Shown here: positions 1 to 64,000 of the stretch, in pieces
Layout: each line of letters opens with the position of its first letter
Numbering within the stretch: position 1 is the stretch's first letter
Assembly (NCBI GenBank): GCA_024275165.1
Contig: JAJRZQ010000036.1
Span: 24,919 to 88,918, forward strand
Length of the DNA stretch: 64,000 nucleotides
Reading direction: 5' to 3'
From: a bacterium
Lineage (GTDB): Bacteria > SAR324 > XYD2-FULL-50-16
Made by a program: the position numbers and the translations under genes
The notes under the pieces: generated by a model
Databases searched by the model: none
Seen by the model: the letters and a program-made list of their open reading frames with translations, nothing else
Told to the model about the DNA's origin: nothing

Positions 1-432
1 AGGCAGAGCGCTCAGGTTGTCTAAAAAAACCTGACGCAGGTCGGGAGGAGGCAAGGCTTTGACCTCTTCAGGGCGAAAATCCAAAGGAGTACCCCCTGTT
101 TTTTGATAAAAAAGCTTGGCCAGTTCAGCGTCGAAAAACAACCAAAACTTGGCTTGGTGCCCCTTTTTGCCCGGGCGAGGCCGTTCTAAAAACCAAAAGA
201 GTTCTCTTTCGCCAAATAAAACTTCCTCCAGTAGAGCAAAGGCATCGAGTAGTTGATCCTCTTGGGTAAAGTCTAAAAGCTGATTCTCGGTTAAAATCAA
301 GTTCCAACCAAGGCGACTGTAGTCTTTTTGTTCCACGCGGCTTAATTTTTCCGCTTCTTCGAGACAGCGGGCAAAAAAAGAGGGATAAAAAAATTGTAGC
401 TTGCGTTTTTCAGGTAGGGCTTTGGGGGACAT
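1..432 (-). CDS. Hypothetical protein, C-terminus cut off by window edge
   Basis: An open frame runs from an ATG at 432-430 to the left edge without a stop, giving 144 codons. The protein begins MSPKALPEKRKLQFF and is rich in aromatic and acidic residues (FFARCLEEAEKL, LFGERELFWFLERPRPGKK). I do not recognise a family, and no signal peptide or membrane segment is visible. It is divergent from the PHP phosphoesterase that starts at 588. The start is an inference: it is the first ATG in this frame, and no strong ribosome binding site is obvious upstream. A competing short frame on the same strand (125-307) is out of register and looks spurious. Confidence 0.6.
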   Translation of the reverse strand, partial: MSPKALPEKRKLQFFYPSFFARCLEEAEKLSRVEQKDYSRLGWNLILTENQLLDFTQEDQLLDAFALLEEVLFGERELFWFLERPRPGKKGHQAKFWLFFDAELAKLFYQKTGGTPLDFRPEEVKALPPPDLRQVFLDNLSALP

Positions 433-587
433 AACTCCATTCTCCGTTTGGAAAAAGCTTAACCCAGCCGTTCAAAAAGGGAAACCCCGCCAAGGGACTA
501 TTTACTTTCTCTGCAATAGGCGAAATAATAATTCGAGAATATCTGAAAGTGCCCATCTGTGGGTTTTTTCAATCTTTAAGGATAGAA

Positions 588-1448
588 ATGCCCTCGCCCC
601 CTCTCTTTGCCGACCTGCACTGCCATTCCACCCATTCCGACGGCACCTTGAGCCCCATCGAACTAGTGGAAGAAGCCTGGAGAAAGGGGATCAAACTCTT
701 ATCCCTGACCGATCACGACTGCCTGAGTGGGTTGCCCGAGGCCGCGAACGAGGCAAACCGCTTAGGGATTGATTTCATCCCCGGAATCGAATTGAGCGCT
801 CGTTACAAGGGAGGAAACCTCCATATCTTAGGCTACGGCTTTGACCCCCATAACGCTCTACTGAACCAGGCTTTGGCCCAATTTCAATTGGAACGGGCGC
901 AGCGAAACGCAAAAATGCTGCGCAAACTGCAAGCCTTTGGCTTAGAGGTCACCTTAGAGGAATTTTTAGAGGTCGCCGGCCCCAGCGCAAGCCCGGGCCG
1001 CCCCCATGCGGCTCGTTTGTTGGTTGAAAAGGGCTATTGCCCAGACTTGCAAGCGGCCTTTGCCCATTATCTCTCTCCAGGCAAGCCGGGATTTGTCCCT
1101 AAATACAACTTCGAGCCCGCAGCAGCGATCAAACTACTCCATCAAGCAGGGGGGAAGGCGGTCTTGGCCCACCCCTGCACCCTCAACCGCACCGCCCAGA
1201 GCCTAACTCAGTATGTTGACCGGCTCAAAGCCTCGGGGCTTGATGGGGTTGAAGCCTATAACTCGGCCCACCACCCCGAAGAAGCGGCTCATTATCTGGC
1301 CTTAGCGCAAGAACTGGGCTTGTGGATTACAGGCGGTTCAGACTACCATGGAGCCAACAAAAAAAATGTTGAGCTTGGGGAATGGCAACCCCGGCAGATG
1401 ATCCCCTTCAACTGGATTTCACCCCACATCGCCTCAGGAGCAAGTTGA
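588..1448 (+). CDS. PHP-domain phosphoesterase (TrpH/RNase AM-like)
   Basis: A 286-residue PHP-family metal-dependent phosphoesterase. It has the ordered PHP motifs: DLHCHSTHSDG near the N-terminus (H11, H13), SLTDHDCLSG, GIELSA, an AVLAHPC strand and GSDYHG around residue 250, the residues that bind the metal cluster. Known relatives (E. coli RNase AM/YciV, TrpH-like) hydrolyse 3',5'-nucleoside bisphosphates or trim RNA 5' ends; the exact substrate here is inferred. I chose the ATG at 588 because AAGGA lies six bases upstream and the protein then begins just before the first PHP strand; an upstream ATG at 549 adds 13 unlikely residues. The stop overlaps the TTG start of the next gene, so the two are probably translated together, a nucleotide-salvage pairing. 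Confidence 0.85.
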   Translation: MPSPPLFADLHCHSTHSDGTLSPIELVEEAWRKGIKLLSLTDHDCLSGLPEAANEANRLGIDFIPGIELSARYKGGNLHILGYGFDPHNALLNQALAQFQLERAQRNAKMLRKLQAFGLEVTLEEFLEVAGPSASPGRPHAARLLVEKGYCPDLQAAFAHYLSPGKPGFVPKYNFEPAAAIKLLHQAGGKAVLAHPCTLNRTAQSLTQYVDRLKASGLDGVEAYNSAHHPEEAAHYLALAQELGLWITGGSDYHGANKKNVELGEWQPRQMIPFNWISPHIASGAS

Positions 1449-3001
1449 GCGAATTTTTGATTTTGCAATACACCGACGCGCATGGTCGTTATCTAAGCCA
1501 TTTGCCGCAAGATCAAGCCATTCGCTTAAAAGGGCTGGACCGACTTTCGACCTATTTGCGACCGGTTCGAGCAAGCAGAACCGAATACCTGCTCATCGAC
1601 AATGGAGACAGCATTCAAGGCCAGCCTCTCGTTGATCTATGGCAGCCCCCTCCAATCGACGATCCTCGATTGGATCACCCCTTAAACTTGCTTCATCGCG
1701 CTTTGGGGGTGCACGCCTTTGTTTTGGGGAATCACGAGTTCAACTTTGGGCTACAGCGACTCCAGGAAATTCAAGCCCATAGCCAGGTCCAATGGCTCGG
1801 GGCCAATATTTTACAAGAGGGGCAACTCGTTTACGACGCCTATGGAATCTTTGAGCGAGAAGGGGTCAAAATCGGGGTTTTGGGACTGATCACCGAATTC
1901 GTTCCCAAATGGGAGCCAACCCAAGCCTTAAAAAGCCTCACCTTTGCCAATGTGATCCAAACCGCAAGGCACTGGATCCCTAAAATCAGAGAAGAATGCG
2001 ACCTCTTGGTGGTTTCATACCACGGTGGATTGAATACCAACCCCGTCACGGGGGAAAAGCTCGGGGCCCTTTCCTTAGAAAATCAAGGTTGCGAACTTTG
2101 GGAAGAATTCCCCCAAATAGATATACTTCTCACCGGGCACCAGCACCGTCAAATCTTAACCGACCCGGCGGACAAAGCCCTCTTGGCCCAAGCCTCTTGT
2201 CAGGGGCGTTGTTGGGCAGAGGTGTGGGTGACCCCCCGCCCCTTAATCCAGGTTGCGGGGCAAATCGTGCAAGCCCAAGATTACGACCCCGACCCGGCGC
2301 TTGCCGAATTGCTGCTGCCCAATCTAAAACGCAACGAGAGCTACCTCTCGCAAGTATTGGGCTACGCCGAGCCCAACTTCCAAATCAGCGACCCCATGAC
2401 CGAGGTATGGATCCAAAAACACGCCTTGATCCAATGGATCAACGACTTGATGCTCCAGGCGACCGGAGCGGATATCGCGGCTAGCTCGCTTTTAGACGCA
2501 GAGGTCAAGGGCCTGCCGAGCAAGGTGACCATGCAGGATGTCTTAACCACCTATTTCTTTCAAGATTCTCTTTGCGTCCTCAAAATAACCGGAGAAATCC
2601 TCCAACAAGCCTTAGAGCAGGCCGCCAGCTTTTTTAGCTGCCCCCGGGGGGCAACAAGCTTGGCGGATCTAAGTGTCAATCCCGCTTGGGGTGACTCGCG
2701 GGTCAAAAGTTACAACTATGATTTTTTTGAAGGAATCCGCTACAGCTTCAACCTCTCCAAACCTGTGGGGCAGCGAGTCACAGAGCTTTTCTTTCAAGAA
2801 AAGGAGGTCAAGAAAGAAGACTCCTTCCGCTTGGCCCTAACCACCTACCGGGCAGGCGGCGGGTTTTACGAAATGTATGGCCCCCACCTCATCGTGGAGG
2901 AATTGTCGGTCAAGATCACCGACTTGATGGCCGAGGACTTAAAAGCCAAGGGAACCCTTCATATTCAACCCATTCAAAATTTCCAACTTCTTTTTTCATG
3001 A
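1445..3001 (+). CDS. 5'-nucleotidase/2',3'-cyclic phosphodiesterase family protein (UshA-like)
   Basis: About 518 residues with a calcineurin-like metallophosphatase domain followed by a 5'-nucleotidase C-terminal domain. Metal motifs are visible in order: YTDAHGR, IDNGDSIQG, VLGNHEFNFG, VVSYHGG and ILLTGHQHR. The C-terminal half carries the substrate-pocket region (VLKITGEILQQALEQAA and NYDFFEGIRYS). Family members remove phosphate from nucleoside mono- or cyclic phosphates. Most are periplasmic, but no signal peptide is seen, so a cytoplasmic location is likely. I prefer the TTG at 1445: AGGAG precedes it by four bases and TTG overlaps the PHP stop as TTGA. An ATG at 1382 would add 21 residues inside the upstream gene. 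It overlaps the next gene by ATGA. Confidence 0.85.
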   Translation: MSEFLILQYTDAHGRYLSHLPQDQAIRLKGLDRLSTYLRPVRASRTEYLLIDNGDSIQGQPLVDLWQPPPIDDPRLDHPLNLLHRALGVHAFVLGNHEFNFGLQRLQEIQAHSQVQWLGANILQEGQLVYDAYGIFEREGVKIGVLGLITEFVPKWEPTQALKSLTFANVIQTARHWIPKIREECDLLVVSYHGGLNTNPVTGEKLGALSLENQGCELWEEFPQIDILLTGHQHRQILTDPADKALLAQASCQGRCWAEVWVTPRPLIQVAGQIVQAQDYDPDPALAELLLPNLKRNESYLSQVLGYAEPNFQISDPMTEVWIQKHALIQWINDLMLQATGADIAASSLLDAEVKGLPSKVTMQDVLTTYFFQDSLCVLKITGEILQQALEQAASFFSCPRGATSLADLSVNPAWGDSRVKSYNYDFFEGIRYSFNLSKPVGQRVTELFFQEKEVKKEDSFRLALTTYRAGGGFYEMYGPHLIVEELSVKITDLMAEDLKAKGTLHIQPIQNFQLLFS

Positions 3002-3255
3002 GCGAACTCATTCATCAACTCGATAGCGCGGCAGGGCGAAGCCTCAAAGACAAACTGAAGGATTTTTTAGGGGTTCACCCCTTGGAGCTGGCCCTTCAAG
3101 ATGGAGGGGTATTGCAGGGCATTGTCTCAGAAATCGGCACAGACTACATTCAAGTCATTGAGACAAATGGAGAGGAACGGCTCATCGCCCTGACAGCCCT
3201 CTTGTGGGTCAAGCCCATTCAAACCAACAAGCCACCCCTCAAACTAGGCTTTTAA
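2998..3255 (+). CDS. Small hypothetical protein, possible SH3/Sm-like barrel
   Basis: An 85-residue protein whose ATG overlaps the stop of the nucleotidase gene (ATGA), so it is the third member of a coupled three-gene unit. Residues about 28-72 alternate hydrophobic and polar positions (LELALQDGGVLQGIVSEIG, DYIQVIETNGEERLIALTA), a pattern typical of small five-stranded Sm/SH3-like barrels. That fold is an inference. There is no signal peptide or membrane segment. The last 12 bases overlap convergently with the end of the next minus-strand gene. Confidence 0.65.
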   Translation: MSELIHQLDSAAGRSLKDKLKDFLGVHPLELALQDGGVLQGIVSEIGTDYIQVIETNGEERLIALTALLWVKPIQTNKPPLKLGF

Positions 3256-3564
3256 ATCAATATGCCGCACCCCCATCCAACGATCCCGGAGCCAAAGACT
3301 CCCCAAGGTAAGCACCCCGGGTAAAAGCATAAAAAACATCAAGGCCAGCCAAAACCGATGCTCTGTCGCCCCCCCAAGCCAACAAAAATACGCTTGAAAC
3401 CCGCCTTTAGGAGGAATCGCCAAGAGGCGGGAAAGCAGTTCTTCAACAAAGGCAAAGGCGTTGACGCAGCCGCTCCCCGGCCCCTTCACCCAACCGTAGA
3501 GCCAAATCGCGCTGCCCCAAAGCAGGTAAACGAACAAAAAAAGTATTGGCCTGGGAAGTTTCAC
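3244..3564 (-). CDS. Small integral membrane protein, function unknown
   Basis: A 106-residue protein with two predicted membrane segments: PILFLFVYLLWGSAIWLYGW near the N-terminus and FWLALMFFMLLPGVLTLGSL near the C-terminus, with a roughly 45-residue loop between. The frame is open further upstream, but that part lies inside the pentapeptide gene. The GTG at 3564-3562 sits directly after that gene's stop (AGGTGAGGTG, with AGAGG as ribosome binding site), so I take it as the start. It is therefore downstream of, and probably co-translated with, the repeat lipoprotein. No family recognised. Confidence 0.6.
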   Translation of the reverse strand: MKLPRPILFLFVYLLWGSAIWLYGWVKGPGSGCVNAFAFVEELLSRLLAIPPKGGFQAYFCWLGGATEHRFWLALMFFMLLPGVLTLGSLWLRDRWMGVRHIDLKA

Positions 3565-3565
3565 C

Positions 3566-4996
3566 TCACCTCTTTTGGTGCAGATTACTCCAAACCCCAC
3601 TGGCATCCAAATACCCCTCGATCCCCGGTGGCAAGGCAAGCGCTCCCTTAAAGCTCGCCCCTTCCAATTTGACTTCCAATAAAAGGGTTTGCTGTAAATC
3701 CGCCCCCTCAAAGCGGGCTCCCTTAAAGTCCACCCGCTCAAAACGGGCTTGGGTCAAGCTCGCCCGATCCAGAAAGGCCCCCTGAAAATCCGCCTCTAGG
3801 GCGACCGCTTGGACCAGCTTCACTCCCGTCATCCGGCTGCGGTTAAAACGGGTAAAGTGCAACTTGGTTTGGCTTAAATCGGCAAAACTCAGGTTGGCTC
3901 CATCAAACTCCGCCCAAGAGAGGTCCGCGCCCATAAAGTTAGCCCCCGTAAGCTTAAAGGGTTTAAAATTGAGGTAGGTCAGATTCAAGCCGCTCAAGTC
4001 TTCCCCGCTAAAATCAATCTGTTCTTTGTGTCGCTCGACTTGGCGCATTAGGTTTCTCAACGACTTTCTCGCCGCGTCCCCGCCACCGGCACGCAGGGCT
4101 TTAAAATACCATCGCGCCGCCGCGCGGTGATCCTCGTTCACCCCCTTGCCCACCTGATAGAACCAACCGATCTGCAATTGAGCCGGGTAGTACTCTTGGG
4201 TTGCCGCCTTTTGATACCAACTCATCGCCTCGTCCAGATCCAAGGCGAACCCCTCTCCACTTTCAAACATTTTGCCCAAGCGGGTTTGCGCCTGAGGATT
4301 CGTTTGCCTGGCCGCCAGCAAATACCACTTGGCCGCTAAGGATAGATCCCGCGAGGTGCCCACCCCGATTTCATAGAGCCTGCCTAAGTTGGCCTGCGCC
4401 CGAGCGTAACTTTGGTTGGCCGCCTCCTGATACAGGGCAAAGGCTTTTTTCGGTGAGGGAGTAACCCCTTGCCCGGTTTGGTATAAAATTCCCAAGTTGT
4501 TTTGCGCCCTGGCAAAACCCTGCTCCGCCGCGTCGCGGTAAAGCTCGACCGCTTGCCGCAAGTCCACTACCGTTCCTAAGCCCACTTCATACATATAGCC
4601 GAGGTTGGTTTGAGCAATCGGATCGTCATCCTCTGCCAATTCCCGCAATTTAGGGATGGCTTTACGAAAGAGTTCCGCTGCCTTTTGCTCGTTTTTTTCT
4701 ACCCCCTGACCTTTTAAATAGAGCAGCCCCAGATTGTATAATCCGATGGGGTTTTCTTGCGCCGCGGAGCGACGCAACCAAGGGAGCGCGGCACCCAGAA
4801 CCCTGGTTCCCGTCTCACCTCGACGCAAACTCCCCCCTAAAACCCCTTGATAATAAGAATCGCCCCCTCGAGCTCTGAGGGTGATTTCTTGAAAGTCGGT
4901 TCCGCTACCGGAAATTAAAGGCTCCGTACCCGAACAAGCGAACAAAAAAACCAAACTAAATAAAACAAATAAGGCTTTCATTTCTTTTCCATTCAA
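3566..4996 (-). CDS. Sel1-repeat plus pentapeptide-repeat lipoprotein
   Basis: A 476-residue predicted lipoprotein: the N-terminus KALFVLFSLVFLFAC ends in a lipobox. Residues about 55-310 are six or more Sel1-like repeats, each with the pattern AQxxLGxxYxxGxGV...A..WYxxAA, an alpha-solenoid used for protein contacts. Residues about 330-455 are pentapeptide repeats (FSGEDLSGLNLTYLNF, LTGANFMGADLSWAEFDGAN), a right-handed beta-helix. Fusion of the two solenoid types in one exported lipoprotein is uncommon. The start is ambiguous: ATG 4996 has AAGGAG twelve bases upstream, while ATG 4981 has a weaker GGAAAAG; both retain the signal peptide. A small membrane protein follows at once. Function unknown; a periplasmic scaffold is plausible. 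Confidence 0.85.
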   Translation of the reverse strand: MNGKEMKALFVLFSLVFLFACSGTEPLISGSGTDFQEITLRARGGDSYYQGVLGGSLRRGETGTRVLGAALPWLRRSAAQENPIGLYNLGLLYLKGQGVEKNEQKAAELFRKAIPKLRELAEDDDPIAQTNLGYMYEVGLGTVVDLRQAVELYRDAAEQGFARAQNNLGILYQTGQGVTPSPKKAFALYQEAANQSYARAQANLGRLYEIGVGTSRDLSLAAKWYLLAARQTNPQAQTRLGKMFESGEGFALDLDEAMSWYQKAATQEYYPAQLQIGWFYQVGKGVNEDHRAAARWYFKALRAGGGDAARKSLRNLMRQVERHKEQIDFSGEDLSGLNLTYLNFKPFKLTGANFMGADLSWAEFDGANLSFADLSQTKLHFTRFNRSRMTGVKLVQAVALEADFQGAFLDRASLTQARFERVDFKGARFEGADLQQTLLLEVKLEGASFKGALALPPGIEGYLDASGVWSNLHQKR

Positions 4997-5083
4997 TGAA
5001 CGATCTCCTTGGTTCTATAACCTGCCAAGGAGTACGGTCAACGCAATTCCCCCGGTACAACTCAAACAAAAAACGCAAAAGGG

Positions 5084-5119
5084 CTGAAGGAAGCTCTGAA
5101 AATGCGGAGGTTCCTTCAG
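5084..5119 (+). repeat. Conserved-loop hairpin, copy 1
   Basis: CTGAAGGAA pairs with TTCCTTCAG, then after one G-G mismatch CTC pairs with GAG, closing the loop TGAAAATGCG. The same loop with different but still complementary stems recurs at 12677-12703, 45512-45540 and on the minus strand at 60903-60926. Confidence 0.6.
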
Positions 5120-5169
5120 TTGAATTATTAACCCGGCGGGTATAGGGTTCCTGAGGTTAAAAAACTACT

Positions 5170-5208
5170 GGGGTCTGGGGCTCTCAGCCCCAGCCTGCGG
5201 AGCATGTT
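5170..5208 (+). repeat. Dispersed palindrome with GCGGAGCAT tail, copy 1
   Basis: GGGGT is followed by an eight-base-pair stem CTGGGGCT/AGCCCCAG around a CTC loop, then CCTGCGGAGCATGTT. A nearly identical copy lies on the minus strand at 12591-12632, and a copy with a different stem lies at 62481-62522. It resembles the small palindromic repeats found between bacterial genes. Confidence 0.6.
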
Positions 5209-5359
5209 AAAATAGGCTTCAAAACAAAATAACCCTCCAATATAGGGTGTTGCTCCAATAGCCTGAGCGAGGATCTCATGCTAACCTTGAACCGCTTACT
5301 TGTGAGGCCTGCAACCCGTTTCCGGCCCCTGAACTCAACCCCCTTTTATCGGCTTCTTC

Positions 5360-6697
5360 ATGCCCAGCCCAGAAACCACAACTTCCACCCCCCCAGAAGA
5401 AGTTGCCCCTGCCCCCGAAACAGAACAAAAAACCAAGCAGGAAACCCATTCCGATACGGAAGGGTTCATGACCAGCCTGAAAGAGGCCAGCGACTTCCCC
5501 TTGCCGCAAACCAATCCTTCTTGGCTGGTCCCCCTAGGGGATAAGGGGAAAAAAACTCGAAGTTTATTGGCTTTCCTGCATAAAAAAGAAGTCTCCAGCG
5601 AGCGTTTGCAACAATTGGCTCAATTGAGCAAGGTCGCCGCGGGCAAAGCTTTAGTCGAGGTGCAAAACCTTTTAAAGCAATACCCAAATAGCCCGGACCT
5701 CTATATTTTAGCGGCGATCTGCAAACAAAGGAATATCGCCATGTCCAGCGCCAGTCCGAAAGCGACCCTGAACGGGCTCAAGGGGGCCACCTTAGATGCC
5801 GCCAAGGCCTTGTCTTCTCCTGGAGGGCTCACCATCGGCAACCTCGATAAATTTTTGCAGATCTATAGCGTTTACTTTGAACGGCTCAAGCGCTCTCTGG
5901 AAAAAACCAAACAACTGCTCCGAAACCTGCCCCAAAACAGGGATCGACAAGCAGCCACCGAGGCCTTCAACCAGGCTACGCAGACCTACGATTACCTCAT
6001 CGAGCAACAAAAAAAAGCGAAACTCATCTACGATTTTTTAAAAAAAATCTTTTCTAAATCCAGCCAGCGGAATATTCGCTTTGAATATCATGCGGTACTG
6101 GAGGCAGTGCATGCCGTCATGCAGGGAGAGGTTAAAAATCCAGTCCTCTACGGCAGCGCCCAAGAGGTGACCGATCATGTCTATTACCTGCTCCTCTGCC
6201 TCGCTCACATCCCTTTACTCGAACCGCTTACCGAGCATTATCACAGCCTCTACGAGCAAAGCCATGTTTCCATGCAGGCGCGTTGGACCGCCATCCAACA
6301 CCGCCGTGTTTTACACCTTTACCACCAAAGTCTGGCGCAGGGGAAAAAAGAAGAGATTCAAAAAATAGCGCGTCGGCTTTTTGATTTAAATTACACGGTG
6401 GTCAAAAAACTTTCGGGGAACCCCTTAAAAAAAGACTTTGAATTTGAAGCTTTTTTAAACCTCGGAAGGGTCACTCTCTTAGTCTTTCAATACTTCCCTT
6501 CCGACATGCAAAAAAAGATGTTCAACATGGCGCAGGGGGCCTTGGAACTCTGCATTAAGAGCGACGCCAGCGCGAAGGGGAACAAAAGCCAGCTCGCGAT
6601 TGACCTAACCAATCTCTTAAACCAAAGCCTGCAACTAGATCGCGAAAAGGAAAACGACCCCCCCCCAACCACCGAAACGGAGACCAGCCCAACCTAA
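5360..6697 (+). CDS. Hypothetical alpha-helical protein
   Basis: A 445-residue protein I do not recognise. The first 35 residues are low-complexity and acidic (PETTTSTPPEEVAPAPETEQ), and the tail is also low-complexity. The middle is strongly helical and rich in Leu, Lys and Gln; it contains a tetratricopeptide-like stretch (AAGKALVEVQNLLKQYPNSP, DLYILAAICKQRN) near residues 90-125. There is no signal peptide or membrane span, so it is probably cytoplasmic. The start is uncertain: no good ribosome binding site precedes 5360, while an in-frame ATG at 5468 has GGAAGGG a few bases upstream. The stop overlaps by four bases the convergent gene at 6694. Confidence 0.65.
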   Translation: MPSPETTTSTPPEEVAPAPETEQKTKQETHSDTEGFMTSLKEASDFPLPQTNPSWLVPLGDKGKKTRSLLAFLHKKEVSSERLQQLAQLSKVAAGKALVEVQNLLKQYPNSPDLYILAAICKQRNIAMSSASPKATLNGLKGATLDAAKALSSPGGLTIGNLDKFLQIYSVYFERLKRSLEKTKQLLRNLPQNRDRQAATEAFNQATQTYDYLIEQQKKAKLIYDFLKKIFSKSSQRNIRFEYHAVLEAVHAVMQGEVKNPVLYGSAQEVTDHVYYLLLCLAHIPLLEPLTEHYHSLYEQSHVSMQARWTAIQHRRVLHLYHQSLAQGKKEEIQKIARRLFDLNYTVVKKLSGNPLKKDFEFEAFLNLGRVTLLVFQYFPSDMQKKMFNMAQGALELCIKSDASAKGNKSQLAIDLTNLLNQSLQLDREKENDPPPTTETETSPT

Positions 6698-7341
6698 GGC
6701 TGGCGGCTTCTTTCTAAGAGTTGCAACAAGCGGGGAATCTCGATCACCTGCCAGTTTTCTTCATTATGGCGCAGCAAAAGCTCAATCTCTAAGGGGTTTT
6801 TTGCCCCAGGGGGGAGCATTTTGATCCAGAGGCTCGCTTTTTTTTCTTTTTCTTTCGTCTCGATCAGCCCCGCAAAGCGCCATTTTCGAGCGGAGAATTG
6901 ATGGAGCAGCATGGCAGGGTCGCCCGCGGGCAAATTGCGCAATTCTGTATGTTGCACCCAAGCCAAAAGGCTGCGTTTCGCGTCAGGTAAGAGTTGAATA
7001 ATCGGCCGACTCTGAATTTGCCTTGCCGCGGCCTCGCCGATCCAGGTTTTCGCATCGGGGTTGCGTTGCACCTCTAAGTAAAAGCTATTCAGTATTTCAT
7101 CGAGGTCAACCGATTCGGCAAACAAGCTTGCGTTTTGTTTTTCCAAAGCTTTGTTGACTAAGCTTAAAGCCCGTTGGGGGCTGGTGTAGACATACACAAC
7201 AAACATCGCTACCCCAATAAACATGGGAATCAGCATCGCCGCGATGATCATCCATAGGGGAAGTTTATCCCCCCTCTCGTTGGAAGTTGATTTATTTGGT
7301 CTATTGCTTTTTTTAAGTTTTCCGGTTTGTTTCTTAGCCAT
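6694..7341 (-). CDS. DUF2939-like single-pass membrane protein
   Basis: A 215-residue protein with a basic, Asn/Lys-rich N-terminal tail of about 28 residues, then one hydrophobic segment (LWMIIAAMLIPMFIGVAMFV), then a soluble domain starting TSPQRALSLVNKALEKQ and ASLFAESVDLDEILNSF. That last pattern, a membrane anchor followed by repeated small-domain residues ending in a VDxxxxxxS element, resembles DUF2939 proteins; the assignment is by eye. The bulk would face the periplasm. It lies divergent from the hybrid kinase at 7463. Function unknown. Confidence 0.65.
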   Translation of the reverse strand: MAKKQTGKLKKSNRPNKSTSNERGDKLPLWMIIAAMLIPMFIGVAMFVVYVYTSPQRALSLVNKALEKQNASLFAESVDLDEILNSFYLEVQRNPDAKTWIGEAAARQIQSRPIIQLLPDAKRSLLAWVQHTELRNLPAGDPAMLLHQFSARKWRFAGLIETKEKEKKASLWIKMLPPGAKNPLEIELLLRHNEENWQVIEIPRLLQLLERSRQP

Positions 7342-7462
7342 GTAATTTCATTGAGGTTAAGGCAGTTGAAAAAAAATTTGTATTTGGTTTGTAAAACAAA
7401 TTACACTTTCATCCTTGCTCAAAGTAGGTTAAATTTAGGTTAACAACCTCCTCTTCAACAAG

Positions 7463-9262
7463 ATGAACATCAGCCTACGCAAAAAAATTCTCATTGTCTC
7501 CCTGATCACAAGCTTGATCGTCTTGACTTTGATTTTCTTTGCCATCGCATCATATCATGGGATGCTGCGCATCCACGACCTTTGGCACAAGCATGAAAAT
7601 ATCCATGCCAGCGCTACCCTGCAACTCAGTGGAATCAATCGCCAATTGGGCTATGGGGGAATGATCCACAATTTGAAAAACTTTATCTTAAGAAAAGACC
7701 CAAGTCTCGTCCCCAAAATCGAAAAAAACTTTCGCCAAATCGACCAACACCTACGCTACCTGCGCCAGATCGCTCTTTTGCGCAATGAAAAATATTCCCT
7801 ACAAAAAATCGAACAGACCTTAAAACAGTATCGAAAAAGCTTTGCCTTGACTCAGGTCTTAGTCCGTAAAAACCTCTCCCCCCAAGAGATCGACCAACAA
7901 GTCAAGGTGGATGACCGTTATGCCAACCAGGCCCTAGATGCTTTAACCGACAGCATTGTCGCCCTGAGTCTAATGCATCAAGAAGAGTCGGAAAAAGTCC
8001 TCCGTCAGGCTGTTTTTCTTTCCATCCTGCTTTTTTTTCTCATTCCCCCAATTGGAGGAATGGGGGTGTATCTGATCTACAACCTCAGCCTCACTTCAAA
8101 GGCCAACGAAAAAGCGCAAGTCGCGGCCGAAACCAAAAATCGATTTTTGGCCAATATGAGTCATGAGATCCGCACCCCGTTAAATTCCATGATCGGGATG
8201 ACCAATCTACTCTATAAAACACCCTTAAACCCGATGCAGGTAAAATATCTAACCTCGGTACGCAAAGAGGCGCAGAATCTTTTGGGTCTGCTCAACGACA
8301 TCTTGGATATTTCCAAACTGGAGCAGCAAAAAATGCAACTCCAAACCGTTCATTTCAATTTGCAAGAACTGGCTCAAGAGGTGATGGATTCTTTTTTAAG
8401 CGAATCCCATCGCCAAGGGTTGAAGCTGCAACTCTTTTATGACGCGGCCTTATACCCCTACCGCATCGGCGACTCGGTACGGATCCGGCAAGTGATCTAC
8501 AATCTATTATCCAACGCGATTAAATTTACGACTCAAGGAGGAGTAAGCTTAACCCTCTCCGCTTTAGAAGAAAGCGCTTTGAAAATTACGATAGAAGATA
8601 CGGGGAGGGGAATCCCGGAGCCTCAACAACAAGAAATCTTTAAAGCCTTTACCCAAGCGGACAACCATATCACGAAACATGGCGGAGGAACCGGTTTGGG
8701 CATGGCCCTGGTCAAGGAAATTTGCGACCTGCTCCAAGCCCGGCTCTCTTTAACCAGTGAACCGGGCAAAGGAAGCTGTTTTACCATTGAGTTGAGCTTA
8801 CCGCGCAGCACCCCTTATTACCTTGCGAGCGACCCCTCTCACCTTAGCCCTTTACGAATTCTCGTTGCCGAAACTCAAGAGGAGAGCCGCGCGCTCATCG
8901 AATTGCACCTAAGCGAAGCAGGGCACAAGGTCTTTTTTGCTCTGAATAAAGAAGAAGTGGTGGAATGCTGGAAAAACAACCCCTTCGATTTAATCTTGCT
9001 GGATATGCAGATGCCGGAAAAAAACGGTTACCAGGCGGCTAGGGCAATCCGGCGTTTAGAGGCAGAGCGGGGCGGGCACATCCCCATCATCGCCTTAACC
9101 GCAAGCGCCGTATTAAAAAACCCAGAGCAATACTTTCTCGCAGGCATTGATGACTATCTCAGCAAACCCATTGACTTAGCTGATTTTGAAGCCAAAGCCA
9201 CCAGTCTGATGCAGGCCACCCATTCCTTGGGCAATTTGCATCGCCTACAAGAAAAAAAATAA
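7463..9262 (+). CDS. Hybrid sensor histidine kinase/response regulator
   Basis: A 599-residue two-component protein. Two membrane segments (about residues 9-31 and 183-205) bracket a roughly 150-residue helical periplasmic sensor. Then come a HisKA dimerisation domain with LANMSHEIRTPLNS (phospho-accepting H234), a catalytic HATPase domain with N box NLLSNAIKFT, G1 IEDTGRGIP and G2 GGGTGLGMAL, and a C-terminal receiver with LILLDMQMPEKNGY (D514), an IIALTAS strand and the conserved Lys in YLSKPID. The acidic pocket normally written DD is reduced to VAETQEE, so magnesium binding may be altered. Its partner is not obvious; no DNA-binding regulator is adjacent. No clear ribosome binding site precedes the ATG. 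Confidence 0.9.
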   Translation: MNISLRKKILIVSLITSLIVLTLIFFAIASYHGMLRIHDLWHKHENIHASATLQLSGINRQLGYGGMIHNLKNFILRKDPSLVPKIEKNFRQIDQHLRYLRQIALLRNEKYSLQKIEQTLKQYRKSFALTQVLVRKNLSPQEIDQQVKVDDRYANQALDALTDSIVALSLMHQEESEKVLRQAVFLSILLFFLIPPIGGMGVYLIYNLSLTSKANEKAQVAAETKNRFLANMSHEIRTPLNSMIGMTNLLYKTPLNPMQVKYLTSVRKEAQNLLGLLNDILDISKLEQQKMQLQTVHFNLQELAQEVMDSFLSESHRQGLKLQLFYDAALYPYRIGDSVRIRQVIYNLLSNAIKFTTQGGVSLTLSALEESALKITIEDTGRGIPEPQQQEIFKAFTQADNHITKHGGGTGLGMALVKEICDLLQARLSLTSEPGKGSCFTIELSLPRSTPYYLASDPSHLSPLRILVAETQEESRALIELHLSEAGHKVFFALNKEEVVECWKNNPFDLILLDMQMPEKNGYQAARAIRRLEAERGGHIPIIALTASAVLKNPEQYFLAGIDDYLSKPIDLADFEAKATSLMQATHSLGNLHRLQEKK

Positions 9263-9409
9263 AAAAATTGATTTTGCGTTAGAAAAAACGACCTTCTCGC
9301 AGACCTAAAGAAGGGGCAGCATCCTCCATCGGGCTCATTTTCCCTATCGAGTCCTTGCTAAAGGGGAACCTCAACCCACAAAGCGATTCCACAAAAAACC
9401 GAATACCCC

Positions 9410-10561
9410 TTAAAACTTAAAACGATCTAAGGTCTCATTGAGCAGCAGCACCTCAGCGTTCATGCTTTGCCCTACATGATCCACCCTTAATATCTTTTCA
9501 AAAATCCCTTTCATGGCCTCTTCGTTGCTTGCCGCGTCTTGGGTCGCGCTGATGATCAACTGGCTCATGCCGTTGATCATGCCCTCTTGACGCTCCGCCG
9601 CCGCCGTCACCTTAGAGACCTCCGCGGACACCTCTAAAACTAAAGCGATAATATTGCTGAAAAATTCTTCCATACTGCTGATCACCTTGCGCCCCTCGCC
9701 GATATTTTTTAAATTCGATTGGGCAAGCGATTCAATCTGATCCACAACTCGGGAGCTGGATTCGGCTAAGGTTTTTACTTCTCCCGCGACAACCGCGAAG
9801 CCTCGACCCGACTCCCCCGCTTTTGCGGCTTCAATCGCCGCGTTGAGAGAAAGCAGATTGGTTTTACGGGTAATATCGCGAATATTCGCCATGAACCCGG
9901 TCGATTCTTCAATCGCCGCAATGATATCATCCATGGACTTGCTTCCCTTATGAATCACCTCCCTCCCGCTTTGGGCAACCTGCTCGGCTTCGGTGGTCTT
10001 GATCATGACCTGCCGGATCATCTTCAGCCCCTTGGAGTTGGCGCTAAAAAAAAGTTCCGCCGAATAGGTCATCTCCGTTAACAGGGCGCTGGTCTTACTG
10101 AGCAACCCGACCACTTCTTGCGAAGTTAATTCAATAGATTGGGTCACCTGAGAGAGGTCCGCGCTCGTTTGCCCCACTAAGCTGGCCGAATGAGCCGCAG
10201 TGCGCAGCGTATCCTTTAACCCGTTGCGCATGGTCAACAAAGCGGCAATCACCCCTTTGGGGGTCTCCCCCTTTTTTAAATTAAAAGAAAAACTTAAATC
10301 CCCTGAATTGATACGATTAGCGATACTGCTGAGCTTTCCCGGTTCAGCGCCCAGTTCTTTTTGTACCAACAAGTTGAGCCGCCAAGCCAGCAGCGCGGTC
10401 AAGAAAATAAAAATTCCGGCAATCCACCAACGAGCCAAGGCAAATAACTCCCAACCGCTGGCGAAGCCCAGGAGAAACAAACCCAAAATAGCTACCAGAA
10501 AGGGCAACAAAATCGCCCTTTTCAATTGCCCTTGATGAGAGAGGATCTCTACTTTTTCCAT
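9410..10561 (-). CDS. Methyl-accepting chemotaxis-type transducer without large sensor domain
   Basis: A 383-residue protein with two closely spaced membrane helices near the N-terminus (ILLPFLVAILGLFLLGFASG and WWIAGIFIFLTALLAWRLNL) and almost no periplasmic domain. It has a short HAMP-like linker and then a cytoplasmic coiled-coil signalling domain. The hairpin tip, around residues 235-270, contains NLLSLNAAIEAAKAGE followed by GRGFAVVAGEVKTLAESS, the family signature that contacts CheA and CheW. The lack of a ligand domain suggests it senses membrane state or an internal signal, or relays from another protein. It sits beside CheY-like and CheA-like genes. No chemotaxis methyltransferase or CheW is in the window. 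Confidence 0.85.
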   Translation of the reverse strand: MEKVEILSHQGQLKRAILLPFLVAILGLFLLGFASGWELFALARWWIAGIFIFLTALLAWRLNLLVQKELGAEPGKLSSIANRINSGDLSFSFNLKKGETPKGVIAALLTMRNGLKDTLRTAAHSASLVGQTSADLSQVTQSIELTSQEVVGLLSKTSALLTEMTYSAELFFSANSKGLKMIRQVMIKTTEAEQVAQSGREVIHKGSKSMDDIIAAIEESTGFMANIRDITRKTNLLSLNAAIEAAKAGESGRGFAVVAGEVKTLAESSSRVVDQIESLAQSNLKNIGEGRKVISSMEEFFSNIIALVLEVSAEVSKVTAAAERQEGMINGMSQLIISATQDAASNEEAMKGIFEKILRVDHVGQSMNAEVLLLNETLDRFKF

Positions 10562-10650
10562 GGAGTGACTACCTTACAAATGCTTATTTAATCTCTTTAT
10601 GCCATAAACCCTATTGTAGAAGCAATAGCTTTAGGCTTATATCTCTTTGT

Positions 10651-12462
10651 TTATAAAGGTGGCTCTCTTAGTTCGGCCCCTTCTAGGTTTGCGCCTTTTG
10701 TCCGAATCTCGTCGTAAATCGCTAAAGAGAGATCCAGTTTCTTTAAATTCGCGCCGCTGAAGTCCGCATGATTGAGATACACCCCCTGACAACGGGCTCG
10801 AACCAGGTCTGCTTGGCGAAAATTCGCCTTTTGAGCCTCCGCGTTCTCCAAGCGGGCTCGACTCAATTTGCATTGTACAAAACAAGCCTCATTGAAGTTG
10901 CCGGCGGTCAAATTGGCTCCTTGTAAATTGCCTTGGCTAAAGTCCGCTTTCAAGGCCTGTACATGGCTTAGATTTGCCTTCACCCAATTGCAGCCCTGCG
11001 CTTGTACCTCGGATAAATCCGCTCCCTGCAAAAGCCCCTTGGGCCAGTTTGTCGCTTGTAAATTCGCCCCCATCAATTTTGCCTCCTCCAGCACGATTTT
11101 CCTCCCTTTGGAAAAAGAGAGATCCGCGCGGCTTAAATCAGCTTGAGCCCACCTCGTCTTTTTTACCTTTGCTTTACTTAAACTCGCGCCGGTAAAATCG
11201 CTTTGGCTCAAGTCGGCATATTTCAGGCAGGCCTCTTCTAAGTGGGCGAAACGAAAGTCGGCCTCAACCCCCTGGGCGGATTGAAATTGAGCTTTCCGCG
11301 CCCTGCACATCACAAAACTGGCCCCCTGCAATCGGCAGTGCGTTAGCTTTGCTTCTTTTAGGTTCGCCTCCTTGAACGAGGCCCCTTGCAGGTTGGCCCC
11401 CGCTAAATTTGCCTTAGAGAGGTCCGCCCCCTGTAAAATCGCGCCGCTTAAGTTGATTTTTTTAAAAGAGATCCCACCCCAGGGCGCTTTTGGCCAGATT
11501 AATCCGCTTAAATCGCGCCCTTTCAGCCAACGGGGCTGAAGCTTAGCCCCTTCTAAATTGGCTTCTGCCCAATGGCAATGAAAGGGGGAGGCCTGTTCCC
11601 AATTTGTGGCGCGCAAATCCGCCCCCCTAAAATCCGCTCCTTTGAGCCGCGCCCCGATCAATTTAGCGGCAATCAGTATCCCTTTGGAAAAGATTGCCCC
11701 TGGAGCAAGCACGCCCCTTAAGTCTGCTCCAGTCAAATCGGCACCTGTTAAATCCGCGTGAGCCAACCGACTTTGCCCCAGCAGGGCATGGTTTAACTTC
11801 GCCCCCTGCAAACGGGCCTGGCGCAGGTCCGCCCCTTCTAAATGAGCGCTGCGCAAATGCGCCTGTTCCAGGTTCGCCCCGCGCAAATTGGCCCCTTGCA
11901 GATTGATTTGGTTTAAAATCGCCCCCTTTAAGGTTACCCCAGAAAGCTTTGCCCCCTGAAGTTGCACCCCTTCTAAATTAATCAGGTACAGGGTCGCCCC
12001 CTCTAAATTCGCCCCCTCAAGCCGGGCGTAACGGAGCATGGCGCGAGACAACAAAGCCCCCCTCAGTTTCGCCTGAGAAAGATTGGCCGCTAAGAACACA
12101 GCGCCCGTTAGGTCGGCACCGCTTAAGTCCGCTTTGACTAAATTCGCCCCCATCCACTGCGCGGCCTGCGCCCGAACCCCCTTCAGCTTGGCCTGAGCCA
12201 AGCGGCCCTTGCTTAGGTTGGCATGGGCTAGATTCGCGCCGCTCAAGTCCGCTTTTTGAAAAATCGCCCCATGCAAGTCGGCTTTAAAAAAATTAGCCCC
12301 ACGCAAATCAGCACCCTGGAACACGGAAAAAGCTAAATTGGCCTCGCAAAAATCAAAGCCTCTTAGTTTTTGACCGATAAACACGGCCCGACGGCCCTTG
12401 GTTTTATCCTCGAGCCAGTCTTGATGTTCTTTTAAAACAATAGCGATGCTTTTTCGTTCCAT
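10651..12462 (-). CDS. Very large pentapeptide-repeat protein
   Basis: A protein of about 603 residues in which nearly everything after the first 35 residues follows the A(D/N)LxX pentapeptide rhythm (GADLRGANFFKADLHGA, AHLRSAHLEGADLRQARLQG), predicting a right-handed quadrilateral beta-helix unusually long for the family. The N-terminal VLKEHQDWLEDKTKGRRAVF matches the short cap seen before such repeats. I moved the start from an upstream ATG (12576) to ATG 12462 because the extra 38 residues do not resemble protein and lie in repeat-rich DNA. There is no signal peptide, so it is probably cytoplasmic. Relatives include DNA-mimicking gyrase protectors, but most have no known role. It is the second pentapeptide protein in the window and sits inside the signalling block. 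Confidence 0.85.
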   Translation of the reverse strand: MERKSIAIVLKEHQDWLEDKTKGRRAVFIGQKLRGFDFCEANLAFSVFQGADLRGANFFKADLHGAIFQKADLSGANLAHANLSKGRLAQAKLKGVRAQAAQWMGANLVKADLSGADLTGAVFLAANLSQAKLRGALLSRAMLRYARLEGANLEGATLYLINLEGVQLQGAKLSGVTLKGAILNQINLQGANLRGANLEQAHLRSAHLEGADLRQARLQGAKLNHALLGQSRLAHADLTGADLTGADLRGVLAPGAIFSKGILIAAKLIGARLKGADFRGADLRATNWEQASPFHCHWAEANLEGAKLQPRWLKGRDLSGLIWPKAPWGGISFKKINLSGAILQGADLSKANLAGANLQGASFKEANLKEAKLTHCRLQGASFVMCRARKAQFQSAQGVEADFRFAHLEEACLKYADLSQSDFTGASLSKAKVKKTRWAQADLSRADLSFSKGRKIVLEEAKLMGANLQATNWPKGLLQGADLSEVQAQGCNWVKANLSHVQALKADFSQGNLQGANLTAGNFNEACFVQCKLSRARLENAEAQKANFRQADLVRARCQGVYLNHADFSGANLKKLDLSLAIYDEIRTKGANLEGAELREPPL

Positions 12463-12590
12463 GGGGTTCCACTTCGATCCCCCAGAGGAATAGCGTGCGG
12501 GGTTTAATGACTCGGTTTCAAAATAGCAAATTGGCCTCACTTGGCAAAGAAGGAAAAAAAGAACTTGCCTCCGCAAGCGCTCCGCTATTT

Positions 12591-12632
12591 CAATATGCTC
12601 CGCAGGCTGGGGCTGAGAGCCCCAGACCCCAA
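12591..12632 (-). repeat. Dispersed palindrome with GCGGAGCAT tail, copy 2
   Basis: On the minus strand this copy has the same CTGGGGCT/AGCCCCAG stem and CTC loop as the copy at 5170, followed by CCTGCGGAGCATATTG. It lies about 50 bases from a conserved-loop hairpin, as does copy 1. Confidence 0.6.
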
Positions 12633-12676
12633 TGGTTTTTTAAAATCAGAAATTATATAAGAACCTCATTAGTAAA

Positions 12677-12780
12677 GGAAACTCTGAAAAATGCGGAGTT
12701 TCCCAGCAAGACATGGATACCTTGCCAAATCAAAAAGTGTAACTTATTAAGTTGCATTGAGGTTGGGACTTTAATTCCAA
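12677..12780 (+). repeat. Degenerate partial copy of the 200-bp element, starting with conserved-loop hairpin
   Basis: GGAAACTC pairs perfectly with GAGTTTCC around the loop TGAAAAATGCG (12677-12704). The following bases (CCTTGCCAAATCAAAAAG, then ACTTATTAAGTTGCATTGAG) match the left part of the full elements at 45518 and 60720 with scattered changes. The right half and its terminal repeat are not recognisable. Confidence 0.5.
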
Positions 12781-12960
12781 CGCTTGAAATTGAAAAACTC
12801 CAAAAAGTTCCTCAATGTAGGGGCAGGTAAAGCAAAAGGAATCCCTTGCAAGACAATTCAAACTTTGGAGTTTTCCCCAAGGCCCGGAAATAAAATCGCT
12901 AAAGAAGCGCTCTCCGAATTGCAATCCTTTCGCGTATAGAGGATAATCAAAAAATACAGC

Positions 12961-13377
12961 TTAGTTTGGGCTTAAGCCAGAGCGTTGCGCTACCTTGGCT
13001 TGAAACTCAAAAATTCTCTGAATTTTTTCATTTAAGACCTGCGCGTCATAAGGCTTGGTCATATAATTCGTTGCTCCCGCTCGCATGGCCGACATGATAT
13101 TTTCCGGCTCCTCATCCGCCGTAACCAATAAAATAGGTAATTGCCGCCAACGCTCATTCGCGCGAATCGCGGCAACCAACTCCAGACCGTTCATTTTCGG
13201 CATGATCCAATCCGAAATAATTAAATCAAACTCTTCATCCTCCATTTTTTCCAAGGCTTCCACCCCGTCTTCAACCAGTTCGACATCCATAAAACCGATA
13301 TTGCGTAAAATTTTTTTAACCAGCATCCTGGTTCCTACGGAGTCTTCAGCGACTAAAATGCGAATGTCTTTATCCAT
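12961..13377 (-). CDS. CheY-like single-domain response regulator
   Basis: A 138-residue stand-alone receiver domain. It has the acidic pair AED near residues 10-12, phospho-acceptor D56 in LIISDWIMPKMNG, the conserved Thr in ILLVTADEEP and the Lys in NYMTKPYD. The ISDWxMPxMxG signature is characteristic of CheY-type receivers. There is no output domain, so it acts by protein contact, for instance on a motor or on the neighbouring HD-type protein. It is divergent from the CheA-like kinase at 13470, a natural phosphodonor. The 10-residue extension after the last helix is unremarkable. Confidence 0.9.
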   Translation of the reverse strand: MDKDIRILVAEDSVGTRMLVKKILRNIGFMDVELVEDGVEALEKMEDEEFDLIISDWIMPKMNGLELVAAIRANERWRQLPILLVTADEEPENIMSAMRAGATNYMTKPYDAQVLNEKIQRIFEFQAKVAQRSGLSPN

Positions 13378-13469
13378 GATTCATTCAATGTTTCAAACAA
13401 CTTGGGTAGTGAAGAAATTCAATCTTAAATTTACCTTCTTTTCTTCCCTTTGTCATCCTTCCATGAACC

Positions 13470-15566
13470 ATGACTGACGAACAAAAATTGCAAAACTTGC
13501 TCCATAGCCTGCAAAAAACCTTAGAAAACGCGGAACCCTCCATCCGGGTGCGCAGTCTGCAAACCCTCTTGGATTTCAAAAGAGAACTTTTTAAAGATAA
13601 AACCATTGAGGAATTCTTTGTTGGCGATCCAAGCTTTTTTTCCCCCATCGCCCCGGACCCGGAAAGAGAAGAACAAGAAAAAAAAACAAAACAAAAATTA
13701 CTTTGTTACTTGCAACGGTTAAAAGAAACCCCTTCTTTAGTGCGTTTTTTGGTCGGTTTTGCCGAATTGGTTCCCTTTGAGGCCGGGCAAACCCTAATCT
13801 ATGCGGACAAGGTTCCAGAGGGTTTGTTGATCTTTCCCGCCAGCTTAGAGGTGAAACTCCCTACAGGGGGCTCGATTCAACGCTCTGCCGCGCTTTTAGG
13901 GGGCCTTTCCCTCTCCCAACCGCCCCGCGCCTCGCAAATCACCTGCATCGCGCGACAGGCCTGTACGGCCCTGCTCTTACCGGCTGAAAAACTGCAACCG
14001 ATCTTATGTCTACACCCCGACTTACAAGAAGCCCTCTTTGATGAAATCTTGCAAGAAGAAGAACAAGAACTCTCCGACGCCTTGCGCGATGGAGGAATAT
14101 GCCAAGAGCAACAACGCCAGATTCGAGCGATGATCAACAACATGGGCCAAGCGGTCTTTACCCTCGACCCCAATGGAGAAATCGGTGAGTTCTCCGGTTT
14201 GGCGGCTCGGTTTTTAGGTTATGAAGACCTAACGGGCCGCCCCTTTGCCGATCTAGTGCTGCGTCAAAATGAAAAAAAACTCAAATCCTATTATCGCGCT
14301 TTACGCCTGCTCCATAGCGGCAACCGGCTTGATCCGGGCGTTGTCTTAAGCCTTCTTCCCGCTGAGCTTACCTTGAATGAAGCCCATTATCGCTTCCATT
14401 ACCAAATCATTGAAGACATTCAAGGCTATGTCTTAAATCTCATTGTGCGGATGGAAGAGATCAGTAAAGAACTCGAAATGGCCCGGATGCGGCAAGCCGC
14501 GGAAGAAGAGCGGGAAAAGGAACAGCATATTTTAGATCAGGTTCGTAACAACATCGGCAGTTTTTTAAACCTCTTGGAATTGATTGAGGAAAATCAAACA
14601 ACCTTAAAAAAGTACCAAAAAGACTTTGTCGATCCTTTACTTCCCCCCGACCAGCAGCAGACCCAAAGCTTAGTCAACAGCCTGCACACCATCAAAGGGC
14701 TTTGCAGTCAGTTTGAAATCACCCCTTTAAAAACAGCGGCCCATCAGATGGAAGGCGCGGTGCGGGCCTTTGCCTTAACCCCCTCCCAAAAAGCCGCAAG
14801 CTTTAAGGAGCAGCAAAAACAATTAAAAAAACAATACCGCTACACCCAAAGCTTAGTCGAATCCCTAGGAGAAAAGGTGCTTTCGATCTTACGAGGGATT
14901 CACTTTAGTCCTGCGGAGTTCGACCAGCTCCGCCAAGCGGTCGATGAACAAAATTGGAAGCAAGCAAAGTGGCAATTGCAAAAAAAGATCGACCTCCCCC
15001 TCAGCGCCATTGCCGAGGGGTGGGAAAAAGATATTGCCCAATTGGCGGGGCAACTGGGCAAAGAAGTCGCCTTTGAGGTTCAAGGAGACGAAAATCTACT
15101 CCTCCCCATCGCTTGGGTCAAAACCTTAAACGCGGAATTGCGTCATATCTATCGCAATGCCTTAGACCACGGTTTTGAAACCCCCAAAGAGCGCACCCAA
15201 GCGAAAAAACCGCCCCAAGGCCAACTCCGTTTAGAGGCAAACGAAAAACCAGGAATGTTAGAACTCACCTTGAGCGATGACGGAAGGGGAATCGACTTCA
15301 CTCAAATCATTGCTCTGGCCAAGAAAAAACCGGAACTCGATCAAGCCGTGATTGAGGATTTAATCCATCAAAACGAGGCCTGGCGGATTTTATTGCTTCC
15401 TGGATTTTCCTCGGCAAAACAGCTGAGCAGCATCAGCGGGCGAGGGGTGGGCCTGGACGCGGTCGAGCAGGCTTTGGCAAAACTCGGGGGCACTTTAAAA
15501 ATTGAAACTGAAAAAGGAAAAGGCAGCCGCTTCATCATCCAGCTTCCTTGGGCAGGAAAAGGCTAG
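13470..15566 (+). CDS. CheA-like histidine kinase with PAS and CRP-like N-terminal domains
   Basis: A 698-residue multidomain kinase. Residues about 85-185 resemble a degenerate cyclic-nucleotide-binding-type beta-roll (LVPFEAGQTLIYADKVPEGL). About 205-325 is a PAS domain (IRAMINNMGQAVFTLDPNGE). A coiled linker leads to an HPt domain with H406 in SLHTIKGLCSQF, the CheA-type phosphorylation motif. The C-terminal catalytic domain has the CheA N box (IYRNALDHGFETPKER), SDDGRGID and GRGVGLDAV. No CheW-like P5 domain follows, so it cannot dock on chemoreceptor arrays in the standard way. This layout, HPt in the middle and catalytic domain last, is known from scattered regulatory kinases. The CheY-like receiver immediately upstream on the other strand is the likely target. 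Confidence 0.85.
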   Translation: MTDEQKLQNLLHSLQKTLENAEPSIRVRSLQTLLDFKRELFKDKTIEEFFVGDPSFFSPIAPDPEREEQEKKTKQKLLCYLQRLKETPSLVRFLVGFAELVPFEAGQTLIYADKVPEGLLIFPASLEVKLPTGGSIQRSAALLGGLSLSQPPRASQITCIARQACTALLLPAEKLQPILCLHPDLQEALFDEILQEEEQELSDALRDGGICQEQQRQIRAMINNMGQAVFTLDPNGEIGEFSGLAARFLGYEDLTGRPFADLVLRQNEKKLKSYYRALRLLHSGNRLDPGVVLSLLPAELTLNEAHYRFHYQIIEDIQGYVLNLIVRMEEISKELEMARMRQAAEEEREKEQHILDQVRNNIGSFLNLLELIEENQTTLKKYQKDFVDPLLPPDQQQTQSLVNSLHTIKGLCSQFEITPLKTAAHQMEGAVRAFALTPSQKAASFKEQQKQLKKQYRYTQSLVESLGEKVLSILRGIHFSPAEFDQLRQAVDEQNWKQAKWQLQKKIDLPLSAIAEGWEKDIAQLAGQLGKEVAFEVQGDENLLLPIAWVKTLNAELRHIYRNALDHGFETPKERTQAKKPPQGQLRLEANEKPGMLELTLSDDGRGIDFTQIIALAKKKPELDQAVIEDLIHQNEAWRILLLPGFSSAKQLSSISGRGVGLDAVEQALAKLGGTLKIETEKGKGSRFIIQLPWAGKG

Positions 15567-16891
15567 ACGGATTTCAAGCTTAAAAAAATATCCATCGCCT
15601 GCTCCCCAAAAATCTCATAGGGGTCGTAATCTTTGGCAATCTTGCGCTCTTTTTCCAAAGCGAGATCCAGCATCGGATTGGGCTTGAGGTCCTTACCGCT
15701 CCCATCGCGCACCAAAACAACCTGGGGGCGTTTTAAGTCTTTTTGCGGCACCTTTAAGACAAAACCGAGACTCCCATCGTCTAACTCCACCAAGCTGCCC
15801 ACAGGGTAATAACCCATAGCCTGCACAAAGTCATCCCATACCTTTTCATCCAACTCCACACCGGCCAAGGCTTCAATAAAACGAATGGCGGCGGGGGCGG
15901 ACCAAGATTTTTTATAACTCCTGCGACCAATCAACGCCTGATAGATATCAATGATGGCCAGCAATCTGGTTTCATAAAGCATGTCCGCGTACTTAAACCC
16001 CACCGGATAGCTCGCGAAATTGGATTCATCCATTTTTACATGATGATAACCCGCTAGATTAACACAATAATCGGGCAAACCCAGTTCTTTTAAAAGCTCA
16101 ATAGAGTGGGTCGGATGCGCGCGCATGGCTTCCATCTCCGGGCTATTTCTCTCAAAGCGCACCGTAGATTCTAAAATCTCTTTGGGTACCTTAGATTTTC
16201 CCAGATCATGCAAAATCGCCGCCAACAAAAGCTCATGCTCACTTTGAAAAATACCTTTTTCCCCCTTGTTTTGCATGATCTTTTTATAGACACCTAAATA
16301 AATCACCCCGACATCCACACAATGGGCATAGGTTTGATCGCTCTGCTTCAAGCTCGCCAAACTACTCATGGCCGCGCCAAAAGAGCTTTCGATGATCTGC
16401 TCGACTAAGCCCTCGACCTCATTAAGCTTCATCACCCCCTTGGCAATGTTATCCATCAACTGCTCAACGGCCTTGCTCGCGTTTTCCCGCACCGCCACGC
16501 TTTTTTTGGCTTTCGCCACAAAGCTATTGGCTTCGCGTGCCGCCTGTTGCCGTTGCTCTTCTTTGGTGGAAGGGCGCACCAAAAATTGTTTAAAACCCTG
16601 ACGCTGCAACTCACGAATCAATTTCTGGGTCACATGAACAAGATGATGCAATCGAGAGGGGAGTTCTTCCACCTGCATCAGCAGGTCTCCCTCTTTTACC
16701 TGATCCACCCGGACCACCTGCTCATTGCCACCTCGAGTCACCTTTGCCTTCGCGCCGGGAAAATTGTGAGATACCCATTGGCAAGACTTTGCGTCCAAAA
16801 GACCTAGCTTTTCAACCAGCCCCTGGTAGGCAACAATGTTCATTCCTTCTTCTAGTTGGGCGATCCCCACCTCTTTGACATTCTCACTCAT
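15563..16891 (-). CDS. HD-GYP-related protein with degenerate GYP motif
   Basis: About 442 residues. An N-terminal region of about 150 residues resembles the DUF3391-type domain that precedes many HD-GYP domains. The HD domain has AAILHDLGKSKVP, RAHPTHS, AGYHHVKMDE and an IDIYQALIGRRSYKK segment. The usual HHExxDGxGYP is replaced by HHVKMDESNFASYP, so the glycine-rich c-di-GMP recognition loop is lost. The metal-binding HD pair is retained, so it may have another substrate or act as a sensor. I take ATG 16891, which has AGG six bases upstream; ATG 16906 is in frame but lacks a ribosome binding site. It converges with and overlaps the CheA-like gene by four bases. Confidence 0.8.
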   Translation of the reverse strand: MSENVKEVGIAQLEEGMNIVAYQGLVEKLGLLDAKSCQWVSHNFPGAKAKVTRGGNEQVVRVDQVKEGDLLMQVEELPSRLHHLVHVTQKLIRELQRQGFKQFLVRPSTKEEQRQQAAREANSFVAKAKKSVAVRENASKAVEQLMDNIAKGVMKLNEVEGLVEQIIESSFGAAMSSLASLKQSDQTYAHCVDVGVIYLGVYKKIMQNKGEKGIFQSEHELLLAAILHDLGKSKVPKEILESTVRFERNSPEMEAMRAHPTHSIELLKELGLPDYCVNLAGYHHVKMDESNFASYPVGFKYADMLYETRLLAIIDIYQALIGRRSYKKSWSAPAAIRFIEALAGVELDEKVWDDFVQAMGYYPVGSLVELDDGSLGFVLKVPQKDLKRPQVVLVRDGSGKDLKPNPMLDLALEKERKIAKDYDPYEIFGEQAMDIFLSLKSV

Positions 16892-16971
16892 TCCATACCT
16901 ATCCATTAAATCGAAGGAACCATAAATCTAAATCAGTTTGTATAAATTGGCAAACTCATCACTAAAAACAC

Positions 16972-18255
16972 TTAAGGAGAATTGCGGATAATACGCTCCT
17001 TGATGCGATGCACCCCATACCACACGCTGAGTAAAACCACAGGGATACTGATCGCGCTGATGATTTCCGCATTGAGCCTCAGCCCCAACTTTTCACCCCC
17101 TTTGAGTAAAATTTTGAGCAAGCTCACCATATAATAGCTGATCGCCGCGATCGAAAGACCTTCCACCGCCTCTTGCAACCTCAATTGCAGCTTCCCCCGC
17201 GCGTCTAAGGAGAGCAGCAAGGCTTGGTTTTGCTCTTCCAACCTCAGACTGATTGAGGTTCCCAATAACTCGCTTGCCTGTTCGATTCGGCCTGCCAATT
17301 CCTCAATGCGCGCTCTCACAACCCGGCAGGTTCGTTCCGCCGGAGTGAGCCGCCGCCGCAAAAAATCACCCAAGGTCAGATGACCGGCAAGCTTTTCTTC
17401 TTCCAAACCCAATAAAATTTCCTGCGCCAATTTAAAATAGGCGTCGGTGGCCCCAAAGCGAAAGGAGTGGGCACGCAGTTCCGTCACGGCAATGGACATT
17501 TCGGTTAATTTAGAAAGTAGGCTTTGCTCGTCTTCTAAACTTTGAATCTGTTTAATCTGATCCGCCACCAAGATCAACGAATAATCCATGCGATTGAGCG
17601 TCGGCGAAATTTGCCTCGCCAAGGGAAGCGCCAACAAAGCTAAGATGCGATAGGTCTCCAACTCCAATAAACGCTGCACCACTCGCCCCGTCTGGGCCTC
17701 GCCCAGTTGATCGCTTAAAACCAGATAGCGGCCGCAGCCGTCTTCATGGAGGTCTAAAGAAGACCAAACCTCTGCCCCACCTCGGCGTACCCGACTCCCC
17801 ACAATCGCCTTGCCCGAAAAAAGCTGGTGAATGCGCTGATGATCGTATTTCTTCTGGGCCGAGTCCACCACCAAGTGCGTTGAAATCAAGAGTTTACCGG
17901 GAATCCCCTCCATCCACGCAGGAGGAATGCGTTTTAAGGGAGGATTGGAAAAGGGCTCTTGATACAACCCCGCCTCAAAAAAAGCGTAACTGGAAAACTC
18001 CCCGTGCCGCTGCCAGCGAACCCGCACAGTGCCTAAGTTTTCCGTATAGGAAAGGCAACCGGGCTCTGGGGTCGGCGCTTGAAAATCTTGGGCCAAACGG
18101 CAAAGATGGGCTCGCTCCTGCTCGGCCGTGGCCGCGCCAAAAGGGACGACCAATAAGCTAACCCGACAGGGTGTGGGCAACCTGGGGAAAGGTCTGGAAT
18201 GACTCTCTTGATAGAGCGCCTCCTTTAAGGGATGCATTTTTTCCGGGCTAAGCAT
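16972..18255 (-). CDS. DUF3422 family protein
   Basis: A 427-residue protein with the features of the DUF3422 family: an N-terminal HPLKEALYQESHSRPFP motif, VRWQRHGEFSSYAFFE, SDQLGEAQTGRVVQRLLELE, a long central helical region, and two membrane helices near the C-terminus (LSIAAISYYMVSLLKILL and IISAISIPVVLLSVWYGV). Family members are widespread in proteobacteria and have no established function; a membrane-anchored cytoplasmic domain is predicted. AGGAG eight bases upstream of the ATG supports the start. Neighbours give no functional hint. Confidence 0.85.
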   Translation of the reverse strand: MLSPEKMHPLKEALYQESHSRPFPRLPTPCRVSLLVVPFGAATAEQERAHLCRLAQDFQAPTPEPGCLSYTENLGTVRVRWQRHGEFSSYAFFEAGLYQEPFSNPPLKRIPPAWMEGIPGKLLISTHLVVDSAQKKYDHQRIHQLFSGKAIVGSRVRRGGAEVWSSLDLHEDGCGRYLVLSDQLGEAQTGRVVQRLLELETYRILALLALPLARQISPTLNRMDYSLILVADQIKQIQSLEDEQSLLSKLTEMSIAVTELRAHSFRFGATDAYFKLAQEILLGLEEEKLAGHLTLGDFLRRRLTPAERTCRVVRARIEELAGRIEQASELLGTSISLRLEEQNQALLLSLDARGKLQLRLQEAVEGLSIAAISYYMVSLLKILLKGGEKLGLRLNAEIISAISIPVVLLSVWYGVHRIKERIIRNSP

Positions 18256-18317
18256 CGTATTTCTCCTATAGGGACAGTTAGTATGACGATAGCCCTAAAA
18301 AAGCGCAATGGGCTAAA

Positions 18318-19162
18318 TTACCTAGACAGGCTTTCTGCTTGCAGAGAATAGTGATCTTTCGCTAAACGAAAGGGCTGGGTCAAAAGTCGCTCAAGGCGTA
18401 ATTCCTTTGGGTCTCGCAAGATCGTCAAGCCGATGGTTTCGCCCTCATGGCCCGCTGCGGGCTGGGAGTGATAGGTGCCAAAAAAATAATCCCACCAAGA
18501 AAGATTAAAACCAAAATTACTATTGGTCTCTCGGGTTAATACGGAGTGATGAACCCGATGAAAGTCCGGGGTCACCAAGCAAAGCCGCAGGAGGCGATCA
18601 AGGCCCAAAGGAAGCTTGATGTTTCCATGGTTGAACATGGCCATGCCATTGAGCAAGACCTCAAACAAAATCACCGCTTCAACGCTTGCCCCTAAAACCC
18701 CGACCACAACAAGCTTAATCCCCATGGAAAGGAAGATTTCTACTGGATGAAACCGCGCGCCTGTGGTGACATCATAATCCAAATCAGCATGATGCATCCG
18801 ATGGAACCGCCAAAACAGGGGAACCGCATGCGCCATGACATGCTGAAAATAGATCGCCATATCCAGCAAAACCACAGCGAGCGCCACCTCGACCCCCTGC
18901 CCCAACGCAGCCAGTTCAGCAGGCCGAACTGATTTTGGGAGGCATAAAGCGCCATCCCCGTTGCCATCAAAGGCATCCCCAATCGCAACAACAAACTGTT
19001 GAGCATCACCAAAGCCAGATTGTTCAACCAGCGTACCCCCTTGCTTTGGGTCAGTTTACGGCGTGGAGCAACCCCCTCCCAAACCGCCACGAGGGCAAAG
19101 ATTCCAAAAAAGGCGCTGAGCCGGACCCAGGTCTCGTTTATCAGGAGAAAGTTTTCCATCAC
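18318..19162 (-). pseudogene. Sterol desaturase/fatty acid hydroxylase family gene, frameshifted
   Basis: Two overlapping frames together make one complete membrane di-iron hydroxylase of about 280 residues. The first (from 19162) supplies the N-terminal membrane helices up to NQFGLLNWL. The second supplies LGQGVEVALAVVLLDMAIYF and the His clusters that bind iron: QHVMAH, FHRMHHAD, FNHGN and FHRVHHS, then WWDYFFGTYH. The join is near 18908-18910. Restoring one G (CTGCG to CTGGCG) gives an uninterrupted NWLALGQGV, exactly what the family has there. So the gene has a one-base deletion, either a genuine frameshift mutation or a sequence error. Everything else, including all His residues, is intact, which points to recent damage or error. 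Substrate unknown. Confidence 0.8.
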
Positions 19163-19270
19163 AACCGCTGCTTGAAATAAGTTTAAAAAGCTTGATTTTG
19201 GGCCATTCTTCTTGAAGGAACCTCTAAATTACAAAAAAAATTCATTCTTCCGGCAAGCAAAACAACTCTG

Positions 19271-19795
19271 CTACAGGTTTCCCAACAGCTCCAGCAAACG
19301 ACTTCCATCCTTAAAGTCTTCCTGCATCAGCACCTGCCCGGCCGGATTGAGTACCACGGTAGTGGACATGGTTCCGGAAAAGGCCCGCGTCAACGAGCCG
19401 TCGGTATCCACCAAAACCTGTGTTTTTTGATAGCCTGAGGCTTGCTGCGCCTGCCTGGCCCCCTCAATGGTTCCAGAAACAAAATCAACCAGCAGCAGCC
19501 GCGCTTGGGGGAATTGCGGCATCACCCGCAGTAGATGATCGGTATGGCTGTTGCAGACAGGGCACCACATGGTAAAATATAAAACCAAACCCTTGGCCTG
19601 GGCCGCTGCTTCCTGCAGCTTGACCTGGGCCCCTTGACTATCGGTGGCGATCAACCCCTGCAAGGGGCCTGATTGCGTTGTTGCCTCCCCTAGACGGTGA
19701 TCCTTCCCGCTAGGCAGTAAATCCCCACTCACTTCCTTGCAGCCAAAAAGCCCTAGGAGCAAGAACAAGCAAAAAAGCTTTTTAATGGAACACAT
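19271..19795 (-). CDS. Thioredoxin-like lipoprotein
   Basis: A 174-residue predicted lipoprotein (KLFCLFLLLGLFGC) with a TlpA/ResA-type thioredoxin fold: LVLYFTMWCPVCNSHTDHLL holds the WCPVC redox motif, LLLVDFVSGT follows, and a cis-Pro position is replaced around TMSTTVVLNPAGQV, where thioredoxins usually have a TP. That substitution may alter substrate handling. It would reduce or rearrange disulfides on periplasmic partners. The ATG lies 14 bases inside the end of the upstream barrel gene, so both are in one operon. The barrel protein has a Cys-Cys N-terminus that could be the client; this is inference. Confidence 0.8.
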   Translation of the reverse strand: MCSIKKLFCLFLLLGLFGCKEVSGDLLPSGKDHRLGEATTQSGPLQGLIATDSQGAQVKLQEAAAQAKGLVLYFTMWCPVCNSHTDHLLRVMPQFPQARLLLVDFVSGTIEGARQAQQASGYQKTQVLVDTDGSLTRAFSGTMSTTVVLNPAGQVLMQEDFKDGSRLLELLGNL

Positions 19796-20738
19796 GAGTC
19801 ACCTCAAAACTAAAGGTTTTTGTAATCGGAAAATTGGTTCCCCTCCCTTGCGCCCGCAAGGCTTGATTCAATTGAGTTTTATAGACCCAGGTTTTTTCCG
19901 CGTTGGAGTAACTGAAAGCCCACCCCCAAGCCTGGCGCAGCATCCCCGTGCCTTCGTTCAACTGGTGATTGATCCTCGCCGCCCCTTCTTGCAAATGGCT
20001 GAGGTTGGTATTGAGGGTGACTTCATCCAGGTTGGTCAAAAACCAAGTGTAGCTCACACTGGCCCCGCTTTGGAATCGGTTCCCCAATTGCTTTAAATAG
20101 GGGGCGACCCATTTGCCGTACTCTTGATTGACCATCCGAGGCACATGCCACCCCACCCCCCCTGAGAGGCTCGCGCTCCAGGGGTAAATGGTTTTTTCCA
20201 CCAAGGCGGTCGCCTCGAAACGATAAAAGCCCCTACCCGTAATATCGAAACTACTCGTTACCGAGTCATAAGGCGATATCCCCGTGGGAACCACCAATTT
20301 GAGCCCAAAGTAACTCGCCGGCAACCAATCTCTCGGCCTTTGGATTTGATACACACAGGTGATCTGATCAAAGTTTTCATACAAAAGCCCTAGGGTTAGG
20401 TCCCCCACCCCTTGGGTGTTGCCGCTCACCCCGGAATATTGGTTTTGATTCGCCACCCAAGAAGTCGTTGCGTTTCCCTGCCAATTGGAGGACAGACGGT
20501 AACCCACCCCGAAGTTCAGACGCCTTTGCATTAAATTGGAACCCGGCGGATCAGGGATCACCTCGCCTTGTCCATTCCAAAAGCCCTGGTAATCTTCTTC
20601 CGCCAAACCGAGGCTCATCGCGGCGGGCATGAATTTTGGAAGGGTCACCCCTCCGCCGCTTCCGCCACCACAGCAGCTTGCCGCCCAGAGCGGCCCCACC
20701 CAGAGCAGGGAGATAAAAATAAAAAATAAGCTTTTCAT
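19782..20738 (-). CDS. Outer-membrane beta-barrel protein with CCGGG mature N-terminus
   Basis: A 318-residue secreted protein. A signal peptide ends at GPLWA-A, leaving a mature N-terminus starting SCCGGGSGGG. The rest shows repeated alternating aromatic/polar strands (RRLNFGVGYRLSSNWQGN, GDLTLGLLYENFD, FSFEVTHVFH), ending in an aromatic-x-His tail, close to the terminal Phe signal of barrels. No named family is certain. Vicinal cysteines followed by glycines suggest a metal or thiol site, and the coupled thioredoxin-like lipoprotein suits this. A transport or metal-related role is inferred. It lies downstream of the YtkA/FixH-like lipoprotein in the same direction. Confidence 0.7.
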   Translation of the reverse strand: MKSLFFIFISLLWVGPLWAASCCGGGSGGGVTLPKFMPAAMSLGLAEEDYQGFWNGQGEVIPDPPGSNLMQRRLNFGVGYRLSSNWQGNATTSWVANQNQYSGVSGNTQGVGDLTLGLLYENFDQITCVYQIQRPRDWLPASYFGLKLVVPTGISPYDSVTSSFDITGRGFYRFEATALVEKTIYPWSASLSGGVGWHVPRMVNQEYGKWVAPYLKQLGNRFQSGASVSYTWFLTNLDEVTLNTNLSHLQEGAARINHQLNEGTGMLRQAWGWAFSYSNAEKTWVYKTQLNQALRAQGRGTNFPITKTFSFEVTHVFH

Positions 20739-20785
20739 GTTGTTTTTTGAAACGCCCGCCGGGGCCTTGCCCCGGCAAGCAATTT

Positions 20786-22411
20786 TTAAAGGGTAAAGGT
20801 AAAGGTTTGATAGCCGTTGCTGCCCGCGGCAGCCTGGCCATCGGTGGTCTTTTGCTCTCCATTCACGCTCAAGCGGACAAAAACCGAATTGGCCTTGCCT
20901 GAAGTCAAACCCAAGCCCGTTGCCTTATATTTCCCCTTGCCCAAATCGCTCATGACAGTCCAGGTTGTTTGGTCCATACTCGCCTCTGCGACAACCTGAT
21001 TCACTGTTAAGGCGTAGCCGGTTCCACTGTTTAAAACCAAACCAGAAACCAAAGCCGGAACACTCATCATGGATTCACCAACGGCGATAAAAAAAGTGGC
21101 GCTTTGGGCAGCGGTATCCAAGCTCTCCTTAAACAGGTAGTAGGGGCGGGCTTCCATACCCCCGGCCATGGCCATTCGCTGATCCTTGACCCCTTTCAAA
21201 TCAACGCGAACTCCATCGCCCGTCCCCATCTTCACGCTAGGGAAAAAGGTCACGCTTTCGCTGGCGCTGTTTTGGGTTATTTTTACCCCTAAAGACCAAA
21301 TCCCCATCGACATGTTATTTACGCTGCTCGCCATGAGATAATACAAAGCGCAAGTAAAAACAGTTGCCTCACTCGCGCTTTGGGCGCAGCCTGCTTGGGG
21401 TGTCCCATGCGTCATGCTGGGCATACGCATTTTCGGGGTGAGGCTCAAGCTGGGCAGACTCGCCAAGGGCGAGCCGTTTAAATCCGTCACTTTTAGACTA
21501 AATTGAGTCTTGCCTTGCATCGCCTCCTGCGCCCCAGGGATATATTCCACCTTGTAACTCGTTGAATAAAGAACCTTGGTAAAGGGTAAACTTCCCAATT
21601 TATCGGTGGTGAGACCGCTTTGGTTGCGTGTCGAATCTAAAAACTCCAACATGGACAAGGCAAATTGGTTCGCCCCATCTTTTGGTAGTTTTTTGGCCCC
21701 CAGCATGACGGTGGCGCTGCCGGCCAAGCCGTTGAGGGTTCCATCGGCCAAATCTTGCCCCAAAGCCCGCAACATCGCTATCTGCTGGGTCTCGTCTTTG
21801 GTTAGCTTAAAGGCCATTTGGCTAAAGGCGGCGGCGCGAAACCCAGCAAGCTTTGCCTCTAAGGTCTCCTTACCTGTCATGACCTGAGTTACTTCCACCG
21901 GCTTTTGGGCCTGTTGGGGCTGAAACCCAAAATGGGTCAAAAAGGCCTGCTCCGCCGCCAACGCGGCTACCTCTAAGGAGGTCACCCCGCTATGGTATCG
22001 GCTCCAATCCTTTGCCGCCCGCTCAATGAGGGTGGTCGCCGGGTCCAAGGTCACCAGAGGGGCCGCCCCCACGAGAGAGTTCCCGGCAATCACCGCGCTC
22101 AGGCCTTCGCTCCCCAAGGTGACTTGCTGGCCTGTCGCCTCGTCTTCATAACTCCCCCCCGAGCTTTGGATCACCAAAGTCGATTTAAGGTCATCTGCCT
22201 TGAGGGTGAGCTGAAACTCTCCCTTCAGGCTCTGTGTCGTGCCTAAGGATTGACCTGCCGCGTCATAAGCGGTCACCTTGGCCCCGTCCAACAACCCCGC
22301 CATGAGGGTGCCGTCTAAAACAATGTCATTGCCGATAGTATTGCTTTTACATCCCGCTAAAACCAAAGCGACCCAAAAGCCGACCTGGATCAAATTGAAT
22401 CTTTTTTTCAT
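20786..22411 (-). CDS. Lipoprotein with YtkA/FixH-like segment
   Basis: A 541-residue lipoprotein (VGFWVALVLAGC lipobox). The N-terminal third looks like a surface carboxypeptidase-regulatory-like fold (AGLLDGAKVTAYDAAGQSLG) followed by helices. Around residues 310-350 it has FSLKVTDLNGSPLASL and then KMRMPSMTHGTP, the Met/His-rich MP-M-HG pattern of YtkA/FixH-like domains, often linked to copper handling. A second Met-rich stretch, RMAMAGGMEARP, follows. I chose ATG 22411: its Shine-Dalgarno GGAG lies within the first codons of an in-frame upstream ATG (22423), six bases before it. Copper binding is inferred from Met/His content and neighbours; no enzyme motif is visible. Confidence 0.75.
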   Translation of the reverse strand: MKKRFNLIQVGFWVALVLAGCKSNTIGNDIVLDGTLMAGLLDGAKVTAYDAAGQSLGTTQSLKGEFQLTLKADDLKSTLVIQSSGGSYEDEATGQQVTLGSEGLSAVIAGNSLVGAAPLVTLDPATTLIERAAKDWSRYHSGVTSLEVAALAAEQAFLTHFGFQPQQAQKPVEVTQVMTGKETLEAKLAGFRAAAFSQMAFKLTKDETQQIAMLRALGQDLADGTLNGLAGSATVMLGAKKLPKDGANQFALSMLEFLDSTRNQSGLTTDKLGSLPFTKVLYSTSYKVEYIPGAQEAMQGKTQFSLKVTDLNGSPLASLPSLSLTPKMRMPSMTHGTPQAGCAQSASEATVFTCALYYLMASSVNNMSMGIWSLGVKITQNSASESVTFFPSVKMGTGDGVRVDLKGVKDQRMAMAGGMEARPYYLFKESLDTAAQSATFFIAVGESMMSVPALVSGLVLNSGTGYALTVNQVVAEASMDQTTWTVMSDLGKGKYKATGLGLTSGKANSVFVRLSVNGEQKTTDGQAAAGSNGYQTFTFTL

Positions 22412-22523
22412 GAGAGTCTCCATTTTTAAAGCAGAGGTCTTTGCATAAAAACCTAAAGTAAACTGCCTTTAAATTTAGTTAAAAAATCAACTTATCAATT
22501 GAAAAACAAAGGGGTATGCCCAC

Positions 22524-22566
22524 AAGCAATCCGCCCCAGGCAGGATGCGCCTAGAGGCGGATGCTT
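22524..22566. other. Strong intergenic hairpin
   Basis: AAGCAATCCGCC pairs with GGCGGATGCTT with a single bulged base, and an inner AGGC/GCCT pair adds a second stem. It lies in the 250-base gap between the DUF2946-like gene and the lipoprotein gene, both read on the minus strand. No T-run follows directly, so it could be a processing site, a leader structure or a weak terminator. Confidence 0.4.
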
Positions 22567-22662
22567 GCATGCTTTCCCTTCCGTTGAGACCTAAACCCCT
22601 ACGCTCTTTGGCCAAACAAAACTCAGCCAGAACAGGGTAAGGCATACCTTAAAAAAGAAATT

Positions 22663-23082
22663 TTAAACTAAAGGCGGGCCCCGAGGTGGGGAATGGACTT
22701 GAAAAGAAGTAGGAATGACCTGTAAGACACCTGACGGAATCTTCCAGGCTAAGCAAACCATTGGCAAAAGGAGCGTGCTGCTCGCGAGCGGACCACCTGT
22801 AGCCGCGTGACAATATTTACAGTGATCCGAGCCCTGCCCCCCCTTTGGAGGCGCAGGGCTGGAAGAAGGATTTGTGGAAGCTCCCCCCGACTTGGCCCTA
22901 GAGACCGTCCCCGCATGGTCGTGGTGATGCGCCCCTCCCGCAGCAGAGGCAACTTGACTCAACAAAGCCTTGCCGGCCTTGAAGGTGGCGCAATGCGAGG
23001 CGCTCCATCCTAAGCTGACGGTTAAAGCGACCGCGCTCAAGAGGCTGACCAATCGAATCAAAATGGGTTTGGTTTCGTTCAT
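22663..23082 (-). CDS. DUF2946-like His/Cys-rich membrane or secreted protein
   Basis: A 139-residue protein with an N-terminal hydrophobic segment (LIRLVSLLSAVALTVSLGW), a His cluster (AHHHDHAG), a Ser/Pro/Gly linker, then DHCKYCHA and another hydrophobic stretch. The single H-C-x-x-C-H element after a low-complexity His region is the pattern of DUF2946 proteins, small proteins commonly found next to copper-related outer-membrane receptors. The HxxxCxxCH motif also resembles a haem site, but without other cytochrome features. It is part of the minus-strand envelope cluster. Start uncertain; no clear ribosome binding site. Confidence 0.55.
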   Translation of the reverse strand: MNETKPILIRLVSLLSAVALTVSLGWSASHCATFKAGKALLSQVASAAGGAHHHDHAGTVSRAKSGGASTNPSSSPAPPKGGQGSDHCKYCHAATGGPLASSTLLLPMVCLAWKIPSGVLQVIPTSFQVHSPPRGPPLV

Positions 23083-23157
23083 AGAGGCACCAAGAAGGAT
23101 GCTTCCAGACTACGCACCCTCTTCTCTGCCGAACAAGTAAAAAACTGTAACAAAGTA

Positions 23158-23697
23158 TCAACGAAGGAGGGGATTTAAAGCCTGTCGTAAACTTTCCTTT
23201 AATCCAGGGTCAAACCCGGCGTGACGGTAGACCTCCTGCCCTTGGGCATTGTAAAGGAGCAGGTAGGGTAGGCCGGAAACGAGAAAACGATCATAGGCCT
23301 CAGCTACATTGGGGATAAAGATGGGCAACAAAATCCCCGTGACTCGCAAAAAAGCGGGGATGCGGGTTCGCAGTTCCTCCTCATCGAGATTCACATAGAA
23401 AAATTTGACCCCTTGAGGCTGGTACTGTTCCTTTAATTCATTCAAAATAGGCGCCTCTAATCGGCAAGGGTAGCAGGTGACGGAAAAAAAAGCCAAGACC
23501 AAGGGCTGCCCCCCCTGCAAAGACTTTAAATCTATTTGCTTTGCGGAAGAAAACAACCTCCCTTGAATCGCGGGAATCGTCGACTCACCCAGGGCAAGCA
23601 CAGGCAAAGCCGATAAAAAAAACAAAACAAAAAAAACGCTCCAGCGATAAAACCTCTGCCCCGCCGGAGGGGTCTTTAACCAGGTTGGATATTTCAA
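23158..23697 (-). CDS. TlpA-like thioredoxin-family protein
   Basis: A 179-residue exported protein: an N-terminal membrane/signal segment (YRWSVFFVLFFLSALPVLAL), then a redoxin fold with LVLAFFSVTCYPCRLEAPIL, where CYPC is the redox motif, FFYVNLDEEE, and VSGLPYLLLYNAQGQEV holding the cis-Pro. It probably exchanges disulfides in the periplasm. The start is the TTG at 23697, which overlaps the stop of the carboxypeptidase gene as TTGA and has GAGAG six bases upstream. It is therefore translationally coupled to that broken gene. A second thioredoxin-like gene of the cluster is at 19271. Confidence 0.8.
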   Translation of the reverse strand: MKYPTWLKTPPAGQRFYRWSVFFVLFFLSALPVLALGESTIPAIQGRLFSSAKQIDLKSLQGGQPLVLAFFSVTCYPCRLEAPILNELKEQYQPQGVKFFYVNLDEEELRTRIPAFLRVTGILLPIFIPNVAEAYDRFLVSGLPYLLLYNAQGQEVYRHAGFDPGLKESLRQALNPLLR

Positions 23698-25826
23698 CGG
23701 TAACTCTCGATCAGCAGGTCAAGCACCTTGCGGCGCGCGCGCTGGTTGTTGTTGAGCATGATCACAAAGGGCTTCCATTGATCCTCATCCGTATAGATAT
23801 AGCCCGCGAGGTTGGAAACTCGGTCCAAAGTGCCGGACTTTGCCAAGATACGCGATGTCTTGCTGGCCTCGGCCAAATCACTAAAATGCGAACGCTTGAG
23901 TTAAGGCAAGAGATGCTTGTAAGGCTTAAAGTAATCCAAAAGCTGGGTCATCCCTTTTAGGGTCATGCGATTTTTCCTAGAAAGACCGCTCCCCTCCACC
24001 AACGCCACCTCTTTCGGGCTTAAGCCCACCTCCTTTTGTAAAAAGTTTCTCAAAAGATAAACCCCGTCCTCAATTTTCGCGGGGCTGCCGAACTTCTTTA
24101 AAGCCATGTCCAACACCAGTTGATTGGCAATGAAGTTGCTCGATTCGGCCAGCATGACGCGGATCACCTCCTCTAAGAAGGCAGAAGAAGAATAGCGTAA
24201 AATCGGGGTCGCTGTCGGTGCCTGGCCAATACGCGGTTCTTGGGCAAGCCGCATCCCCTTTTGTTTAAAAATAGCCTCGGCCAGTTCCAAGGTGTATTGG
24301 GTTCCCTCACGGGCATTGCGCGCCACCGCAAAATGATGCATTGCCGGAGGGAAGGAGCGCGCCCTTTTTTCCGCCTTATGGGTGAGGGGGGTATTCGCCT
24401 CTAAGCTGCGAACCCGCCGACCGGGCAGCACTTCAACCCGAGCCGTGTTTTGGTTCACCGCCAAAGCACCAATGGGGGCATCCCACACCTGTACGCTCAC
24501 CACCCTCCCGTCAAAATCAGGGCGAATCTCAAAGGCGGTGTCATCGGCCACCAAGCCCCGCAAGGGGTGGGTAAAAACCCCGAGGGATTTTAATTGATCC
24601 CCTAAAGCATGCAGATCCCGACTGGAAAAGGAAGGGTCGCCAAAGCCCTTTAAGTAAAGCGTGCCCCCCTCAAAATACACCTCAGTGCGAAAGCGGTGCT
24701 TTTTCCCTAAAATATATAAGGCCGCGGCAGCGGTGGCCACCTTGGTCAAGCTGGCGGGGATATAATTCCCCTCTTGATAAAGCAGGTCAGGGCGTTGTAC
24801 TTCCCCCACCATGACCCCGCCGCTCTCAAAAAGGTTTTTCAAACGGGCTTCTAAGCGCTCCTTGCCTTTTGCCTCACGGATCAACAGGGTCACCGTTGCC
24901 ACGGCAGAAGGACTATAGGGGTCGCGCGCGAGAAAGTGAAAGCTATCCTTCCCCTTAAACCCGGGGTTGGGTTGATAGACCAAGGCCCCCTCTCGCGAGA
25001 TCAACTGCCCAAAACGAGGCTGACTCAAAAGCTCATAGGTTAAGGGGTCTTTTTCCGCGTCCGTTGCCTTTAAGTGAAACGAGATCGCTTGATCCTTCTC
25101 ACTTTGCAGGTGGATGTCCTTTACCATGGGGGCTTGATTTTTTTCACCGACACGAATTTCGATGCGCCCCACCTCCCCTTGAGAAAAGGTATCTTCCCCG
25201 GCAAAAACAATCCAATCTGTTCCCGTATAACCCGGTGCGGGCAGGTATTCCAAGTAGGGAGGCTCCCCCTTGAGCTCACCGTGCCCCGGCGCCTGCAAGA
25301 TCCGGTAGGTAATGAAGTCTCCATCTGCGTCAATCGCTTGCAGCTTAATCGCCGCGCTTTTGTTTTTTTCTACCCTGACGCGATAACTTTTCGCCCGTGG
25401 AGCATCGTTTTTCCCCTTGACCTCCAACTCCACCCAACCCGCTGAGCTTTCCGACTCGCCATGGCGCACCGTAAACTCAAAATGGTCTTTGCCAAAAAAA
25501 TCGGGCTCTGGAATATAGGTTACCTTGGGAGGGGCCCCCTGCAAGCGCCCCTGTTGCGGTGGACGAGAAATATGAATAAAGTCTTCTGCTTGCATGCCTT
25601 TGGCTCGCAGCACAATATCAAGCTTCGATTCCTCCTCCAAAACCAGTTTTTGGCTGACGGGGCTAGCGCCGTTTGGAGAAAGAATAAAAAAAACCAAACC
25701 CACCGTCAGGGCAACACCAACAACCAGCGCCCCCGCGCCTGCAACGGCTTGAAGCGAAGAGGGCGACGGCAACCGTTTATTTTTAAACGGGGTTAAAAAC
25801 TTCAACAGGGTAGACAAATTCACCAT
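23694..25826 (-). pseudogene. PBP4-type D-Ala-D-Ala carboxypeptidase with Ig-like N-terminal repeats, split by in-frame TAA
   Basis: A membrane anchor near residues 27-50 is followed by three cadherin/Big-type repeats (HISRPPQQGRLQGAPPKVTY and FFGKDHFEFTVRHGESE recur three times with the xxGxxxFxF pattern), then a PBP4/DacB peptidase domain with active-site ASLTK (S359, K362) and ESSNF (S562-N564). At codon 642 (23903-23901) a TAA ends the frame. The same frame continues with LKRSHFSDLAEASKTSRIL, then AKSGTL, the KTG-equivalent motif, then AGYIYTDEDQW. Family members normally have an LP-x-GxDGTL stretch just where the stop lies, so a few residues appear deleted at the lesion. Without the KSG motif the product should be inactive. 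Real mutation, readthrough and sequence error are all open. Confidence 0.75.
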
Positions 25827-25838
25827 GGAGCAAAAACC

Positions 25839-26441
25839 TTAAAAATTAAAATCCCAATTCTGCACATAGGCGATTTGCGCCTTGTTCAAGGGGCTGTTGT
25901 TAAATCCGCCGGATTGATGCAAGCGCCAAGTATATTCAATCGAGCCTAAACGCCCGATGCCGAAACCGGCAAAAAAATGCAAGAACAAGCCCTCTCCTTG
26001 ATAATAGGTGCCCTGCTTTACCTCGGACAACTGTCCCGGGTCATCTCTACTGATAAAGGCGCGATAGTAGCCGAGACGGCTTCCCCACCTCAACCAAAGT
26101 TTATCCCAAATCGGCAATTTTTGGGAAAGGTTTGCCTTATTTCCCCAAAAAGACTCAAAAGCCGCCCCAAACCCGTCCATGTAGTAAAAAGTCTTATTCG
26201 AGGTAGATTGCGTTCGATGGTAATAGGCTCCATAGGAGTAGCCTTCTGCTTGTTCTTCCAACAAAGTGGCTTGCAATCCGTAGGCCTGTTTATCCGAAAA
26301 ACCGCTATCGACCTCTGAAAGTCCATAGTTTTTATAGGTTGCCGTTACGCCTGCCTGCAACACATAGTTTTTTGACCCCCCATGGGCCGCCGGCAAAAAA
26401 CCCAAAAAAGAAAGGAAAAAAAACAAAAGAATGCGCTTCAT
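25839..26441 (-). CDS. Predicted outer-membrane beta-barrel protein
   Basis: A 200-residue secreted protein: signal peptide RILLFFFLSFLGFLPAAHG, then alternating amphipathic strands rich in Tyr and Gly (YVLQAGVTATYKNYGL, YGLQATLLEEQAEGYSYGAY, LWLRWGSRLGYYRAFI) and a C-terminal YVQNWDFNF ending in Phe, the usual outer-membrane barrel signal. The small size suggests an eight-stranded barrel. I prefer ATG 26441; the frame is open to a GTG at 26486 but that adds 15 residues before the signal peptide. No specific family. It precedes the carboxypeptidase gene in the same direction. Confidence 0.7.
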   Translation of the reverse strand: MKRILLFFFLSFLGFLPAAHGGSKNYVLQAGVTATYKNYGLSEVDSGFSDKQAYGLQATLLEEQAEGYSYGAYYHRTQSTSNKTFYYMDGFGAAFESFWGNKANLSQKLPIWDKLWLRWGSRLGYYRAFISRDDPGQLSEVKQGTYYQGEGLFLHFFAGFGIGRLGSIEYTWRLHQSGGFNNSPLNKAQIAYVQNWDFNF

Positions 26442-26566
26442 TGATTTGAATTTGCTTAAATTTTTATTTTCTCGTGCTTGGTTCACTGTGTCAATGCCAA
26501 TTCCTTGACTTTGCGGGGCGCCTGCCGCAAAATATGCCGTATTGCAAATTTTTCCCCTAATAGGCC

Positions 26567-26779
26567 ATGCAGGATACCATTCAATATCTCGCCCATCTTC
26601 CCGGACTCACCGCTTTCTTGCTCCTCTTTTCTTGCGTTTTAATCGGCATGGATTTGCGTAAATTATATCGGTACGCCACCATGACCGAAAAACCGAAAAA
26701 CTTTCGCTTTCGCTATATTCTACCGGGAATCACAATTTTTACCTTGGGTTTTATGCTGCTCCGGGTAGCGAGCGAATAG
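26567..26779 (+). CDS. Small two-helix membrane protein
   Basis: A 70-residue protein with hydrophobic segments LTAFLLLFSCVLIGM and YILPGITIFTLGFMLL separated by a basic loop (DLRKLYRYATMTEKPKNFRF). An AGG lies a few bases upstream of the ATG. No family recognised. Both predicted ends would be on the same side of the inner membrane. Confidence 0.5.
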   Translation: MQDTIQYLAHLPGLTAFLLLFSCVLIGMDLRKLYRYATMTEKPKNFRFRYILPGITIFTLGFMLLRVASE

Positions 26780-27081
26780 GCAAACCATCCAATCGCTCCC
26801 TTAAAAAAGGGTTCCACTGCCCCCTCCAAAAAAAAAGTAGAACCCACCCCCTCGACTCCCCCCAAAGCCCGCATTCTGCGATATAGTATAATTTATTGTT
26901 TTTTAAATATAATTTAGCTCTTTAGAAGCGCCTTCACTAAGGTCGCAATTCCTTCTTGCTCGTCCTTTAGTCCTTTTGATTGAAGAAGAAGGTTGCTTTT
27001 ATATTTTATTTTATATAATTTGTAGAAAATTATCCTCTAAGGAGCCGCAGAGCCGCCGTTTCTCTAATCCTAAAAAATCTT
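26780..27081. other. Intergenic, AT-rich promoter-like region
   Basis: No gene seen. The left part has a short stem CCCTT/AAGGG around 26808-26820. The remainder becomes very AT-rich, with TATAGTATAATTTATT near 26883 and a run of TATATTTTATTTTATATAAT near 27001, suggesting promoter activity towards the NYN gene. I could not fix -35 and -10 boxes with confidence. Confidence 0.35.
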
Positions 27082-27804
27082 ATGGATATTGTTCGCCTAC
27101 AAAAAAATGTCGCCTTCTTAATTGATGGCGCCTTTTTCATCCAACGCTTCAAGCTGATCTTTGGTCCTGACAAGTCCCCTAAAGAAATCGCCGATAAATT
27201 AGAAGAAATGGTGCGCTTTCACCTTTCTGGGGATAATCTATACCGGATTTTTTATTACGATTGCTACCCCTACGACAAAAAGGAAACCCACCCGCTCACC
27301 AACAAAATTTTGGACTTTGCAAGCACGAAAAAAACTCAGGAACACTTAGCCCTGTTCGAGGAACTAAAAAGCCGCAGAAAAGTGGCATTACGCCTAAGCG
27401 AGGCCCCATCGACAGGAAATTGGCTCATCAACCCTCAACAAACCCAAGCCTTGCTTCAAGGTACAATCACCGCAAAAAGCCTAAAGCCCGATGAAGTCCA
27501 TTTTAGTCTTGCCCAAAAGGGGGTATAAATGAAGATCGGGGTAGATATCGCCACCCTCAGCCTAAAAAAACAGGTCGATAAAGTGATTTTACTTGCCGGG
27601 GATTCCGACTTTGTCCCCGCTGCTAAACTGGCTCGCTACGAGGGGGTGGATTTTGTTTTAGACCCCATGTGGAGCCCGATTCAAGATAGCCTATGCGAGC
27701 ATATTGATGGGCTGAAATCCGTTTGCCCTCGGCCAGATCGCCATAACGAACAAGGCGCAAAACAAGAATTTGCCCCCCATGACAGGCCCCCCGAAGACCC
27801 ATAA
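27082..27804 (+). pseudogene. NYN-domain (LabA/PIN-like) nuclease gene split by an in-frame TAA
   Basis: One continuous frame of 240 codons is interrupted by a single TAA at 27526-27528. The first part has NVAFLIDGAFFIQRFK, the NYN entry strand with catalytic Asp. The second begins MKIGVDIATLSLKKQ, then VDKVILLAGDSDFVPAAKLA, YEGVDFVLDPMW and the EHIDGL tail. In the family, the segment reads Q-K-G-V-D-M-(R/K)-I-G-(L/V)-D. Here the residues are QKGV, stop, MKIGVD, so the stop replaces the conserved Asp. Family members are metal-dependent RNases related to PIN domains. The ATG right after the stop could permit reinitiation, but the split parts would have to reassemble. Genuine nonsense mutation or sequence error is more likely. 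Confidence 0.75.
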
Positions 27805-27908
27805 CCCAAAAACAACAAGATTTAGCCCCCGACTTAAAGCCTTCCTCTCCACTTTATCACAACAAAAAAAAAGTAGGGTGGGCTTTGTTGACCTCTCCAA
27901 GCGGTAAA

Positions 27909-28508
27909 TCAACCCCTCTCCCCTTTTAAGCCAATAAAAAGAATGACAATCAATTCATTCGCATCCGATAAAAGCTTATCTAATGGAGGGGCCCCCTGGA
28001 TCAGGCTATGGGGCAATAAAAACATCTGTAGGGCCTGAAAAGACAACTCCGCCTGCCTTGTCACCGAACCGGAACGGATCAACCCGGCGGCTTGGGCTTG
28101 GGCGAGAATCTCGATCAGGCAATCCTTTTTTAATTGAATATGCCGTAAGGGGAGCTCCCTCCTCTTTGCGGAAATAAATTCAATGAGTTCATAAAGATGG
28201 AGTTGATTGGTAAAAATCGAATAATTGTAAGAAAGGATATTGCGCACAAAGGCAGACATCTTTTCCACTGGTGAGGCATTGCTGGCCAAAACCTGTAAGA
28301 TAATTCTCTGGATGTGGCCCATGTATTTTTCAACCACCGCCTCCCCAATTTCTTCTTTATTTTCAAAAAAACGGTAGAGGTTTGCGGGCGACATATCACA
28401 GTCATCCGCAATTTCCGTTACATTGGTTTTTTTAAAACCGTAACGAATAAATCTCGTTTGCGCAGAGGCCAGAATTTTTTCTTTGATTTTGTGTCGATCC
28501 GGAGACAT
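27909..28508 (-). CDS. TetR-family transcriptional regulator
   Basis: A 199-residue TetR regulator. Residues about 5-50 form the DNA-binding domain: KIKEKILASAQTRFIRYGFK, TNVTEIADDCDMSPANLYRF and FENKEEIGEAVV. The remainder is a helical ligand-binding domain of unspecified subtype. I chose ATG 28508; the longer frame adds 20 residues of no family character. It is followed convergently by the NYN gene and is divergent from nothing close, so its target may be itself or distant. An imperfect TTGGTA/TACCAA inverted repeat lies upstream at 28578-28600. Confidence 0.8.
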   Translation of the reverse strand: MSPDRHKIKEKILASAQTRFIRYGFKKTNVTEIADDCDMSPANLYRFFENKEEIGEAVVEKYMGHIQRIILQVLASNASPVEKMSAFVRNILSYNYSIFTNQLHLYELIEFISAKRRELPLRHIQLKKDCLIEILAQAQAAGLIRSGSVTRQAELSFQALQMFLLPHSLIQGAPPLDKLLSDANELIVILFIGLKGERG

Positions 28509-28577
28509 GGTAGCCTGTCCTTGATGCAATTGCAGATTACTGCTGCTCAATGAGGATTTAGCGAACAATTCTAACGG

Positions 28578-28600
28578 TTGGTACGAAGGTTCTATACCAA
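28578..28600. promoter_or_regulatory. Possible operator of the adjacent TetR gene
   Basis: Six-base arms TTGGTA and TACCAA separated by 11 bases lie about 70 bases upstream of the TetR start. TetR proteins often bind such repeats in their own promoters. The arms are short and no second copy was found, so this is weak. Confidence 0.3.
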
Positions 28601-28829
28601 GACACTATGGCGCCCTCTAAGTAGATAGAGAGAATTCCCTTCCTTTGATCCCTGGATCAATAGCCTAGTGGATTTGCGATAAAATATTTACATAATTTTT
28701 ATGAATGGTCGAGAAAAAAAATTATTTTTTTTCCAACTTCTAGACCGATGGGCTCCTTCCTTATTCCACGCCAACCGCAACACCCCCTCTTTGTAAAAAA
28801 TCGAGTCCCTCAAAAGCAGGGGGGCATGC

Positions 28830-28858
28830 AAAAAAAAAGCGGCCCTTGCAGGCCGCTT
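28830..28858 (-). terminator. Rho-independent terminator of the FecR-like gene
   Basis: Eight perfect base pairs (AAGCGGCC/GGCCGCTT) around a six-base loop, followed on the minus strand by eight T residues. It lies 25 bases after the stop codon of the gene ending at 28884. Confidence 0.85.
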
Positions 28859-28883
28859 CTTTTATTCTTCGCCAGAGAAGGAT

Positions 28884-29837
28884 TTATTCAAGGAGTTGAG
28901 CCTTGTACTCTTCTAATTCAGCACGATAGGTTTTATCGAGTTTCAGTTTTTTATAAACGCGAAACAGATAAGGAGCCATTTCGATTTCATCGGGGTTATC
29001 CTTTAAGTATTGGCGATACTTTTCCATCGCGGCTACATAGAGCTGCTGATCTTCAAAGTAGTTCCCCAACATAAAGGCGTTATCGGGATATTCTTTCTGC
29101 AAAGCCGATACGGAATCGCTCAGCTTTTTTTGCTCACTCCCTTCAAGCCAGGTAATGGTGCGGGGCTCAATTTTGCCTTTGCGTTTATTGGGCTTCATGG
29201 AAACCGCTTTTTTGCCGTTTTTGTAAGCCTCAATGCTGTAGACAACCGTTCCCTTTACGGGCTGAATCTTAGCGCGAACAATCGCGTTTTTAGTGGCAGG
29301 AACCTTATAAACCTTCTTGCCGACGGTCAACTTATAGCTGTATTGCTTGCCTAAGTTTTCCCAAACCACGAAGGGATAATCGGAGTAAACAACCAATTCA
29401 CGCACTGCGTCGATTTGCGTTTTTTTCTTCGATTGGCTTCTACGCACCGTGGTAAAAGACTGAGATTTATCAAAACGCTTCATTAAGCTTACGGCAAGCT
29501 GGTTACTGGTTGCTGCTTTTTTCAGCTTCCCCTTCACCGCATGAATGCCTTTAGCGGTCACTTTAATTTCAGAGTTTGGCCCCATCATAAAGTTTTCGCC
29601 CGTAAGTTTATTGGTAATGCGGCCTTCGCCATATTTACCGGTGCGGATCGTGTAGCCGACAAACAAAAACTTGTTGCGCCGTACCTTTTTCCACTTGTGG
29701 TTTTTCTTGGAGTACTCCGTGGCCCCCTTGACTTGGCTGATCACGGCTACAGGGTCCTTAGACCCCGCATAGGCGACAGCACCGAATAGGAAGAAAAAAA
29801 TACTTCCTAAGGCTATCAATTTTTGAACTGCTTTCAT
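28884..29837 (-). CDS. Secreted FecR-like/TPR protein
   Basis: A 317-residue exported protein: signal peptide KLIALGSIFFFLFGAVAYA, then a FecR-like beta-rich domain (VAVISQVKGATEYSKKNHKW, LFVGYTIRTGKYGEGRITN, FMMGPNSEIKVTAKG) that in family members marks periplasmic signalling or envelope proteins. The C-terminal 70 residues form tetratricopeptide-like helices (AFMLGNYFEDQQLYVAAMEK and YRQYLKDNPDE). It is very Lys-rich. I start at ATG 29837 because AAGGGG stands six bases upstream of it but directly against ATG 29843. No cognate sigma factor is adjacent, so classic FecR signalling is unlikely. It is a single-gene transcript ended by the terminator at 28830. Confidence 0.75.
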   Translation of the reverse strand: MKAVQKLIALGSIFFFLFGAVAYAGSKDPVAVISQVKGATEYSKKNHKWKKVRRNKFLFVGYTIRTGKYGEGRITNKLTGENFMMGPNSEIKVTAKGIHAVKGKLKKAATSNQLAVSLMKRFDKSQSFTTVRRSQSKKKTQIDAVRELVVYSDYPFVVWENLGKQYSYKLTVGKKVYKVPATKNAIVRAKIQPVKGTVVYSIEAYKNGKKAVSMKPNKRKGKIEPRTITWLEGSEQKKLSDSVSALQKEYPDNAFMLGNYFEDQQLYVAAMEKYRQYLKDNPDEIEMAPYLFRVYKKLKLDKTYRAELEEYKAQLLE

Positions 29838-30096
29838 GGTCATCCCCTTTTGCAGGTTCTAAACGAGCTTGTAGACCGGAAGGGTCTCTTTGCCTCTTAT
29901 TTATAGTTAAATTATAAGGTATCTCTTTTTATCATGCAAGTAATCCTTCAATTTTTTTTAGGGTATTTACCCTATTTTTAGGCAAAGTCAAGCAGAGAAC
30001 GCTCTGATTCAAGCCACCCTTTCCCCTTGCCAAAGCCTACGCCCCACTTATAAGTTTAACCTTAAAGGAAAAACCGCTCACTGAACAAAAATAGAT

Positions 30097-31431
30097 ATGG
30101 AATGGCTTAAAAATTCATGGCGACAAAAAAAGGCAGAACAACAACCAGATTGGCCTGAGCCTGCTTTTTTGCAACGCGTTTGCGGCGAATTGGAAGCCCT
30201 ACCCCCTTTAGTCTTTGCCGGAGAGATTCGCACTTTAAAGTCTTACCTTGCCCAGGCGCAAGAAGGAAACGCCTTTTTGCTCCAGGGAGGGGATTGCGCC
30301 GAAGAATTTAAAAACTGCACCGCCCCCACCATTCGCGAAACCCTAAAGGTGATTTTGCAAATGGCGGTAGTGTTAAGCTTTTCAGGGGAAAAACCCGTCA
30401 TCAAAATCGGGCGCATCGCGGGCCAATACGCCAAGCCTCGTTCTAGTTCCATTGAAAAAAAAAGCGCAATTGAACTCCCCAGTTACCGAGGCGACATCGT
30501 CAATGGGGCCGACTTCACCCCAGAGGCCCGCTTACCCGACCCAAACCGCTTAAAAGAGGCCTACTGGCGCAGCGCCTCCACCTTAAATCTCTTGCGGGCC
30601 TTTACCAAAGGCGGCTTTGCCGACCTGCACCGAGTGCATGCCTGGAACCAGGATTTCATCCAAAAAAGCACCGAGGGGCACCGCTATGAGGAGCTGGCCA
30701 AAGCCATTGAAAAGGCCCTGGCTTTTTTAAAGGTCATCGGGATTCAAGACGATCATCCAGAAATCCACGAGGTGGATTTTTACACCAGTCATGAAGCCTT
30801 ACTCTTAAACTACGAAGAAGCCTTAACCCGCAAAGACACCATTACGGGAAATTGGTACGACTGTAGCGCGCATATGCTGTGGATCGGGGATCGCACCCGC
30901 CAGCTCGACGGCGCTCATATCGAGTTCTTGCGCGGAGTCCGCAACCCCATTGGGATGAAAATCGGCCCCAAACACGACTTAGATGAGATCAAGCGCATCA
31001 TCGAGCGGCTCAATCCAAACAATGAAGGAGGCCGTATCACCCTGATCACTCGCTTTGGCGCCGATCAGGTGGACCGACACCTCCCCCCCTTGGCGCGCGA
31101 AATCACCCGATCCGGCTTCAAGGTACTCTGGAGTTGCGACCCCATGCACGGCAATACCTATCTTTCATCCAGCAATTACAAAAGCCGTAAATTCACCAGC
31201 ATCATCAACGAAATCTTACGCTTTTTTGAGGTTCACCGGGCCGAGGGCACCGTACCCGGCGGGGTTCACCTTGAATTGACGGGGCTGGATGTAACCGAAT
31301 GCACCGGCGGGGCCCAGCAAATTGAAGATCACCACCTAGAAAACAACTACGCCACCAACTGCGACCCTCGGCTCAACGCCCAGCAAGCTCTAGAATTGGC
31401 CTTTTTGATTTCCGATAAGCTTAAAGGATAA
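30097..31431 (+). CDS. Class II 3-deoxy-7-phosphoheptulonate (DAHP) synthase
   Basis: A 444-residue class II DAHP synthase, joining phosphoenolpyruvate and erythrose 4-phosphate as the first step of the shikimate pathway. Family motifs: FLLQGGDCAEEF, IGRIAGQYAKPRSS, SYRGDIVNGADF, RVHAWNQDF, TSHEALLLNYEEALTR, HMLWIGDRTRQLDGAH, GVRNPIGMKIGP and WSCDPMHGNTY; metal ligands include Cys and His in these. The C-terminus VHLELTGLDVTECTGGAQQI is also typical. Plant, mycobacterial and many proteobacterial enzymes are of this class. panB follows after three bases and is probably co-transcribed. No strong ribosome binding site precedes the ATG. Confidence 0.95.
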   Translation: MEWLKNSWRQKKAEQQPDWPEPAFLQRVCGELEALPPLVFAGEIRTLKSYLAQAQEGNAFLLQGGDCAEEFKNCTAPTIRETLKVILQMAVVLSFSGEKPVIKIGRIAGQYAKPRSSSIEKKSAIELPSYRGDIVNGADFTPEARLPDPNRLKEAYWRSASTLNLLRAFTKGGFADLHRVHAWNQDFIQKSTEGHRYEELAKAIEKALAFLKVIGIQDDHPEIHEVDFYTSHEALLLNYEEALTRKDTITGNWYDCSAHMLWIGDRTRQLDGAHIEFLRGVRNPIGMKIGPKHDLDEIKRIIERLNPNNEGGRITLITRFGADQVDRHLPPLAREITRSGFKVLWSCDPMHGNTYLSSSNYKSRKFTSIINEILRFFEVHRAEGTVPGGVHLELTGLDVTECTGGAQQIEDHHLENNYATNCDPRLNAQQALELAFLISDKLKG

Positions 31432-31434
31432 CTG

Positions 31435-32214
31435 GTGAAACCGATTACCCTGCCCCAACTCACCGCCATGAAAGGGGTGACCGCCCAAGTTTGGGCCACC
31501 GCCTATGACGCCTGGATGGCTAAAATTCTAGACGAGGTCGTTGAGGTGATCTTGGTGGGCGACTCCTTGGGAATGGTGGTGCAGGGAAAAGAAAACACCC
31601 TGCCTGTTACTCTCGATGAGATGATCTATCATACTCAAATGGTCCAACGAAATTGCCAGCGGGCCTTTTTAGTCACCGACCTCCCCTTTTTGAGCTATCA
31701 AACCAGCCCCCAAGAAGCGATTCGCTCAGCGGGCCGGGTCTTAAAAGAAGCGGGTGCCCAGGCAGTGAAACTCGAAGGGGGAAAAGAAATGGCAGAGACC
31801 ATTCACGCCTTGACCCGGGTAGGGATTCCCGTGGTGGGGCATTTGGGGATGACTCCGCAATCGGTTCATGCCTTTGGCGGTTTTGGCAAGCAAGCCAAGG
31901 ACAGCCAAGGAGCTAAACGGCTTTTGGAAGATGCCCAAGACATTTGCGCTGCCGGGGCCTTTGCTTTTGTTTTGGAAAATATCCCCCACGACTTGGCCCA
32001 ACAGGTTACCCGAGCCGTCCCCGCCTTGACCATCGGCATCGGGGCCGGAGGCGATACCGATGGCCAGGTCCAAGTCTTTCACGATCTTTTTGGACTCTAT
32101 GAGGACTTCACCCCCCGCCACGCCGTGAAGTTCGGTGAACTGGGAAAAGAAATGAAACAAATGGCGCAAAACTACGCGCTTGCCGTGCGGGAAAAAAAAT
32201 TAATCAGCCCTTAG
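31435..32214 (+). CDS. panB: 3-methyl-2-oxobutanoate hydroxymethyltransferase
   Basis: A 259-residue PanB, the first step of pantothenate (coenzyme A) synthesis, transferring a hydroxymethyl group from methylene-tetrahydrofolate to 2-oxoisovalerate. Signatures: VILVGDSLGMVVQGKENTLP, VTLDEMIYHTQMVQRN, DLPFLSYQ, KLEGGKEMAETI, VVGHLGMTPQSVH and TIGIGAGGDTDGQVQVFHD. Metal-binding Asp residues in the GDSLG motif and catalytic Glu are present. The start is a GTG with AAGGA nine bases upstream, directly after the DAHP synthase stop. Length is normal. Confidence 0.95.
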   Translation: MKPITLPQLTAMKGVTAQVWATAYDAWMAKILDEVVEVILVGDSLGMVVQGKENTLPVTLDEMIYHTQMVQRNCQRAFLVTDLPFLSYQTSPQEAIRSAGRVLKEAGAQAVKLEGGKEMAETIHALTRVGIPVVGHLGMTPQSVHAFGGFGKQAKDSQGAKRLLEDAQDICAAGAFAFVLENIPHDLAQQVTRAVPALTIGIGAGGDTDGQVQVFHDLFGLYEDFTPRHAVKFGELGKEMKQMAQNYALAVREKKLISP

Positions 32215-32749
32215 ATTGAACTTCCGAATCTAAAAAGACGCGGCTTCCCGTGGCTTTTTTCTGCCCTTGATACTTCCCCTGGTAGGGATTTAAGGCCGCT
32301 TGATCCATCTCTGCGAGGACTAATTGACAAATCCGCCGCCCCGCGTCCAATTTAAGAGGTAGGTTGTTGGCATTAAAAAGCTCCAGCGTAATCTCCCCTT
32401 CAAAACCGGGGTCTACCCAACCGGCATTTTGAATAAACAACCCCATTCGCCCAATGGAGCTGCGACCCTCCACAAAGGCGGTGAGGTTGTTGGGCAGTTT
32501 GATGTATTCCTTGGTGGTGGCTAAAATGAACTGCCTCGGCGGCAAGATGAGGCAAGCCATCTCCAACTTTTCGTATTGGGGAGGCGTGTCTAGGTTTAAA
32601 TGGGTCAGGTTATGCTCGTCTACCTTGGCGTAGCTGGTTCCCAACCGAAGGTCGATGCTGGCGGGTTGGAGCTGCTGCTGCTCCAAGGGAGTCACCGCGA
32701 GGTCGCCGCAGGCGAGTAATTCTTTGATGCGCTTATCTGATAAAATCAT
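32204..32749 (-). CDS. dcd: dCTP deaminase
   Basis: A 181-residue dCTP deaminase-family protein, forming dUTP (or, in bifunctional members, dUMP) from dCTP in thymidylate supply. It has ILSDKRIKELLACGDLAV, QPASIDLRLGTSY, FVEGRSSIGRMGLFIQNAGW, DPGFEGEITLELFNAN and AGRRICQLVLAEM, covering the nucleotide-binding and catalytic Arg/Ser/Glu positions. I start at ATG 32749, matching the family N-terminus; an upstream ATG adds 36 unrelated residues and overlaps tgt. Its end overlaps panB by 11 bases (convergent). Whether it is mono- or bifunctional cannot be decided here. Confidence 0.9.
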   Translation of the reverse strand: MILSDKRIKELLACGDLAVTPLEQQQLQPASIDLRLGTSYAKVDEHNLTHLNLDTPPQYEKLEMACLILPPRQFILATTKEYIKLPNNLTAFVEGRSSIGRMGLFIQNAGWVDPGFEGEITLELFNANNLPLKLDAGRRICQLVLAEMDQAALNPYQGKYQGQKKATGSRVFLDSEVQSKG

Positions 32750-32836
32750 AGTTTTTCTCTGGGTAGGGGCTTTAAAGACTATAAAACCCGACCCGTTTCG
32801 GCAAGAACGAATCCAACCCTCTAAACAGCAATTTTT

Positions 32837-33982
32837 ATGAGTTCTTTTGAGTTTCACTTAACCCATACCGACCCCAGCGGCGCCCGGCGCGGCGAGTTCA
32901 CCACCCCCCACGGCAAGGTGCAAACCCCCATTTTTATGCCCGTGGGCACGGCCGCGGCCATGAAGGCCATCACTCCAGCGCAATTGAGCGAAGCAGGCGG
33001 CCAAATCCTGCTTGCAAACGCCTATCATTTAGCCAACCGGCCCGGCCCGGACTTGATTGAAAAACTCGGTGGCCTGCATGGGTTTATGGGGTGGGAAGGG
33101 CCGATTTTGACCGATTCGGGGGGCTACCAGGTGTTTAGCCTAAAGACCCGTCAAGTGGATGAAGAGGGGGTCACCTTCAGCTATCACAAGGGAGGGGCGC
33201 CCGCGCGCCTTACCCCGAGCAGCAGCATGAACATTCAAGAACGGCTCGGCGCCGATATCATCATGGCCTTTGACGAGTGTGTGGAATTTCCCACCACCCA
33301 TGCCTATGCCAAAGAAGCCCTCAAGCGCACCACAAAATGGGCAAAAATCTGCAAATCCGTACACCAACGAAAGGATCAGGCCCTTTTTGGCATCTCCCAG
33401 GGGGCTCTTTTTGAAGACCTGCGCAAACAAAGCCTGGCCGAACTCCAAGAGATCGACTTTCCCGGTTATGCCATCGGCGGTTTGAGTGTCGGGGAGGGGC
33501 TCGACAACATGAACCGCGCCTTGGATTTCATCACCCCCTTGATGCCCATGGATAAACCCCGTTATCTCATGGGGATCGGCCTCCCTGAAGACATGTTGGA
33601 AGCCATTGAGCGGGGAGTGGATATGATGGATTGCGTGATCCCCACAAAATTTGCCCGCTCCGGGGTACTCTTTACCCATGCGGGGCGGATTCGGGTTACC
33701 AATGGGGAGTTTCGCAAAGATAAATTCCCCCCCGATACCCATTGCCGCTGCTATACCTGTTCCCACTTCAGCCGCGCCTACCTGCATCACCTCTTTGCCG
33801 CCAACGAGGTCTTGAGCGCGACCTTGACCAGCATCCACAACCTGCATTTTTACCTCGGCTTGATGCGACAAGCGAGAACCGCCATTGAAGAAGGGCGATA
33901 CCTAAGCTTTAAAGCGGATTTTTATGCTTTATACTTTCGCAAAGAGAGGAAAAAATCCCCCAGCCGCAGCAAAGGGAAATGA
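32837..33982 (+). CDS. tgt: tRNA-guanine(34) transglycosylase
   Basis: A 381-residue Tgt, exchanging guanine 34 of GUN-anticodon tRNAs for the queuosine precursor preQ1. Motifs: TPIFMPVGTAAAMKAITP, LANAYHL, ILTDSGGYQVFSL (substrate Asp), ADIIMAFDECVEFPT, GGLSVGEGLDNMN, MDCVIPTKFARSG containing the nucleophile, and the zinc site CRCYTC followed by YLHHLF. Length is normal. Its ATGA overlap with RNase R couples two RNA-metabolism genes. It diverges from the dCTP deaminase with an 87-base gap. Confidence 0.95.
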   Translation: MSSFEFHLTHTDPSGARRGEFTTPHGKVQTPIFMPVGTAAAMKAITPAQLSEAGGQILLANAYHLANRPGPDLIEKLGGLHGFMGWEGPILTDSGGYQVFSLKTRQVDEEGVTFSYHKGGAPARLTPSSSMNIQERLGADIIMAFDECVEFPTTHAYAKEALKRTTKWAKICKSVHQRKDQALFGISQGALFEDLRKQSLAELQEIDFPGYAIGGLSVGEGLDNMNRALDFITPLMPMDKPRYLMGIGLPEDMLEAIERGVDMMDCVIPTKFARSGVLFTHAGRIRVTNGEFRKDKFPPDTHCRCYTCSHFSRAYLHHLFAANEVLSATLTSIHNLHFYLGLMRQARTAIEEGRYLSFKADFYALYFRKERKKSPSRSKGK

Positions 33983-36081
33983 AACTTACCGCCAAAAATG
34001 TGGTCGCCTGCCTACAAGCCTTCCCCCAAGGGCTAAGCGCCAAGGAACTCTTAAAGGCCTTAGGGCAAAGCCAAGCAAAAAAAAACCAATTGCGGGGAAT
34101 CTTGCGAGGCTTGAGCGGAGGCCGACTGATCGTCAAAGAAAAAGATCGCTATCAACTAACGGGGAAGCCGCTCAAGGAAAAAAAGCGCCCCCGCCAAAGA
34201 GAAGGCGATCTCAAAGGGCAGGCCGCCCAGCTCGACCAGAGAGGGGTCCTCTTTTGGCAGGGAGATACTCCCATGCTGTGGCCCTTAGGCAAATTGGAAC
34301 CCTTTGCCGTTTCCAAAAAACAAGCGGGCCTAAGCGACTTGATTCCCGGCGATGAGGTGCGCTTTGAGCCCAAGGTCCGCGGGGGAGCCTACAACCTCAA
34401 GCCCCTCTCTCGCAAATTAGAGGCGGTTCAGGCCAAGCTTTTTTGCCAAAGGGAACAAATGTGGGGCCAACCTCTTTGTTCCGGGCTCCCCGCCCTCGCC
34501 TTAAGCGGCTTGCCTTTTGACCCTCACCTTGAGGGCCGCTTTGCCTTGATCAGCGCCCTAGACCTGCCTCAAAAGGCCAAGGTCTTAAGGGTGTTGCCTC
34601 ACAACCCCAGCTACGAAGAGCTCTACCAAGATATTTTCACCGACTTCGGGCTGACCCTTCCCTTCCCCGCTGAAGCGCTAAAAGAGGCGGCGTCTTACCC
34701 GGAGCGGGCCCCCCTGGAAGAAGGCCGTAAAGACTTGCGCCACCTTGATTTGGTAACCATCGATGGGGAGGACGCGAAAGACTATGACGACGCGATCTTC
34801 GTGAGCCCAGAAGGGGAAAACTACCGGCTCTTCGTGGCCATTGCCGATGTGGCGCATTTCGTCCGCCCCGGCACTCCCTTGGATCAAGAGGCGCAACGGC
34901 GCTCTACCAGTGTCTACTTGCCCGGCTATGTCATCCCCATGTTGCCTGAGGCCCTAAGCAACGGGCTTTGCAGCCTGCAAGCGGGAAAGGACCGCTTGAG
35001 CCTCACCTGCGAAATGCTCATAGACCCTCAAGGGAGCGCTCTCGAGTTTCAAGTCTATGAAGCGGTGATCCAGGTGCGCCAACGCCTGACCTATGACCAA
35101 CTCGATCACTTTTTTCAAGGCAAGGAAACTCAAGGCCTCGCCCCTTCTTTGCCCGAGATGCTGACCCAAGCGGGTCAGCTCGCGCAGATCTTGCAAAAAA
35201 AACGCGCTCAAAGAGGGGCGATCCAATTCTCTTTGCCCGATTCCCGCTTTTTCTTTACCCCCGAGGGGCAAATCCAAACCGTAGTTAAAACCCGGCAAAC
35301 GGTTTCCCAAAAACTGATCGAGCAGTTCATGCTCGAGGCCAATGAATCCGTGGGCAAGCTGGTCGATCAAGAGGGATTGTCCATTCTCTGGCGCAATCAC
35401 CCCGACCCCCTCCCCGAAAAAATGCGGGCTCTACGCGAAATGCTCCACAACGAAGGGGTTCGCCTCGCCCACCTGAAATCGGGCAAGGACTATAACGAAG
35501 TCTTAAAACGGGTTTTAGGGAGCCACAAACAAGAATACATCGAATATCATCTTTTGCGCAGTCTCTCTTTGGCTCTCTATGAATCGCAACGCTTACACCA
35601 CTTCGGGCTGGCGGCAAGCCATTATCTGCATTTTACCAGCCCCATCCGCCGCTACCCCGACTTAGTGGTACACCGTGCCTTCAAGGCTTGGCTTAAGGGG
35701 CAAAAACCCTGGAAAACACCTTACTGGCTGGGCCAACAGGCCAGTGACCGAGAGCGCAACGCCCAAAAGGCGGAGCGCGATGCCAACCGCCTGCAAAAAA
35801 TGATCTTAATGGCGGACCGGATTGGCGAAGTTTTTACCGGCAAACTCAGCGGATTGCATCAAGCGGGGATTTGGATCGAACTGAGCGACCCCTTTGTCGA
35901 GGGGTTTATCCCCTACGCGGCCATTCCCGATGATCATTACCACTTTGAGGAACGCCAATTCAAGGCCTATGGTCGTTCCACAAAGCGAGTCTTGGCGGTG
36001 GGGCAGGCGGTGCAAGTGCTTTTAAACGGCTTAGACCCAAGAAATCGTTCTTTAAACTTTCTTTGGCTCACCTGGAAATAA
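33979..36081 (+). CDS. rnr: Ribonuclease R
   Basis: A 700-residue RNase R, a 3'-to-5' exoribonuclease that degrades structured RNA. It contains an N-terminal winged-helix-like region, cold-shock domains, the RNB catalytic domain beginning LVTIDGEDAKDYDDAIFVS near residue 260 (metal-binding Asp cluster), ADVAHFVRPGTPLDQEA, STSVYLPGYVIPMLPE, HFTSPIRRYPDLVVHR and a C-terminal S1 domain (GEVFTGKLSGLHQAGIWIEL). It lacks the very basic tail of enteric RNase R. Translation is coupled to tgt by ATGA. Confidence 0.93.
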   Translation: MKLTAKNVVACLQAFPQGLSAKELLKALGQSQAKKNQLRGILRGLSGGRLIVKEKDRYQLTGKPLKEKKRPRQREGDLKGQAAQLDQRGVLFWQGDTPMLWPLGKLEPFAVSKKQAGLSDLIPGDEVRFEPKVRGGAYNLKPLSRKLEAVQAKLFCQREQMWGQPLCSGLPALALSGLPFDPHLEGRFALISALDLPQKAKVLRVLPHNPSYEELYQDIFTDFGLTLPFPAEALKEAASYPERAPLEEGRKDLRHLDLVTIDGEDAKDYDDAIFVSPEGENYRLFVAIADVAHFVRPGTPLDQEAQRRSTSVYLPGYVIPMLPEALSNGLCSLQAGKDRLSLTCEMLIDPQGSALEFQVYEAVIQVRQRLTYDQLDHFFQGKETQGLAPSLPEMLTQAGQLAQILQKKRAQRGAIQFSLPDSRFFFTPEGQIQTVVKTRQTVSQKLIEQFMLEANESVGKLVDQEGLSILWRNHPDPLPEKMRALREMLHNEGVRLAHLKSGKDYNEVLKRVLGSHKQEYIEYHLLRSLSLALYESQRLHHFGLAASHYLHFTSPIRRYPDLVVHRAFKAWLKGQKPWKTPYWLGQQASDRERNAQKAERDANRLQKMILMADRIGEVFTGKLSGLHQAGIWIELSDPFVEGFIPYAAIPDDHYHFEERQFKAYGRSTKRVLAVGQAVQVLLNGLDPRNRSLNFLWLTWK

Positions 36082-36600
36082 GGAGCCTTTGAAAAATTCC
36101 CCCAACAAACCCATTTCTGTCGGATTTGATAAATTCAGCTAGGTAGCCCCTATTTTTTTATTTTTGAGAGGGATTTTCTCTCAACTCCCGTTTCTACGGA
36201 GTTTTGCCTGTTTTTAGCCTTAACGAGATTGTGCAGGCCAAAGAGCAGGCAAAGTTGCCCTAGGTTTTTCTCTAAGCCCCGGTATTTGACTTTGCGATAG
36301 CCCCATTGATATTTTAGTACTTGGAAAGGATACTCTACTTTTGCCCTGGTACTACTTCAATAGCGATTCCACAACTCCTGAGGTGTCTTCAGCTTTTGTC
36401 CTCTGGTGGCTTTTTCCAAAACCGCCCGGAAACCTCCAAGCTTTTCAAACTCTTGCTTTTTTGTCTCATTGATTATCCCCATAAATCGCCTGTTCCTCGC
36501 TATGCAGAAGGCTTTTAAACTGGCTGCTGTCATGATCTTTCGCTGTCGTAGCGGTTACACTGTGGACTAATCCGCTATTGGCATCCACCCCGGACAGGCT
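36082..36600 (-). mobile_element. Remnant of an IS5-family insertion sequence
   Basis: On the minus strand, reading from about 36600 to a TAG at 36150-36152, one finds the C-terminal half of an IS5-type DDE transposase: GVDANSGLVHSVTATT, LLHSEEQAIYGDN, then, after frame damage, RAKVEYPFQVLKYQWGY, YRGLEKNLGQLCLLFGLHNL. A TGA and at least one frameshift interrupt it, and the N-terminal half is missing, replaced at 36592-36602 by a short inverted repeat that borders the lipoprotein gene. GAGCCTTTGAAAAATTCCCC at 36082-36101 resembles the terminal repeat of such elements. No longer functional. Confidence 0.8.
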
Positions 36601-36602
36601 CT
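36592..36602. repeat. Left arm of 11-bp inverted repeat
   Basis: GGACAGGCTCT, matched inverted by AGAGCCTGTCC at 37422-37432. It marks the junction between the IS5 remnant and the lipoprotein gene. Confidence 0.6.
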
Positions 36603-37390
36603 CAAGGAACCACATTAATAACCTGATTTGTTCCGCTGGCATCATCAACATCATCCAAATCTACAGTGTATGGCTTAGATGGGTCGAAACCAGCTGCATC
36701 AGAAAGCACCACCCATACGGTTTCTACCTTAAATGTTGTGCAGGTGGAGGAAGATCCAGACTCAACATAGCCGTTGTACAACGAACTTGGAAGATCGGAA
36801 ATACTACCAGCAACTTCGATGGTTTTTTGATTTCCAGCTTGAATAAGGGAGTCTGATAAATTGCAGATAAACGCACCAACAGCCACCGGAGTGAACTTGA
36901 TTTTAAACCCTTTGGTATAGGGGGATATTGTCACTGTTGACTCTTTGTTTCCCGAAACATCATAACCAATTACTACAATATCTTGACCGCCAGAAGGGGA
37001 ACCTATTGTCGATATTGTTGGAGCAGATTCTTCAACCGCTACGGAATAAAAGGTGGAAGAGTCATCTTCAGCAGTCACCGTATAAAAAGGTAAAAAGCTA
37101 AAGTCGTTTGCAGTCACGCCACTTACCTGCGCGACCCCTCCATGAGTTACCGATTTTCCGTTATGTGTAAAACTCGCAACGAGAGAGCTTCTACTTGTAC
37201 CATACGGCACCGAAGCAGTTATGTTGGTCCCTGATATCGTAGCGGCAACATCGGAGGAAAGAGCCGAGTTAGTCGCCGCTAAAAAAGAAAATGAAGTAAA
37301 TTCACTTGTACTTTTAAGTGCTGCTTTACATCCGGCTAAAACCAAAAAAAACAGCAAAAGGGAAACTGTGAATGATTTAGTCATTTTCAT
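36602..37390 (-). CDS. DUF5018-like lipoprotein flanked by inverted repeats
   Basis: A 262-residue lipoprotein (SLLLFFLVLAGC lipobox). Residues about 30-110 follow the DUF5018 pattern seen in surface proteins: FTSFSFLAATNSALSSD, ISGTNITASVPYGTSRSS, GVAQVSGVTANDFSF, YTVTAEDDSSTFYSVAV. The rest is a beta-rich domain with no known family. GAGG before the ATG supports the start. Its base composition is lower in G+C than its neighbours, and its stop codon lies within an 11-base inverted repeat, with IS debris on both sides. It may have been carried in with the mobile elements, or its C-terminus truncated by them. Confidence 0.75.
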   Translation of the reverse strand: MKMTKSFTVSLLLFFLVLAGCKAALKSTSEFTSFSFLAATNSALSSDVAATISGTNITASVPYGTSRSSLVASFTHNGKSVTHGGVAQVSGVTANDFSFLPFYTVTAEDDSSTFYSVAVEESAPTISTIGSPSGGQDIVVIGYDVSGNKESTVTISPYTKGFKIKFTPVAVGAFICNLSDSLIQAGNQKTIEVAGSISDLPSSLYNGYVESGSSSTCTTFKVETVWVVLSDAAGFDPSKPYTVDLDDVDDASGTNQVINVVP

Positions 37391-37421
37391 GGTTACCTCA
37401 AAATTGTTTGTTGATCTGTTA

Positions 37422-37432
37422 AGAGCCTGTCC
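37422..37432. repeat. Right arm of 11-bp inverted repeat
   Basis: AGAGCCTGTCC, the exact inverse of 36592-36602. It separates the lipoprotein promoter region from the IS3 transposase remnant. Confidence 0.6.
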
Positions 37433-37443
37433 AATAAACTATT

Positions 37444-38050
37444 TTAGCACAAGAAAAATTTGTGATGCTCCGGTTTGTCTGGACAACCTGAGACCAGTTC
37501 TAAGCTCTGATCTTTGTTAAATTGAGGCCTCAGACAGCCTCGATGATTCCCGCGACCCCCATATACTTCATCAGGGGTATTCCCTCCATGAGTCTGGTGA
37601 GGGCGTTCTTGATTATAAAACTCAAACCAGGATTTCAGACCCTTTCTCAGGTCACTGACACCCTCAAAGGTATGCAGGTACAGGTATTGGTATTTCACAG
37701 TCCACCATAAGCGTTCAATGAAAATGTTGTCTTGGTACCACCCCCGGCCATCCATGCTGATACGGATATCGTTTTGTTTCAGCAGATTGATAAATTCCAG
37801 GCTCGTAAACTGAGCACCCTGATCCGTGTTGAATATCTCAGGTGTACCATGTTTCTGAATCGCCCCTTTTAAGGCCTCAACGCAAAAATCAGTATCCAGG
37901 CTGTTGGAGACTCGCCAAGCCAAAACCTGACGGCTGTACCCGTTCATAATGGCCACCAAGTACATGAAACCCCTTGCCATGGGTACATGTGATATCCGTT
38001 GCCCAAACCTGATTGGGCGATCAGTCTCGGGCCTTGTCGGATCTACTCAA
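37444..38050 (-). pseudogene. IS3-family transposase OrfB, 3' remnant with frameshift
   Basis: The main frame (37980-37444) encodes the integrase core: VAIMNGYSRQVLAWRVS, NTDQGAQFTSLEFINLL with the second catalytic Asp, RGWYQDNIFIERLWWTVKY with the catalytic Glu and FYNQERPHQTHGGNTPDEVY. Upstream, a different frame gives PNQVWATDI with the first catalytic Asp, ending 8 bases earlier. A two-base deletion in what was DITY-VPMARGF explains the shift. A TGA lies further upstream, and the N-terminal part is missing. The terminal residues after VYGGRG are not typical, so the right end is also altered. Inactive remnant. Confidence 0.8.
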
Positions 38051-38197
38051 ATCCTGGGAGCGAATTTGCGCTTTAAAAACCAAGCAAAAGGTGGCGCCCG
38101 TTCCACCACAAGGTTGTATCCCCCCTTTATTTTAAAGGCGATCTCCCGCTTGCTCTATCCGAAAGGGATTCGGATTGCATGCCCCCTTCATGAAGGC

Positions 38198-38229
38198 AAA
38201 AAAAACCCCCGCTCAAGGCGGGGGTTTTT
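38198..38229. terminator. Bidirectional rho-independent terminator after fusA
   Basis: Seven perfect pairs CCCCCGC/GCGGGGG with a five-base loop, flanked by eight A residues on one side and five T residues on the other. On the minus strand it lies 44 bases past the fusA stop. Confidence 0.85.
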
Positions 38230-38272
38230 AACAGAAAAAGAAATTTCTCGCCAATGTAGGGGTTGTTTCAAC

Positions 38273-40369
38273 CTACTCGTCTTTGGCCAGTTTATCCCTG
38301 CGAGCGGCAATCACCTCTTCTTGCACATTGCGGGGGCAAGCGGCATAAGATTCAAATTCCATGGAGAAGGTCGCCTTGCCTTGGGTCGCGCTACGCAAAC
38401 TCGTAGAATAACCAAACATTTCCGACAGGGGAACCGAGGCGTTGATGACGGTCATGTCTTCTCGTACTTCAGAGCCGGCGATAATCCCCCGACGGCTGGA
38501 AAGGTCGCCGATGACAGCGCCCTGAAACTCAGCCGGGGTTTCGACCTCGACTTTCATCATCGGTTCTAAGAGTTGGGGCCCCGCTTGGGCAATGGCCTGC
38601 TTCATCGCCTGACGAGAACAGATGCGAAAGGCCATGTCGGAAGAATCCACATCGTGGTATTTCCCGTCATTTAAATTGATCTTAATGCCCACCATGGGAA
38701 AAGCCCCCAAGGGCCCCTTGTTCATCACATCTTTAAAACCCATCTCGCAGGCGTTGATAAATTCGCTCGGGATGTTGCCGCCCTTGACCTTATTGTTGAA
38801 TTCAAAGGTGGGGCTCCCTTCGGTTTCATACTCTAAAGGCTCGATGCTGCCGATAACACAAGCGTATTGGCCCGAACCCCCGGTTTGTTTTTTATGGGTG
38901 TAGTCGAACTTGGATTGACGAGTGATCGCCTCGCGGTAGTTGACCTGAGGGGCGCCGACCTCGACTGGAACCTTGTATTCTCGTTGCATCCGTTCGATAT
39001 AAATCTCGAGGTGCAATTCCCCCATACCTGAGATAATCGTCTCCCCCGATTCTTCCGCGGTTTTGACATGAAAGGTAGGGTCTTCTTTAATAAAGCGGCT
39101 TAAGGCTTTGGAAAAACGGGTGGTGGCCGCGGCGTCGGTACAGGTCACCGCCAAGCTGATCACGGGAATGGGAACAAAAATTTTCTCTAAGGAGACATTG
39201 ATCGACTCTTCGCAGAAGGTATCCCCGGAAGCGCAATCCACCCCGATCATGGCGATGATATCCCCTGCTTCGGCTTTATCAATGTTTTCCCGGTCATTGG
39301 CATGCATCCGCACAAGCCGCCCCACACGGAGCTTTTTGCCTGTACGGGAGTTGTAAATGGTGGTCCCCTTTTCTAAAACCCCTTGATAGATACGGGTATA
39401 GGTCAACTGACCAAATTGCTCATCCGTAATTTTAAAGGCCATACAGACTAAGGGCTTTTTGGCATTGGCCTCAATCAATACTTCTTCACCGGTTTCCACC
39501 TGCGTGGCCCGGGCAGGGGCCGCCTGGGTGGGACTGGGCAAGTACTGTAAAACCGCGTCTAAAAGAGGCTGCACCGCTTTGTTTTTAAAAGCGCTACCCA
39601 TATAAACCGGAACCAGTTTAAGGCTATTGACCCCGTTCCAAACCGCGCGGTGAATAGCCTCTGTACTGATTTCCTTTTCTTCCAACAGGTCTTCCATCAA
39701 TTGATCATCAAACATGGAAAGGGCATCGAGCATCTCTTGGCGCTTTTCAGCGGCCTGCTCTTTCATGTCTGCTGGAATTTCTTTCACAATGACCTCGTCA
39801 CCTCGCTCGCCATCGTTATAATAGGCTTGCATGGCAACCAAATCGACCACCCCTTCAAACCCATCTTCTTGACCAATGGGAAGTTGCATGGGGACGGCGT
39901 TCAAGTTGAGTTTTTCTTTTAAATCCCGAACCCCTTTCCAGGGATCGGCACCCATGCGATCCATTTTATTGATGAAGCACAGGCGAGGCACGCGGTAGCG
40001 CTTCATCTGGCGGTCCACCGTAATGGACTGGCTTTGGACCCCGGCAACGGCGCACAAGATGATGATGGCCCCATCTAAAACACGCAGACTGCGTTCAACC
40101 TCTACGGTAAAATCAACATGGCCTGGAGTGTCGATAATGTTGACTTTATGATCTTTCCAATAAACGGTGGTAGAGGCGGAGGTAATGGTAATGCCTTTTT
40201 CCTTCTCTAGTTCCATGTGGTCCATGGTCGCACCAGAGCCGCCACCGCGGACTTCTTCGATTTTATGGATCTTGCCGGCGTAATAGAGGATGCGTTCGGT
40301 TAAGGTTGTCTTTCCGCTGTCGATATGCGCGGAAATACCGATATTACGAGTTAAATCAATCTCTTTCAT
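38273..40369 (-). CDS. fusA: Elongation factor G (spd/mitochondrial EF-G1 type)
   Basis: A 698-residue translational GTPase that moves tRNAs through the ribosome. G1 is [21 protein letters not shown]2 has [11 protein letters not shown]3 [10 protein letters not shown]4 [12 protein letters not shown]; then domain II ([11 protein letters not shown]), and domains III-V with [19 protein letters not shown]. Ser in AHIDSGKTT and the [16 protein letters not shown] segment mark the EF-G1 subtype shared by mitochondria, spirochaetes, planctomycetes and deltaproteobacteria rather than canonical EF-G (AHIDAGKTT). It stands alone, outside a str operon, ending at the terminator at 38198. A partner spdEFG2 is expected elsewhere. 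Confidence 0.95.
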
Positions 40370-40473
40370 CGTTAGGAGTTTCCTATTAGTCCAGGTAATT
40401 GGCGGGGCGTGCCCATGGGTGAAAATTAGCCATTATAGGTAGGGAGCCAGGAGTTGTCTATCCTTTTTTACAA

Positions 40474-41268
40474 TCAAGCGGGCAGAATGCGCAAAGGAGC
40501 GGTGGTAGCGAGTTTCCCCAATTTTTTCATCTCTTCCATAAAGCGCAGCAACCCCTGTTGAAAAAAATCATCCAAGCCGTAATGCAGGTTTTGCAAATAG
40601 GCCAAACAATCCGACTCCCTTAAAAAAGCTTGGCCATAATGCTTAGCGGCCATCTCCGAAAATAAAGAACGGGCAAGAGCCTTCGATTCCAAAAGCCCGC
40701 GGTGAATGAGGTGTACCTCTGCGGCGTGGGATTGGTACACCTCTTCGCGCACCACCCACAAGGCAAAAACAAAAGGCAGGCCGGTTTGCCGCTGCCACAA
40801 TTCACCTAAGTCGTACACAAAGGCATCCTGTTGGCTGTAAAACCTTCGTATGGCTTCATCGGCGATGAGCAAAAAGGCCCGGGTCGGGCTTTCTGTGTGG
40901 AAGCGATATTGAGGGCGTAAATCTTTTAAAAGATACTGCACCAAATTGACACTGGTTAAGGAATGGGCGGTGAGCCCGATCTCTTGTCCGGCCAATGCCT
41001 CTAAAGGGACTTGACTAAAAAGATAGATGGAGCGCACCGGGCCAAAACAACTGACCCCCAAATCGGGCAAGATACGGTATTGCTCTGGGTTTTGCAGGTA
41101 TTCAAAGGAGCTGACGACACTCAGGTCCAAGAAACCCTGATTGAGTTTCTCATTAAGCTCTGTTACTCTACCCTCGATCAACTCGCATTGAAGCTTCACC
41201 TTCCCTTCTAGAATCCCAAAGTGAATCGGCAAGGTATTTAAAACTTTCATCACTCCGAGTCGAAGCAT
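40474..41268 (-). CDS. mqnA: Chorismate dehydratase, futalosine menaquinone pathway
   Basis: A 264-residue MqnA, which dehydrates chorismate to 3-enolpyruvyl-benzoate, the first committed step of the futalosine route to menaquinone. Signatures: LRLGVMKVLNTLPIHFGIL, LNQGFLDLSVVSSFEYLQ, LGVSCFGPVRSIYLFSQVP and LIADEAIRRFY, fitting the periplasmic-binding-protein-like fold. AAGGAG six bases before the ATG sets the start. It diverges from cinA by 24 bases. Menaquinone suggests anaerobic or mixed respiration, consistent with the multihaem cytochromes further on. Confidence 0.9.
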   Translation of the reverse strand: MLRLGVMKVLNTLPIHFGILEGKVKLQCELIEGRVTELNEKLNQGFLDLSVVSSFEYLQNPEQYRILPDLGVSCFGPVRSIYLFSQVPLEALAGQEIGLTAHSLTSVNLVQYLLKDLRPQYRFHTESPTRAFLLIADEAIRRFYSQQDAFVYDLGELWQRQTGLPFVFALWVVREEVYQSHAAEVHLIHRGLLESKALARSLFSEMAAKHYGQAFLRESDCLAYLQNLHYGLDDFFQQGLLRFMEEMKKLGKLATTAPLRILPA

Positions 41269-41292
41269 TTTTTCTCCTTCAAAAAACCATCC

Positions 41293-42606
41293 ATGCCACG
41301 AATCTTCAATAAGATCAAACTGGGCTTACTCCTCACCGGCACCGAAGTCATGACGGGGGATATCCTCGATTCCAATTCCAGCTTTATCGCAAAGGAATTT
41401 TTAGGGGTCGGGTTACGCATCCAGGTAAAGGTCGCGGTGCCCGATGAAAAAGGCCAAATCTCTCAAGAAATTATAAACTTAACCCAATCGCTCGACCTGC
41501 TGATCGTCAATGGCGGGCTCGGGGCGACTTTAGACGATGTCACCGCGGCAGCGGCAGCGGATGCTTGCGGAGTCGAACTGGCCGCCCATCCCATTGCGGT
41601 AGCGCACATTGAACAACGCACGGGAATCAAAAAAGAAGTTGCCCAAAGCCTACAGTTTAAGCAGGCCTTGATGCCGGTCGGGGCCGAACCCATAGATAAC
41701 CCCGTGGGCACGGCCTTGGGGTTTTACTTGCTCTTGCATGGCTGCCATTGCTATTTTACCCCCGGGGTGCCCTTGGAGATGAAAGCGATGGTGACAGGCC
41801 CGATCATGCGACAGGTCATGGAGGATTTTGCCTTAAAAAAACCAGTGGAGATCCTGCGGTTTTTTGTTTTGGGCTTAGGGGAGAGCCGAATTCAGCAGAT
41901 CATTCAAGGGCAGGTGCCCGCAGAAACCTTAGAGCGAATTTTTTTGGGTTTTCGGGTAGAAGCCCCCATGGTGGAGGCGAAACTCACCTGTTTTGAGCAA
42001 GAGGATTTAAGCTTACTGCATGAAACCGCGGCAGTGGTACAAAGCTTACTCTCCGATTACATCGTGAGCAAGGCCGACCCCTTGCCCGCCCGCGTCAATC
42101 AACTCCTGCGGGCTCAAGGGCAATCTCTCGCCCTGGCCGAATCCTGCACCGGCGGCTTGATCGGAAGCTATATCACCAGTGTGGCGGGGGCCTCGGATGT
42201 ATTGGAGGCGGGCTTTGTCACCTATTCCTATCAAAGCAAAACCAAACTTTTAGGGGTACCGGCAGACCTTTTGGCCGATTCCGGCGCGGTCTGCAAAGAG
42301 GTCGTGCTGGCAATGGCCCAGGGCGCCTTGACCCAAAGCTCTGCCCATTGGGCGCTGGCGGTCAGCGGGATCGCCGGCCCCGGAGGGGGCACACCGGAAA
42401 AGCCCATCGGCACGGTTTTTATTGCCTGGGGGAATAAAGAAAAAATCATCACCCGTAAATTATGGATTCGGCGAGAGCGCACCCAGTTTCAGCATTACAC
42501 GGCCATGGCCGCCTTAGACCTGCTACGCCGCCAGTTGCAGGGCTTGCCGACCGACAAACCCTATTATTTCGACAGCCTGACCAATCACCTACTGTCCATG
42601 GGGTAG
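41293..42606 (+). CDS. cinA: CinA: competence/damage-inducible protein with NMN deamidase domain
   Basis: A 437-residue CinA. The N-terminal half is a molybdopterin-binding-like domain with pyrophosphatase activity in relatives (LLLTGTEVMTGDILDSNSSF, VNGGLGATLDDVTAAA, NPVGTALGFY, FTPGVPLEM). From about residue 270 the C-terminal domain is PncC-like nicotinamide-nucleotide deamidase (LALAESCTGGLIGSYIT, VAGASDVLEAGFVTYSYQSK, AVSGIAGPGGGTPEKPIGTV), which recycles NMN for NAD. The canonical SGGLGPTxDD is here NGGLGATLDD. Length is normal. Confidence 0.92.
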   Translation: MPRIFNKIKLGLLLTGTEVMTGDILDSNSSFIAKEFLGVGLRIQVKVAVPDEKGQISQEIINLTQSLDLLIVNGGLGATLDDVTAAAAADACGVELAAHPIAVAHIEQRTGIKKEVAQSLQFKQALMPVGAEPIDNPVGTALGFYLLLHGCHCYFTPGVPLEMKAMVTGPIMRQVMEDFALKKPVEILRFFVLGLGESRIQQIIQGQVPAETLERIFLGFRVEAPMVEAKLTCFEQEDLSLLHETAAVVQSLLSDYIVSKADPLPARVNQLLRAQGQSLALAESCTGGLIGSYITSVAGASDVLEAGFVTYSYQSKTKLLGVPADLLADSGAVCKEVVLAMAQGALTQSSAHWALAVSGIAGPGGGTPEKPIGTVFIAWGNKEKIITRKLWIRRERTQFQHYTAMAALDLLRRQLQGLPTDKPYYFDSLTNHLLSMG

Positions 42607-42749
42607 GGTTTCGTTTCCCCCCTTGTTTGCCTTTCCCTGCCCAAAGAAACCATCAGGATAGAAAAGCGCTTGACGAAAAGAAAAAAATAAAGAAAAAATT
42701 AAGGATTCAAGATTTACCGCTGGTTAGCGGAAGAAAAACCAAAGGAACT

Positions 42750-42959
42750 ATGGAAATCAGAATCGTCAACAATCAGGTTGAACGGGGAATGCGCGAATTA
42801 AAACGCCTGCTCATTCGCGAAGGGCTCTTTAAAGAACTAAAAAAACGCCGTTACTACGCTAAGCCAAGCGTGAAAACAAAACTAAAACGCGAAGAAGCGG
42901 AAAAAACCCGCCATAAAGACCGCAAACGAGCCGTTGCCCGAGCTAAAAACTTTTTGTAG
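42750..42959 (+). CDS. rpsU: 30S ribosomal protein bS21
   Basis: A 69-residue, highly basic bS21. The core ERGMRELKRLLIREGLFKEL, KKRRYYAKPSVKTKLKREEA matches the conserved R-(K/F)-KR-x-x-x-x-x-G and R-R-x-(Y/F)-x-x-x-KP pattern. An AAAGGA ribosome binding site five bases before ATG 42750 fixes the start; the frame continues open upstream without protein character. It is monocistronic with a likely terminator at 43054. Confidence 0.9.
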   Translation: MEIRIVNNQVERGMRELKRLLIREGLFKELKKRRYYAKPSVKTKLKREEAEKTRHKDRKRAVARAKNFL

Positions 42960-43053
42960 GCTGCTCTGCCTTTAAAAATTGCCTTTTTGTGGATTCCTTT
43001 TAATCCGCCGAATCCATAAAGCTTACCCTGCCCTGTCATGGGGCAGAAGCAAT

Positions 43054-43092
43054 AAAAAACCCCGAATGCCTTGCGCTAACGGGTTTTTTTTT
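43054..43092. terminator. Probable terminator between rpsU and lipM
   Basis: A-rich run followed by CCCG, a 15-base loop and CGGG with eight T residues. The GC stem is short, but A/T runs extend it and could serve both convergent genes. Confidence 0.5.
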
Positions 43093-43094
43093 GC

Positions 43095-43856
43095 CTAGAC
43101 CCCCAAACCCCTAAGCTTGAACTCCGCCGCCATGGCTTGGGCCTTGGACATTTCCTTTTCCGTGAAATCTCGCGCCCGCGCCCGCCCCTGCCATACATCA
43201 GCAAATGCCCCTTCCAAGGCTTGGGTGAGCAAGGACAAGGCAAAGGAGTAACCCGCCTCGCTCAAACCGGTAAAGCGTTCCCCATCCGCATTCGGCCACA
43301 GGGCTAGCCATAAATCAAGGTCGCGCTTGAGTAAAATAGCGCCATGCTGTAAAAGCCGCTTCCCCTGCCGCCGTTGCGCTGAGCCGATAAGCTTTTTCCC
43401 CTCCAACAACAGCTCATAGGCGGAGGGTTCTAAAAAGCAGTGGCTCCCCCGGGGTTTGAATTTTTTGTATTCCCCTGAGGTCACCGCGACTCCTAGAGAG
43501 GTCAGAGCCTTGCTGAGCGGTCTGGACAAAAAACGGTAGGACTCCAAAACCCCCTGGGGTAAAGGCGGAATCGAGCCGACAAAGCTGTAGGTTAGTTCGT
43601 GCTGGTGCAATACCGCTTGGCCCCCCGTATCTCTCCTCACCAAGGCGCAAGCCTTTAAGGCCTCTTGGTTTAAGTCGTGAAAGTCCTTTTGGTTGCGCCC
43701 TAAGGATAAGGTCGGCTGAGACCAACCATAAAGACGAAACACGCTCTCTGTTCCTTGCAGCAACAAGCGGTCGAGGGCCATGTTCAAGGCAGGCTCATAG
43801 ACCCCATAGGGGATCAAGCGAATTTGACCCAAATTATTAATCCAGCTAGCATCCAT
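43095..43856 (-). CDS. lipM: Octanoyltransferase/lipoate-protein ligase family protein (LipM-like)
   Basis: A 253-residue member of the BPL/LplA/LipB superfamily. It has the entry strand LNMALDRLLLQGTESVFRLY, WSQPTLSLGRNQ, the acyl-pocket RRDTGGQAVLHQHELTYSF, and CFLEPSAYELLLEGKKLIGS and QRRQGKRLLQHGAILL, the LipM/LplA arrangement including the Lys that contacts the carboxylate and a Cys usable as acyl acceptor. Position directly divergent from lipA supports a role in making protein-bound octanoyl groups for lipoyl synthase; the LplA alternative remains. AGGTGAG precedes the ATG. Confidence 0.8.
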   Translation of the reverse strand: MDASWINNLGQIRLIPYGVYEPALNMALDRLLLQGTESVFRLYGWSQPTLSLGRNQKDFHDLNQEALKACALVRRDTGGQAVLHQHELTYSFVGSIPPLPQGVLESYRFLSRPLSKALTSLGVAVTSGEYKKFKPRGSHCFLEPSAYELLLEGKKLIGSAQRRQGKRLLQHGAILLKRDLDLWLALWPNADGERFTGLSEAGYSFALSLLTQALEGAFADVWQGRARARDFTEKEMSKAQAMAAEFKLRGLGV

Positions 43857-43880
43857 GAATCCATCTCACCTGAAACAACC

Positions 43881-44777
43881 ATGATGCGCAAGCCCCAGAG
43901 ATTACCCAAACCCCCTTGGCTGAAGGTGCGACTCCCCCAAGGAAAAGGTTGGCAAACACTTGCGGGCCTAACCCAAAGCCTCGCCTTGCCCACGGTTTGC
44001 GAGGAAGCGAAATGCCCCAACCTCGGTGAATGTTGGGGGGGAGGAACCGCGACCTTCATGCTTTTAGGCGAGGTCTGCACCCGCGCCTGCCGATTTTGCT
44101 CTGTGCAGACCCAGGGGCGGCCCCCCTTACCCGATCCAACAGAACCGGCAAGACTGGCAGAAAGCTTAACAAGCTTAAACCTGAACTATCTGGTTTTAAC
44201 CTCGGTGGATCGAGACGACCTGCCCGATCAAGGGGCGGCGCACCTTCTCGCTTGCGTGGCCGCCGCTCAAGCGCAGGACCCCACCTTAAAAATCGAACTG
44301 CTCATGCCCGATTTTCGAGGGGATCCAAAGATCGTCGAAAAAATGACCGGATTAGGGGTCGCGGTTTTAGGGCACAATATAGAATGTGTGCGCTCAAAAA
44401 GCGTGACCGTGCGCGACCCCCGCTGTGGCTATGAGCAATCCTTAGAGGTCTTAAAAAAAATTAAAAGCGTCAACAGGGACCAAAAGACCAAATCCGGTTT
44501 CATGTTGGGTTTTGGAGAGGAAAAAGAAGAAATCTTAGAGACCTTCGCCGACCTACGAGAGGCAGGAGTGGATTTTTTAACCCTCGGTCAATACTTGCAG
44601 CCACAAAAGACCAAACTCCCGGTGAGCCGTTATTGGAGCCCCGAGGAATTTGAGGAATTAAAGCTTGAGGCAATGAGCTTTGGTTTCAGCTATGTCGCTG
44701 CCGGCCCTCTGGTGCGCAGCAGTTACAAGGCCTTTGAGCAATGGATGCTGGGGCAGGCCCATGAGCGGACGATTTAA
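43881..44777 (+). CDS. lipA: Lipoyl synthase
   Basis: A 298-residue radical-SAM lipoyl synthase that inserts two sulfurs into protein-bound octanoate. Both iron-sulfur motifs are visible: CEEAKCPNLGEC for the auxiliary cluster and CTRACRFC for the SAM cluster; then TSVDRDDLPDQGAAH, IELLMPDFRGD, LGHNIECV, KSGFMLGFGE, TLGQYLQP and AAGPLVRSSYKA with the C-terminal RxxxS serine ligand. I chose ATG 43881 over a longer frame from 43755 that overlaps lipM. comF overlaps the last codons. Confidence 0.95.
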   Translation: MMRKPQRLPKPPWLKVRLPQGKGWQTLAGLTQSLALPTVCEEAKCPNLGECWGGGTATFMLLGEVCTRACRFCSVQTQGRPPLPDPTEPARLAESLTSLNLNYLVLTSVDRDDLPDQGAAHLLACVAAAQAQDPTLKIELLMPDFRGDPKIVEKMTGLGVAVLGHNIECVRSKSVTVRDPRCGYEQSLEVLKKIKSVNRDQKTKSGFMLGFGEEKEEILETFADLREAGVDFLTLGQYLQPQKTKLPVSRYWSPEEFEELKLEAMSFGFSYVAAGPLVRSSYKAFEQWMLGQAHERTI

Positions 44778-45477
44778 AACCATACAAGCCCGCTTGGGCA
44801 AGGCCTTTCCCTTACCCGGTTGGTGCTTTGGCTGCCAAACTTTTTTGCCCCGAGCGACTCCTCCCTGGCTCTGCCGAAACTGCATCCAAAAACTGCCCCA
44901 TTGGCAGGAGGGGATTTGTCTAGCCTGCGGCCATGTTCATCATTTAAGCGACTGTCAAGAAGATTGGACCTTGGTATTGGATCATTTCCACGCGGTGTTT
45001 GCTTATGTAGACCCGATTCGCGAATGGCTCTCTCGCTTTAAGTATGGGGGGAATTTAAACGGGGGGCGCATTTTAAAGGCTCTGCTCGCGAATTACTTCA
45101 ACCAACACCCCCAATTGCTTGAATCTGTGGATTTAATTCTACCCGTGCCCAGTCACCCTAAAAAATTAGTCCAGCGGGGGCTGAATGTCCCGGCCTATTT
45201 GCTGGATCTACCCGGGCTCAGCCCAACCAACGGGGCCGCGAAAAAAATAAAGGAAACCTCTTCCCAAGCGGGGCTGCATTCTAAAGAACGGCAGCGAAAC
45301 CTAAGCCGCGCTTTTGCGGCAAACCCCGCGGAAGTCGAGGGGAAAAGCGTGCTGCTTTTTGACGATGTCTGCACCACCGGGGCAACCTTAGAAGAATTGG
45401 CCCTGACTTTAAAAAGAACGGGGGCAAACTCGGTGGGGGCTTGGGTTTTAGCTCGAGCGGTCAAGGGAGGGGCCTAG
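44761..45477 (+). CDS. comF: ComF-family phosphoribosyltransferase-like protein
   Basis: A 238-residue ComF protein. An N-terminal double zinc ribbon (CFGCQTF, CRNCIQ, CLACGHVHHLSDC) precedes a type I phosphoribosyltransferase fold with LILPVPSHPKKLVQRGLN and the PRPP loop VLLFDDVCTTGATLEELAL. It is needed for DNA uptake steps in competent bacteria; the biochemical role is unsettled. ATG 44761 lies inside the end of lipA; upstream in-frame ATGs fall further into lipA and are unlikely. The window also holds cinA, another competence-named gene, but no other DNA-uptake genes. Confidence 0.9.
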   Translation: MSGRFKTIQARLGKAFPLPGWCFGCQTFLPRATPPWLCRNCIQKLPHWQEGICLACGHVHHLSDCQEDWTLVLDHFHAVFAYVDPIREWLSRFKYGGNLNGGRILKALLANYFNQHPQLLESVDLILPVPSHPKKLVQRGLNVPAYLLDLPGLSPTNGAAKKIKETSSQAGLHSKERQRNLSRAFAANPAEVEGKSVLLFDDVCTTGATLEELALTLKRTGANSVGAWVLARAVKGGA

Positions 45478-45511
45478 GCCGCTCACAGCCCCCTCCGCTG
45501 AGTTCCGCTCA

Positions 45512-45540
45512 GGGAAACTCTGAAAAACGCGGAGGTTCCC
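45512..45540 (+). repeat. Conserved-loop hairpin, copy 3
   Basis: GGGAA/TTCCC and CTC/GAG arms with one A-G mismatch around loop TGAAAAACGCG. It forms the left end of the 200-bp element at 45518-45718. Confidence 0.6.
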
Positions 45541-45718
45541 CGCAAGGCAGGGATGCCTTGCCAAATCAAAAAGCGGTACTTATTGATTCGCGTTGGGATT
45601 GTGGATTTCATTCCCAGCAGAAAAGACGGGAAAACTTGACGCGTCCCAAGGGCTATAATCAGCCCGAAGGGCACGAACCTACCGCTTGAACAAGCGGTAG
45701 GCAAGGAGTTTTTCAGAG
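45518..45718 (+). mobile_element. 201-bp MITE-like element, copy A
   Basis: Bounded by perfect 11-bp terminal inverted repeats CTCTGAAAAAC and GTTTTTCAGAG. The inside contains CCTTGCCAAATCAAAAAG, CTATAATCAGCCCGAAGGGC (a GCCC/GGGC hairpin) and CTACCGCTTGAACAAGCGGTAG, an eight-pair hairpin. The copy at 60720-60919 is inverted and roughly 85-90% identical by eye. No open frame of note. Size, terminal repeats and spread suggest a miniature transposable element; no target duplication is evident. Confidence 0.65.
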
Positions 45719-45722
45719 GGTC

Positions 45723-46901
45723 CTAAGGTACTAAGGAAACTTTTTTTTCCCAAAGGAGATATTCATTGGCGATGGATTGGTCCAAGGCAGCCTGAATCCA
45801 CTTCCGGCCCTCTTTGAGGCTCGGGTTTCGCAAACTGGCCAGATAAAATTGGCGGTAAAACTCATCGGGTTTCACCGTCAATTGAACTCGCAACCATTGG
45901 GCTGAACCGGCTTTGCCTGCCCGATATTCTATCTCTCGGCTCTGTTTTGGCATCAACCGGGTGTCATAAAGTTCTTGGCTTAAATCCAGAGTTACTTTTC
46001 TCCCAATATAAGCGAATTGCCGGGTCGCCTCCAAGGGCTGCCCCGCTTGATCTAACTGGACAAACTCCAATTGAAGCAAAGGAGTCACATAGGTAGGGAG
46101 CGCATGACCCGCCCCTTGATTGGTTAAGATCAGGTTCGCGACGACCTCACCTTGTTCCTGACTGGATCCCTGCCACTGGACCGCCAAGCCCGCCTTGACC
46201 ATATCCGGGTCATGGATACCCCTCCATAAATGTCTGCGCCCCGGCATGTGACAGTTTTGGCAGGTTATCCCATTTTCAGCGTAGTCGCTGGCTTTCCACT
46301 CCTCATAGGTGTTTTCCAACAGCTTTTTATTGAGTTGGTAGCCCTCTGCATCAAATTGATGGCAAGTAACGCAAAAATTGGGATTCTCAAATTCTGGACG
46401 AATCTCATAGCCTGCATGAGCTTTGGAGGATCGGGTCGCTGTTTTGGTTTGCGGCGGCCCGAAAATTTTCCATTGGCGCAGATGGCAAGAGGCGCAGACC
46501 AACCCCTGTTGATGGAGACCCGGCGAGGCAAGCCCCTGCTCGGCCCCTTGGATTTGCTCGGCCAAGGGCGCGTGGCAATGCATGCATTGCCTCTGCTCCC
46601 CCTGACCCGGAGAGTCAAGGTACTGCCCTAAGAGCCCCGGCCCCATCGCCGCGGCGTGCCGGCTCCCCTGCCAATCCACAAATTGACTCCCATGACAGGC
46701 CCCACAGCTTTGAGGGGACAGATCCATTTGGGCAAAGGCCTGCCCTGGAGGTTTTTCCCCTTGAGGGGCTAAAGGCCGCTGCCAATGCGCTTTCAGCCAG
46801 GCCTTTTGCTGGGGGTTGTCGTAAAAAGGGGCCTTTTTCTCACAAGAACTCAGGAGCAAGCCCAGCAACAAAAGAGGAAAAAATACTGTAACCCGATTCA
46901 T
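45723..46901 (-). CDS. Pentahaem c-type cytochrome lipoprotein (cytochrome c554-like)
   Basis: A 392-residue lipoprotein (FFPLLLLGLLLSSC lipobox) with five haem motifs: CGACH, CMHCH, CASCH, CVTCH and CQNCH, all in the first 220 residues. Distal His ligands include SRHAAAMG, HQQG, HLRQ. The C-terminal 170 residues are a beta-rich domain (AVQWQGSSQEQGEVVANL, ILTNQGAGHALPTYVTPLLQ) of the kind found in cytochrome c554-family electron carriers. I start at ATG 46901; the frame is open to 46937 but that passes through a palindrome. It lies downstream of a mono-haem lipoprotein and with it probably forms a periplasmic electron-transfer pair; the donor and acceptor are unknown. Confidence 0.85.
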   Translation of the reverse strand: MNRVTVFFPLLLLGLLLSSCEKKAPFYDNPQQKAWLKAHWQRPLAPQGEKPPGQAFAQMDLSPQSCGACHGSQFVDWQGSRHAAAMGPGLLGQYLDSPGQGEQRQCMHCHAPLAEQIQGAEQGLASPGLHQQGLVCASCHLRQWKIFGPPQTKTATRSSKAHAGYEIRPEFENPNFCVTCHQFDAEGYQLNKKLLENTYEEWKASDYAENGITCQNCHMPGRRHLWRGIHDPDMVKAGLAVQWQGSSQEQGEVVANLILTNQGAGHALPTYVTPLLQLEFVQLDQAGQPLEATRQFAYIGRKVTLDLSQELYDTRLMPKQSREIEYRAGKAGSAQWLRVQLTVKPDEFYRQFYLASLRNPSLKEGRKWIQAALDQSIANEYLLWEKKVSLVP

Positions 46902-46911
46902 AAAGAATGCG

Positions 46912-46937
46912 ATGGGGGAGGCTTCAGCCTCCCCCAT
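46912..46937. other. Perfect 12-bp hairpin between the two cytochrome genes
   Basis: ATGGGGGAGGCT pairs with AGCCTCCCCCAT around two bases. On the minus strand it is followed by CATCGCATTCTTT and then the pentahaem start. It could attenuate or terminate transcripts from the upstream gene or stabilise a processed 5' end; no long T-run. Confidence 0.55.
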
Positions 46938-46965
46938 GAAGGTGATGGATACAAGAACCCCAAAA

Positions 46966-47571
46966 CTACATCGCGCAGGGGTTGCCCTTCATGTGTTGTT
47001 TCATCTCCATTCCGCAGGGATTTTTCATCGCGCAGGGGTTGCCCTTCATGTGTTGTTTCATCTCCATCCCGCAGGGGTTTTTCATCGCGCAGGGGTTGCC
47101 CTTCATGTGTTGTTTCATCTCCATCCCGCAGGGATTTGCCGCGCCACGGGGCATGGTCTTGGCCATGTGATCGTAATAGGCGACCATAGCCTGCATTTTT
47201 GGCCCATCAACAGCAATCGCCTTCCCCTTCAAGGGAGTCGTAATGCAATAGTTGATCATCTCAGGTAGGGTGACCTCTTTGTTCGGCATCTTCACAAAAT
47301 GGGGAAAGGCAAGGTCTAACTTCAACAAGGCCCCACCAGCATGACAAGAGGTACAGGAGCGATCATTCATCCCTAAGCTTGTGTCACTCCAAAGAGCTTT
47401 TCCCTTTCCCTCTAAACTACAAGGGTTTAAGGCCGCCGCGCTACAGGGGTTTTCCATTTTTTGGCTCGGAGCCTTCGCTGTTGTAGTTTTCACCTTTTCT
47501 GCGGGTTTATCACAACCAACAAGAAATAAAGAAGCCGCAAGGAATAAAAGCAAAACAAAGTTAATTCTCAT
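46966..47571 (-). CDS. Mono-haem c-type cytochrome lipoprotein with Cys/Met/His tandem repeats
   Basis: A 201-residue lipoprotein (LLFLAASLFLVGC lipobox). After a Lys/Thr linker come NPCSAAALNPCSL, one haem motif CTSCHAGG, and a cytochrome c fold ending KGKAIAVDGPKMQAMVAYY with an axial Met candidate. The C-terminal 56 residues are nearly exact tandem copies of NPCGMEMKQHMKGNPCAMK (two of 19 and one of 18 residues). Each unit has two Cys, four Met and one His, an unusually soft-metal-friendly composition. Copper or another metal binding is inferred; NPC repeats are known from other proteobacterial cytochrome-linked proteins. GGAG upstream of the ATG fixes the start. Confidence 0.8.
   Translation of the reverse strand: MRINFVLLLFLAASLFLVGCDKPAEKVKTTTAKAPSQKMENPCSAAALNPCSLEGKGKALWSDTSLGMNDRSCTSCHAGGALLKLDLAFPHFVKMPNKEVTLPEMINYCITTPLKGKAIAVDGPKMQAMVAYYDHMAKTMPRGAANPCGMEMKQHMKGNPCAMKNPCGMEMKQHMKGNPCAMKNPCGMEMKQHMKGNPCAM
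46969..47136 (-). repeat. Three 57-bp coding tandem repeats
   Basis: Units begin at 46969, 47026 and 47083 and differ by only two or three bases, mostly synonymous. High nucleotide identity implies recent expansion or ongoing homogenisation, so copy number may vary between strains. Confidence 0.85.
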
Positions 47572-47691
47572 CGGGAAACTCCAATTTTAGGGTTTTAAAA
47601 TTTATTATAAAAATAAAGCAAAAAAATGTCTATATTCTTACCCTTATTTTTCCCTAAGGCATTCGGAAAAATTTTTAGAAAGGTTACATTA

Positions 47692-47868
47692 TTATTTGCG
47701 GCGTTTACTCCAAAAATACCAGAAAAGCCCAATGGCAAGGGCAATCCCCAGCACAATCAAGACTTCCGACAAACTATTGGCCTGTTGGTGCTTTCTAAAA
47801 GCCTTGGCCGTACCCAAAGGGGAATAGGCTAAAAGTTCATGTAGAGGACTCAGCAATAGAAGATTCAT
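47692..47868 (-). CDS. Small single-pass membrane protein
   Basis: A 58-residue protein from ATG 47868 to TAA 47692. A soluble N-terminus, MNLLLLSPLHELLAYSPLG, is followed by AFRKHQQANSLSEVL, a membrane helix IVLGIALAIGLFWYFW and a basic tail SKRRK, suggesting an N-out, C-in tail-anchored protein. It overlaps the end of the mannosyltransferase-like gene by 32 bases in another frame. A weak CGAGAA lies before the ATG. It is preferred over a plus-strand open frame in the same place because it has membrane-protein character and a positive-inside tail. No family recognised. Confidence 0.5.
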   Translation of the reverse strand: MNLLLLSPLHELLAYSPLGTAKAFRKHQQANSLSEVLIVLGIALAIGLFWYFWSKRRK

Positions 47869-48991
47869 ATTGTTCTCGCATAAAAAGGGTTGCCCCTAAG
47901 CTTGCCAGGGCAGCAAGCCAAACCGGGGAGGAGAGGTAATAGGCAAAATGAAGAGGCACTAAAAAGAAAAGGACATACCGAAATCGAACCTCCCTCATTA
48001 AGGGTAAAAGAGGAACGAGATACCAGGGGAAGCCGGGAGGGGTGATTAAAAAAAGCAACCCTAAGACCCAAACCCCCTCTTGCAAAAAAGGCTTGGACCA
48101 AAGCCAAAAAAAACCGAGCGGTAGGCCGATTCCGGCTAAAATAATCCTTGCCAAGTCCTGATCCAAGGCAAGGCGTAAAAGAAGGTAAAAGGGGCTGACC
48201 CCATCTAAGGAACGATAAAAAACCAGCAGACCGGCAAAGGGGTGCAGGGGGTAAAAGGGAAGAAAGCCAAGCAACAAAACCCCCAAAAAACCTAAACTCG
48301 CCTTTAGGCGAGCCGGCGCGTCCAGCCGCATCAACCAGGGCAACAAGACCAAAGCAGGGGTAAACTTAATTAAGCTCGCCAACCCCAGGCCGACCCCCGC
48401 CCCCCAGGCCCGCCCCCGCAACATCAACCCCAGCGCAAGAAACAAAAAGGGGAGAACCCAAGCGTCAATATGAGCGGAATGAAACAATTCTTGCTGAACC
48501 AGCGGGCAAAATAAAGTGAGACCAATAGCTTGTTTTCCCCTTTCCCTTCCCCAGGTGAATAATGCGGCCCCGCAAAACAACAGCAGCCCAAAGCCATTGA
48601 GCAGCCGTAAAGCGGCCAAACCGGAACCGCTCCAGGCAGCAAGGGCAAAAAGGCCCTCTGCCAAGGGGGGGTAAATTGTCGGGATTTCCGGCTTGGGCAC
48701 CCAATGCCGAGCAAAAAGAGGCAGGTCAAGGGGCCGTTTCCCGTAAGGAATAATCCCCTTTAAGAGCAATTTACCATCAAAGAGATAGCGCAGGTAGTCA
48801 TCGGCTAAAATCGCGGGCTCCCCCAAGCGCAGCAATAGGGGAACAAACCCCAAGCCTAAAACCCACCAGGGGATGGAAAAACGATCCTTTGCATAAAACA
48901 AGCAAAGATAGCCCCCCCAAGCCAAACCCAATTGCCATAAAAAAGGAATGGGCAAAAGCCAAGGTAAGAGGGGGAGCGCATAGATGAGCAT
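47837..48991 (-). CDS. Multi-pass membrane glycosyltransferase (GT87-like mannosyltransferase)
   Basis: A 384-residue, very hydrophobic protein with ten or more membrane helices. The first periplasmic loop holds LADDYLRYLFDGKLLLKGI with IPYG and TIYPPLAEGLFALA, the acidic DD/D plus YPP signature of GT-C transferases such as the GT87 family that use polyprenyl-phosphate sugars. LIKFTPALVLLPWL is typical too. It probably adds a sugar to an envelope lipid or polymer. The GT2 gene precedes it by nine bases, so both belong to one operon. Confidence 0.75.
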   Translation of the reverse strand: MLIYALPLLPWLLPIPFLWQLGLAWGGYLCLFYAKDRFSIPWWVLGLGFVPLLLRLGEPAILADDYLRYLFDGKLLLKGIIPYGKRPLDLPLFARHWVPKPEIPTIYPPLAEGLFALAAWSGSGLAALRLLNGFGLLLFCGAALFTWGRERGKQAIGLTLFCPLVQQELFHSAHIDAWVLPFLFLALGLMLRGRAWGAGVGLGLASLIKFTPALVLLPWLMRLDAPARLKASLGFLGVLLLGFLPFYPLHPFAGLLVFYRSLDGVSPFYLLLRLALDQDLARIILAGIGLPLGFFWLWSKPFLQEGVWVLGLLFLITPPGFPWYLVPLLPLMREVRFRYVLFFLVPLHFAYYLSSPVWLAALASLGATLFMREQYESSIAESST

Positions 48992-49000
48992 CCTTCCCGC

Positions 49001-49753
49001 CTAATCTGCAAGAGGAGGATAAAACCGGCGCAGCAACCGAGAGGGCACCCTCAAGCGGTAAGCGATGAGAATGCTGAGATTCTCAAAAAGAGTGCGCAAT
49101 ACACCTCGCACCCTGTATCGACGAGCGGAAACCTGGATTTTCCCAAAAGCTTGGGGCGGCCCCAGGCTTTTTCTCGCTTGGGTGGTAAAATGTAAATCCT
49201 CCAAAAAATCACCTTGAAAGGGGGCCTCTTTCCAAAAGGACTTTGGAAAAAGCAGCCCATTGCTCCCCACCAGCAAACCCAAAGACCGAAATACCTTGCT
49301 CTGCCCCCAGGCCGAGAGACTCAAGCCCCAATGGAGCAAATCGTAAACCTTGTAAAACCCCCCCCAGGCCAAGGGGGCGGCCTTCTCCAGCTGGACGAGA
49401 AACCCCGCCTGGGGTAGGCAGTCTTCATGCAGCAAGAGAATTTGTTCCCCCTGGCTTTGGAGAATCGCATAATTAAAGGCGGCGGCACGACTGGGCCGCA
49501 GCAAGGGGAGGGGGAAAAGACGCAAAAAAGGGAGCTTTTGTTCCTCCAGCCAAGGCAAAAGCTGGGGTACCGCAGGGGGAAGGAAACTTTCTACAATGAT
49601 CCATTCGAGGTCACCTCGATCTTCAAAGAGTTCCAGCCAGCGCAACCAAAAGGCATCGGGCAGATCCGAATTTGCGGGGTGATAGGCCGCAATCACCACG
49701 CTCAGCCTCTTAGGAGAGACCGAACGCGCGAGGCCTTGCCGAGCCCTATCCAT
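49001..49753 (-). CDS. GT2-family glycosyltransferase
   Basis: A 250-residue GT-A-type transferase. It starts with LSVVIAAYHPANSD, continues with LEWIIVESFLPP and FNYAILQSQGEQILLLHEDC, the acidic metal site, and SNGLLFPKSFWKEAPFQGDF, then DLHFTTQARKS. This is the layout of a small cytoplasmic GT2 subgroup that may synthesise a polyprenyl-linked sugar for the GT-C protein next to it. The ATG overlaps the stop of the PAS kinase gene. Confidence 0.75.
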   Translation of the reverse strand: MDRARQGLARSVSPKRLSVVIAAYHPANSDLPDAFWLRWLELFEDRGDLEWIIVESFLPPAVPQLLPWLEEQKLPFLRLFPLPLLRPSRAAAFNYAILQSQGEQILLLHEDCLPQAGFLVQLEKAAPLAWGGFYKVYDLLHWGLSLSAWGQSKVFRSLGLLVGSNGLLFPKSFWKEAPFQGDFLEDLHFTTQARKSLGPPQAFGKIQVSARRYRVRGVLRTLFENLSILIAYRLRVPSRLLRRFYPPLAD

Positions 49754-50921
49754 GTTCTAAAGGGAGCTGAAGAAAAAAGGTACTCCCCTGACCGCTCCCT
49801 TCAGACTCTGCCCAGGTTTCCCCATGATGCAGCAGAACAAGTTCCCGCACTGAATCCAGCCCTAAACCGGTACTGTTTTTTTTCTCCTTGCCAGGCACCT
49901 GGAAAAAGGGCTCAAAAATACGGCTCAAATATTCTTTTTCAATCCCCTCACCGTTGTCTTGAATACTCAAAATGAGGTCTTGTCCTTGAACTTGGATTTT
50001 CCATTGAATATGGTCTTTGGTGTATTTGATCGCGTTGGAGTGGTAATTCTCTAAAACGCGGCTCAACTGAACGGAGTCGGCCTTGAGGTTCACCGGGTCG
50101 CCTAGGATATCGACAGTGATCGCTTTTTCCTCCTGCTGGGGCCTTAAGGCCCCGACCACCTTGTTGAGCATTTCTTTGATATCGAATTCTTTGATTTTTA
50201 AGGCAAGTTGATTGCTTTGCAGCTTGCTTACATCCAACATCATCAACACCAGATTATGTAGAAAATTGGAGCTTTCCTTGATTTCGCCCAGCATTTCGGA
50301 AAATTCCTCTATTTTTTCTGTCAATGCTTCGGGAATCAAATTATTTTCTTTCATTTCTTTAATATCATAAAGCATTGCGTCACTATTAGCCCCCCCAACC
50401 ATAATTCTGTTTTTCATATCGTGGCGGATTTGACTGGCAAGGTTGTCTTGCCGCTTTTTTAATAATACCTGCTGAGTGATATCAATAAATTGCCCCTGTA
50501 GGCCTTTGAGATATTTTAAGTCGTTGTAGTTGGTTAAGGTGGAAAACAAGGAATAATAATGTGTTGAGCCCTCTACCAAGACCTCAATCTCCGGTATTTT
50601 TGCCCAACCTTGGCGTTCCAATTGGCGTTTAAATTCATCATAATCAGAATCCTTGATCCCAATCTCCGCAAAAAGCCCCCGGAGAGAACGCCCGAGAATG
50701 TTTTTATTGCCGAAAAAACTAGAAAAACGCCGATTCGCGTCCCTTAAAATCAAACCCCGATCCGTAAAAAAACAACCGGTGATGGCATTGCTGAAATTAA
50801 AGAAACTCAAATCCTGGAGAACTCCGGCAGGGAGAACCGACATCAACAATTTTGGTTCAAGATGAGACAAAAAATCCGTAAACAAGTTCCCTAAGGTGTT
50901 GTGTGATTGGTCTGGCTTCAT
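49746..50921 (-). CDS. PAS-domain sensor histidine kinase, cytoplasmic
   Basis: A 391-residue soluble kinase. Residues about 40-155 are a PAS domain (FSNAITGCFFTDRGLILRDA, NRRFSSFFGNKNILGRSL, ending QGQFIDITQQ). The HisKA-type helix has LASQIRHDMKNRIMVGG with H167. The catalytic domain has ENYHSNAIKYTKDH, IQDNGEGIEKE and STGLGLDSVRELV. No receiver or membrane span. No response regulator is adjacent; the CheY-like protein at 12961 or distant genes are candidates. AGAGGGG before the ATG supports the start. Its stop overlaps the GT2 start. Confidence 0.85.
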   Translation of the reverse strand: MKPDQSHNTLGNLFTDFLSHLEPKLLMSVLPAGVLQDLSFFNFSNAITGCFFTDRGLILRDANRRFSSFFGNKNILGRSLRGLFAEIGIKDSDYDEFKRQLERQGWAKIPEIEVLVEGSTHYYSLFSTLTNYNDLKYLKGLQGQFIDITQQVLLKKRQDNLASQIRHDMKNRIMVGGANSDAMLYDIKEMKENNLIPEALTEKIEEFSEMLGEIKESSNFLHNLVLMMLDVSKLQSNQLALKIKEFDIKEMLNKVVGALRPQQEEKAITVDILGDPVNLKADSVQLSRVLENYHSNAIKYTKDHIQWKIQVQGQDLILSIQDNGEGIEKEYLSRIFEPFFQVPGKEKKNSTGLGLDSVRELVLLHHGETWAESEGSGQGSTFFLQLPLEHG

Positions 50922-50956
50922 GGGGCCCCTCTAGCGCAAGGTTGAGTAAAAAATAG

Positions 50957-51829
50957 TTACAATCCTTTTATCGAACCGACCTGGTACTTTCTACGGTGAT
51001 TTTTGACCCAGAGGGAAAGGAAGATTCCCCCCAAGATCAAAAAGGCACTGAGAATCAATTGCAAATCAACAGGCTCTTGTAAAAACAGTACCCCTCCCAG
51101 CACCGCAAGCAAAGGAACCGAGAGCTGCAAAATCGCCGCAGTAGAAAGGGCCAGCCTCCGCAACGCGAGATACCAGAGCAGATACCCCAGCCCCGAAGTC
51201 ACCGCCCCCGACAGCATCGCCAAGACGACTCCCGTAAAACTCCATAAAGGGGGCCCCTGCAACAACAAAAGAATCAGCAGCCCCAAGGGCGCGGCAAAGA
51301 GAAAATTTTTCGCAGTGGCAAAAAAGGGATTGGGGACCGCTTGCCCCCAAACCGAATAGAACCCCCAGGCGGCCCCTGCAATCGCCATGAACAAAGAAGC
51401 GAGCAGAGAAGGGGTTTGCAACCCGGGAGAAAGCATATAGGCAAGCCCCGAAAAGGTCAGCCCCAGCCCCAACCATTCCCCTCGACTCATTGGTTTCCCT
51501 TGATAAAGGGAAACCCCGATCATGGTCACCTGCACCACCGCAAAGAGAATTAAAGCGCCGCTGCCCGCGTCAATCCGCACATAGGCCAAGGAAAAAAAAT
51601 AGGCGTAGACAAATAGAGCCAGGGCCTCCTTCCAACCGGTCCGCAACCAGGTGTTTTTTTGCGGGGAGTGAAATAAAAAAACCGGCAACAATACCACACA
51701 ACCCGATAGAATACGGATGGAGGTGAATTCAACGGGGCCGATTTCATTCTCCTTTAAAGCCAAACGACAAAGAATGGAGTTCGCCGCAAAGGCCGTGAGA
51801 CTAAAAAGACTAAGAAAAAAAACCCCCAT
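50957..51829 (-). CDS. EamA/DMT-family transporter
   Basis: A 290-residue protein with ten predicted membrane helices in two EamA repeats (FLSLFSLTAFAANSILCRLA and LYQGKPMSRGEWLGLGLTFS opening the second half, ending PVDLQLILSAFLILGGIFLS). Relatives export amino acids or metabolites; substrate unknown. I start at ATG 51829; a longer frame to 51961 lies inside the methyltransferase gene. It follows arsM after 13 bases, so co-transcription and export of an arsenic metabolite are conceivable, though not shown. Confidence 0.8.
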   Translation of the reverse strand: MGVFFLSLFSLTAFAANSILCRLALKENEIGPVEFTSIRILSGCVVLLPVFLFHSPQKNTWLRTGWKEALALFVYAYFFSLAYVRIDAGSGALILFAVVQVTMIGVSLYQGKPMSRGEWLGLGLTFSGLAYMLSPGLQTPSLLASLFMAIAGAAWGFYSVWGQAVPNPFFATAKNFLFAAPLGLLILLLLQGPPLWSFTGVVLAMLSGAVTSGLGYLLWYLALRRLALSTAAILQLSVPLLAVLGGVLFLQEPVDLQLILSAFLILGGIFLSLWVKNHRRKYQVGSIKGL

Positions 51830-51842
51830 GGGCTGAGGCCGA

Positions 51843-52907
51843 TTAACAGCCACAGTTTTCTGGGCTTGCGCCTGCCTCGCTAAAGGGGAAATGTCCCCCG
51901 CAGCCCGGAAAAATACCGTAATGGGTGGAAAAATCGCCAAAAAACTCAAAATATGGGGCAAAGCGAGTTTCTTTCAACATTAAATAGCTGTTCCCACAAA
52001 CCAATTCGATTTTGCCCTTTTCAAAACAATGACCCTGATCCAACTTAAAGAGCCGCTCCATCCCCGGAACCCCGCCCAAATAGCGGACAGCCTGCCCGTA
52101 ATCCTCGCAATCCGGCTCCAACTGAGGCAACTTGATCAACCGACAGGTTACGGAAAAAAAGTTAATCCCCTCTAAAGCCTTTTGCGCCCCTTCATTCTCA
52201 ATGGTAATGGGGCTATGCTCCACCCAGCGAGGGTCGGTGAAACCGGCCAATTTAGCGTAATGAAGAAAGTCGCCCCAATATAAGGCCCCTGAAAGACATT
52301 CTCCATACAAAACAGGATCGTTTTTTGAGGCAACGGGGACCCGGCGATGGGCATAAACATCGGAAAAATACAACTCTCCTCCGGTTTTTAAGATGCGATA
52401 GGCCTCTTTCAATACCGCCAACTTATCTTCAACCAAGTTGATCACGCAATTAGAAACAATCAGGTCTTGGCTTTCTTTTAAAATCCGCAGGGCGGCCAGG
52501 TTTTGAATATCCCCTTCTAAAAACTCGATATTGGCCTGGGCATACCCAAACTGCTGGGTATGATAGTCAATATGCTTTCTTGCCACGGCAAGTTGCTCTG
52601 GGGTCATATCCACCCCGATCACATGACCGCTTTCCCCCACGAGCCGACTTAAAATATAAGAATCCCTGCCGGAACCGGAACCTAAATCAAGGACCCGCAA
52701 CCCTGCCAGTTTTTTAGGAATGGTCAAACCGCAGCCATAGAACTTCTCGACCACTTCGGGATGAATTTGCTTGATGATTCTTTTAATTTCATCTGGATAG
52801 CTCGCTGTTGAGCAGCATGCGTTGGTCAGGAGGTCTTCTGTTTTATGTAGGGTTTTCCCATAATATTCTTGAACTTCTTTTTTATGGTCTTTGCCGGACA
52901 GATTCAT
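51843..52907 (-). CDS. arsM: Arsenite S-adenosylmethionine methyltransferase
   Basis: A 354-residue ArsM. The SAM-binding Rossmann fold has VLDLGSGSGRDSYILSRLVG, VIGVDMTPEQL and VSNCVINLVEDKLAVLKEA. Arsenic-ligand cysteines occur as C31 (NACC), C59 (FYGCGL), C154 (SNCVINL) and C204 (YGECLSGAL); the spacings C31-C59 (28) and C154-C204 (50) match those of characterised ArsM enzymes. The C-terminal domain adds Cys-rich CGGHFPF and the last residues ENCGC, a common ArsM tail. It methylates As(III). With ArsS at 56766 it fits arsenosugar synthesis. Confidence 0.9.
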   Translation of the reverse strand: MNLSGKDHKKEVQEYYGKTLHKTEDLLTNACCSTASYPDEIKRIIKQIHPEVVEKFYGCGLTIPKKLAGLRVLDLGSGSGRDSYILSRLVGESGHVIGVDMTPEQLAVARKHIDYHTQQFGYAQANIEFLEGDIQNLAALRILKESQDLIVSNCVINLVEDKLAVLKEAYRILKTGGELYFSDVYAHRRVPVASKNDPVLYGECLSGALYWGDFLHYAKLAGFTDPRWVEHSPITIENEGAQKALEGINFFSVTCRLIKLPQLEPDCEDYGQAVRYLGGVPGMERLFKLDQGHCFEKGKIELVCGNSYLMLKETRFAPYFEFFGDFSTHYGIFPGCGGHFPFSEAGASPENCGC

Positions 52908-52928
52908 TTTATTTTTTCTTTTTTTAGG

Positions 52929-54680
52929 TTATTTGTTTATTTCGTTAAAAATCAGATTCATGCGGTCTTGGACTTCTAAAAAGGCAGACCATACCGCTGG
53001 GCTAAAGCGGTCTGAGCCCGTAATTCCGGTGCGATCATCTTCGGATAAAATACGGAAGGTTTTCTCATGGGAAAATTCCGGTTTGTATTGCCTTGAACTA
53101 CGCAAAGCATCGTAGCTATCAGCCAATCCAACAATCAAAGCCTCAACGGGAATTTCATCCCCCTTTAAGGGAGACAACTCCCGATAGCTTGCCAGATCAT
53201 TGCTCAACTCAGCTTGCTGGTGATTAGGTTGAAGCAAGTTGGGGTAGCCCGCTCCATTGTAGGATTGATGATGGTGCAGGGCGATATTAAAGGCCAGCTC
53301 TAGTTTTGGGTCTTGCTGCGAGGCAAAGTTCATCATGGTTTGGATAATTTTCGCCCCAAAAATCGTATGCATTTGCATTTTTTCTCTTTGTTCCAGGTTA
53401 TATTTCCCCGAAAACTTGATTAAATCGGGCATGGCAACCTTTCCAATATCATGTAAAGCGGCGACTTGAGAAATAGACTTAATAAAGCGAGGCGACATCT
53501 GCATTTGCTCGGCAAGCAAGGCGGAATACCGGTTGACCCGCAAGATGTGCTTGCCTGTAATCTCGTCGCTAAATTCAGCGGCAGCGCAAAGCCCCATGAC
53601 CTTTTGCAAAAATTGCTCTTCATTTTTAATCGCCAAGTCAACTAAAAAAAAGAGAGAATGGGAGGTATTCATGAGGGAATGAAGAAATAATTCATCCTCT
53701 TGGTTTTCTTGATTTTTAGACTGAATCTTATTGAAGGCAATAATGGAAGTATCCCCCTCATGGTAATTGATAAAGTGCCGAATGGGCTCACCTACAAAGG
53801 TTTTAATCCTAGGGTCAAAGGGATATTTTTGTTCAAAATCCTCTTGTGTCATGTCCTCGGTTTTTTGGGCTTGCACCAGCCGTTGCTGCTTGCGCGAAAG
53901 AAGGATCGGGGCGGAAGAATCAAACTCTAAGGCAATCGCTTCTGAACGGATCAGTTCTGCTTCTTGATACTTGCTGGCTTGCCCAATCCAATTGCCGCTC
54001 TTGTCTTTCAGGGCAATAAAGGTGGCCTGATAACCCATCCCCAAAATAAAGGGGGCCAAGCGCTGGTAGATATCTGATTTTTGGGTGAAGTCTTCTAACT
54101 GCCGGATAATTTGATCGCTATAATTGGAAATAGCGAAAATACGCTCATGTAGTCTTTTGACCGAGGAGATATTATCCATCCATACTAAGATGCTATCCTC
54201 CCCCCCCGCATAGAGCAGGCGTTTCACCTTAACCGCATACCACAAATGGCTTTGCTCTGCGTAAAATTCAAAAACCTGAATTTGCTTTTTCTTAGAATAA
54301 AAATGCTCCACCATTGTTTTTACAGCGGTCTCACTAAGGTATTGGGCTAGGTTAGAAACCCCTAAGCTGGCAAAATACTTCTGGGTCTTGCCCATCGCCA
54401 AAACAATTTCACCCCTATGATCCATCACAAAGGCGGGGTCTTTTCGCTCTAAGGGAAGCATGGCAAGCAAGGCTTGAAACCTGTTTTTGTATTTTACGCT
54501 GGAACGAGAAAAAACCTGAACCAAAAAGGGAATGACAAAACCCATCGGAGTCGCAAAAATATTCCCCGTGCCAAACCAATTGATGCTGCCCCCGATTAAG
54601 GCCGCGTTGAACAAGATTTGAGGGTTCGCCATTTCCTGAATGAAAAAACGATAAAACGGTTGTACCGGGTTTTTTAGCAT
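52929..54680 (-). CDS. PAS/HD-GYP cyclic-di-GMP phosphodiesterase-like protein
   Basis: A 583-residue protein. A short hydrophobic N-terminus (LFNAALIGGSINWFG, MGFVIPFLVQVF) is followed by a PAS-like region around 80-190, a GAF-like region, and a C-terminal HD-GYP domain with AALHDIGKVAMPDL near residue 408, MHTIFGAKII, HHHQSYNGAGYP near 475 and LADSYDALRSSRQYKP. The complete HD and GYP motifs predict c-di-GMP hydrolysis. I use ATG 54680, which has AGGG eight bases upstream, instead of the in-frame TTG six bases earlier. It lies between arsM and the NapH-like gene with gaps of 21 and 10 bases, so it is in the same transcript. Confidence 0.85.
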   Translation of the reverse strand: MLKNPVQPFYRFFIQEMANPQILFNAALIGGSINWFGTGNIFATPMGFVIPFLVQVFSRSSVKYKNRFQALLAMLPLERKDPAFVMDHRGEIVLAMGKTQKYFASLGVSNLAQYLSETAVKTMVEHFYSKKKQIQVFEFYAEQSHLWYAVKVKRLLYAGGEDSILVWMDNISSVKRLHERIFAISNYSDQIIRQLEDFTQKSDIYQRLAPFILGMGYQATFIALKDKSGNWIGQASKYQEAELIRSEAIALEFDSSAPILLSRKQQRLVQAQKTEDMTQEDFEQKYPFDPRIKTFVGEPIRHFINYHEGDTSIIAFNKIQSKNQENQEDELFLHSLMNTSHSLFFLVDLAIKNEEQFLQKVMGLCAAAEFSDEITGKHILRVNRYSALLAEQMQMSPRFIKSISQVAALHDIGKVAMPDLIKFSGKYNLEQREKMQMHTIFGAKIIQTMMNFASQQDPKLELAFNIALHHHQSYNGAGYPNLLQPNHQQAELSNDLASYRELSPLKGDEIPVEALIVGLADSYDALRSSRQYKPEFSHEKTFRILSEDDRTGITGSDRFSPAVWSAFLEVQDRMNLIFNEINK

Positions 54681-54690
54681 AAACAAGTCC

Positions 54691-55803
54691 CTATTCGATT
54701 CGGTTTGGAGTTACTATTTTATTTATGGGCTTAAAACTTAAGGCATCCTTGGGGCAAATGTCGATACAACCACCGCAACCGATACAAAGGGTTTGGTTTA
54801 AGCCAAAACTACCTTGGATCGGAGTTTTATCCTTGTGCGCGTATTGAGCTACATCAATCCCCATCGGGCAGGCCTGGGAACAGAGGTTTAAGCCTTTGCA
54901 ATTTTCATTGGCCACCACTTCAAACTTAGACCCGGCGTAGCGACCAAAGAGTTCCATCCCCTTAGCCAAGGGGCAACCAAAGCGGCACCAAACGCGAGTG
55001 CCCAAAAAAGGATAGGCCCCTACCCCCACCAAAGCGCCAAAAATATAATCCACGGCAATATCTTGATAGTACTTTCCCGCTAAAAGTAAAGATTCGGCGG
55101 TAAATAATTTGAGCATATCAAAAAAAAGAACAAATCCATAGGCCAAACCGAGAATCAGCAAGAGGGTTTGCAAAGGTTCTGTTTTTTTGGCTCTTGGGCT
55201 CGTGGGGGTTTTATGTTTGACCCAGTTCTTGCCCCAAGAGGTCACCCCGATGGTTTCGGCCAAGTTGCCGCAGGCGCAAAACCAGGAACAATATCGCTTG
55301 CCAAAAAACCAGACCGAAAGGGGAACCAAACCAAAAACATAAAAAATCCCTCCCCAAGAAGTAAAGGCTTTGGATACATACACATAGGCATCTAAAGTTG
55401 TGGGAGCAACCGGGTCATAAAATAAATCCTGCCCCTTAAGCCAAGGTATGATCACAAAGGGAAGCAGAAAAAAAAACAGGAGTTGCGCCACAAAGATACT
55501 GGTGAACTTCGCTCTTTGGTACCGGGATAAGGCGGGATTCTTCCCCTTTTTATAAGGTGACTTCCCCTGGACTACGACCTTGCCGGCGATAAAACAGACT
55601 AAAGCGGTATAGCCCAAGCCATACCAAAAAGCGGGATGCTTATCGAGGAAAAAAAAACTTCGCACATCGTGAACCCAGCCTAATTGCACAACAAGTTCAT
55701 GACACTTGTAAACCCCGTAGCCCACGATTACTAAAGGGAGATAAAAAACTATAAAAACCCGTTCTAAATTAGATCGTTGATAGACCCCTTTTGCGTAACT
55801 CAT
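54691..55803 (-). CDS. NapH-like membrane ferredoxin (4Fe-4S)
   Basis: A 370-residue membrane protein with about five helices and the NapH/RdxA/NosR-type Cys motifs: RYCSWFCACGNLAE and WCRFGCPLAKGME in the membrane part, then two soluble clusters, NCKGLNLCSQACPMGIDV and CIGCGGCIDICPKDAL. It passes electrons across or along the inner membrane, typically from menaquinol. No terminal reductase is adjacent. Its place between HD-GYP and DUF547/ArsS suggests it could supply reducing power to the arsenic pathway, which is inference. ATG 55803 is preferred to an adjacent GTG. Confidence 0.85.
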   Translation of the reverse strand: MSYAKGVYQRSNLERVFIVFYLPLVIVGYGVYKCHELVVQLGWVHDVRSFFFLDKHPAFWYGLGYTALVCFIAGKVVVQGKSPYKKGKNPALSRYQRAKFTSIFVAQLLFFFLLPFVIIPWLKGQDLFYDPVAPTTLDAYVYVSKAFTSWGGIFYVFGLVPLSVWFFGKRYCSWFCACGNLAETIGVTSWGKNWVKHKTPTSPRAKKTEPLQTLLLILGLAYGFVLFFDMLKLFTAESLLLAGKYYQDIAVDYIFGALVGVGAYPFLGTRVWCRFGCPLAKGMELFGRYAGSKFEVVANENCKGLNLCSQACPMGIDVAQYAHKDKTPIQGSFGLNQTLCIGCGGCIDICPKDALSFKPINKIVTPNRIE

Positions 55804-56001
55804 CACTTCATCCGGTTCATAAAAAATTCAAACTAAAAGCGGCTTGGATTGTCGTTGCAACGAAAATGATTCCTCCCACAAATAAGGGTCAGGGCTATTT
55901 TCTCTCCTTCAAGCCATCCATTTACGCTGCGCCTTGAGTTGGCGGATCCTCCCTGACCCACCTGCAAACCTCTGAATTTTTCAAAGGTTGTTTTAGTCGA
56001 A

Positions 56002-56769
56002 CTAAATTCGATTGAGCGACCAATCGTAATCCAAAAAACTCAATTTCGCTTTTTGACTTTTAATCTGGACTTGCTCCGCTTTATTTGGGGTAATCCCTTC
56101 AGCTATAAAGTTTTCCACCGAGCCTGCGGCATGGATAAAGTCTTCTGCAAACCAAGAAAAAATCTTCGAAAGGTACAATGTATTGGTTTTAGGGTCATAG
56201 CGATTTCTGCTGGAGTCGCCCAAAAAGGCCATCTTGGCCTGTTCCAGTTGCCGGTCTAGGCTTGGAGCCAAGTAGGGGCGATTCGATAAGGCGGGGCAAC
56301 CCACCGAGGCGCAGACAATGGCAAAGTGAATTCGCGGCTCGTTGTATTTTCCCCTCAGCCATTGGTGTTCCAAGGCGTCTAAATTATGGATTTCCCCTAA
56401 GAGGGTGAAGAATTCCTTGTCCCAGGGACCGGAAAACCAACCTCCTAAATCCTTGATGGAATCGAGACGGGGATACTTCGTCAAAATAAGCTTTAAGGTA
56501 TAGGCATTGTAGGCATTGATCAAAAAAGACAACTGCTCGGGTTGGCTCCAGGCATTGAACTCTTGGAGGGGAACCCGTTCTAAGTCTCTTAGGTAGGCGT
56601 TGAGCTGACCTCGATGTTGTTGGAGCCAGGCATAATTGACCTGAGACCTTGCCCCCTGAAGGCGTACCGATTTTTCCAGCAGGGCTGCGAACTGGGTATG
56701 GCCAGCGTCAAAGGCCTGTAGAGGGGGAACCAAAAGAAACAAAAATAAAAAAAGAATTAGATTTCTCAA
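56002..56769 (-). CDS. DUF547 secreted protein
   Basis: A 255-residue exported protein: signal peptide NLILFLFLFLLVPPLQAF, then a DUF547 domain with NYAWLQQHRGQLNAYLRDLE, LSFLINAYNAYTLKLILTKY, the NLDALEHQWLRGKYNEPRIH segment, HFAIVCASVGCPALSNRPY and FLGDSSRNRYDPKTNTLYLS. DUF547 proteins have a papain-like fold with a Cys/His pair; the Cys in VCASVGCP and His are present. The start is TTG 56769, overlapping the ArsS stop as TTGA. DUF547 genes are repeatedly found beside arsS genes, and a processing or transport role is possible. Confidence 0.85.
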   Translation of the reverse strand: MRNLILFLFLFLLVPPLQAFDAGHTQFAALLEKSVRLQGARSQVNYAWLQQHRGQLNAYLRDLERVPLQEFNAWSQPEQLSFLINAYNAYTLKLILTKYPRLDSIKDLGGWFSGPWDKEFFTLLGEIHNLDALEHQWLRGKYNEPRIHFAIVCASVGCPALSNRPYLAPSLDRQLEQAKMAFLGDSSRNRYDPKTNTLYLSKIFSWFAEDFIHAAGSVENFIAEGITPNKAEQVQIKSQKAKLSFLDYDWSLNRI

Positions 56770-57746
56770 GAGGCCCCCTCTACGGCAAGCGCTCCCCCGC
56801 AAGAACTTCCCGCTCCCGCTGTGCAACCAAAACAATGTTCAGCAAAAGCAATGGACTGACCCGCTAAGTCTAAGCTTTGTATCTGAGTCACATCTTGCGC
56901 GTAAGCGCCAAAGCCCATCGCTTGATTGAAATCGCAATCAAACAATTGCCCTCGGTAATCTATTGAAACCAAACTTTTGCACATCACCGCCTCCACAGCC
57001 TTGGGGTTAAAATTCGCCTGCAATAATTCTTGATAGGCCTCATATTGGTTTTCTTTGTGTAAGAAACGGGCAAAACGCCGAATCGGCATATTGGTAAGGG
57101 TAAAGAGTTGGTTAAAACGGATGCCAAAATCATGGGCAAGGCGTTTGCGATATTCGGCTTCCAAATTCGCTTGATCCCCAGGGAGAAAGGCCCCACCGGG
57201 GTTGTAAACCAAGTTTAATTCCAACGCTCCCTGGCCGTAACCTAATTGATTTAACTGTTGTAGAACCCGTATACTTTGCCCAAACACCCCCTTGCCTCGT
57301 TGCTGGTCCACATTTTTTTCCCCGTAACAGGGCAGAGAGGCGACGATTTTCACCCCGTTCCGGGCCATCCAAGCGGCTGTATCTTCTTGACCCGGCTCAA
57401 GCAAAATCGTTAAATTACAACGATCCGTGACGGCAAGCTTAAGCTTGCGAACCTCTTGGACAAAAAACCGAAAATGAGGGTTCATTTCCGGGGCTCCACC
57501 GGTCAAATCGACCTCTTGAATCGTCGGGGTCGCTCGCAGCAATTCAAGCAATCGTTGCAGGGTGGCCAAACTCATCACCTCGGTTCTGCCGGGGCCGGCC
57601 GCTTGGTGGCAATGCTCACAAGCCTGATTGCAGAGCCGACCCAGATTGACTTGCAAAACCTCGGTTTTCCCTCGCTGGGTTGAAAGAGACTCCTGCTCTA
57701 ATTTGTTTAAAAACGAATTCTGTGAAAAAGAGGGCTGTTGGTTCAT
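56766..57746 (-). CDS. arsS: Arsenosugar biosynthesis radical SAM protein
   Basis: A 326-residue ArsS-type radical SAM enzyme. It has CNQACEHCHQAAGPGRTEVM (SAM cluster C39, C43, C46), EVDLTGGAPEMNPHF, SLPCYGEKNVDQQRGKGVF, LELNLVYNPGGAFLPG and the C-terminal auxiliary Cys set HCFGCTAGAGSSCGG. In characterised systems ArsS uses SAM to add a 5'-deoxyadenosyl group to dimethylated arsenic made by ArsM, giving arsenosugar precursors. AAAGGA before the ATG fixes the start. It heads the minus-strand run after the sigma/anti-sigma pair, 68 bases downstream of it. Confidence 0.9.
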   Translation of the reverse strand: MNQQPSFSQNSFLNKLEQESLSTQRGKTEVLQVNLGRLCNQACEHCHQAAGPGRTEVMSLATLQRLLELLRATPTIQEVDLTGGAPEMNPHFRFFVQEVRKLKLAVTDRCNLTILLEPGQEDTAAWMARNGVKIVASLPCYGEKNVDQQRGKGVFGQSIRVLQQLNQLGYGQGALELNLVYNPGGAFLPGDQANLEAEYRKRLAHDFGIRFNQLFTLTNMPIRRFARFLHKENQYEAYQELLQANFNPKAVEAVMCKSLVSIDYRGQLFDCDFNQAMGFGAYAQDVTQIQSLDLAGQSIAFAEHCFGCTAGAGSSCGGALAVEGAS

Positions 57747-57814
57747 GAGTTCCTTTACTATTTATCTTATCTATTCGTAACCAAGTTACTGAAGGTTACA
57801 AAAAGCCAAATTGT

Positions 57815-58453
57815 TTACCAGTGCAGGACTTTCTTCCCCACCATAAAGCCCAAAAGGGTAAAGAGAATCGTGGGGGCAAGGTGCCAAGCCAGTTGATGAT
57901 AAATGCCGTCATTTTGCTCCAAAAGCATTAAGGCAAAATTGCCCATTGAAGTGGCCAACAAAAGAGATAACGCCCCAGACCAGGCAGGCAACACCGGGGC
58001 AAGCCGCTTGATTTGAGCAAACTGAAAGGTCCCGGGAAGAAGCAGAAAAAGCATGCAGTTCTTGATGCAAAACATATTCAATTCATGGGGATGAATGAGT
58101 TCGGGGCGATTCAACCAAATTTGCTGTAAAGTCACCACCAAACTCAACGCCCAAAGCCCTGCGGGGATAAAAGGAAGCAGACGAACCCAATGGGGAGATT
58201 GCAGGTCTGGAATGGCGATCCAACAAGAAACAGAGGCACTGGCAATGGCGGTAAGTCCAAGCAGGATGAGGTTGGTTAGGTATACAGGCTGAGCCAGTTT
58301 GAGGGCCAAATCCGGCCTTAACGAATAGATGCTGCCGAGCAAGAACAAAAACCCCACGCTAAAGCCCAAACCCCGCATGGCCCCACCCCAAGGACTGCAA
58401 ACCGAGATTTTTGCTTCTTCACTTAAAGAGGCGATTAAACTTTGATTACTCAT
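57815..58453 (-). CDS. NrsF-like (DUF1109) anti-sigma factor
   Basis: A 212-residue protein with six membrane helices (LGFSVGFLFLLGSIYSL, LTNLILLGLTAIASASVS, LLPFIPAGLWALSLVVTL, CMLFLLLPGTFQFA, LSLLLATSMGNFALML, LAPTILFTLLGFMVG). Cys at positions 40-190 resemble those of NrsF, the membrane anti-sigma factor that holds an ECF sigma under heavy-metal or redox control. It overlaps the sigma gene by eight bases, the usual arrangement. Metal or arsenic responsiveness of this pair is inferred from NrsF and from the downstream arsenic genes. Confidence 0.8.
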   Translation of the reverse strand: MSNQSLIASLSEEAKISVCSPWGGAMRGLGFSVGFLFLLGSIYSLRPDLALKLAQPVYLTNLILLGLTAIASASVSCWIAIPDLQSPHWVRLLPFIPAGLWALSLVVTLQQIWLNRPELIHPHELNMFCIKNCMLFLLLPGTFQFAQIKRLAPVLPAWSGALSLLLATSMGNFALMLLEQNDGIYHQLAWHLAPTILFTLLGFMVGKKVLHW

Positions 58454-59012
58454 CTTTGTTTGCTCGAAGTAGGGCCGTAATCCGTTTTAAGCTACGATGA
58501 ACCGACACCTTGACCGCGGTCTCCGTCATCCCCATCTCTTTGGCTGTTTCTTTAGAACTGTAGCCTTCAATTTTCGTCATTTGCACCAATTTTCTTTGTT
58601 TGGGCGGTAACTGATCTAGTGAATCTTTGAGTTGTTCGCTCAACCCCTCCCCAAAGGTTACATGGCGATCTTCTTTTTCTTGTTCTAAGTTAGCTGAAAA
58701 AGCTTGTTCTAGATTATTACGACGATAACTGCTTCGAAAGTGATCTTTCATACGAAAATTCGCAATGGCGAACATCCAGGGTTTAAAGGGGCGATGAGAT
58801 TGGTAGGTATGACGCGATTTATGAATCGAAATCAGGCATTCTTGAATCAGATCGTTTAAGTCCTCTGGATTGTTGACCTGGGAACGCAACATAGATTTGA
58901 GCATTCGTTCACATTGCCCCAGCAATTTTGCGTAAGCCGCCTGATCCCCCTGTTGCGCCCGGAGCATCAAACTTTCTAAGCTTTCCTCGGCTTCCTTACT
59001 CAATGTATTCAT
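58446..59012 (-). CDS. ECF RNA polymerase sigma factor
   Basis: A 188-residue sigma-70 family ECF factor. Region 2 has LNDLIQECLISIHKSRHTY and KPWMFAIANFRMKDHFR; region 4 has SLDQLPPKQRKLVQM, EGYSSKETAKEMGMTETAVK and VSVHRSLKRI. Together with the overlapping NrsF-like protein it is an ECF41/NrsF-type signalling pair in outline. It likely transcribes the downstream operon through arsS and arsM under envelope or metal stress. An own promoter was not resolved. Confidence 0.85.
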   Translation of the reverse strand: MNTLSKEAEESLESLMLRAQQGDQAAYAKLLGQCERMLKSMLRSQVNNPEDLNDLIQECLISIHKSRHTYQSHRPFKPWMFAIANFRMKDHFRSSYRRNNLEQAFSANLEQEKEDRHVTFGEGLSEQLKDSLDQLPPKQRKLVQMTKIEGYSSKETAKEMGMTETAVKVSVHRSLKRITALLRANKDE

Positions 59013-59177
59013 CCAAACTGATTTGCCTCACTCTTTTAAAACTCGAATCAATAAATAGCCTTGCGATTGATTTTGTAGGTTGTCAATCAAGTTTAAAAAT
59101 CCCCTAAAGGAGGTTGACTTTTTTGACCTCTAGAGGGGGACGAGTCCCCTATAACACAGGGAAAAGCATGATTTTAC

Positions 59178-59206
59178 TTGACTTTATAGACGACCGGTCA
59201 TATTGT
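59178..59206 (+). promoter_or_regulatory. Promoter with embedded TetR operator
   Basis: TTGACT (59178-59183) and TATTGT (59201-59206) are separated by exactly 17 bases, a good sigma-70 pair. The spacer holds ACGACCGGTCAT with its palindromic core GACCGGTC, which would block RNA polymerase when bound. The 15-base string ACGACCGGTCATATT recurs exactly at 59870, flanking the same regulator gene. Confidence 0.7.
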
Positions 59207-59236
59207 CAATTGAGAATGAAGCGAAAAGAAAAAAGG

Positions 59237-59833
59237 ATGAAACAGAATTTTAAACGAGAAGAAACCCACCGCCGCCTATTGGACACAGGGTTATCCCTAT
59301 TTATTCAGCAAGGGTATCATGGTACGGGGGTCAAAGAGGTTGTGGATCAAGCGCAAACGCCAAAGGGCTCTTTTTATACCTATTTTTCCAGCAAGGAAGC
59401 CTTTGCGGGAGCCGTTGTCGAACACTTTGCCCAACAAGGCATTGAACACTTAGAAGCCACCCTATGCCAAGCAAAAACCCCCTTCGAGGGCCTTTATTCT
59501 TTTTTCCAACTGAATCGAGACCGCTTTATGGCGCAAAACCTTACAGGAGGGTGCTTGCTTGGTAATTTCTCCAACGAGCTCGGGGCACAAGCCTTGGAAA
59601 TCACCCCTCACCTCTTAAAGGGCTTTGCGAATCTTTCAAATCGTCTTGCTGATCTTATCAAAGAGGCCCAAAGAGAAGGGCAAATTCGCGTTGATTTACC
59701 TCCTGCCACCTTAGCCGACCTCTTACTCAATGGCTGGGAGGGCGCCTTAATGAGAGCCAAAATACAACGCAGCGTAAACCCCTTAAATCAATTTTTGCGA
59801 AATTATTTTGAGGTGTTGCTTTGCGCAGCATAA
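59237..59833 (+). CDS. TetR-family regulator, likely autorepressor
   Basis: A 198-residue TetR regulator. The HTH is THRRLLDTGLSLFIQQGYHG, TGVKEVVDQAQTPKGSFYTY and FSSKEAFAGAVV. The C-terminal domain has NLTGGCLLGNFSNELGAQAL, a pattern of TetR regulators that control small-molecule or electrophile response genes (NemR-like type). I begin at the ATG 59237, which gives the standard N-terminus; 59216 is also in frame. An operator sits in its own promoter, and an identical one lies upstream of the peroxiredoxin-like gene it precedes. Confidence 0.8.
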   Translation: MKQNFKREETHRRLLDTGLSLFIQQGYHGTGVKEVVDQAQTPKGSFYTYFSSKEAFAGAVVEHFAQQGIEHLEATLCQAKTPFEGLYSFFQLNRDRFMAQNLTGGCLLGNFSNELGAQALEITPHLLKGFANLSNRLADLIKEAQREGQIRVDLPPATLADLLLNGWEGALMRAKIQRSVNPLNQFLRNYFEVLLCAA

Positions 59834-59869
59834 ATGGATGATGGACGATGGAGCATGGATAAAATTTAA

Positions 59870-59884
59870 ACGACCGGTCATATT
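59870..59884 (+). promoter_or_regulatory. Second TetR operator, upstream of the peroxiredoxin-like gene
   Basis: ACGACCGGTCATATT, identical in 15 bases to the site in the TetR promoter. No strong -35 is seen here, but the TATTTG at 59881-59886 sits where the other site has its -10. It lies 138 bases before the start of the gene at 60022. Confidence 0.65.
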
Positions 59885-60021
59885 TGCCCTTTCCCTGCCC
59901 CTTGCCGGAAGATCAATCCGCAGGGCCAGGCCCGCAACCATAGGATGCGTTCAGCTTACCCGAAGCGAAGCGGCCCCTGCAACCCTTTAGAAAACCTACG
60001 CACTCAACACAAAAAGGTCAG

Positions 60022-60567
60022 ATGAGATTACAAAAGGGGCAGCAAGTACCCCATTTTCAAGTCAAGGATTTACAGGGAAATGATTATACCCCAGAAAATC
60101 AAAAAGGGAGTTGGACCCTGCTTTCCTTTTATAGATACGCCTCTTGCCCCTTTTGCAATTTAAGGATTTACGAACTTCATTTAAAACACGAAGAATTCAA
60201 AAAGGCGGGGCTAAAGCTTGCGGCAATTTTTCAGTCTCCCAAAGAAAAAATACAAAACCACGCGGGAAACAAAAAATTAGGCTATCCTCTGATCTTTGAC
60301 CCAGAGCAAAAGTTATATCGACTTTTTCAACTCGAAACCTCGTGGAGCGGATTTTTAGGTGGAATGCTGATTAAAATGCCGAGAATGCTCTCTGCGATGC
60401 AAAAGGGCTACCTCCCCGGCAGTATTGAGGGGAAAATCAATCAAATGCCCGCAGACTTTTTAATCGATCCAGAAGGAGTGATCCAGATCGCTTATTATGG
60501 GTCTGATTTAGCCGATCACTTACCCCTGCGCCAAATTACAGAGGCCTTAGAGCAAAAAAAATCGTAA
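60022..60567 (+). CDS. Peroxiredoxin-like (AhpC/TSA) protein
   Basis: A 181-residue redoxin with a CPFCNLRIYELH motif in place of the usual T-x-x-C of peroxiredoxins, after LLSFYRYAS. LAAIFQSPKEKIQNHAG and GYPLIFDPEQKLYRLF follow, ending with LIDPEGVIQIAYYGSDLAD. These PxxC-type members act as peroxidases or disulfide reductases of unknown substrate. It is downstream of an operator shared with the TetR gene, so probably induced with it. AAGG seven bases upstream supports the ATG. Confidence 0.8.
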   Translation: MRLQKGQQVPHFQVKDLQGNDYTPENQKGSWTLLSFYRYASCPFCNLRIYELHLKHEEFKKAGLKLAAIFQSPKEKIQNHAGNKKLGYPLIFDPEQKLYRLFQLETSWSGFLGGMLIKMPRMLSAMQKGYLPGSIEGKINQMPADFLIDPEGVIQIAYYGSDLADHLPLRQITEALEQKKS

Positions 60568-61056
60568 CCCCGCGAAGGTCTTTGTAGGTATAACGAAGTG
60601 GCGGCTTGTCTGCGTAAATCAGAGAACAAGCCGACTTTCTCCCTTGAAAATAATAGGGATCATGATTAAACAATAGAATCTCTTTTTTTTTGCTCACAAC
60701 TCGGTTAGAATTAAGGACCCGCTGAAAAACTCCTTGCCTACCGCTTGTTCAAGCGGTAGGTTCGTGCCCTTCGGGCTGATTATAGCCCTGGGGCGCGTCA
60801 AGTTTTTCCGTCTTTTTGGTGGGGAATGAAATCCACAAGCTCAACGCGAATCAATAAGTCGCGCTTTTTGATTTGGCAAGGCGTCCCCGCCTGACTAGGG
60901 AACTCCGCGTTTTTCAGAGTTTCCTTAAAAAAAGGCTATAAATACATTGCGGCTCCTCAAGGCAATTTAGCGCCAGGCGGTGGCGCAACTTCCCTCCATT
61001 TTGCGTTCAATCTAGGCTTTTTTGCGTCCAAAAGCGTCATCCCCCCATTCTGCAAC
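60568..61056. other. Intergenic region with the inverted 200-bp element
   Basis: No gene seen. It holds the second full copy of the MITE-like element (60720-60919) and ends in an AT-rich stretch before the transporter gene. Overlapping minus-strand frames near 60957-61209 are shadows of the transporter. Confidence 0.5.
60720..60919 (-). mobile_element. 200-bp MITE-like element, copy B (inverted)
   Basis: Terminal repeats CGCTGAAAAAC (one mismatch) and GTTTTTCAGAG bound the same internal blocks as copy A, read on the minus strand, including the CTACCGCTTG/CAAGCGGTAG hairpin and the GCCC/GGGC hairpin. Its 5' end also forms the conserved-loop hairpin (loop TGAAAAACGCG) at 60903-60926. Confidence 0.65.
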
Positions 61057-62292
61057 ATGACAACCCCTGCAAAAACAATCGCTTTTCCAGAATTTATCGC
61101 CTTGATGGCGATGATGAGTTCTCTCATGGCCCTTTCCATTGATGCCATGCTCCCTGCCTTGCCCCAGATTGGGCATGACTTGGGCGTACTTCGAGCGAAC
61201 GACAATCAATTGATCATTTCCAGCCTTTTTGCGGGCATGGCCTTAGGCCTGCTTTTCTATGGGCCTCTTTCGGATTCCTTTGGCAGAAAACCCCCTTTAT
61301 ATATCGGTTTGATTCTGTTTATCCTGGGCTGCTTGGTGTCGATTTTCTCCCATGACTTCAAGCAAATGCTACTCGGTCGCTTGCTTCAGGGAATCGGCCT
61401 AGCGGCGCCTAGAGTGGTCTCTTTGGCGATGATCCGCGACCAGTTTCAAGGGAAGGCCATGGCGAGGGTGATGTCTTTTGTGATGATGGTTTTTATTCTT
61501 GTTCCCGCCTTGGCACCGGCCATGGGGCAAGCGATTTTATGGGTCGCCCCTTGGCAGGCTATTTTTGGCCTTTTTGTGCTCTTATCCTTGGTGCTTTTAG
61601 TTTGGTTCGCTTTGCGCCAGCCGGAAACCTTAGCTTTAACGCATCGCACTCCCTTTACGCTGCGAAAAATTCTCCAAACCTTGGCGGAAATTTTAAGACT
61701 ACGCGCCGCGCTGGGCCCCACCATTGCCTTAGGCATTGTATTTGGTGCCTTTTTGGGTTACTTGAGTACGGCGCAACAGATCTTTCAGGGATTGTACGCT
61801 CAAGGGAACCGTTTTGCGCTTTATTTTGGGCTTTTGGCCTTGGTGTTTGGGGGGGCTTCGTTATTCAACGCAAAGTTGGTGCGATTTTTTAGTCTGCGTC
61901 AACTTTCTAAATGGACTTTACTGGCCCAAACCATTTTTTCTTCCTGCTTTTTCTTTTTTTCCCAAGCTTGGGAAGGAGTTCCTCCATTTGAGACCTTTTT
62001 ATTGTTTTTAGCGGCTTCCTTTGTCTGTGTCGCTATCTTATTCGGCAATCTCAATGCCCTCGCTATGGAGCCCTTAGGCCACATTGCGGGAATCGGTGCC
62101 GCGGTTGTGGGCACCATCTCCACCTTTATTTCAGCCGGATTGGGTGCCATGATCGGGCAGATGTATGATGAGACCCTGCTGCCCTTGGCAGGTGGTTTTG
62201 CCATCTTGGGACTAGGTAGCCTGTTGATCTTGGTGGGAACAACGGAGGAGGTCTTGCAAGCAGCAAAAAATCTTTCCGCAGAGACTTCCTAA
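61057..62292 (+). CDS. Bcr/CflA-type MFS multidrug efflux transporter
   Basis: A 411-residue major facilitator protein with 12 predicted helices. The N-terminus FIALMAMMSSLMALSIDAML and PALPQIGHDL plus GPLSDSFGRKPPLYIGLILF are Bcr/CflA family hallmarks; the central LLGRLLQGIGLAAPRVVS motif follows. It probably exports drugs or sulfonamide-like compounds by proton antiport. Direct control is unknown; it lies 489 bases from the peroxiredoxin-like gene. No strong ribosome binding site. Confidence 0.85.
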   Translation: MTTPAKTIAFPEFIALMAMMSSLMALSIDAMLPALPQIGHDLGVLRANDNQLIISSLFAGMALGLLFYGPLSDSFGRKPPLYIGLILFILGCLVSIFSHDFKQMLLGRLLQGIGLAAPRVVSLAMIRDQFQGKAMARVMSFVMMVFILVPALAPAMGQAILWVAPWQAIFGLFVLLSLVLLVWFALRQPETLALTHRTPFTLRKILQTLAEILRLRAALGPTIALGIVFGAFLGYLSTAQQIFQGLYAQGNRFALYFGLLALVFGGASLFNAKLVRFFSLRQLSKWTLLAQTIFSSCFFFFSQAWEGVPPFETFLLFLAASFVCVAILFGNLNALAMEPLGHIAGIGAAVVGTISTFISAGLGAMIGQMYDETLLPLAGGFAILGLGSLLILVGTTEEVLQAAKNLSAETS

Positions 62293-62480
62293 AATAAAGT
62301 TCCTAACAGCAAGCGACCTGAGTCCAAACTAAACTAGTCCGTCGCCGCGCCAAAACAAGAATGCCTCCGGCGGCTAGGGTTGACCCCCCAAACCCCTAGA
62401 GTAAAGTTTATTGGGGTAAAAATGAAGTTTGACCCAGGCTTATTCAACCCCATAGACAGCACTTGCGCAGTCAAACCAAG

Positions 62481-62522
62481 GGGGTCTAAGGGACTCGGCC
62501 CTTAGACCGCGGAGCATATTGA
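62481..62522 (+). repeat. Dispersed palindrome with GCGGAGCAT tail, copy 3
   Basis: GGGG, then an eight-pair stem TCTAAGGG/CCCTTAGA, then CCGCGGAGCATATTG. The tail is shared with copies 1 and 2, while the stem is different in sequence but still self-complementary. Confidence 0.6.
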
Positions 62523-62705
62523 TATTATTGCGCGCCGCAGACATTCAAATCGCGGGGCAGGGCTCCGCGCGAGCCGCCACGCAAGACCGCGGCAGTGAAC
62601 TGTCTATCTCTTTATTTCATCCACTATACGCTCCCTTGAGAGCCTGCCCAAGCCTTAAGGCTGATTTGTTTCGGCTTCCCTCAAACCTTTATTTTACGCC
62701 CTCTC

Positions 62706-62734
62706 TTGACAACTTTAGAGACCTCAATTATAGT
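62706..62734 (+). promoter_or_regulatory. Sigma-70 promoter of the tRNA-Gly/tRNA-Cys unit
   Basis: TTGACA and TATAGT separated by exactly 17 bases, with the tRNA-Gly 5' end ten bases after the -10 box. A near-consensus promoter, as usual for stable RNA. Confidence 0.75.
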
Positions 62735-62744
62735 TATCAATCAA

Positions 62745-62820
62745 GCGAGAATAGCTCAGTTGGTAGAGCGCCACCTTGCCAAGGTGGAGGTCGCGAGTTC
62801 GAACCTCGTTTCTCGCTCCA
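62745..62820 (+). tRNA. tRNA-Gly (anticodon GCC)
   Basis: A 76-base cloverleaf with encoded CCA. Acceptor GCGAGAA pairs with TTCTCGC; D arm GCTCAGTTGGTAGAGC; anticodon stem CCACC/GGTGG enclosing TTGCCAA; T arm CGAGGTTCG written as GCGAGTTCGAACCTCG. All invariant positions are present. Confidence 0.95.
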
Positions 62821-62826
62821 ACCTCT

Positions 62827-62900
62827 GGCGAGGTAGCCAAGCGGTTAGGCAGAGGTCTGCAAAACCTTTCAGGTCGGTTCGACTCCGATCCTCGCCTCCA
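62827..62900 (+). tRNA. tRNA-Cys (anticodon GCA)
   Basis: A 74-base cloverleaf with encoded CCA. Acceptor GGCGAGG pairs with CCTCGCC; anticodon loop CTGCAAA gives GCA; T arm CGGTTCGACTCCG. It lies six bases after tRNA-Gly and is co-transcribed with it. An integrase remnant begins about 125 bases downstream, a usual place for integration. Confidence 0.93.
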
Positions 62901-63025
62901 CAAATTCTAGATATAAGCCGGTTCTGGCTTCAAGAGTCTTCGTAAACCAAGACAACCTAAGGACCAAGAAAGGTCACAGTTGCAGGGTTTCGTCATGACG
63001 GGTTCGACGAGCGAAAAATCCAAAG

Positions 63026-63694
63026 TTGGTGATTCAAGTCCATCAAGGCGGGCCGTACTTCTACCCTTGTGTGATCCCCAAGGATGTTCAGCCATTCCTA
63101 GAGCAAAAACCTGAATTTCGCATTTCTCTCAAGACGGGCCTATACTGTGACGCTAAACGGTTAGCAAGAAAGCTGGATGATTACGCCAAACGGCTCTTTT
63201 ATGGGGTTCGCCTCCGGCAGGAATGCTTTCCCATCTCATTGATCAAAGAAAAACTGACCCAATATTTAGGGCAACTCCTTGAACCTTCTCAGAGAGTTGG
63301 GTACTTTCTAAAACAAAACAATCTCCAGCCAATCGTTACAGTACCCAAAAAATGATCAAACCCAAGATGCAGCAGGAGAGAGACCTGCGCCTTGAACTTT
63401 TTGATTTCCTAGTATCTAGGATGTCGGTTAAGGACATCAGGCTATATCTGCGTGATAAAGCGGTACCCCAAAGCCAGGACCGATTTTCTAAAGTCTAATG
63501 ACCCCTTCTCCGTTAAATCAGCTTTTCGGGTATTCGCCTTAGGAAAAAACAAATCAGATAAAACCATTCCGCTTAAGCTTCGCAAGGTTACCGATGATTT
63601 TGCTAAAATGGTCCTTGGTGATTATTTGAATAGTCTCCCAGACTCGGAACAAAGGGAATGGTGTGCTGACTATGCTGACGGATACTCACTTTAA
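63026..63694 (+). pseudogene. Tyrosine-recombinase (integrase) remnant, frameshifted
   Basis: The frame 63026-63355 encodes an integrase N-terminus (GGPYFYPCVIPKDVQPFLEQ, KPEFRISLKTGLYCDAKRLA, RKLDDYAKRLFYG), the SLKTG arm-binding-like segment seen at the start of many phage-type integrases. Later parts appear in other frames, such as 63452-63694 (RTDFLKSNDPFSVKSAFRVF), separated by stops. The catalytic R-H-R-Y domain is not found. It sits just past tRNA-Cys, consistent with the decayed left end of an integrated element. Confidence 0.65.
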
Positions 63695-63854
63695 GAACAT
63701 CTTGCGGAACCTACAGCCAACCCAGGCCCTTTTGAGTTTGTAAAAATTTGAATCTGATCTGACAGTACACCCTATTTTGAGCGTTGAGCAAACTCTATTC
63801 GAGTTTGCTTGCAGTGCCTACGGCGCAGTATCGCCTGCGCGGCGGGCGTGTCCG

Positions 63855-64000
63855 TTAGTTTAAACCTGTCGGGTTTAAGCTAACCACCTTTTCTTGCCAG
63901 ATTTCTTTTCCAGCAAGGAAAGTCTCCATGGGCGTTCTGCCCTCGCATATCTTACCCTGATGGGTTCGTTGCTCATTGTAATGACTCAACCATATGTCCA
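63855..64000 (-). CDS. IS481-like transposase C-terminus, cut by window edge
   Basis: On the minus strand an open frame enters at the right edge and ends at TAA 63857-63855. It encodes DIWLSHYNEQRTHQGKICEG and RTPMETFLAGKEIWQEK, the standard C-terminal motif of IS481/IS3-type integrase-core transposases (hYNxxRxHQGxxxxGxTPxxxF). About 48 residues are in the window. The sequence GAATCTGATCTGACA at 63750-63764, if inverted, resembles a terminal repeat of such elements, so the IS boundary may lie there. Confidence 0.75.
   Translation of the reverse strand, partial: DIWLSHYNEQRTHQGKICEGRTPMETFLAGKEIWQEKVVSLNPTGLN

Follow-up and report, generated by a model that had tools for sequence, protein, structure and literature searches.

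We analysed a bacterial locus that occupies positions 46966 to 59012 of the window, the whole stretch of 64,000 nucleotides of DNA under study. The features recognized at this locus are as follows.

58446-59012, minus strand: ECF sigma factor (ECF16/sigma-F-like), with Sigma70_r2 and Sigma70_r4_2 domains
57815-58453, minus strand: NrsF-family (DUF1109) anti-sigma factor (PF06532, 84 bits)
57774-57799, minus strand: candidate sigma-F/ECF16-type promoter for arsS, an exact match to the consensus GTAACC-N16-CGAA
56766-57746, minus strand: arsS, arsenosugar radical SAM protein for arsenic adenosylation (TIGR04167)
56002-56769, minus strand: DUF547 protein, probably exported (PF04784, 85 bits)
54691-55806, minus strand: NapH-like membrane polyferredoxin with Fer4 domains
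52929-54680, minus strand: predicted HD-GYP-like c-di-GMP phosphodiesterase with a membrane N terminus (PF01966 and PF13487)
51843-52907, minus strand: ArsM arsenite methyltransferase of the arsS-associated subtype (alignment with CmArsM)
50957-51829, minus strand: EamA-family transporter, collinear (PF00892; start set to the ATG at 51829 from the sequence)
49746-50921, minus strand: PAS-type sensor histidine kinase, collinear (matches to many histidine-kinase models, PnpS among them)
49001-49753, minus strand: glycosyltransferase-2-like protein with a weak match to TIGR04283, arsenosugar glycosyltransferase (60 bits against a cutoff of 182)
47837-48991, minus strand: GT87-like integral membrane glycosyltransferase, collinear (open reading frame without any NCBIfam match; GT87 label by eye)
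47662-47687, minus strand: second exact GTAACC-N16-CGAA, candidate second sigma-F target (pattern match)
46966-47571, minus strand: c-type-cytochrome-like lipoprotein with Cys/Met repeats NPCGMEMKQHMKGNPCAMK (open reading frame; weak SoxA-like match)

A preliminary description of this DNA had named the seven genes from the ECF sigma factor to ArsM as joined in one direction. This is correct, since all seven lie on the minus strand at the coordinates above and match their families, with a gap of 195 nt parting the DUF547 gene from the NapH-like gene. That description included neither the sigma-F-type promoter between nrsF and arsS (57774-57799) nor the collinear genes downstream of ArsM for the EamA transporter, the histidine kinase, the TIGR04283-like glycosyltransferase and the GT87-like protein, with which the collinear run extends as far as 47837. 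The ECF and nrsF genes overlap by 8 bp, the gap between nrsF and arsS is 68 nt long and reads TGTAACCTTCAGTAACTTGGTTACGAATAG, and the TTG start of the DUF547 gene overlaps the arsS stop codon. The NapH-like, HD-GYP and ArsM genes are likewise collinear and lie 4 and about 20 nt apart. Divergent from the ECF gene, at 59114-59833 of the window, lies a gene for a TetR-family regulator (AcuR-like, below cutoff), which could affect ECF expression.

The identity of ArsS, as judged from profile and motifs, is secure. It scores 427 bits to TIGR04167, well above the equivalog cutoff of 300, it also contains DUF3641, and its CxxxCxHC, DCDFN and C-terminal GSSCGG motifs are kept in every relative aligned. 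Solved arsenite methyltransferases can be aligned with ArsM over almost its whole length, and in the PDB alignment the ArsM residues C31, C58, C154 and C204 fall on C44, C72, C174 and C224 of solved CmArsM. All four catalytic or arsenic-binding cysteines are thus kept, in agreement with the cysteine spacing of active enzymes noted previously. ArsM scores below the cutoff of PRK11873 (169 bits, cutoff 263) and of NF038099, the NCBIfam model for arsenosugar ArsM (87 bits, cutoff 400), and the latter is also missed by four arsS-linked ArsM proteins of the same subtype (84-113 bits). ArsM is 50-55% identical to the arsS-linked ArsM of loci L078, L138, L142 and L150, and these relatives adjoin arsS or lie close to it in a Bdellovibrionales MAG, Psychrobacter, Pseudogulbenkiania and a cyanobacterial MAG. 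Three other genomes of the window's phylum, all with arsS, encode an ArsM that is 57-58% identical. In L348, one of these three and from the same family as the window genome, a 58% identical DUF547 gene precedes a 58% identical ArsM gene. A gene for a MIP-type channel, recognized by eye, follows ArsM in L348 (667-3348) and in L349 of the same family (1492-3416), and it is possible that this channel is a route for arsenicals.

As in ECF16 systems, the ECF gene (PF04542/PF08281) adjoins a gene of the PF06532 family. The ECF protein is 41% identical to an ECF beside NrsF in L282 and 32-37% identical to ECFs beside arsS in L124, L188, L203, L236 and L244, while the closest NrsF relative found, also in L282, is 31% identical. 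Such values do not indicate a recent transfer from the sampled donors. An alignment of 15 NrsF proteins shows the structural cysteine C129 to be invariant. At the position of the periplasmic cysteine proposed as the sensor (C179 in Brucella, C181 in Caulobacter), the window NrsF and that of L282 both have Glu. The window protein therefore has the first of the two cysteines conserved in ECF16-type NrsF (C129/C131 and C179/C181) and Glu in place of the second, suggesting that its signal may differ from chromium, cadmium and hypochlorite. That NrsF senses metal or redox stress, as proposed in the preliminary description, is plausible from the work in Caulobacter and Brucella, but the proposed sensor cysteine is missing here. 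At the conserved site of the window NrsF, C129 forms a C129-xxx-C133 pair with a second cysteine (FCIKNC). We consider it a rather unlikely, speculative option that a protein with this pair and with Glu for the sensor cysteine would sense arsenite or methylarsenicals directly, giving an arsenosugar response that is ArsR-independent and controlled by an anti-sigma factor.

The sequence GTAACC-N16-CGAA is the sigma-F binding sequence of Caulobacter (PMC3511200), and (T/C)GTAAC-N17-CGAA is the ECF16 promoter consensus (PMC8315932). An exact GTAACC-N16-CGAA lies at 57799-57774, 27 nt ahead of the arsS start codon, and with its preceding base, as TGTAACC-N16-CGAA, it also fits the ECF16 consensus. 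When the 200-nt region upstream of arsS is shuffled 200,000 times, the site appears in 16 of the shuffled sequences. The 10 specified bases are matched exactly at five places in the genome, which is about the number expected by chance, so that position alone speaks for the arsS site. Three of the five, as judged from their sequence contexts, are apparently in coding sequence, and the two that are clearly intergenic are both in this locus, one before arsS and the other before the gene for the Cys/Met-repeat lipoprotein. Matches with one mismatch number about 100, again in line with chance, and listing a sigma-F regulon across the genome from the pattern alone was given up on these counts. A strong sigma-70-like promoter (11 of 12) lies between the second site (47662-47687) and the lipoprotein gene, which makes sigma-F control of that gene uncertain. 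The repeats of the lipoprotein resemble in outline the methionine-rich repeat proteins of ECF16 regulons. Upstream of the ECF gene itself (59012, minus strand) there is no sigma-F site with up to two mismatches, and autoregulation is thus not indicated.

Loci with arsS were sampled from the window's phylum, from named public genomes and from an order of Burkholderiales genomes, giving 195 loci with a readable start region, in which a few genomes are counted twice. A strict site, defined as GTAACC-N16-CG[AT]A no more than 330 nt upstream of the ArsS core, is present at 9 of these 195 other loci, against 0.08 expected from shuffles. In the 80 arsS genomes covered by the NrsF search, NrsF is encoded in all nine with a strict site and in 10 of the 71 without one (Fisher p = 4e-7, ignoring relatedness; the related positive loci are phylogenetically non-independent). 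An ECF-NrsF pair lies adjacent to and divergent from arsS in L124 (Roseateles MAG-222), L188, L203, L236 and L244 (Burkholderiales). Each of these five Burkholderiales loci has one site towards arsS and, unlike the window, another before the ECF gene; the arsS-facing site of L188 is the only one of the ten with a single mismatch. At least two genomes, those of L268 and L270, have a site at arsS without an adjacent pair and have their NrsF gene next to MNIO-like sequence, recognized by eye. An MNIO neighbourhood of NrsF, the bufferin setting, has been named before (PMC12452194). This arrangement suggests that arsS in genomes of this type joined a pre-existing sigma-F regulon. The MNIO gene (PF05114) is absent from the window genome, which rules out bufferin/MNIO as a sigma-F target there. 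In the majority of genomes with arsS, both NrsF and the site are absent. Within the window's phylum, NrsF is found in one of 52 genomes, the window genome itself, where it is single-copy, and arsS scores above cutoff in 13. In the 12 other arsS neighbourhoods of the phylum blastp detects no relatives of the ECF factor, NrsF or ArsM and a DUF547 relative in one, and no sigma-F site is present at arsS in the phylum relatives without NrsF. In the phyla of L078 and L093, none of the best loci that were inspected has NrsF beside arsS. The two plasmid arsS loci examined, those of Cupriavidus KK10 and B. glumae, lack both a match to NrsF and a strict site close to arsS, and no relative that is both named and in culture was found to have the ECF-NrsF-arsS arrangement. 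Sigma-F/NrsF control of arsS, as predicted from sites and gene content, is recurrent but not universal.

We regard it as likely, and as the best explanation of the promoter and gene arrangement, that the arsenosugar operon is under a dedicated sigma-F (ECF16)/NrsF switch. At rest, the membrane protein NrsF would hold the ECF sigma factor, and envelope stress from a thiol-reactive metal, a metalloid or an oxidant would cause NrsF to free it. The freed sigma factor would bind GTAACC-N16-CGAA upstream of arsS and start transcription of arsS-DUF547 and probably also of the downstream run. As(III) would then be methylated by ArsM, and ArsS would add the 5'-deoxyadenosyl group of SAM to give an arsenosugar precursor. 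Control of the arsenosugar genes by ECF and NrsF was already part of the preliminary description, and it gains from the exact site at arsS and from the linkage and promoter that recur elsewhere. It is much less probable that the ECF-NrsF pair is only a neighbour of the arsenosugar genes and controls others, such as the gene for the Cys/Met-rich lipoprotein 10 kb off or general envelope stress genes, with arsS on a housekeeping or arsenic-regulated promoter. The second exact site ahead of the lipoprotein gene would fit such a role, as would the uniqueness of NrsF in the phylum and the lack of NrsF in most genomes with arsS. However, the exact site immediately upstream of arsS, the recurrence of linkage and sites in the five Burkholderiales loci and the ability of a strict site to predict NrsF in a genome all argue for the dedicated switch. 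The switch is further favoured by the place of nrsF, the only such gene in the genome and the phylum, immediately ahead of arsS, by the lack of a site at arsS in the phylum relatives that have no NrsF, and by the absence here of the MNIO/bufferin genes that often accompany NrsF. Points against the switch are the chance-level number of exact sites in the genome, the ECF gene without a site of its own, the Glu in NrsF, the many arsS genomes devoid of NrsF and site, and the relatedness of the positive loci.

The preliminary description went further, proposing that stress sensed by NrsF leads to arsenosugars with electrons passed to ArsS from the NapH-like ferredoxin and with a c-di-GMP output through the HD-GYP protein. 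NapH is a quinol-linked membrane ferredoxin, and we know of no case in which it is an electron donor to a radical SAM enzyme. Collinearity and the short gaps among the NapH-like, HD-GYP and ArsM genes speak for this extended version, but NapH-like relatives occur in none of 92 arsS neighbourhoods and in none of the other 51 genomes of the phylum, HD-GYP matches near arsS are few and never adjacent in the same 92 neighbourhoods, and the gap of 195 nt (55807-56001), without a recognisable RNA, splits these three genes from arsS-DUF547. Neither the electron supply nor the c-di-GMP output therefore finds comparative support, and we consider the extended version very improbable. The neighbourhood that had been expected to be conserved in other arsS genomes is so for ECF/NrsF and for DUF547, relatives of which occur in 9 of the 92 neighbourhoods, and not for NapH or HD-GYP. 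A conserved partnership of the latter two with arsS is accordingly rejected, and both genes are probably lineage-specific additions. The NapH-like protein scores 58 bits to TIGR02163, below the NapH cutoff of 213. The HD-GYP-like protein (52929-54680) has an HD domain with HDIGK, HHHQSYNGAGYP and DSYDAL motifs, in keeping with HDxGK, HH and GYP, so that its activity is predicted; ahead of its middle part there is seemingly a short membrane N terminus. The 195-nt gap holds an inverted repeat, GGGTCAGGG/CCCTGACCC, and a riboswitch or other structured RNA was rejected here because there is no Rfam match and the fold is no better than that of shuffles. Returning to the arsS site, it is highly doubtful that the match is a chance or palindromic coincidence that recurs only because a few of the genomes are related. 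In favour of this view, an inverted repeat (GTAACC...GGTTAC) overlaps the element, a copy with one mismatch reads the opposite way, and some of the positive loci are close to each other (in four of them the ECF proteins are 59-84% identical). Against it, the shuffle frequency is low and the positives, with unrelated spacers, span Roseateles MAG-222, the divergent L188 (one mismatch; ECF 48-56% identical to the others), L120, deltaproteobacterial L093 and the window's phylum.

No paper tying arsenosugar biosynthesis to a sigma factor was found in the open-access literature. The switch type and the pathway are each known; their combination, which recurs across lineages and is backed by promoter evidence, seems not to have been described in the open-access literature searched. 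In Caulobacter crescentus the sigF-nrsF system (ECF16, PMC3511200) likewise has an ECF gene beside NrsF and an identical promoter, GTAACC-N16-CGAA. The targets reported in the available portion of that source are not arsenosugar genes, whereas in the window arsS is the nearest predicted target. The Caulobacter sigF gene is autoregulated, while the window ECF gene lacks a site and the window NrsF lacks the second signalling cysteine. The hypochlorite systems bcrS-abcS of Brucella and sigF-nrsF of Azospira (PMC8315932, PMC4623255) also combine ECF16 with a DUF1109 anti-sigma factor, and their regulons include a methionine-rich repeat protein, to which the Cys/Met-repeat lipoprotein of the window is similar in outline. 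Unlike these systems, the window locus has arsenosugar synthesis as its predicted target, and MsrPQ-type genes were not noticed in it. Both enzymes of the cyanobacterial ArsM-ArsS pathway (Cheng et al. 2021 for ArsS, as cited in PMC12159101) are present in the window, and in the cyanobacterial MAG of L150 an ArsM of the same subtype adjoins arsS. The window differs from that pathway in its own sigma/anti-sigma pair and its NapH-like and HD-GYP genes. If the sigma-F promoter does act at arsS in several lineages, arsenosugar synthesis would join a known regulon for envelope metal and oxidant stress, which would give a list of inducers (Cu, Cr, Cd, HOCl and As(III)) and a DNA signature predicting which genomes use the switch. 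A Burkholderia glumae plasmid (NZ_CP100267, L345) also has an ECF sigma factor and an anti-sigma-like gene near arsS and DUF547, but the protein beside the sigma factor is annotated zf-HC2 rather than NrsF. This suggests that sigma/anti-sigma control in the vicinity of arsS may have more than one origin. In that plasmid region (1637-5936), the different ECF gene and the zf-HC2 gene near arsS/DUF547 are accompanied by CcdA and thioredoxin genes.
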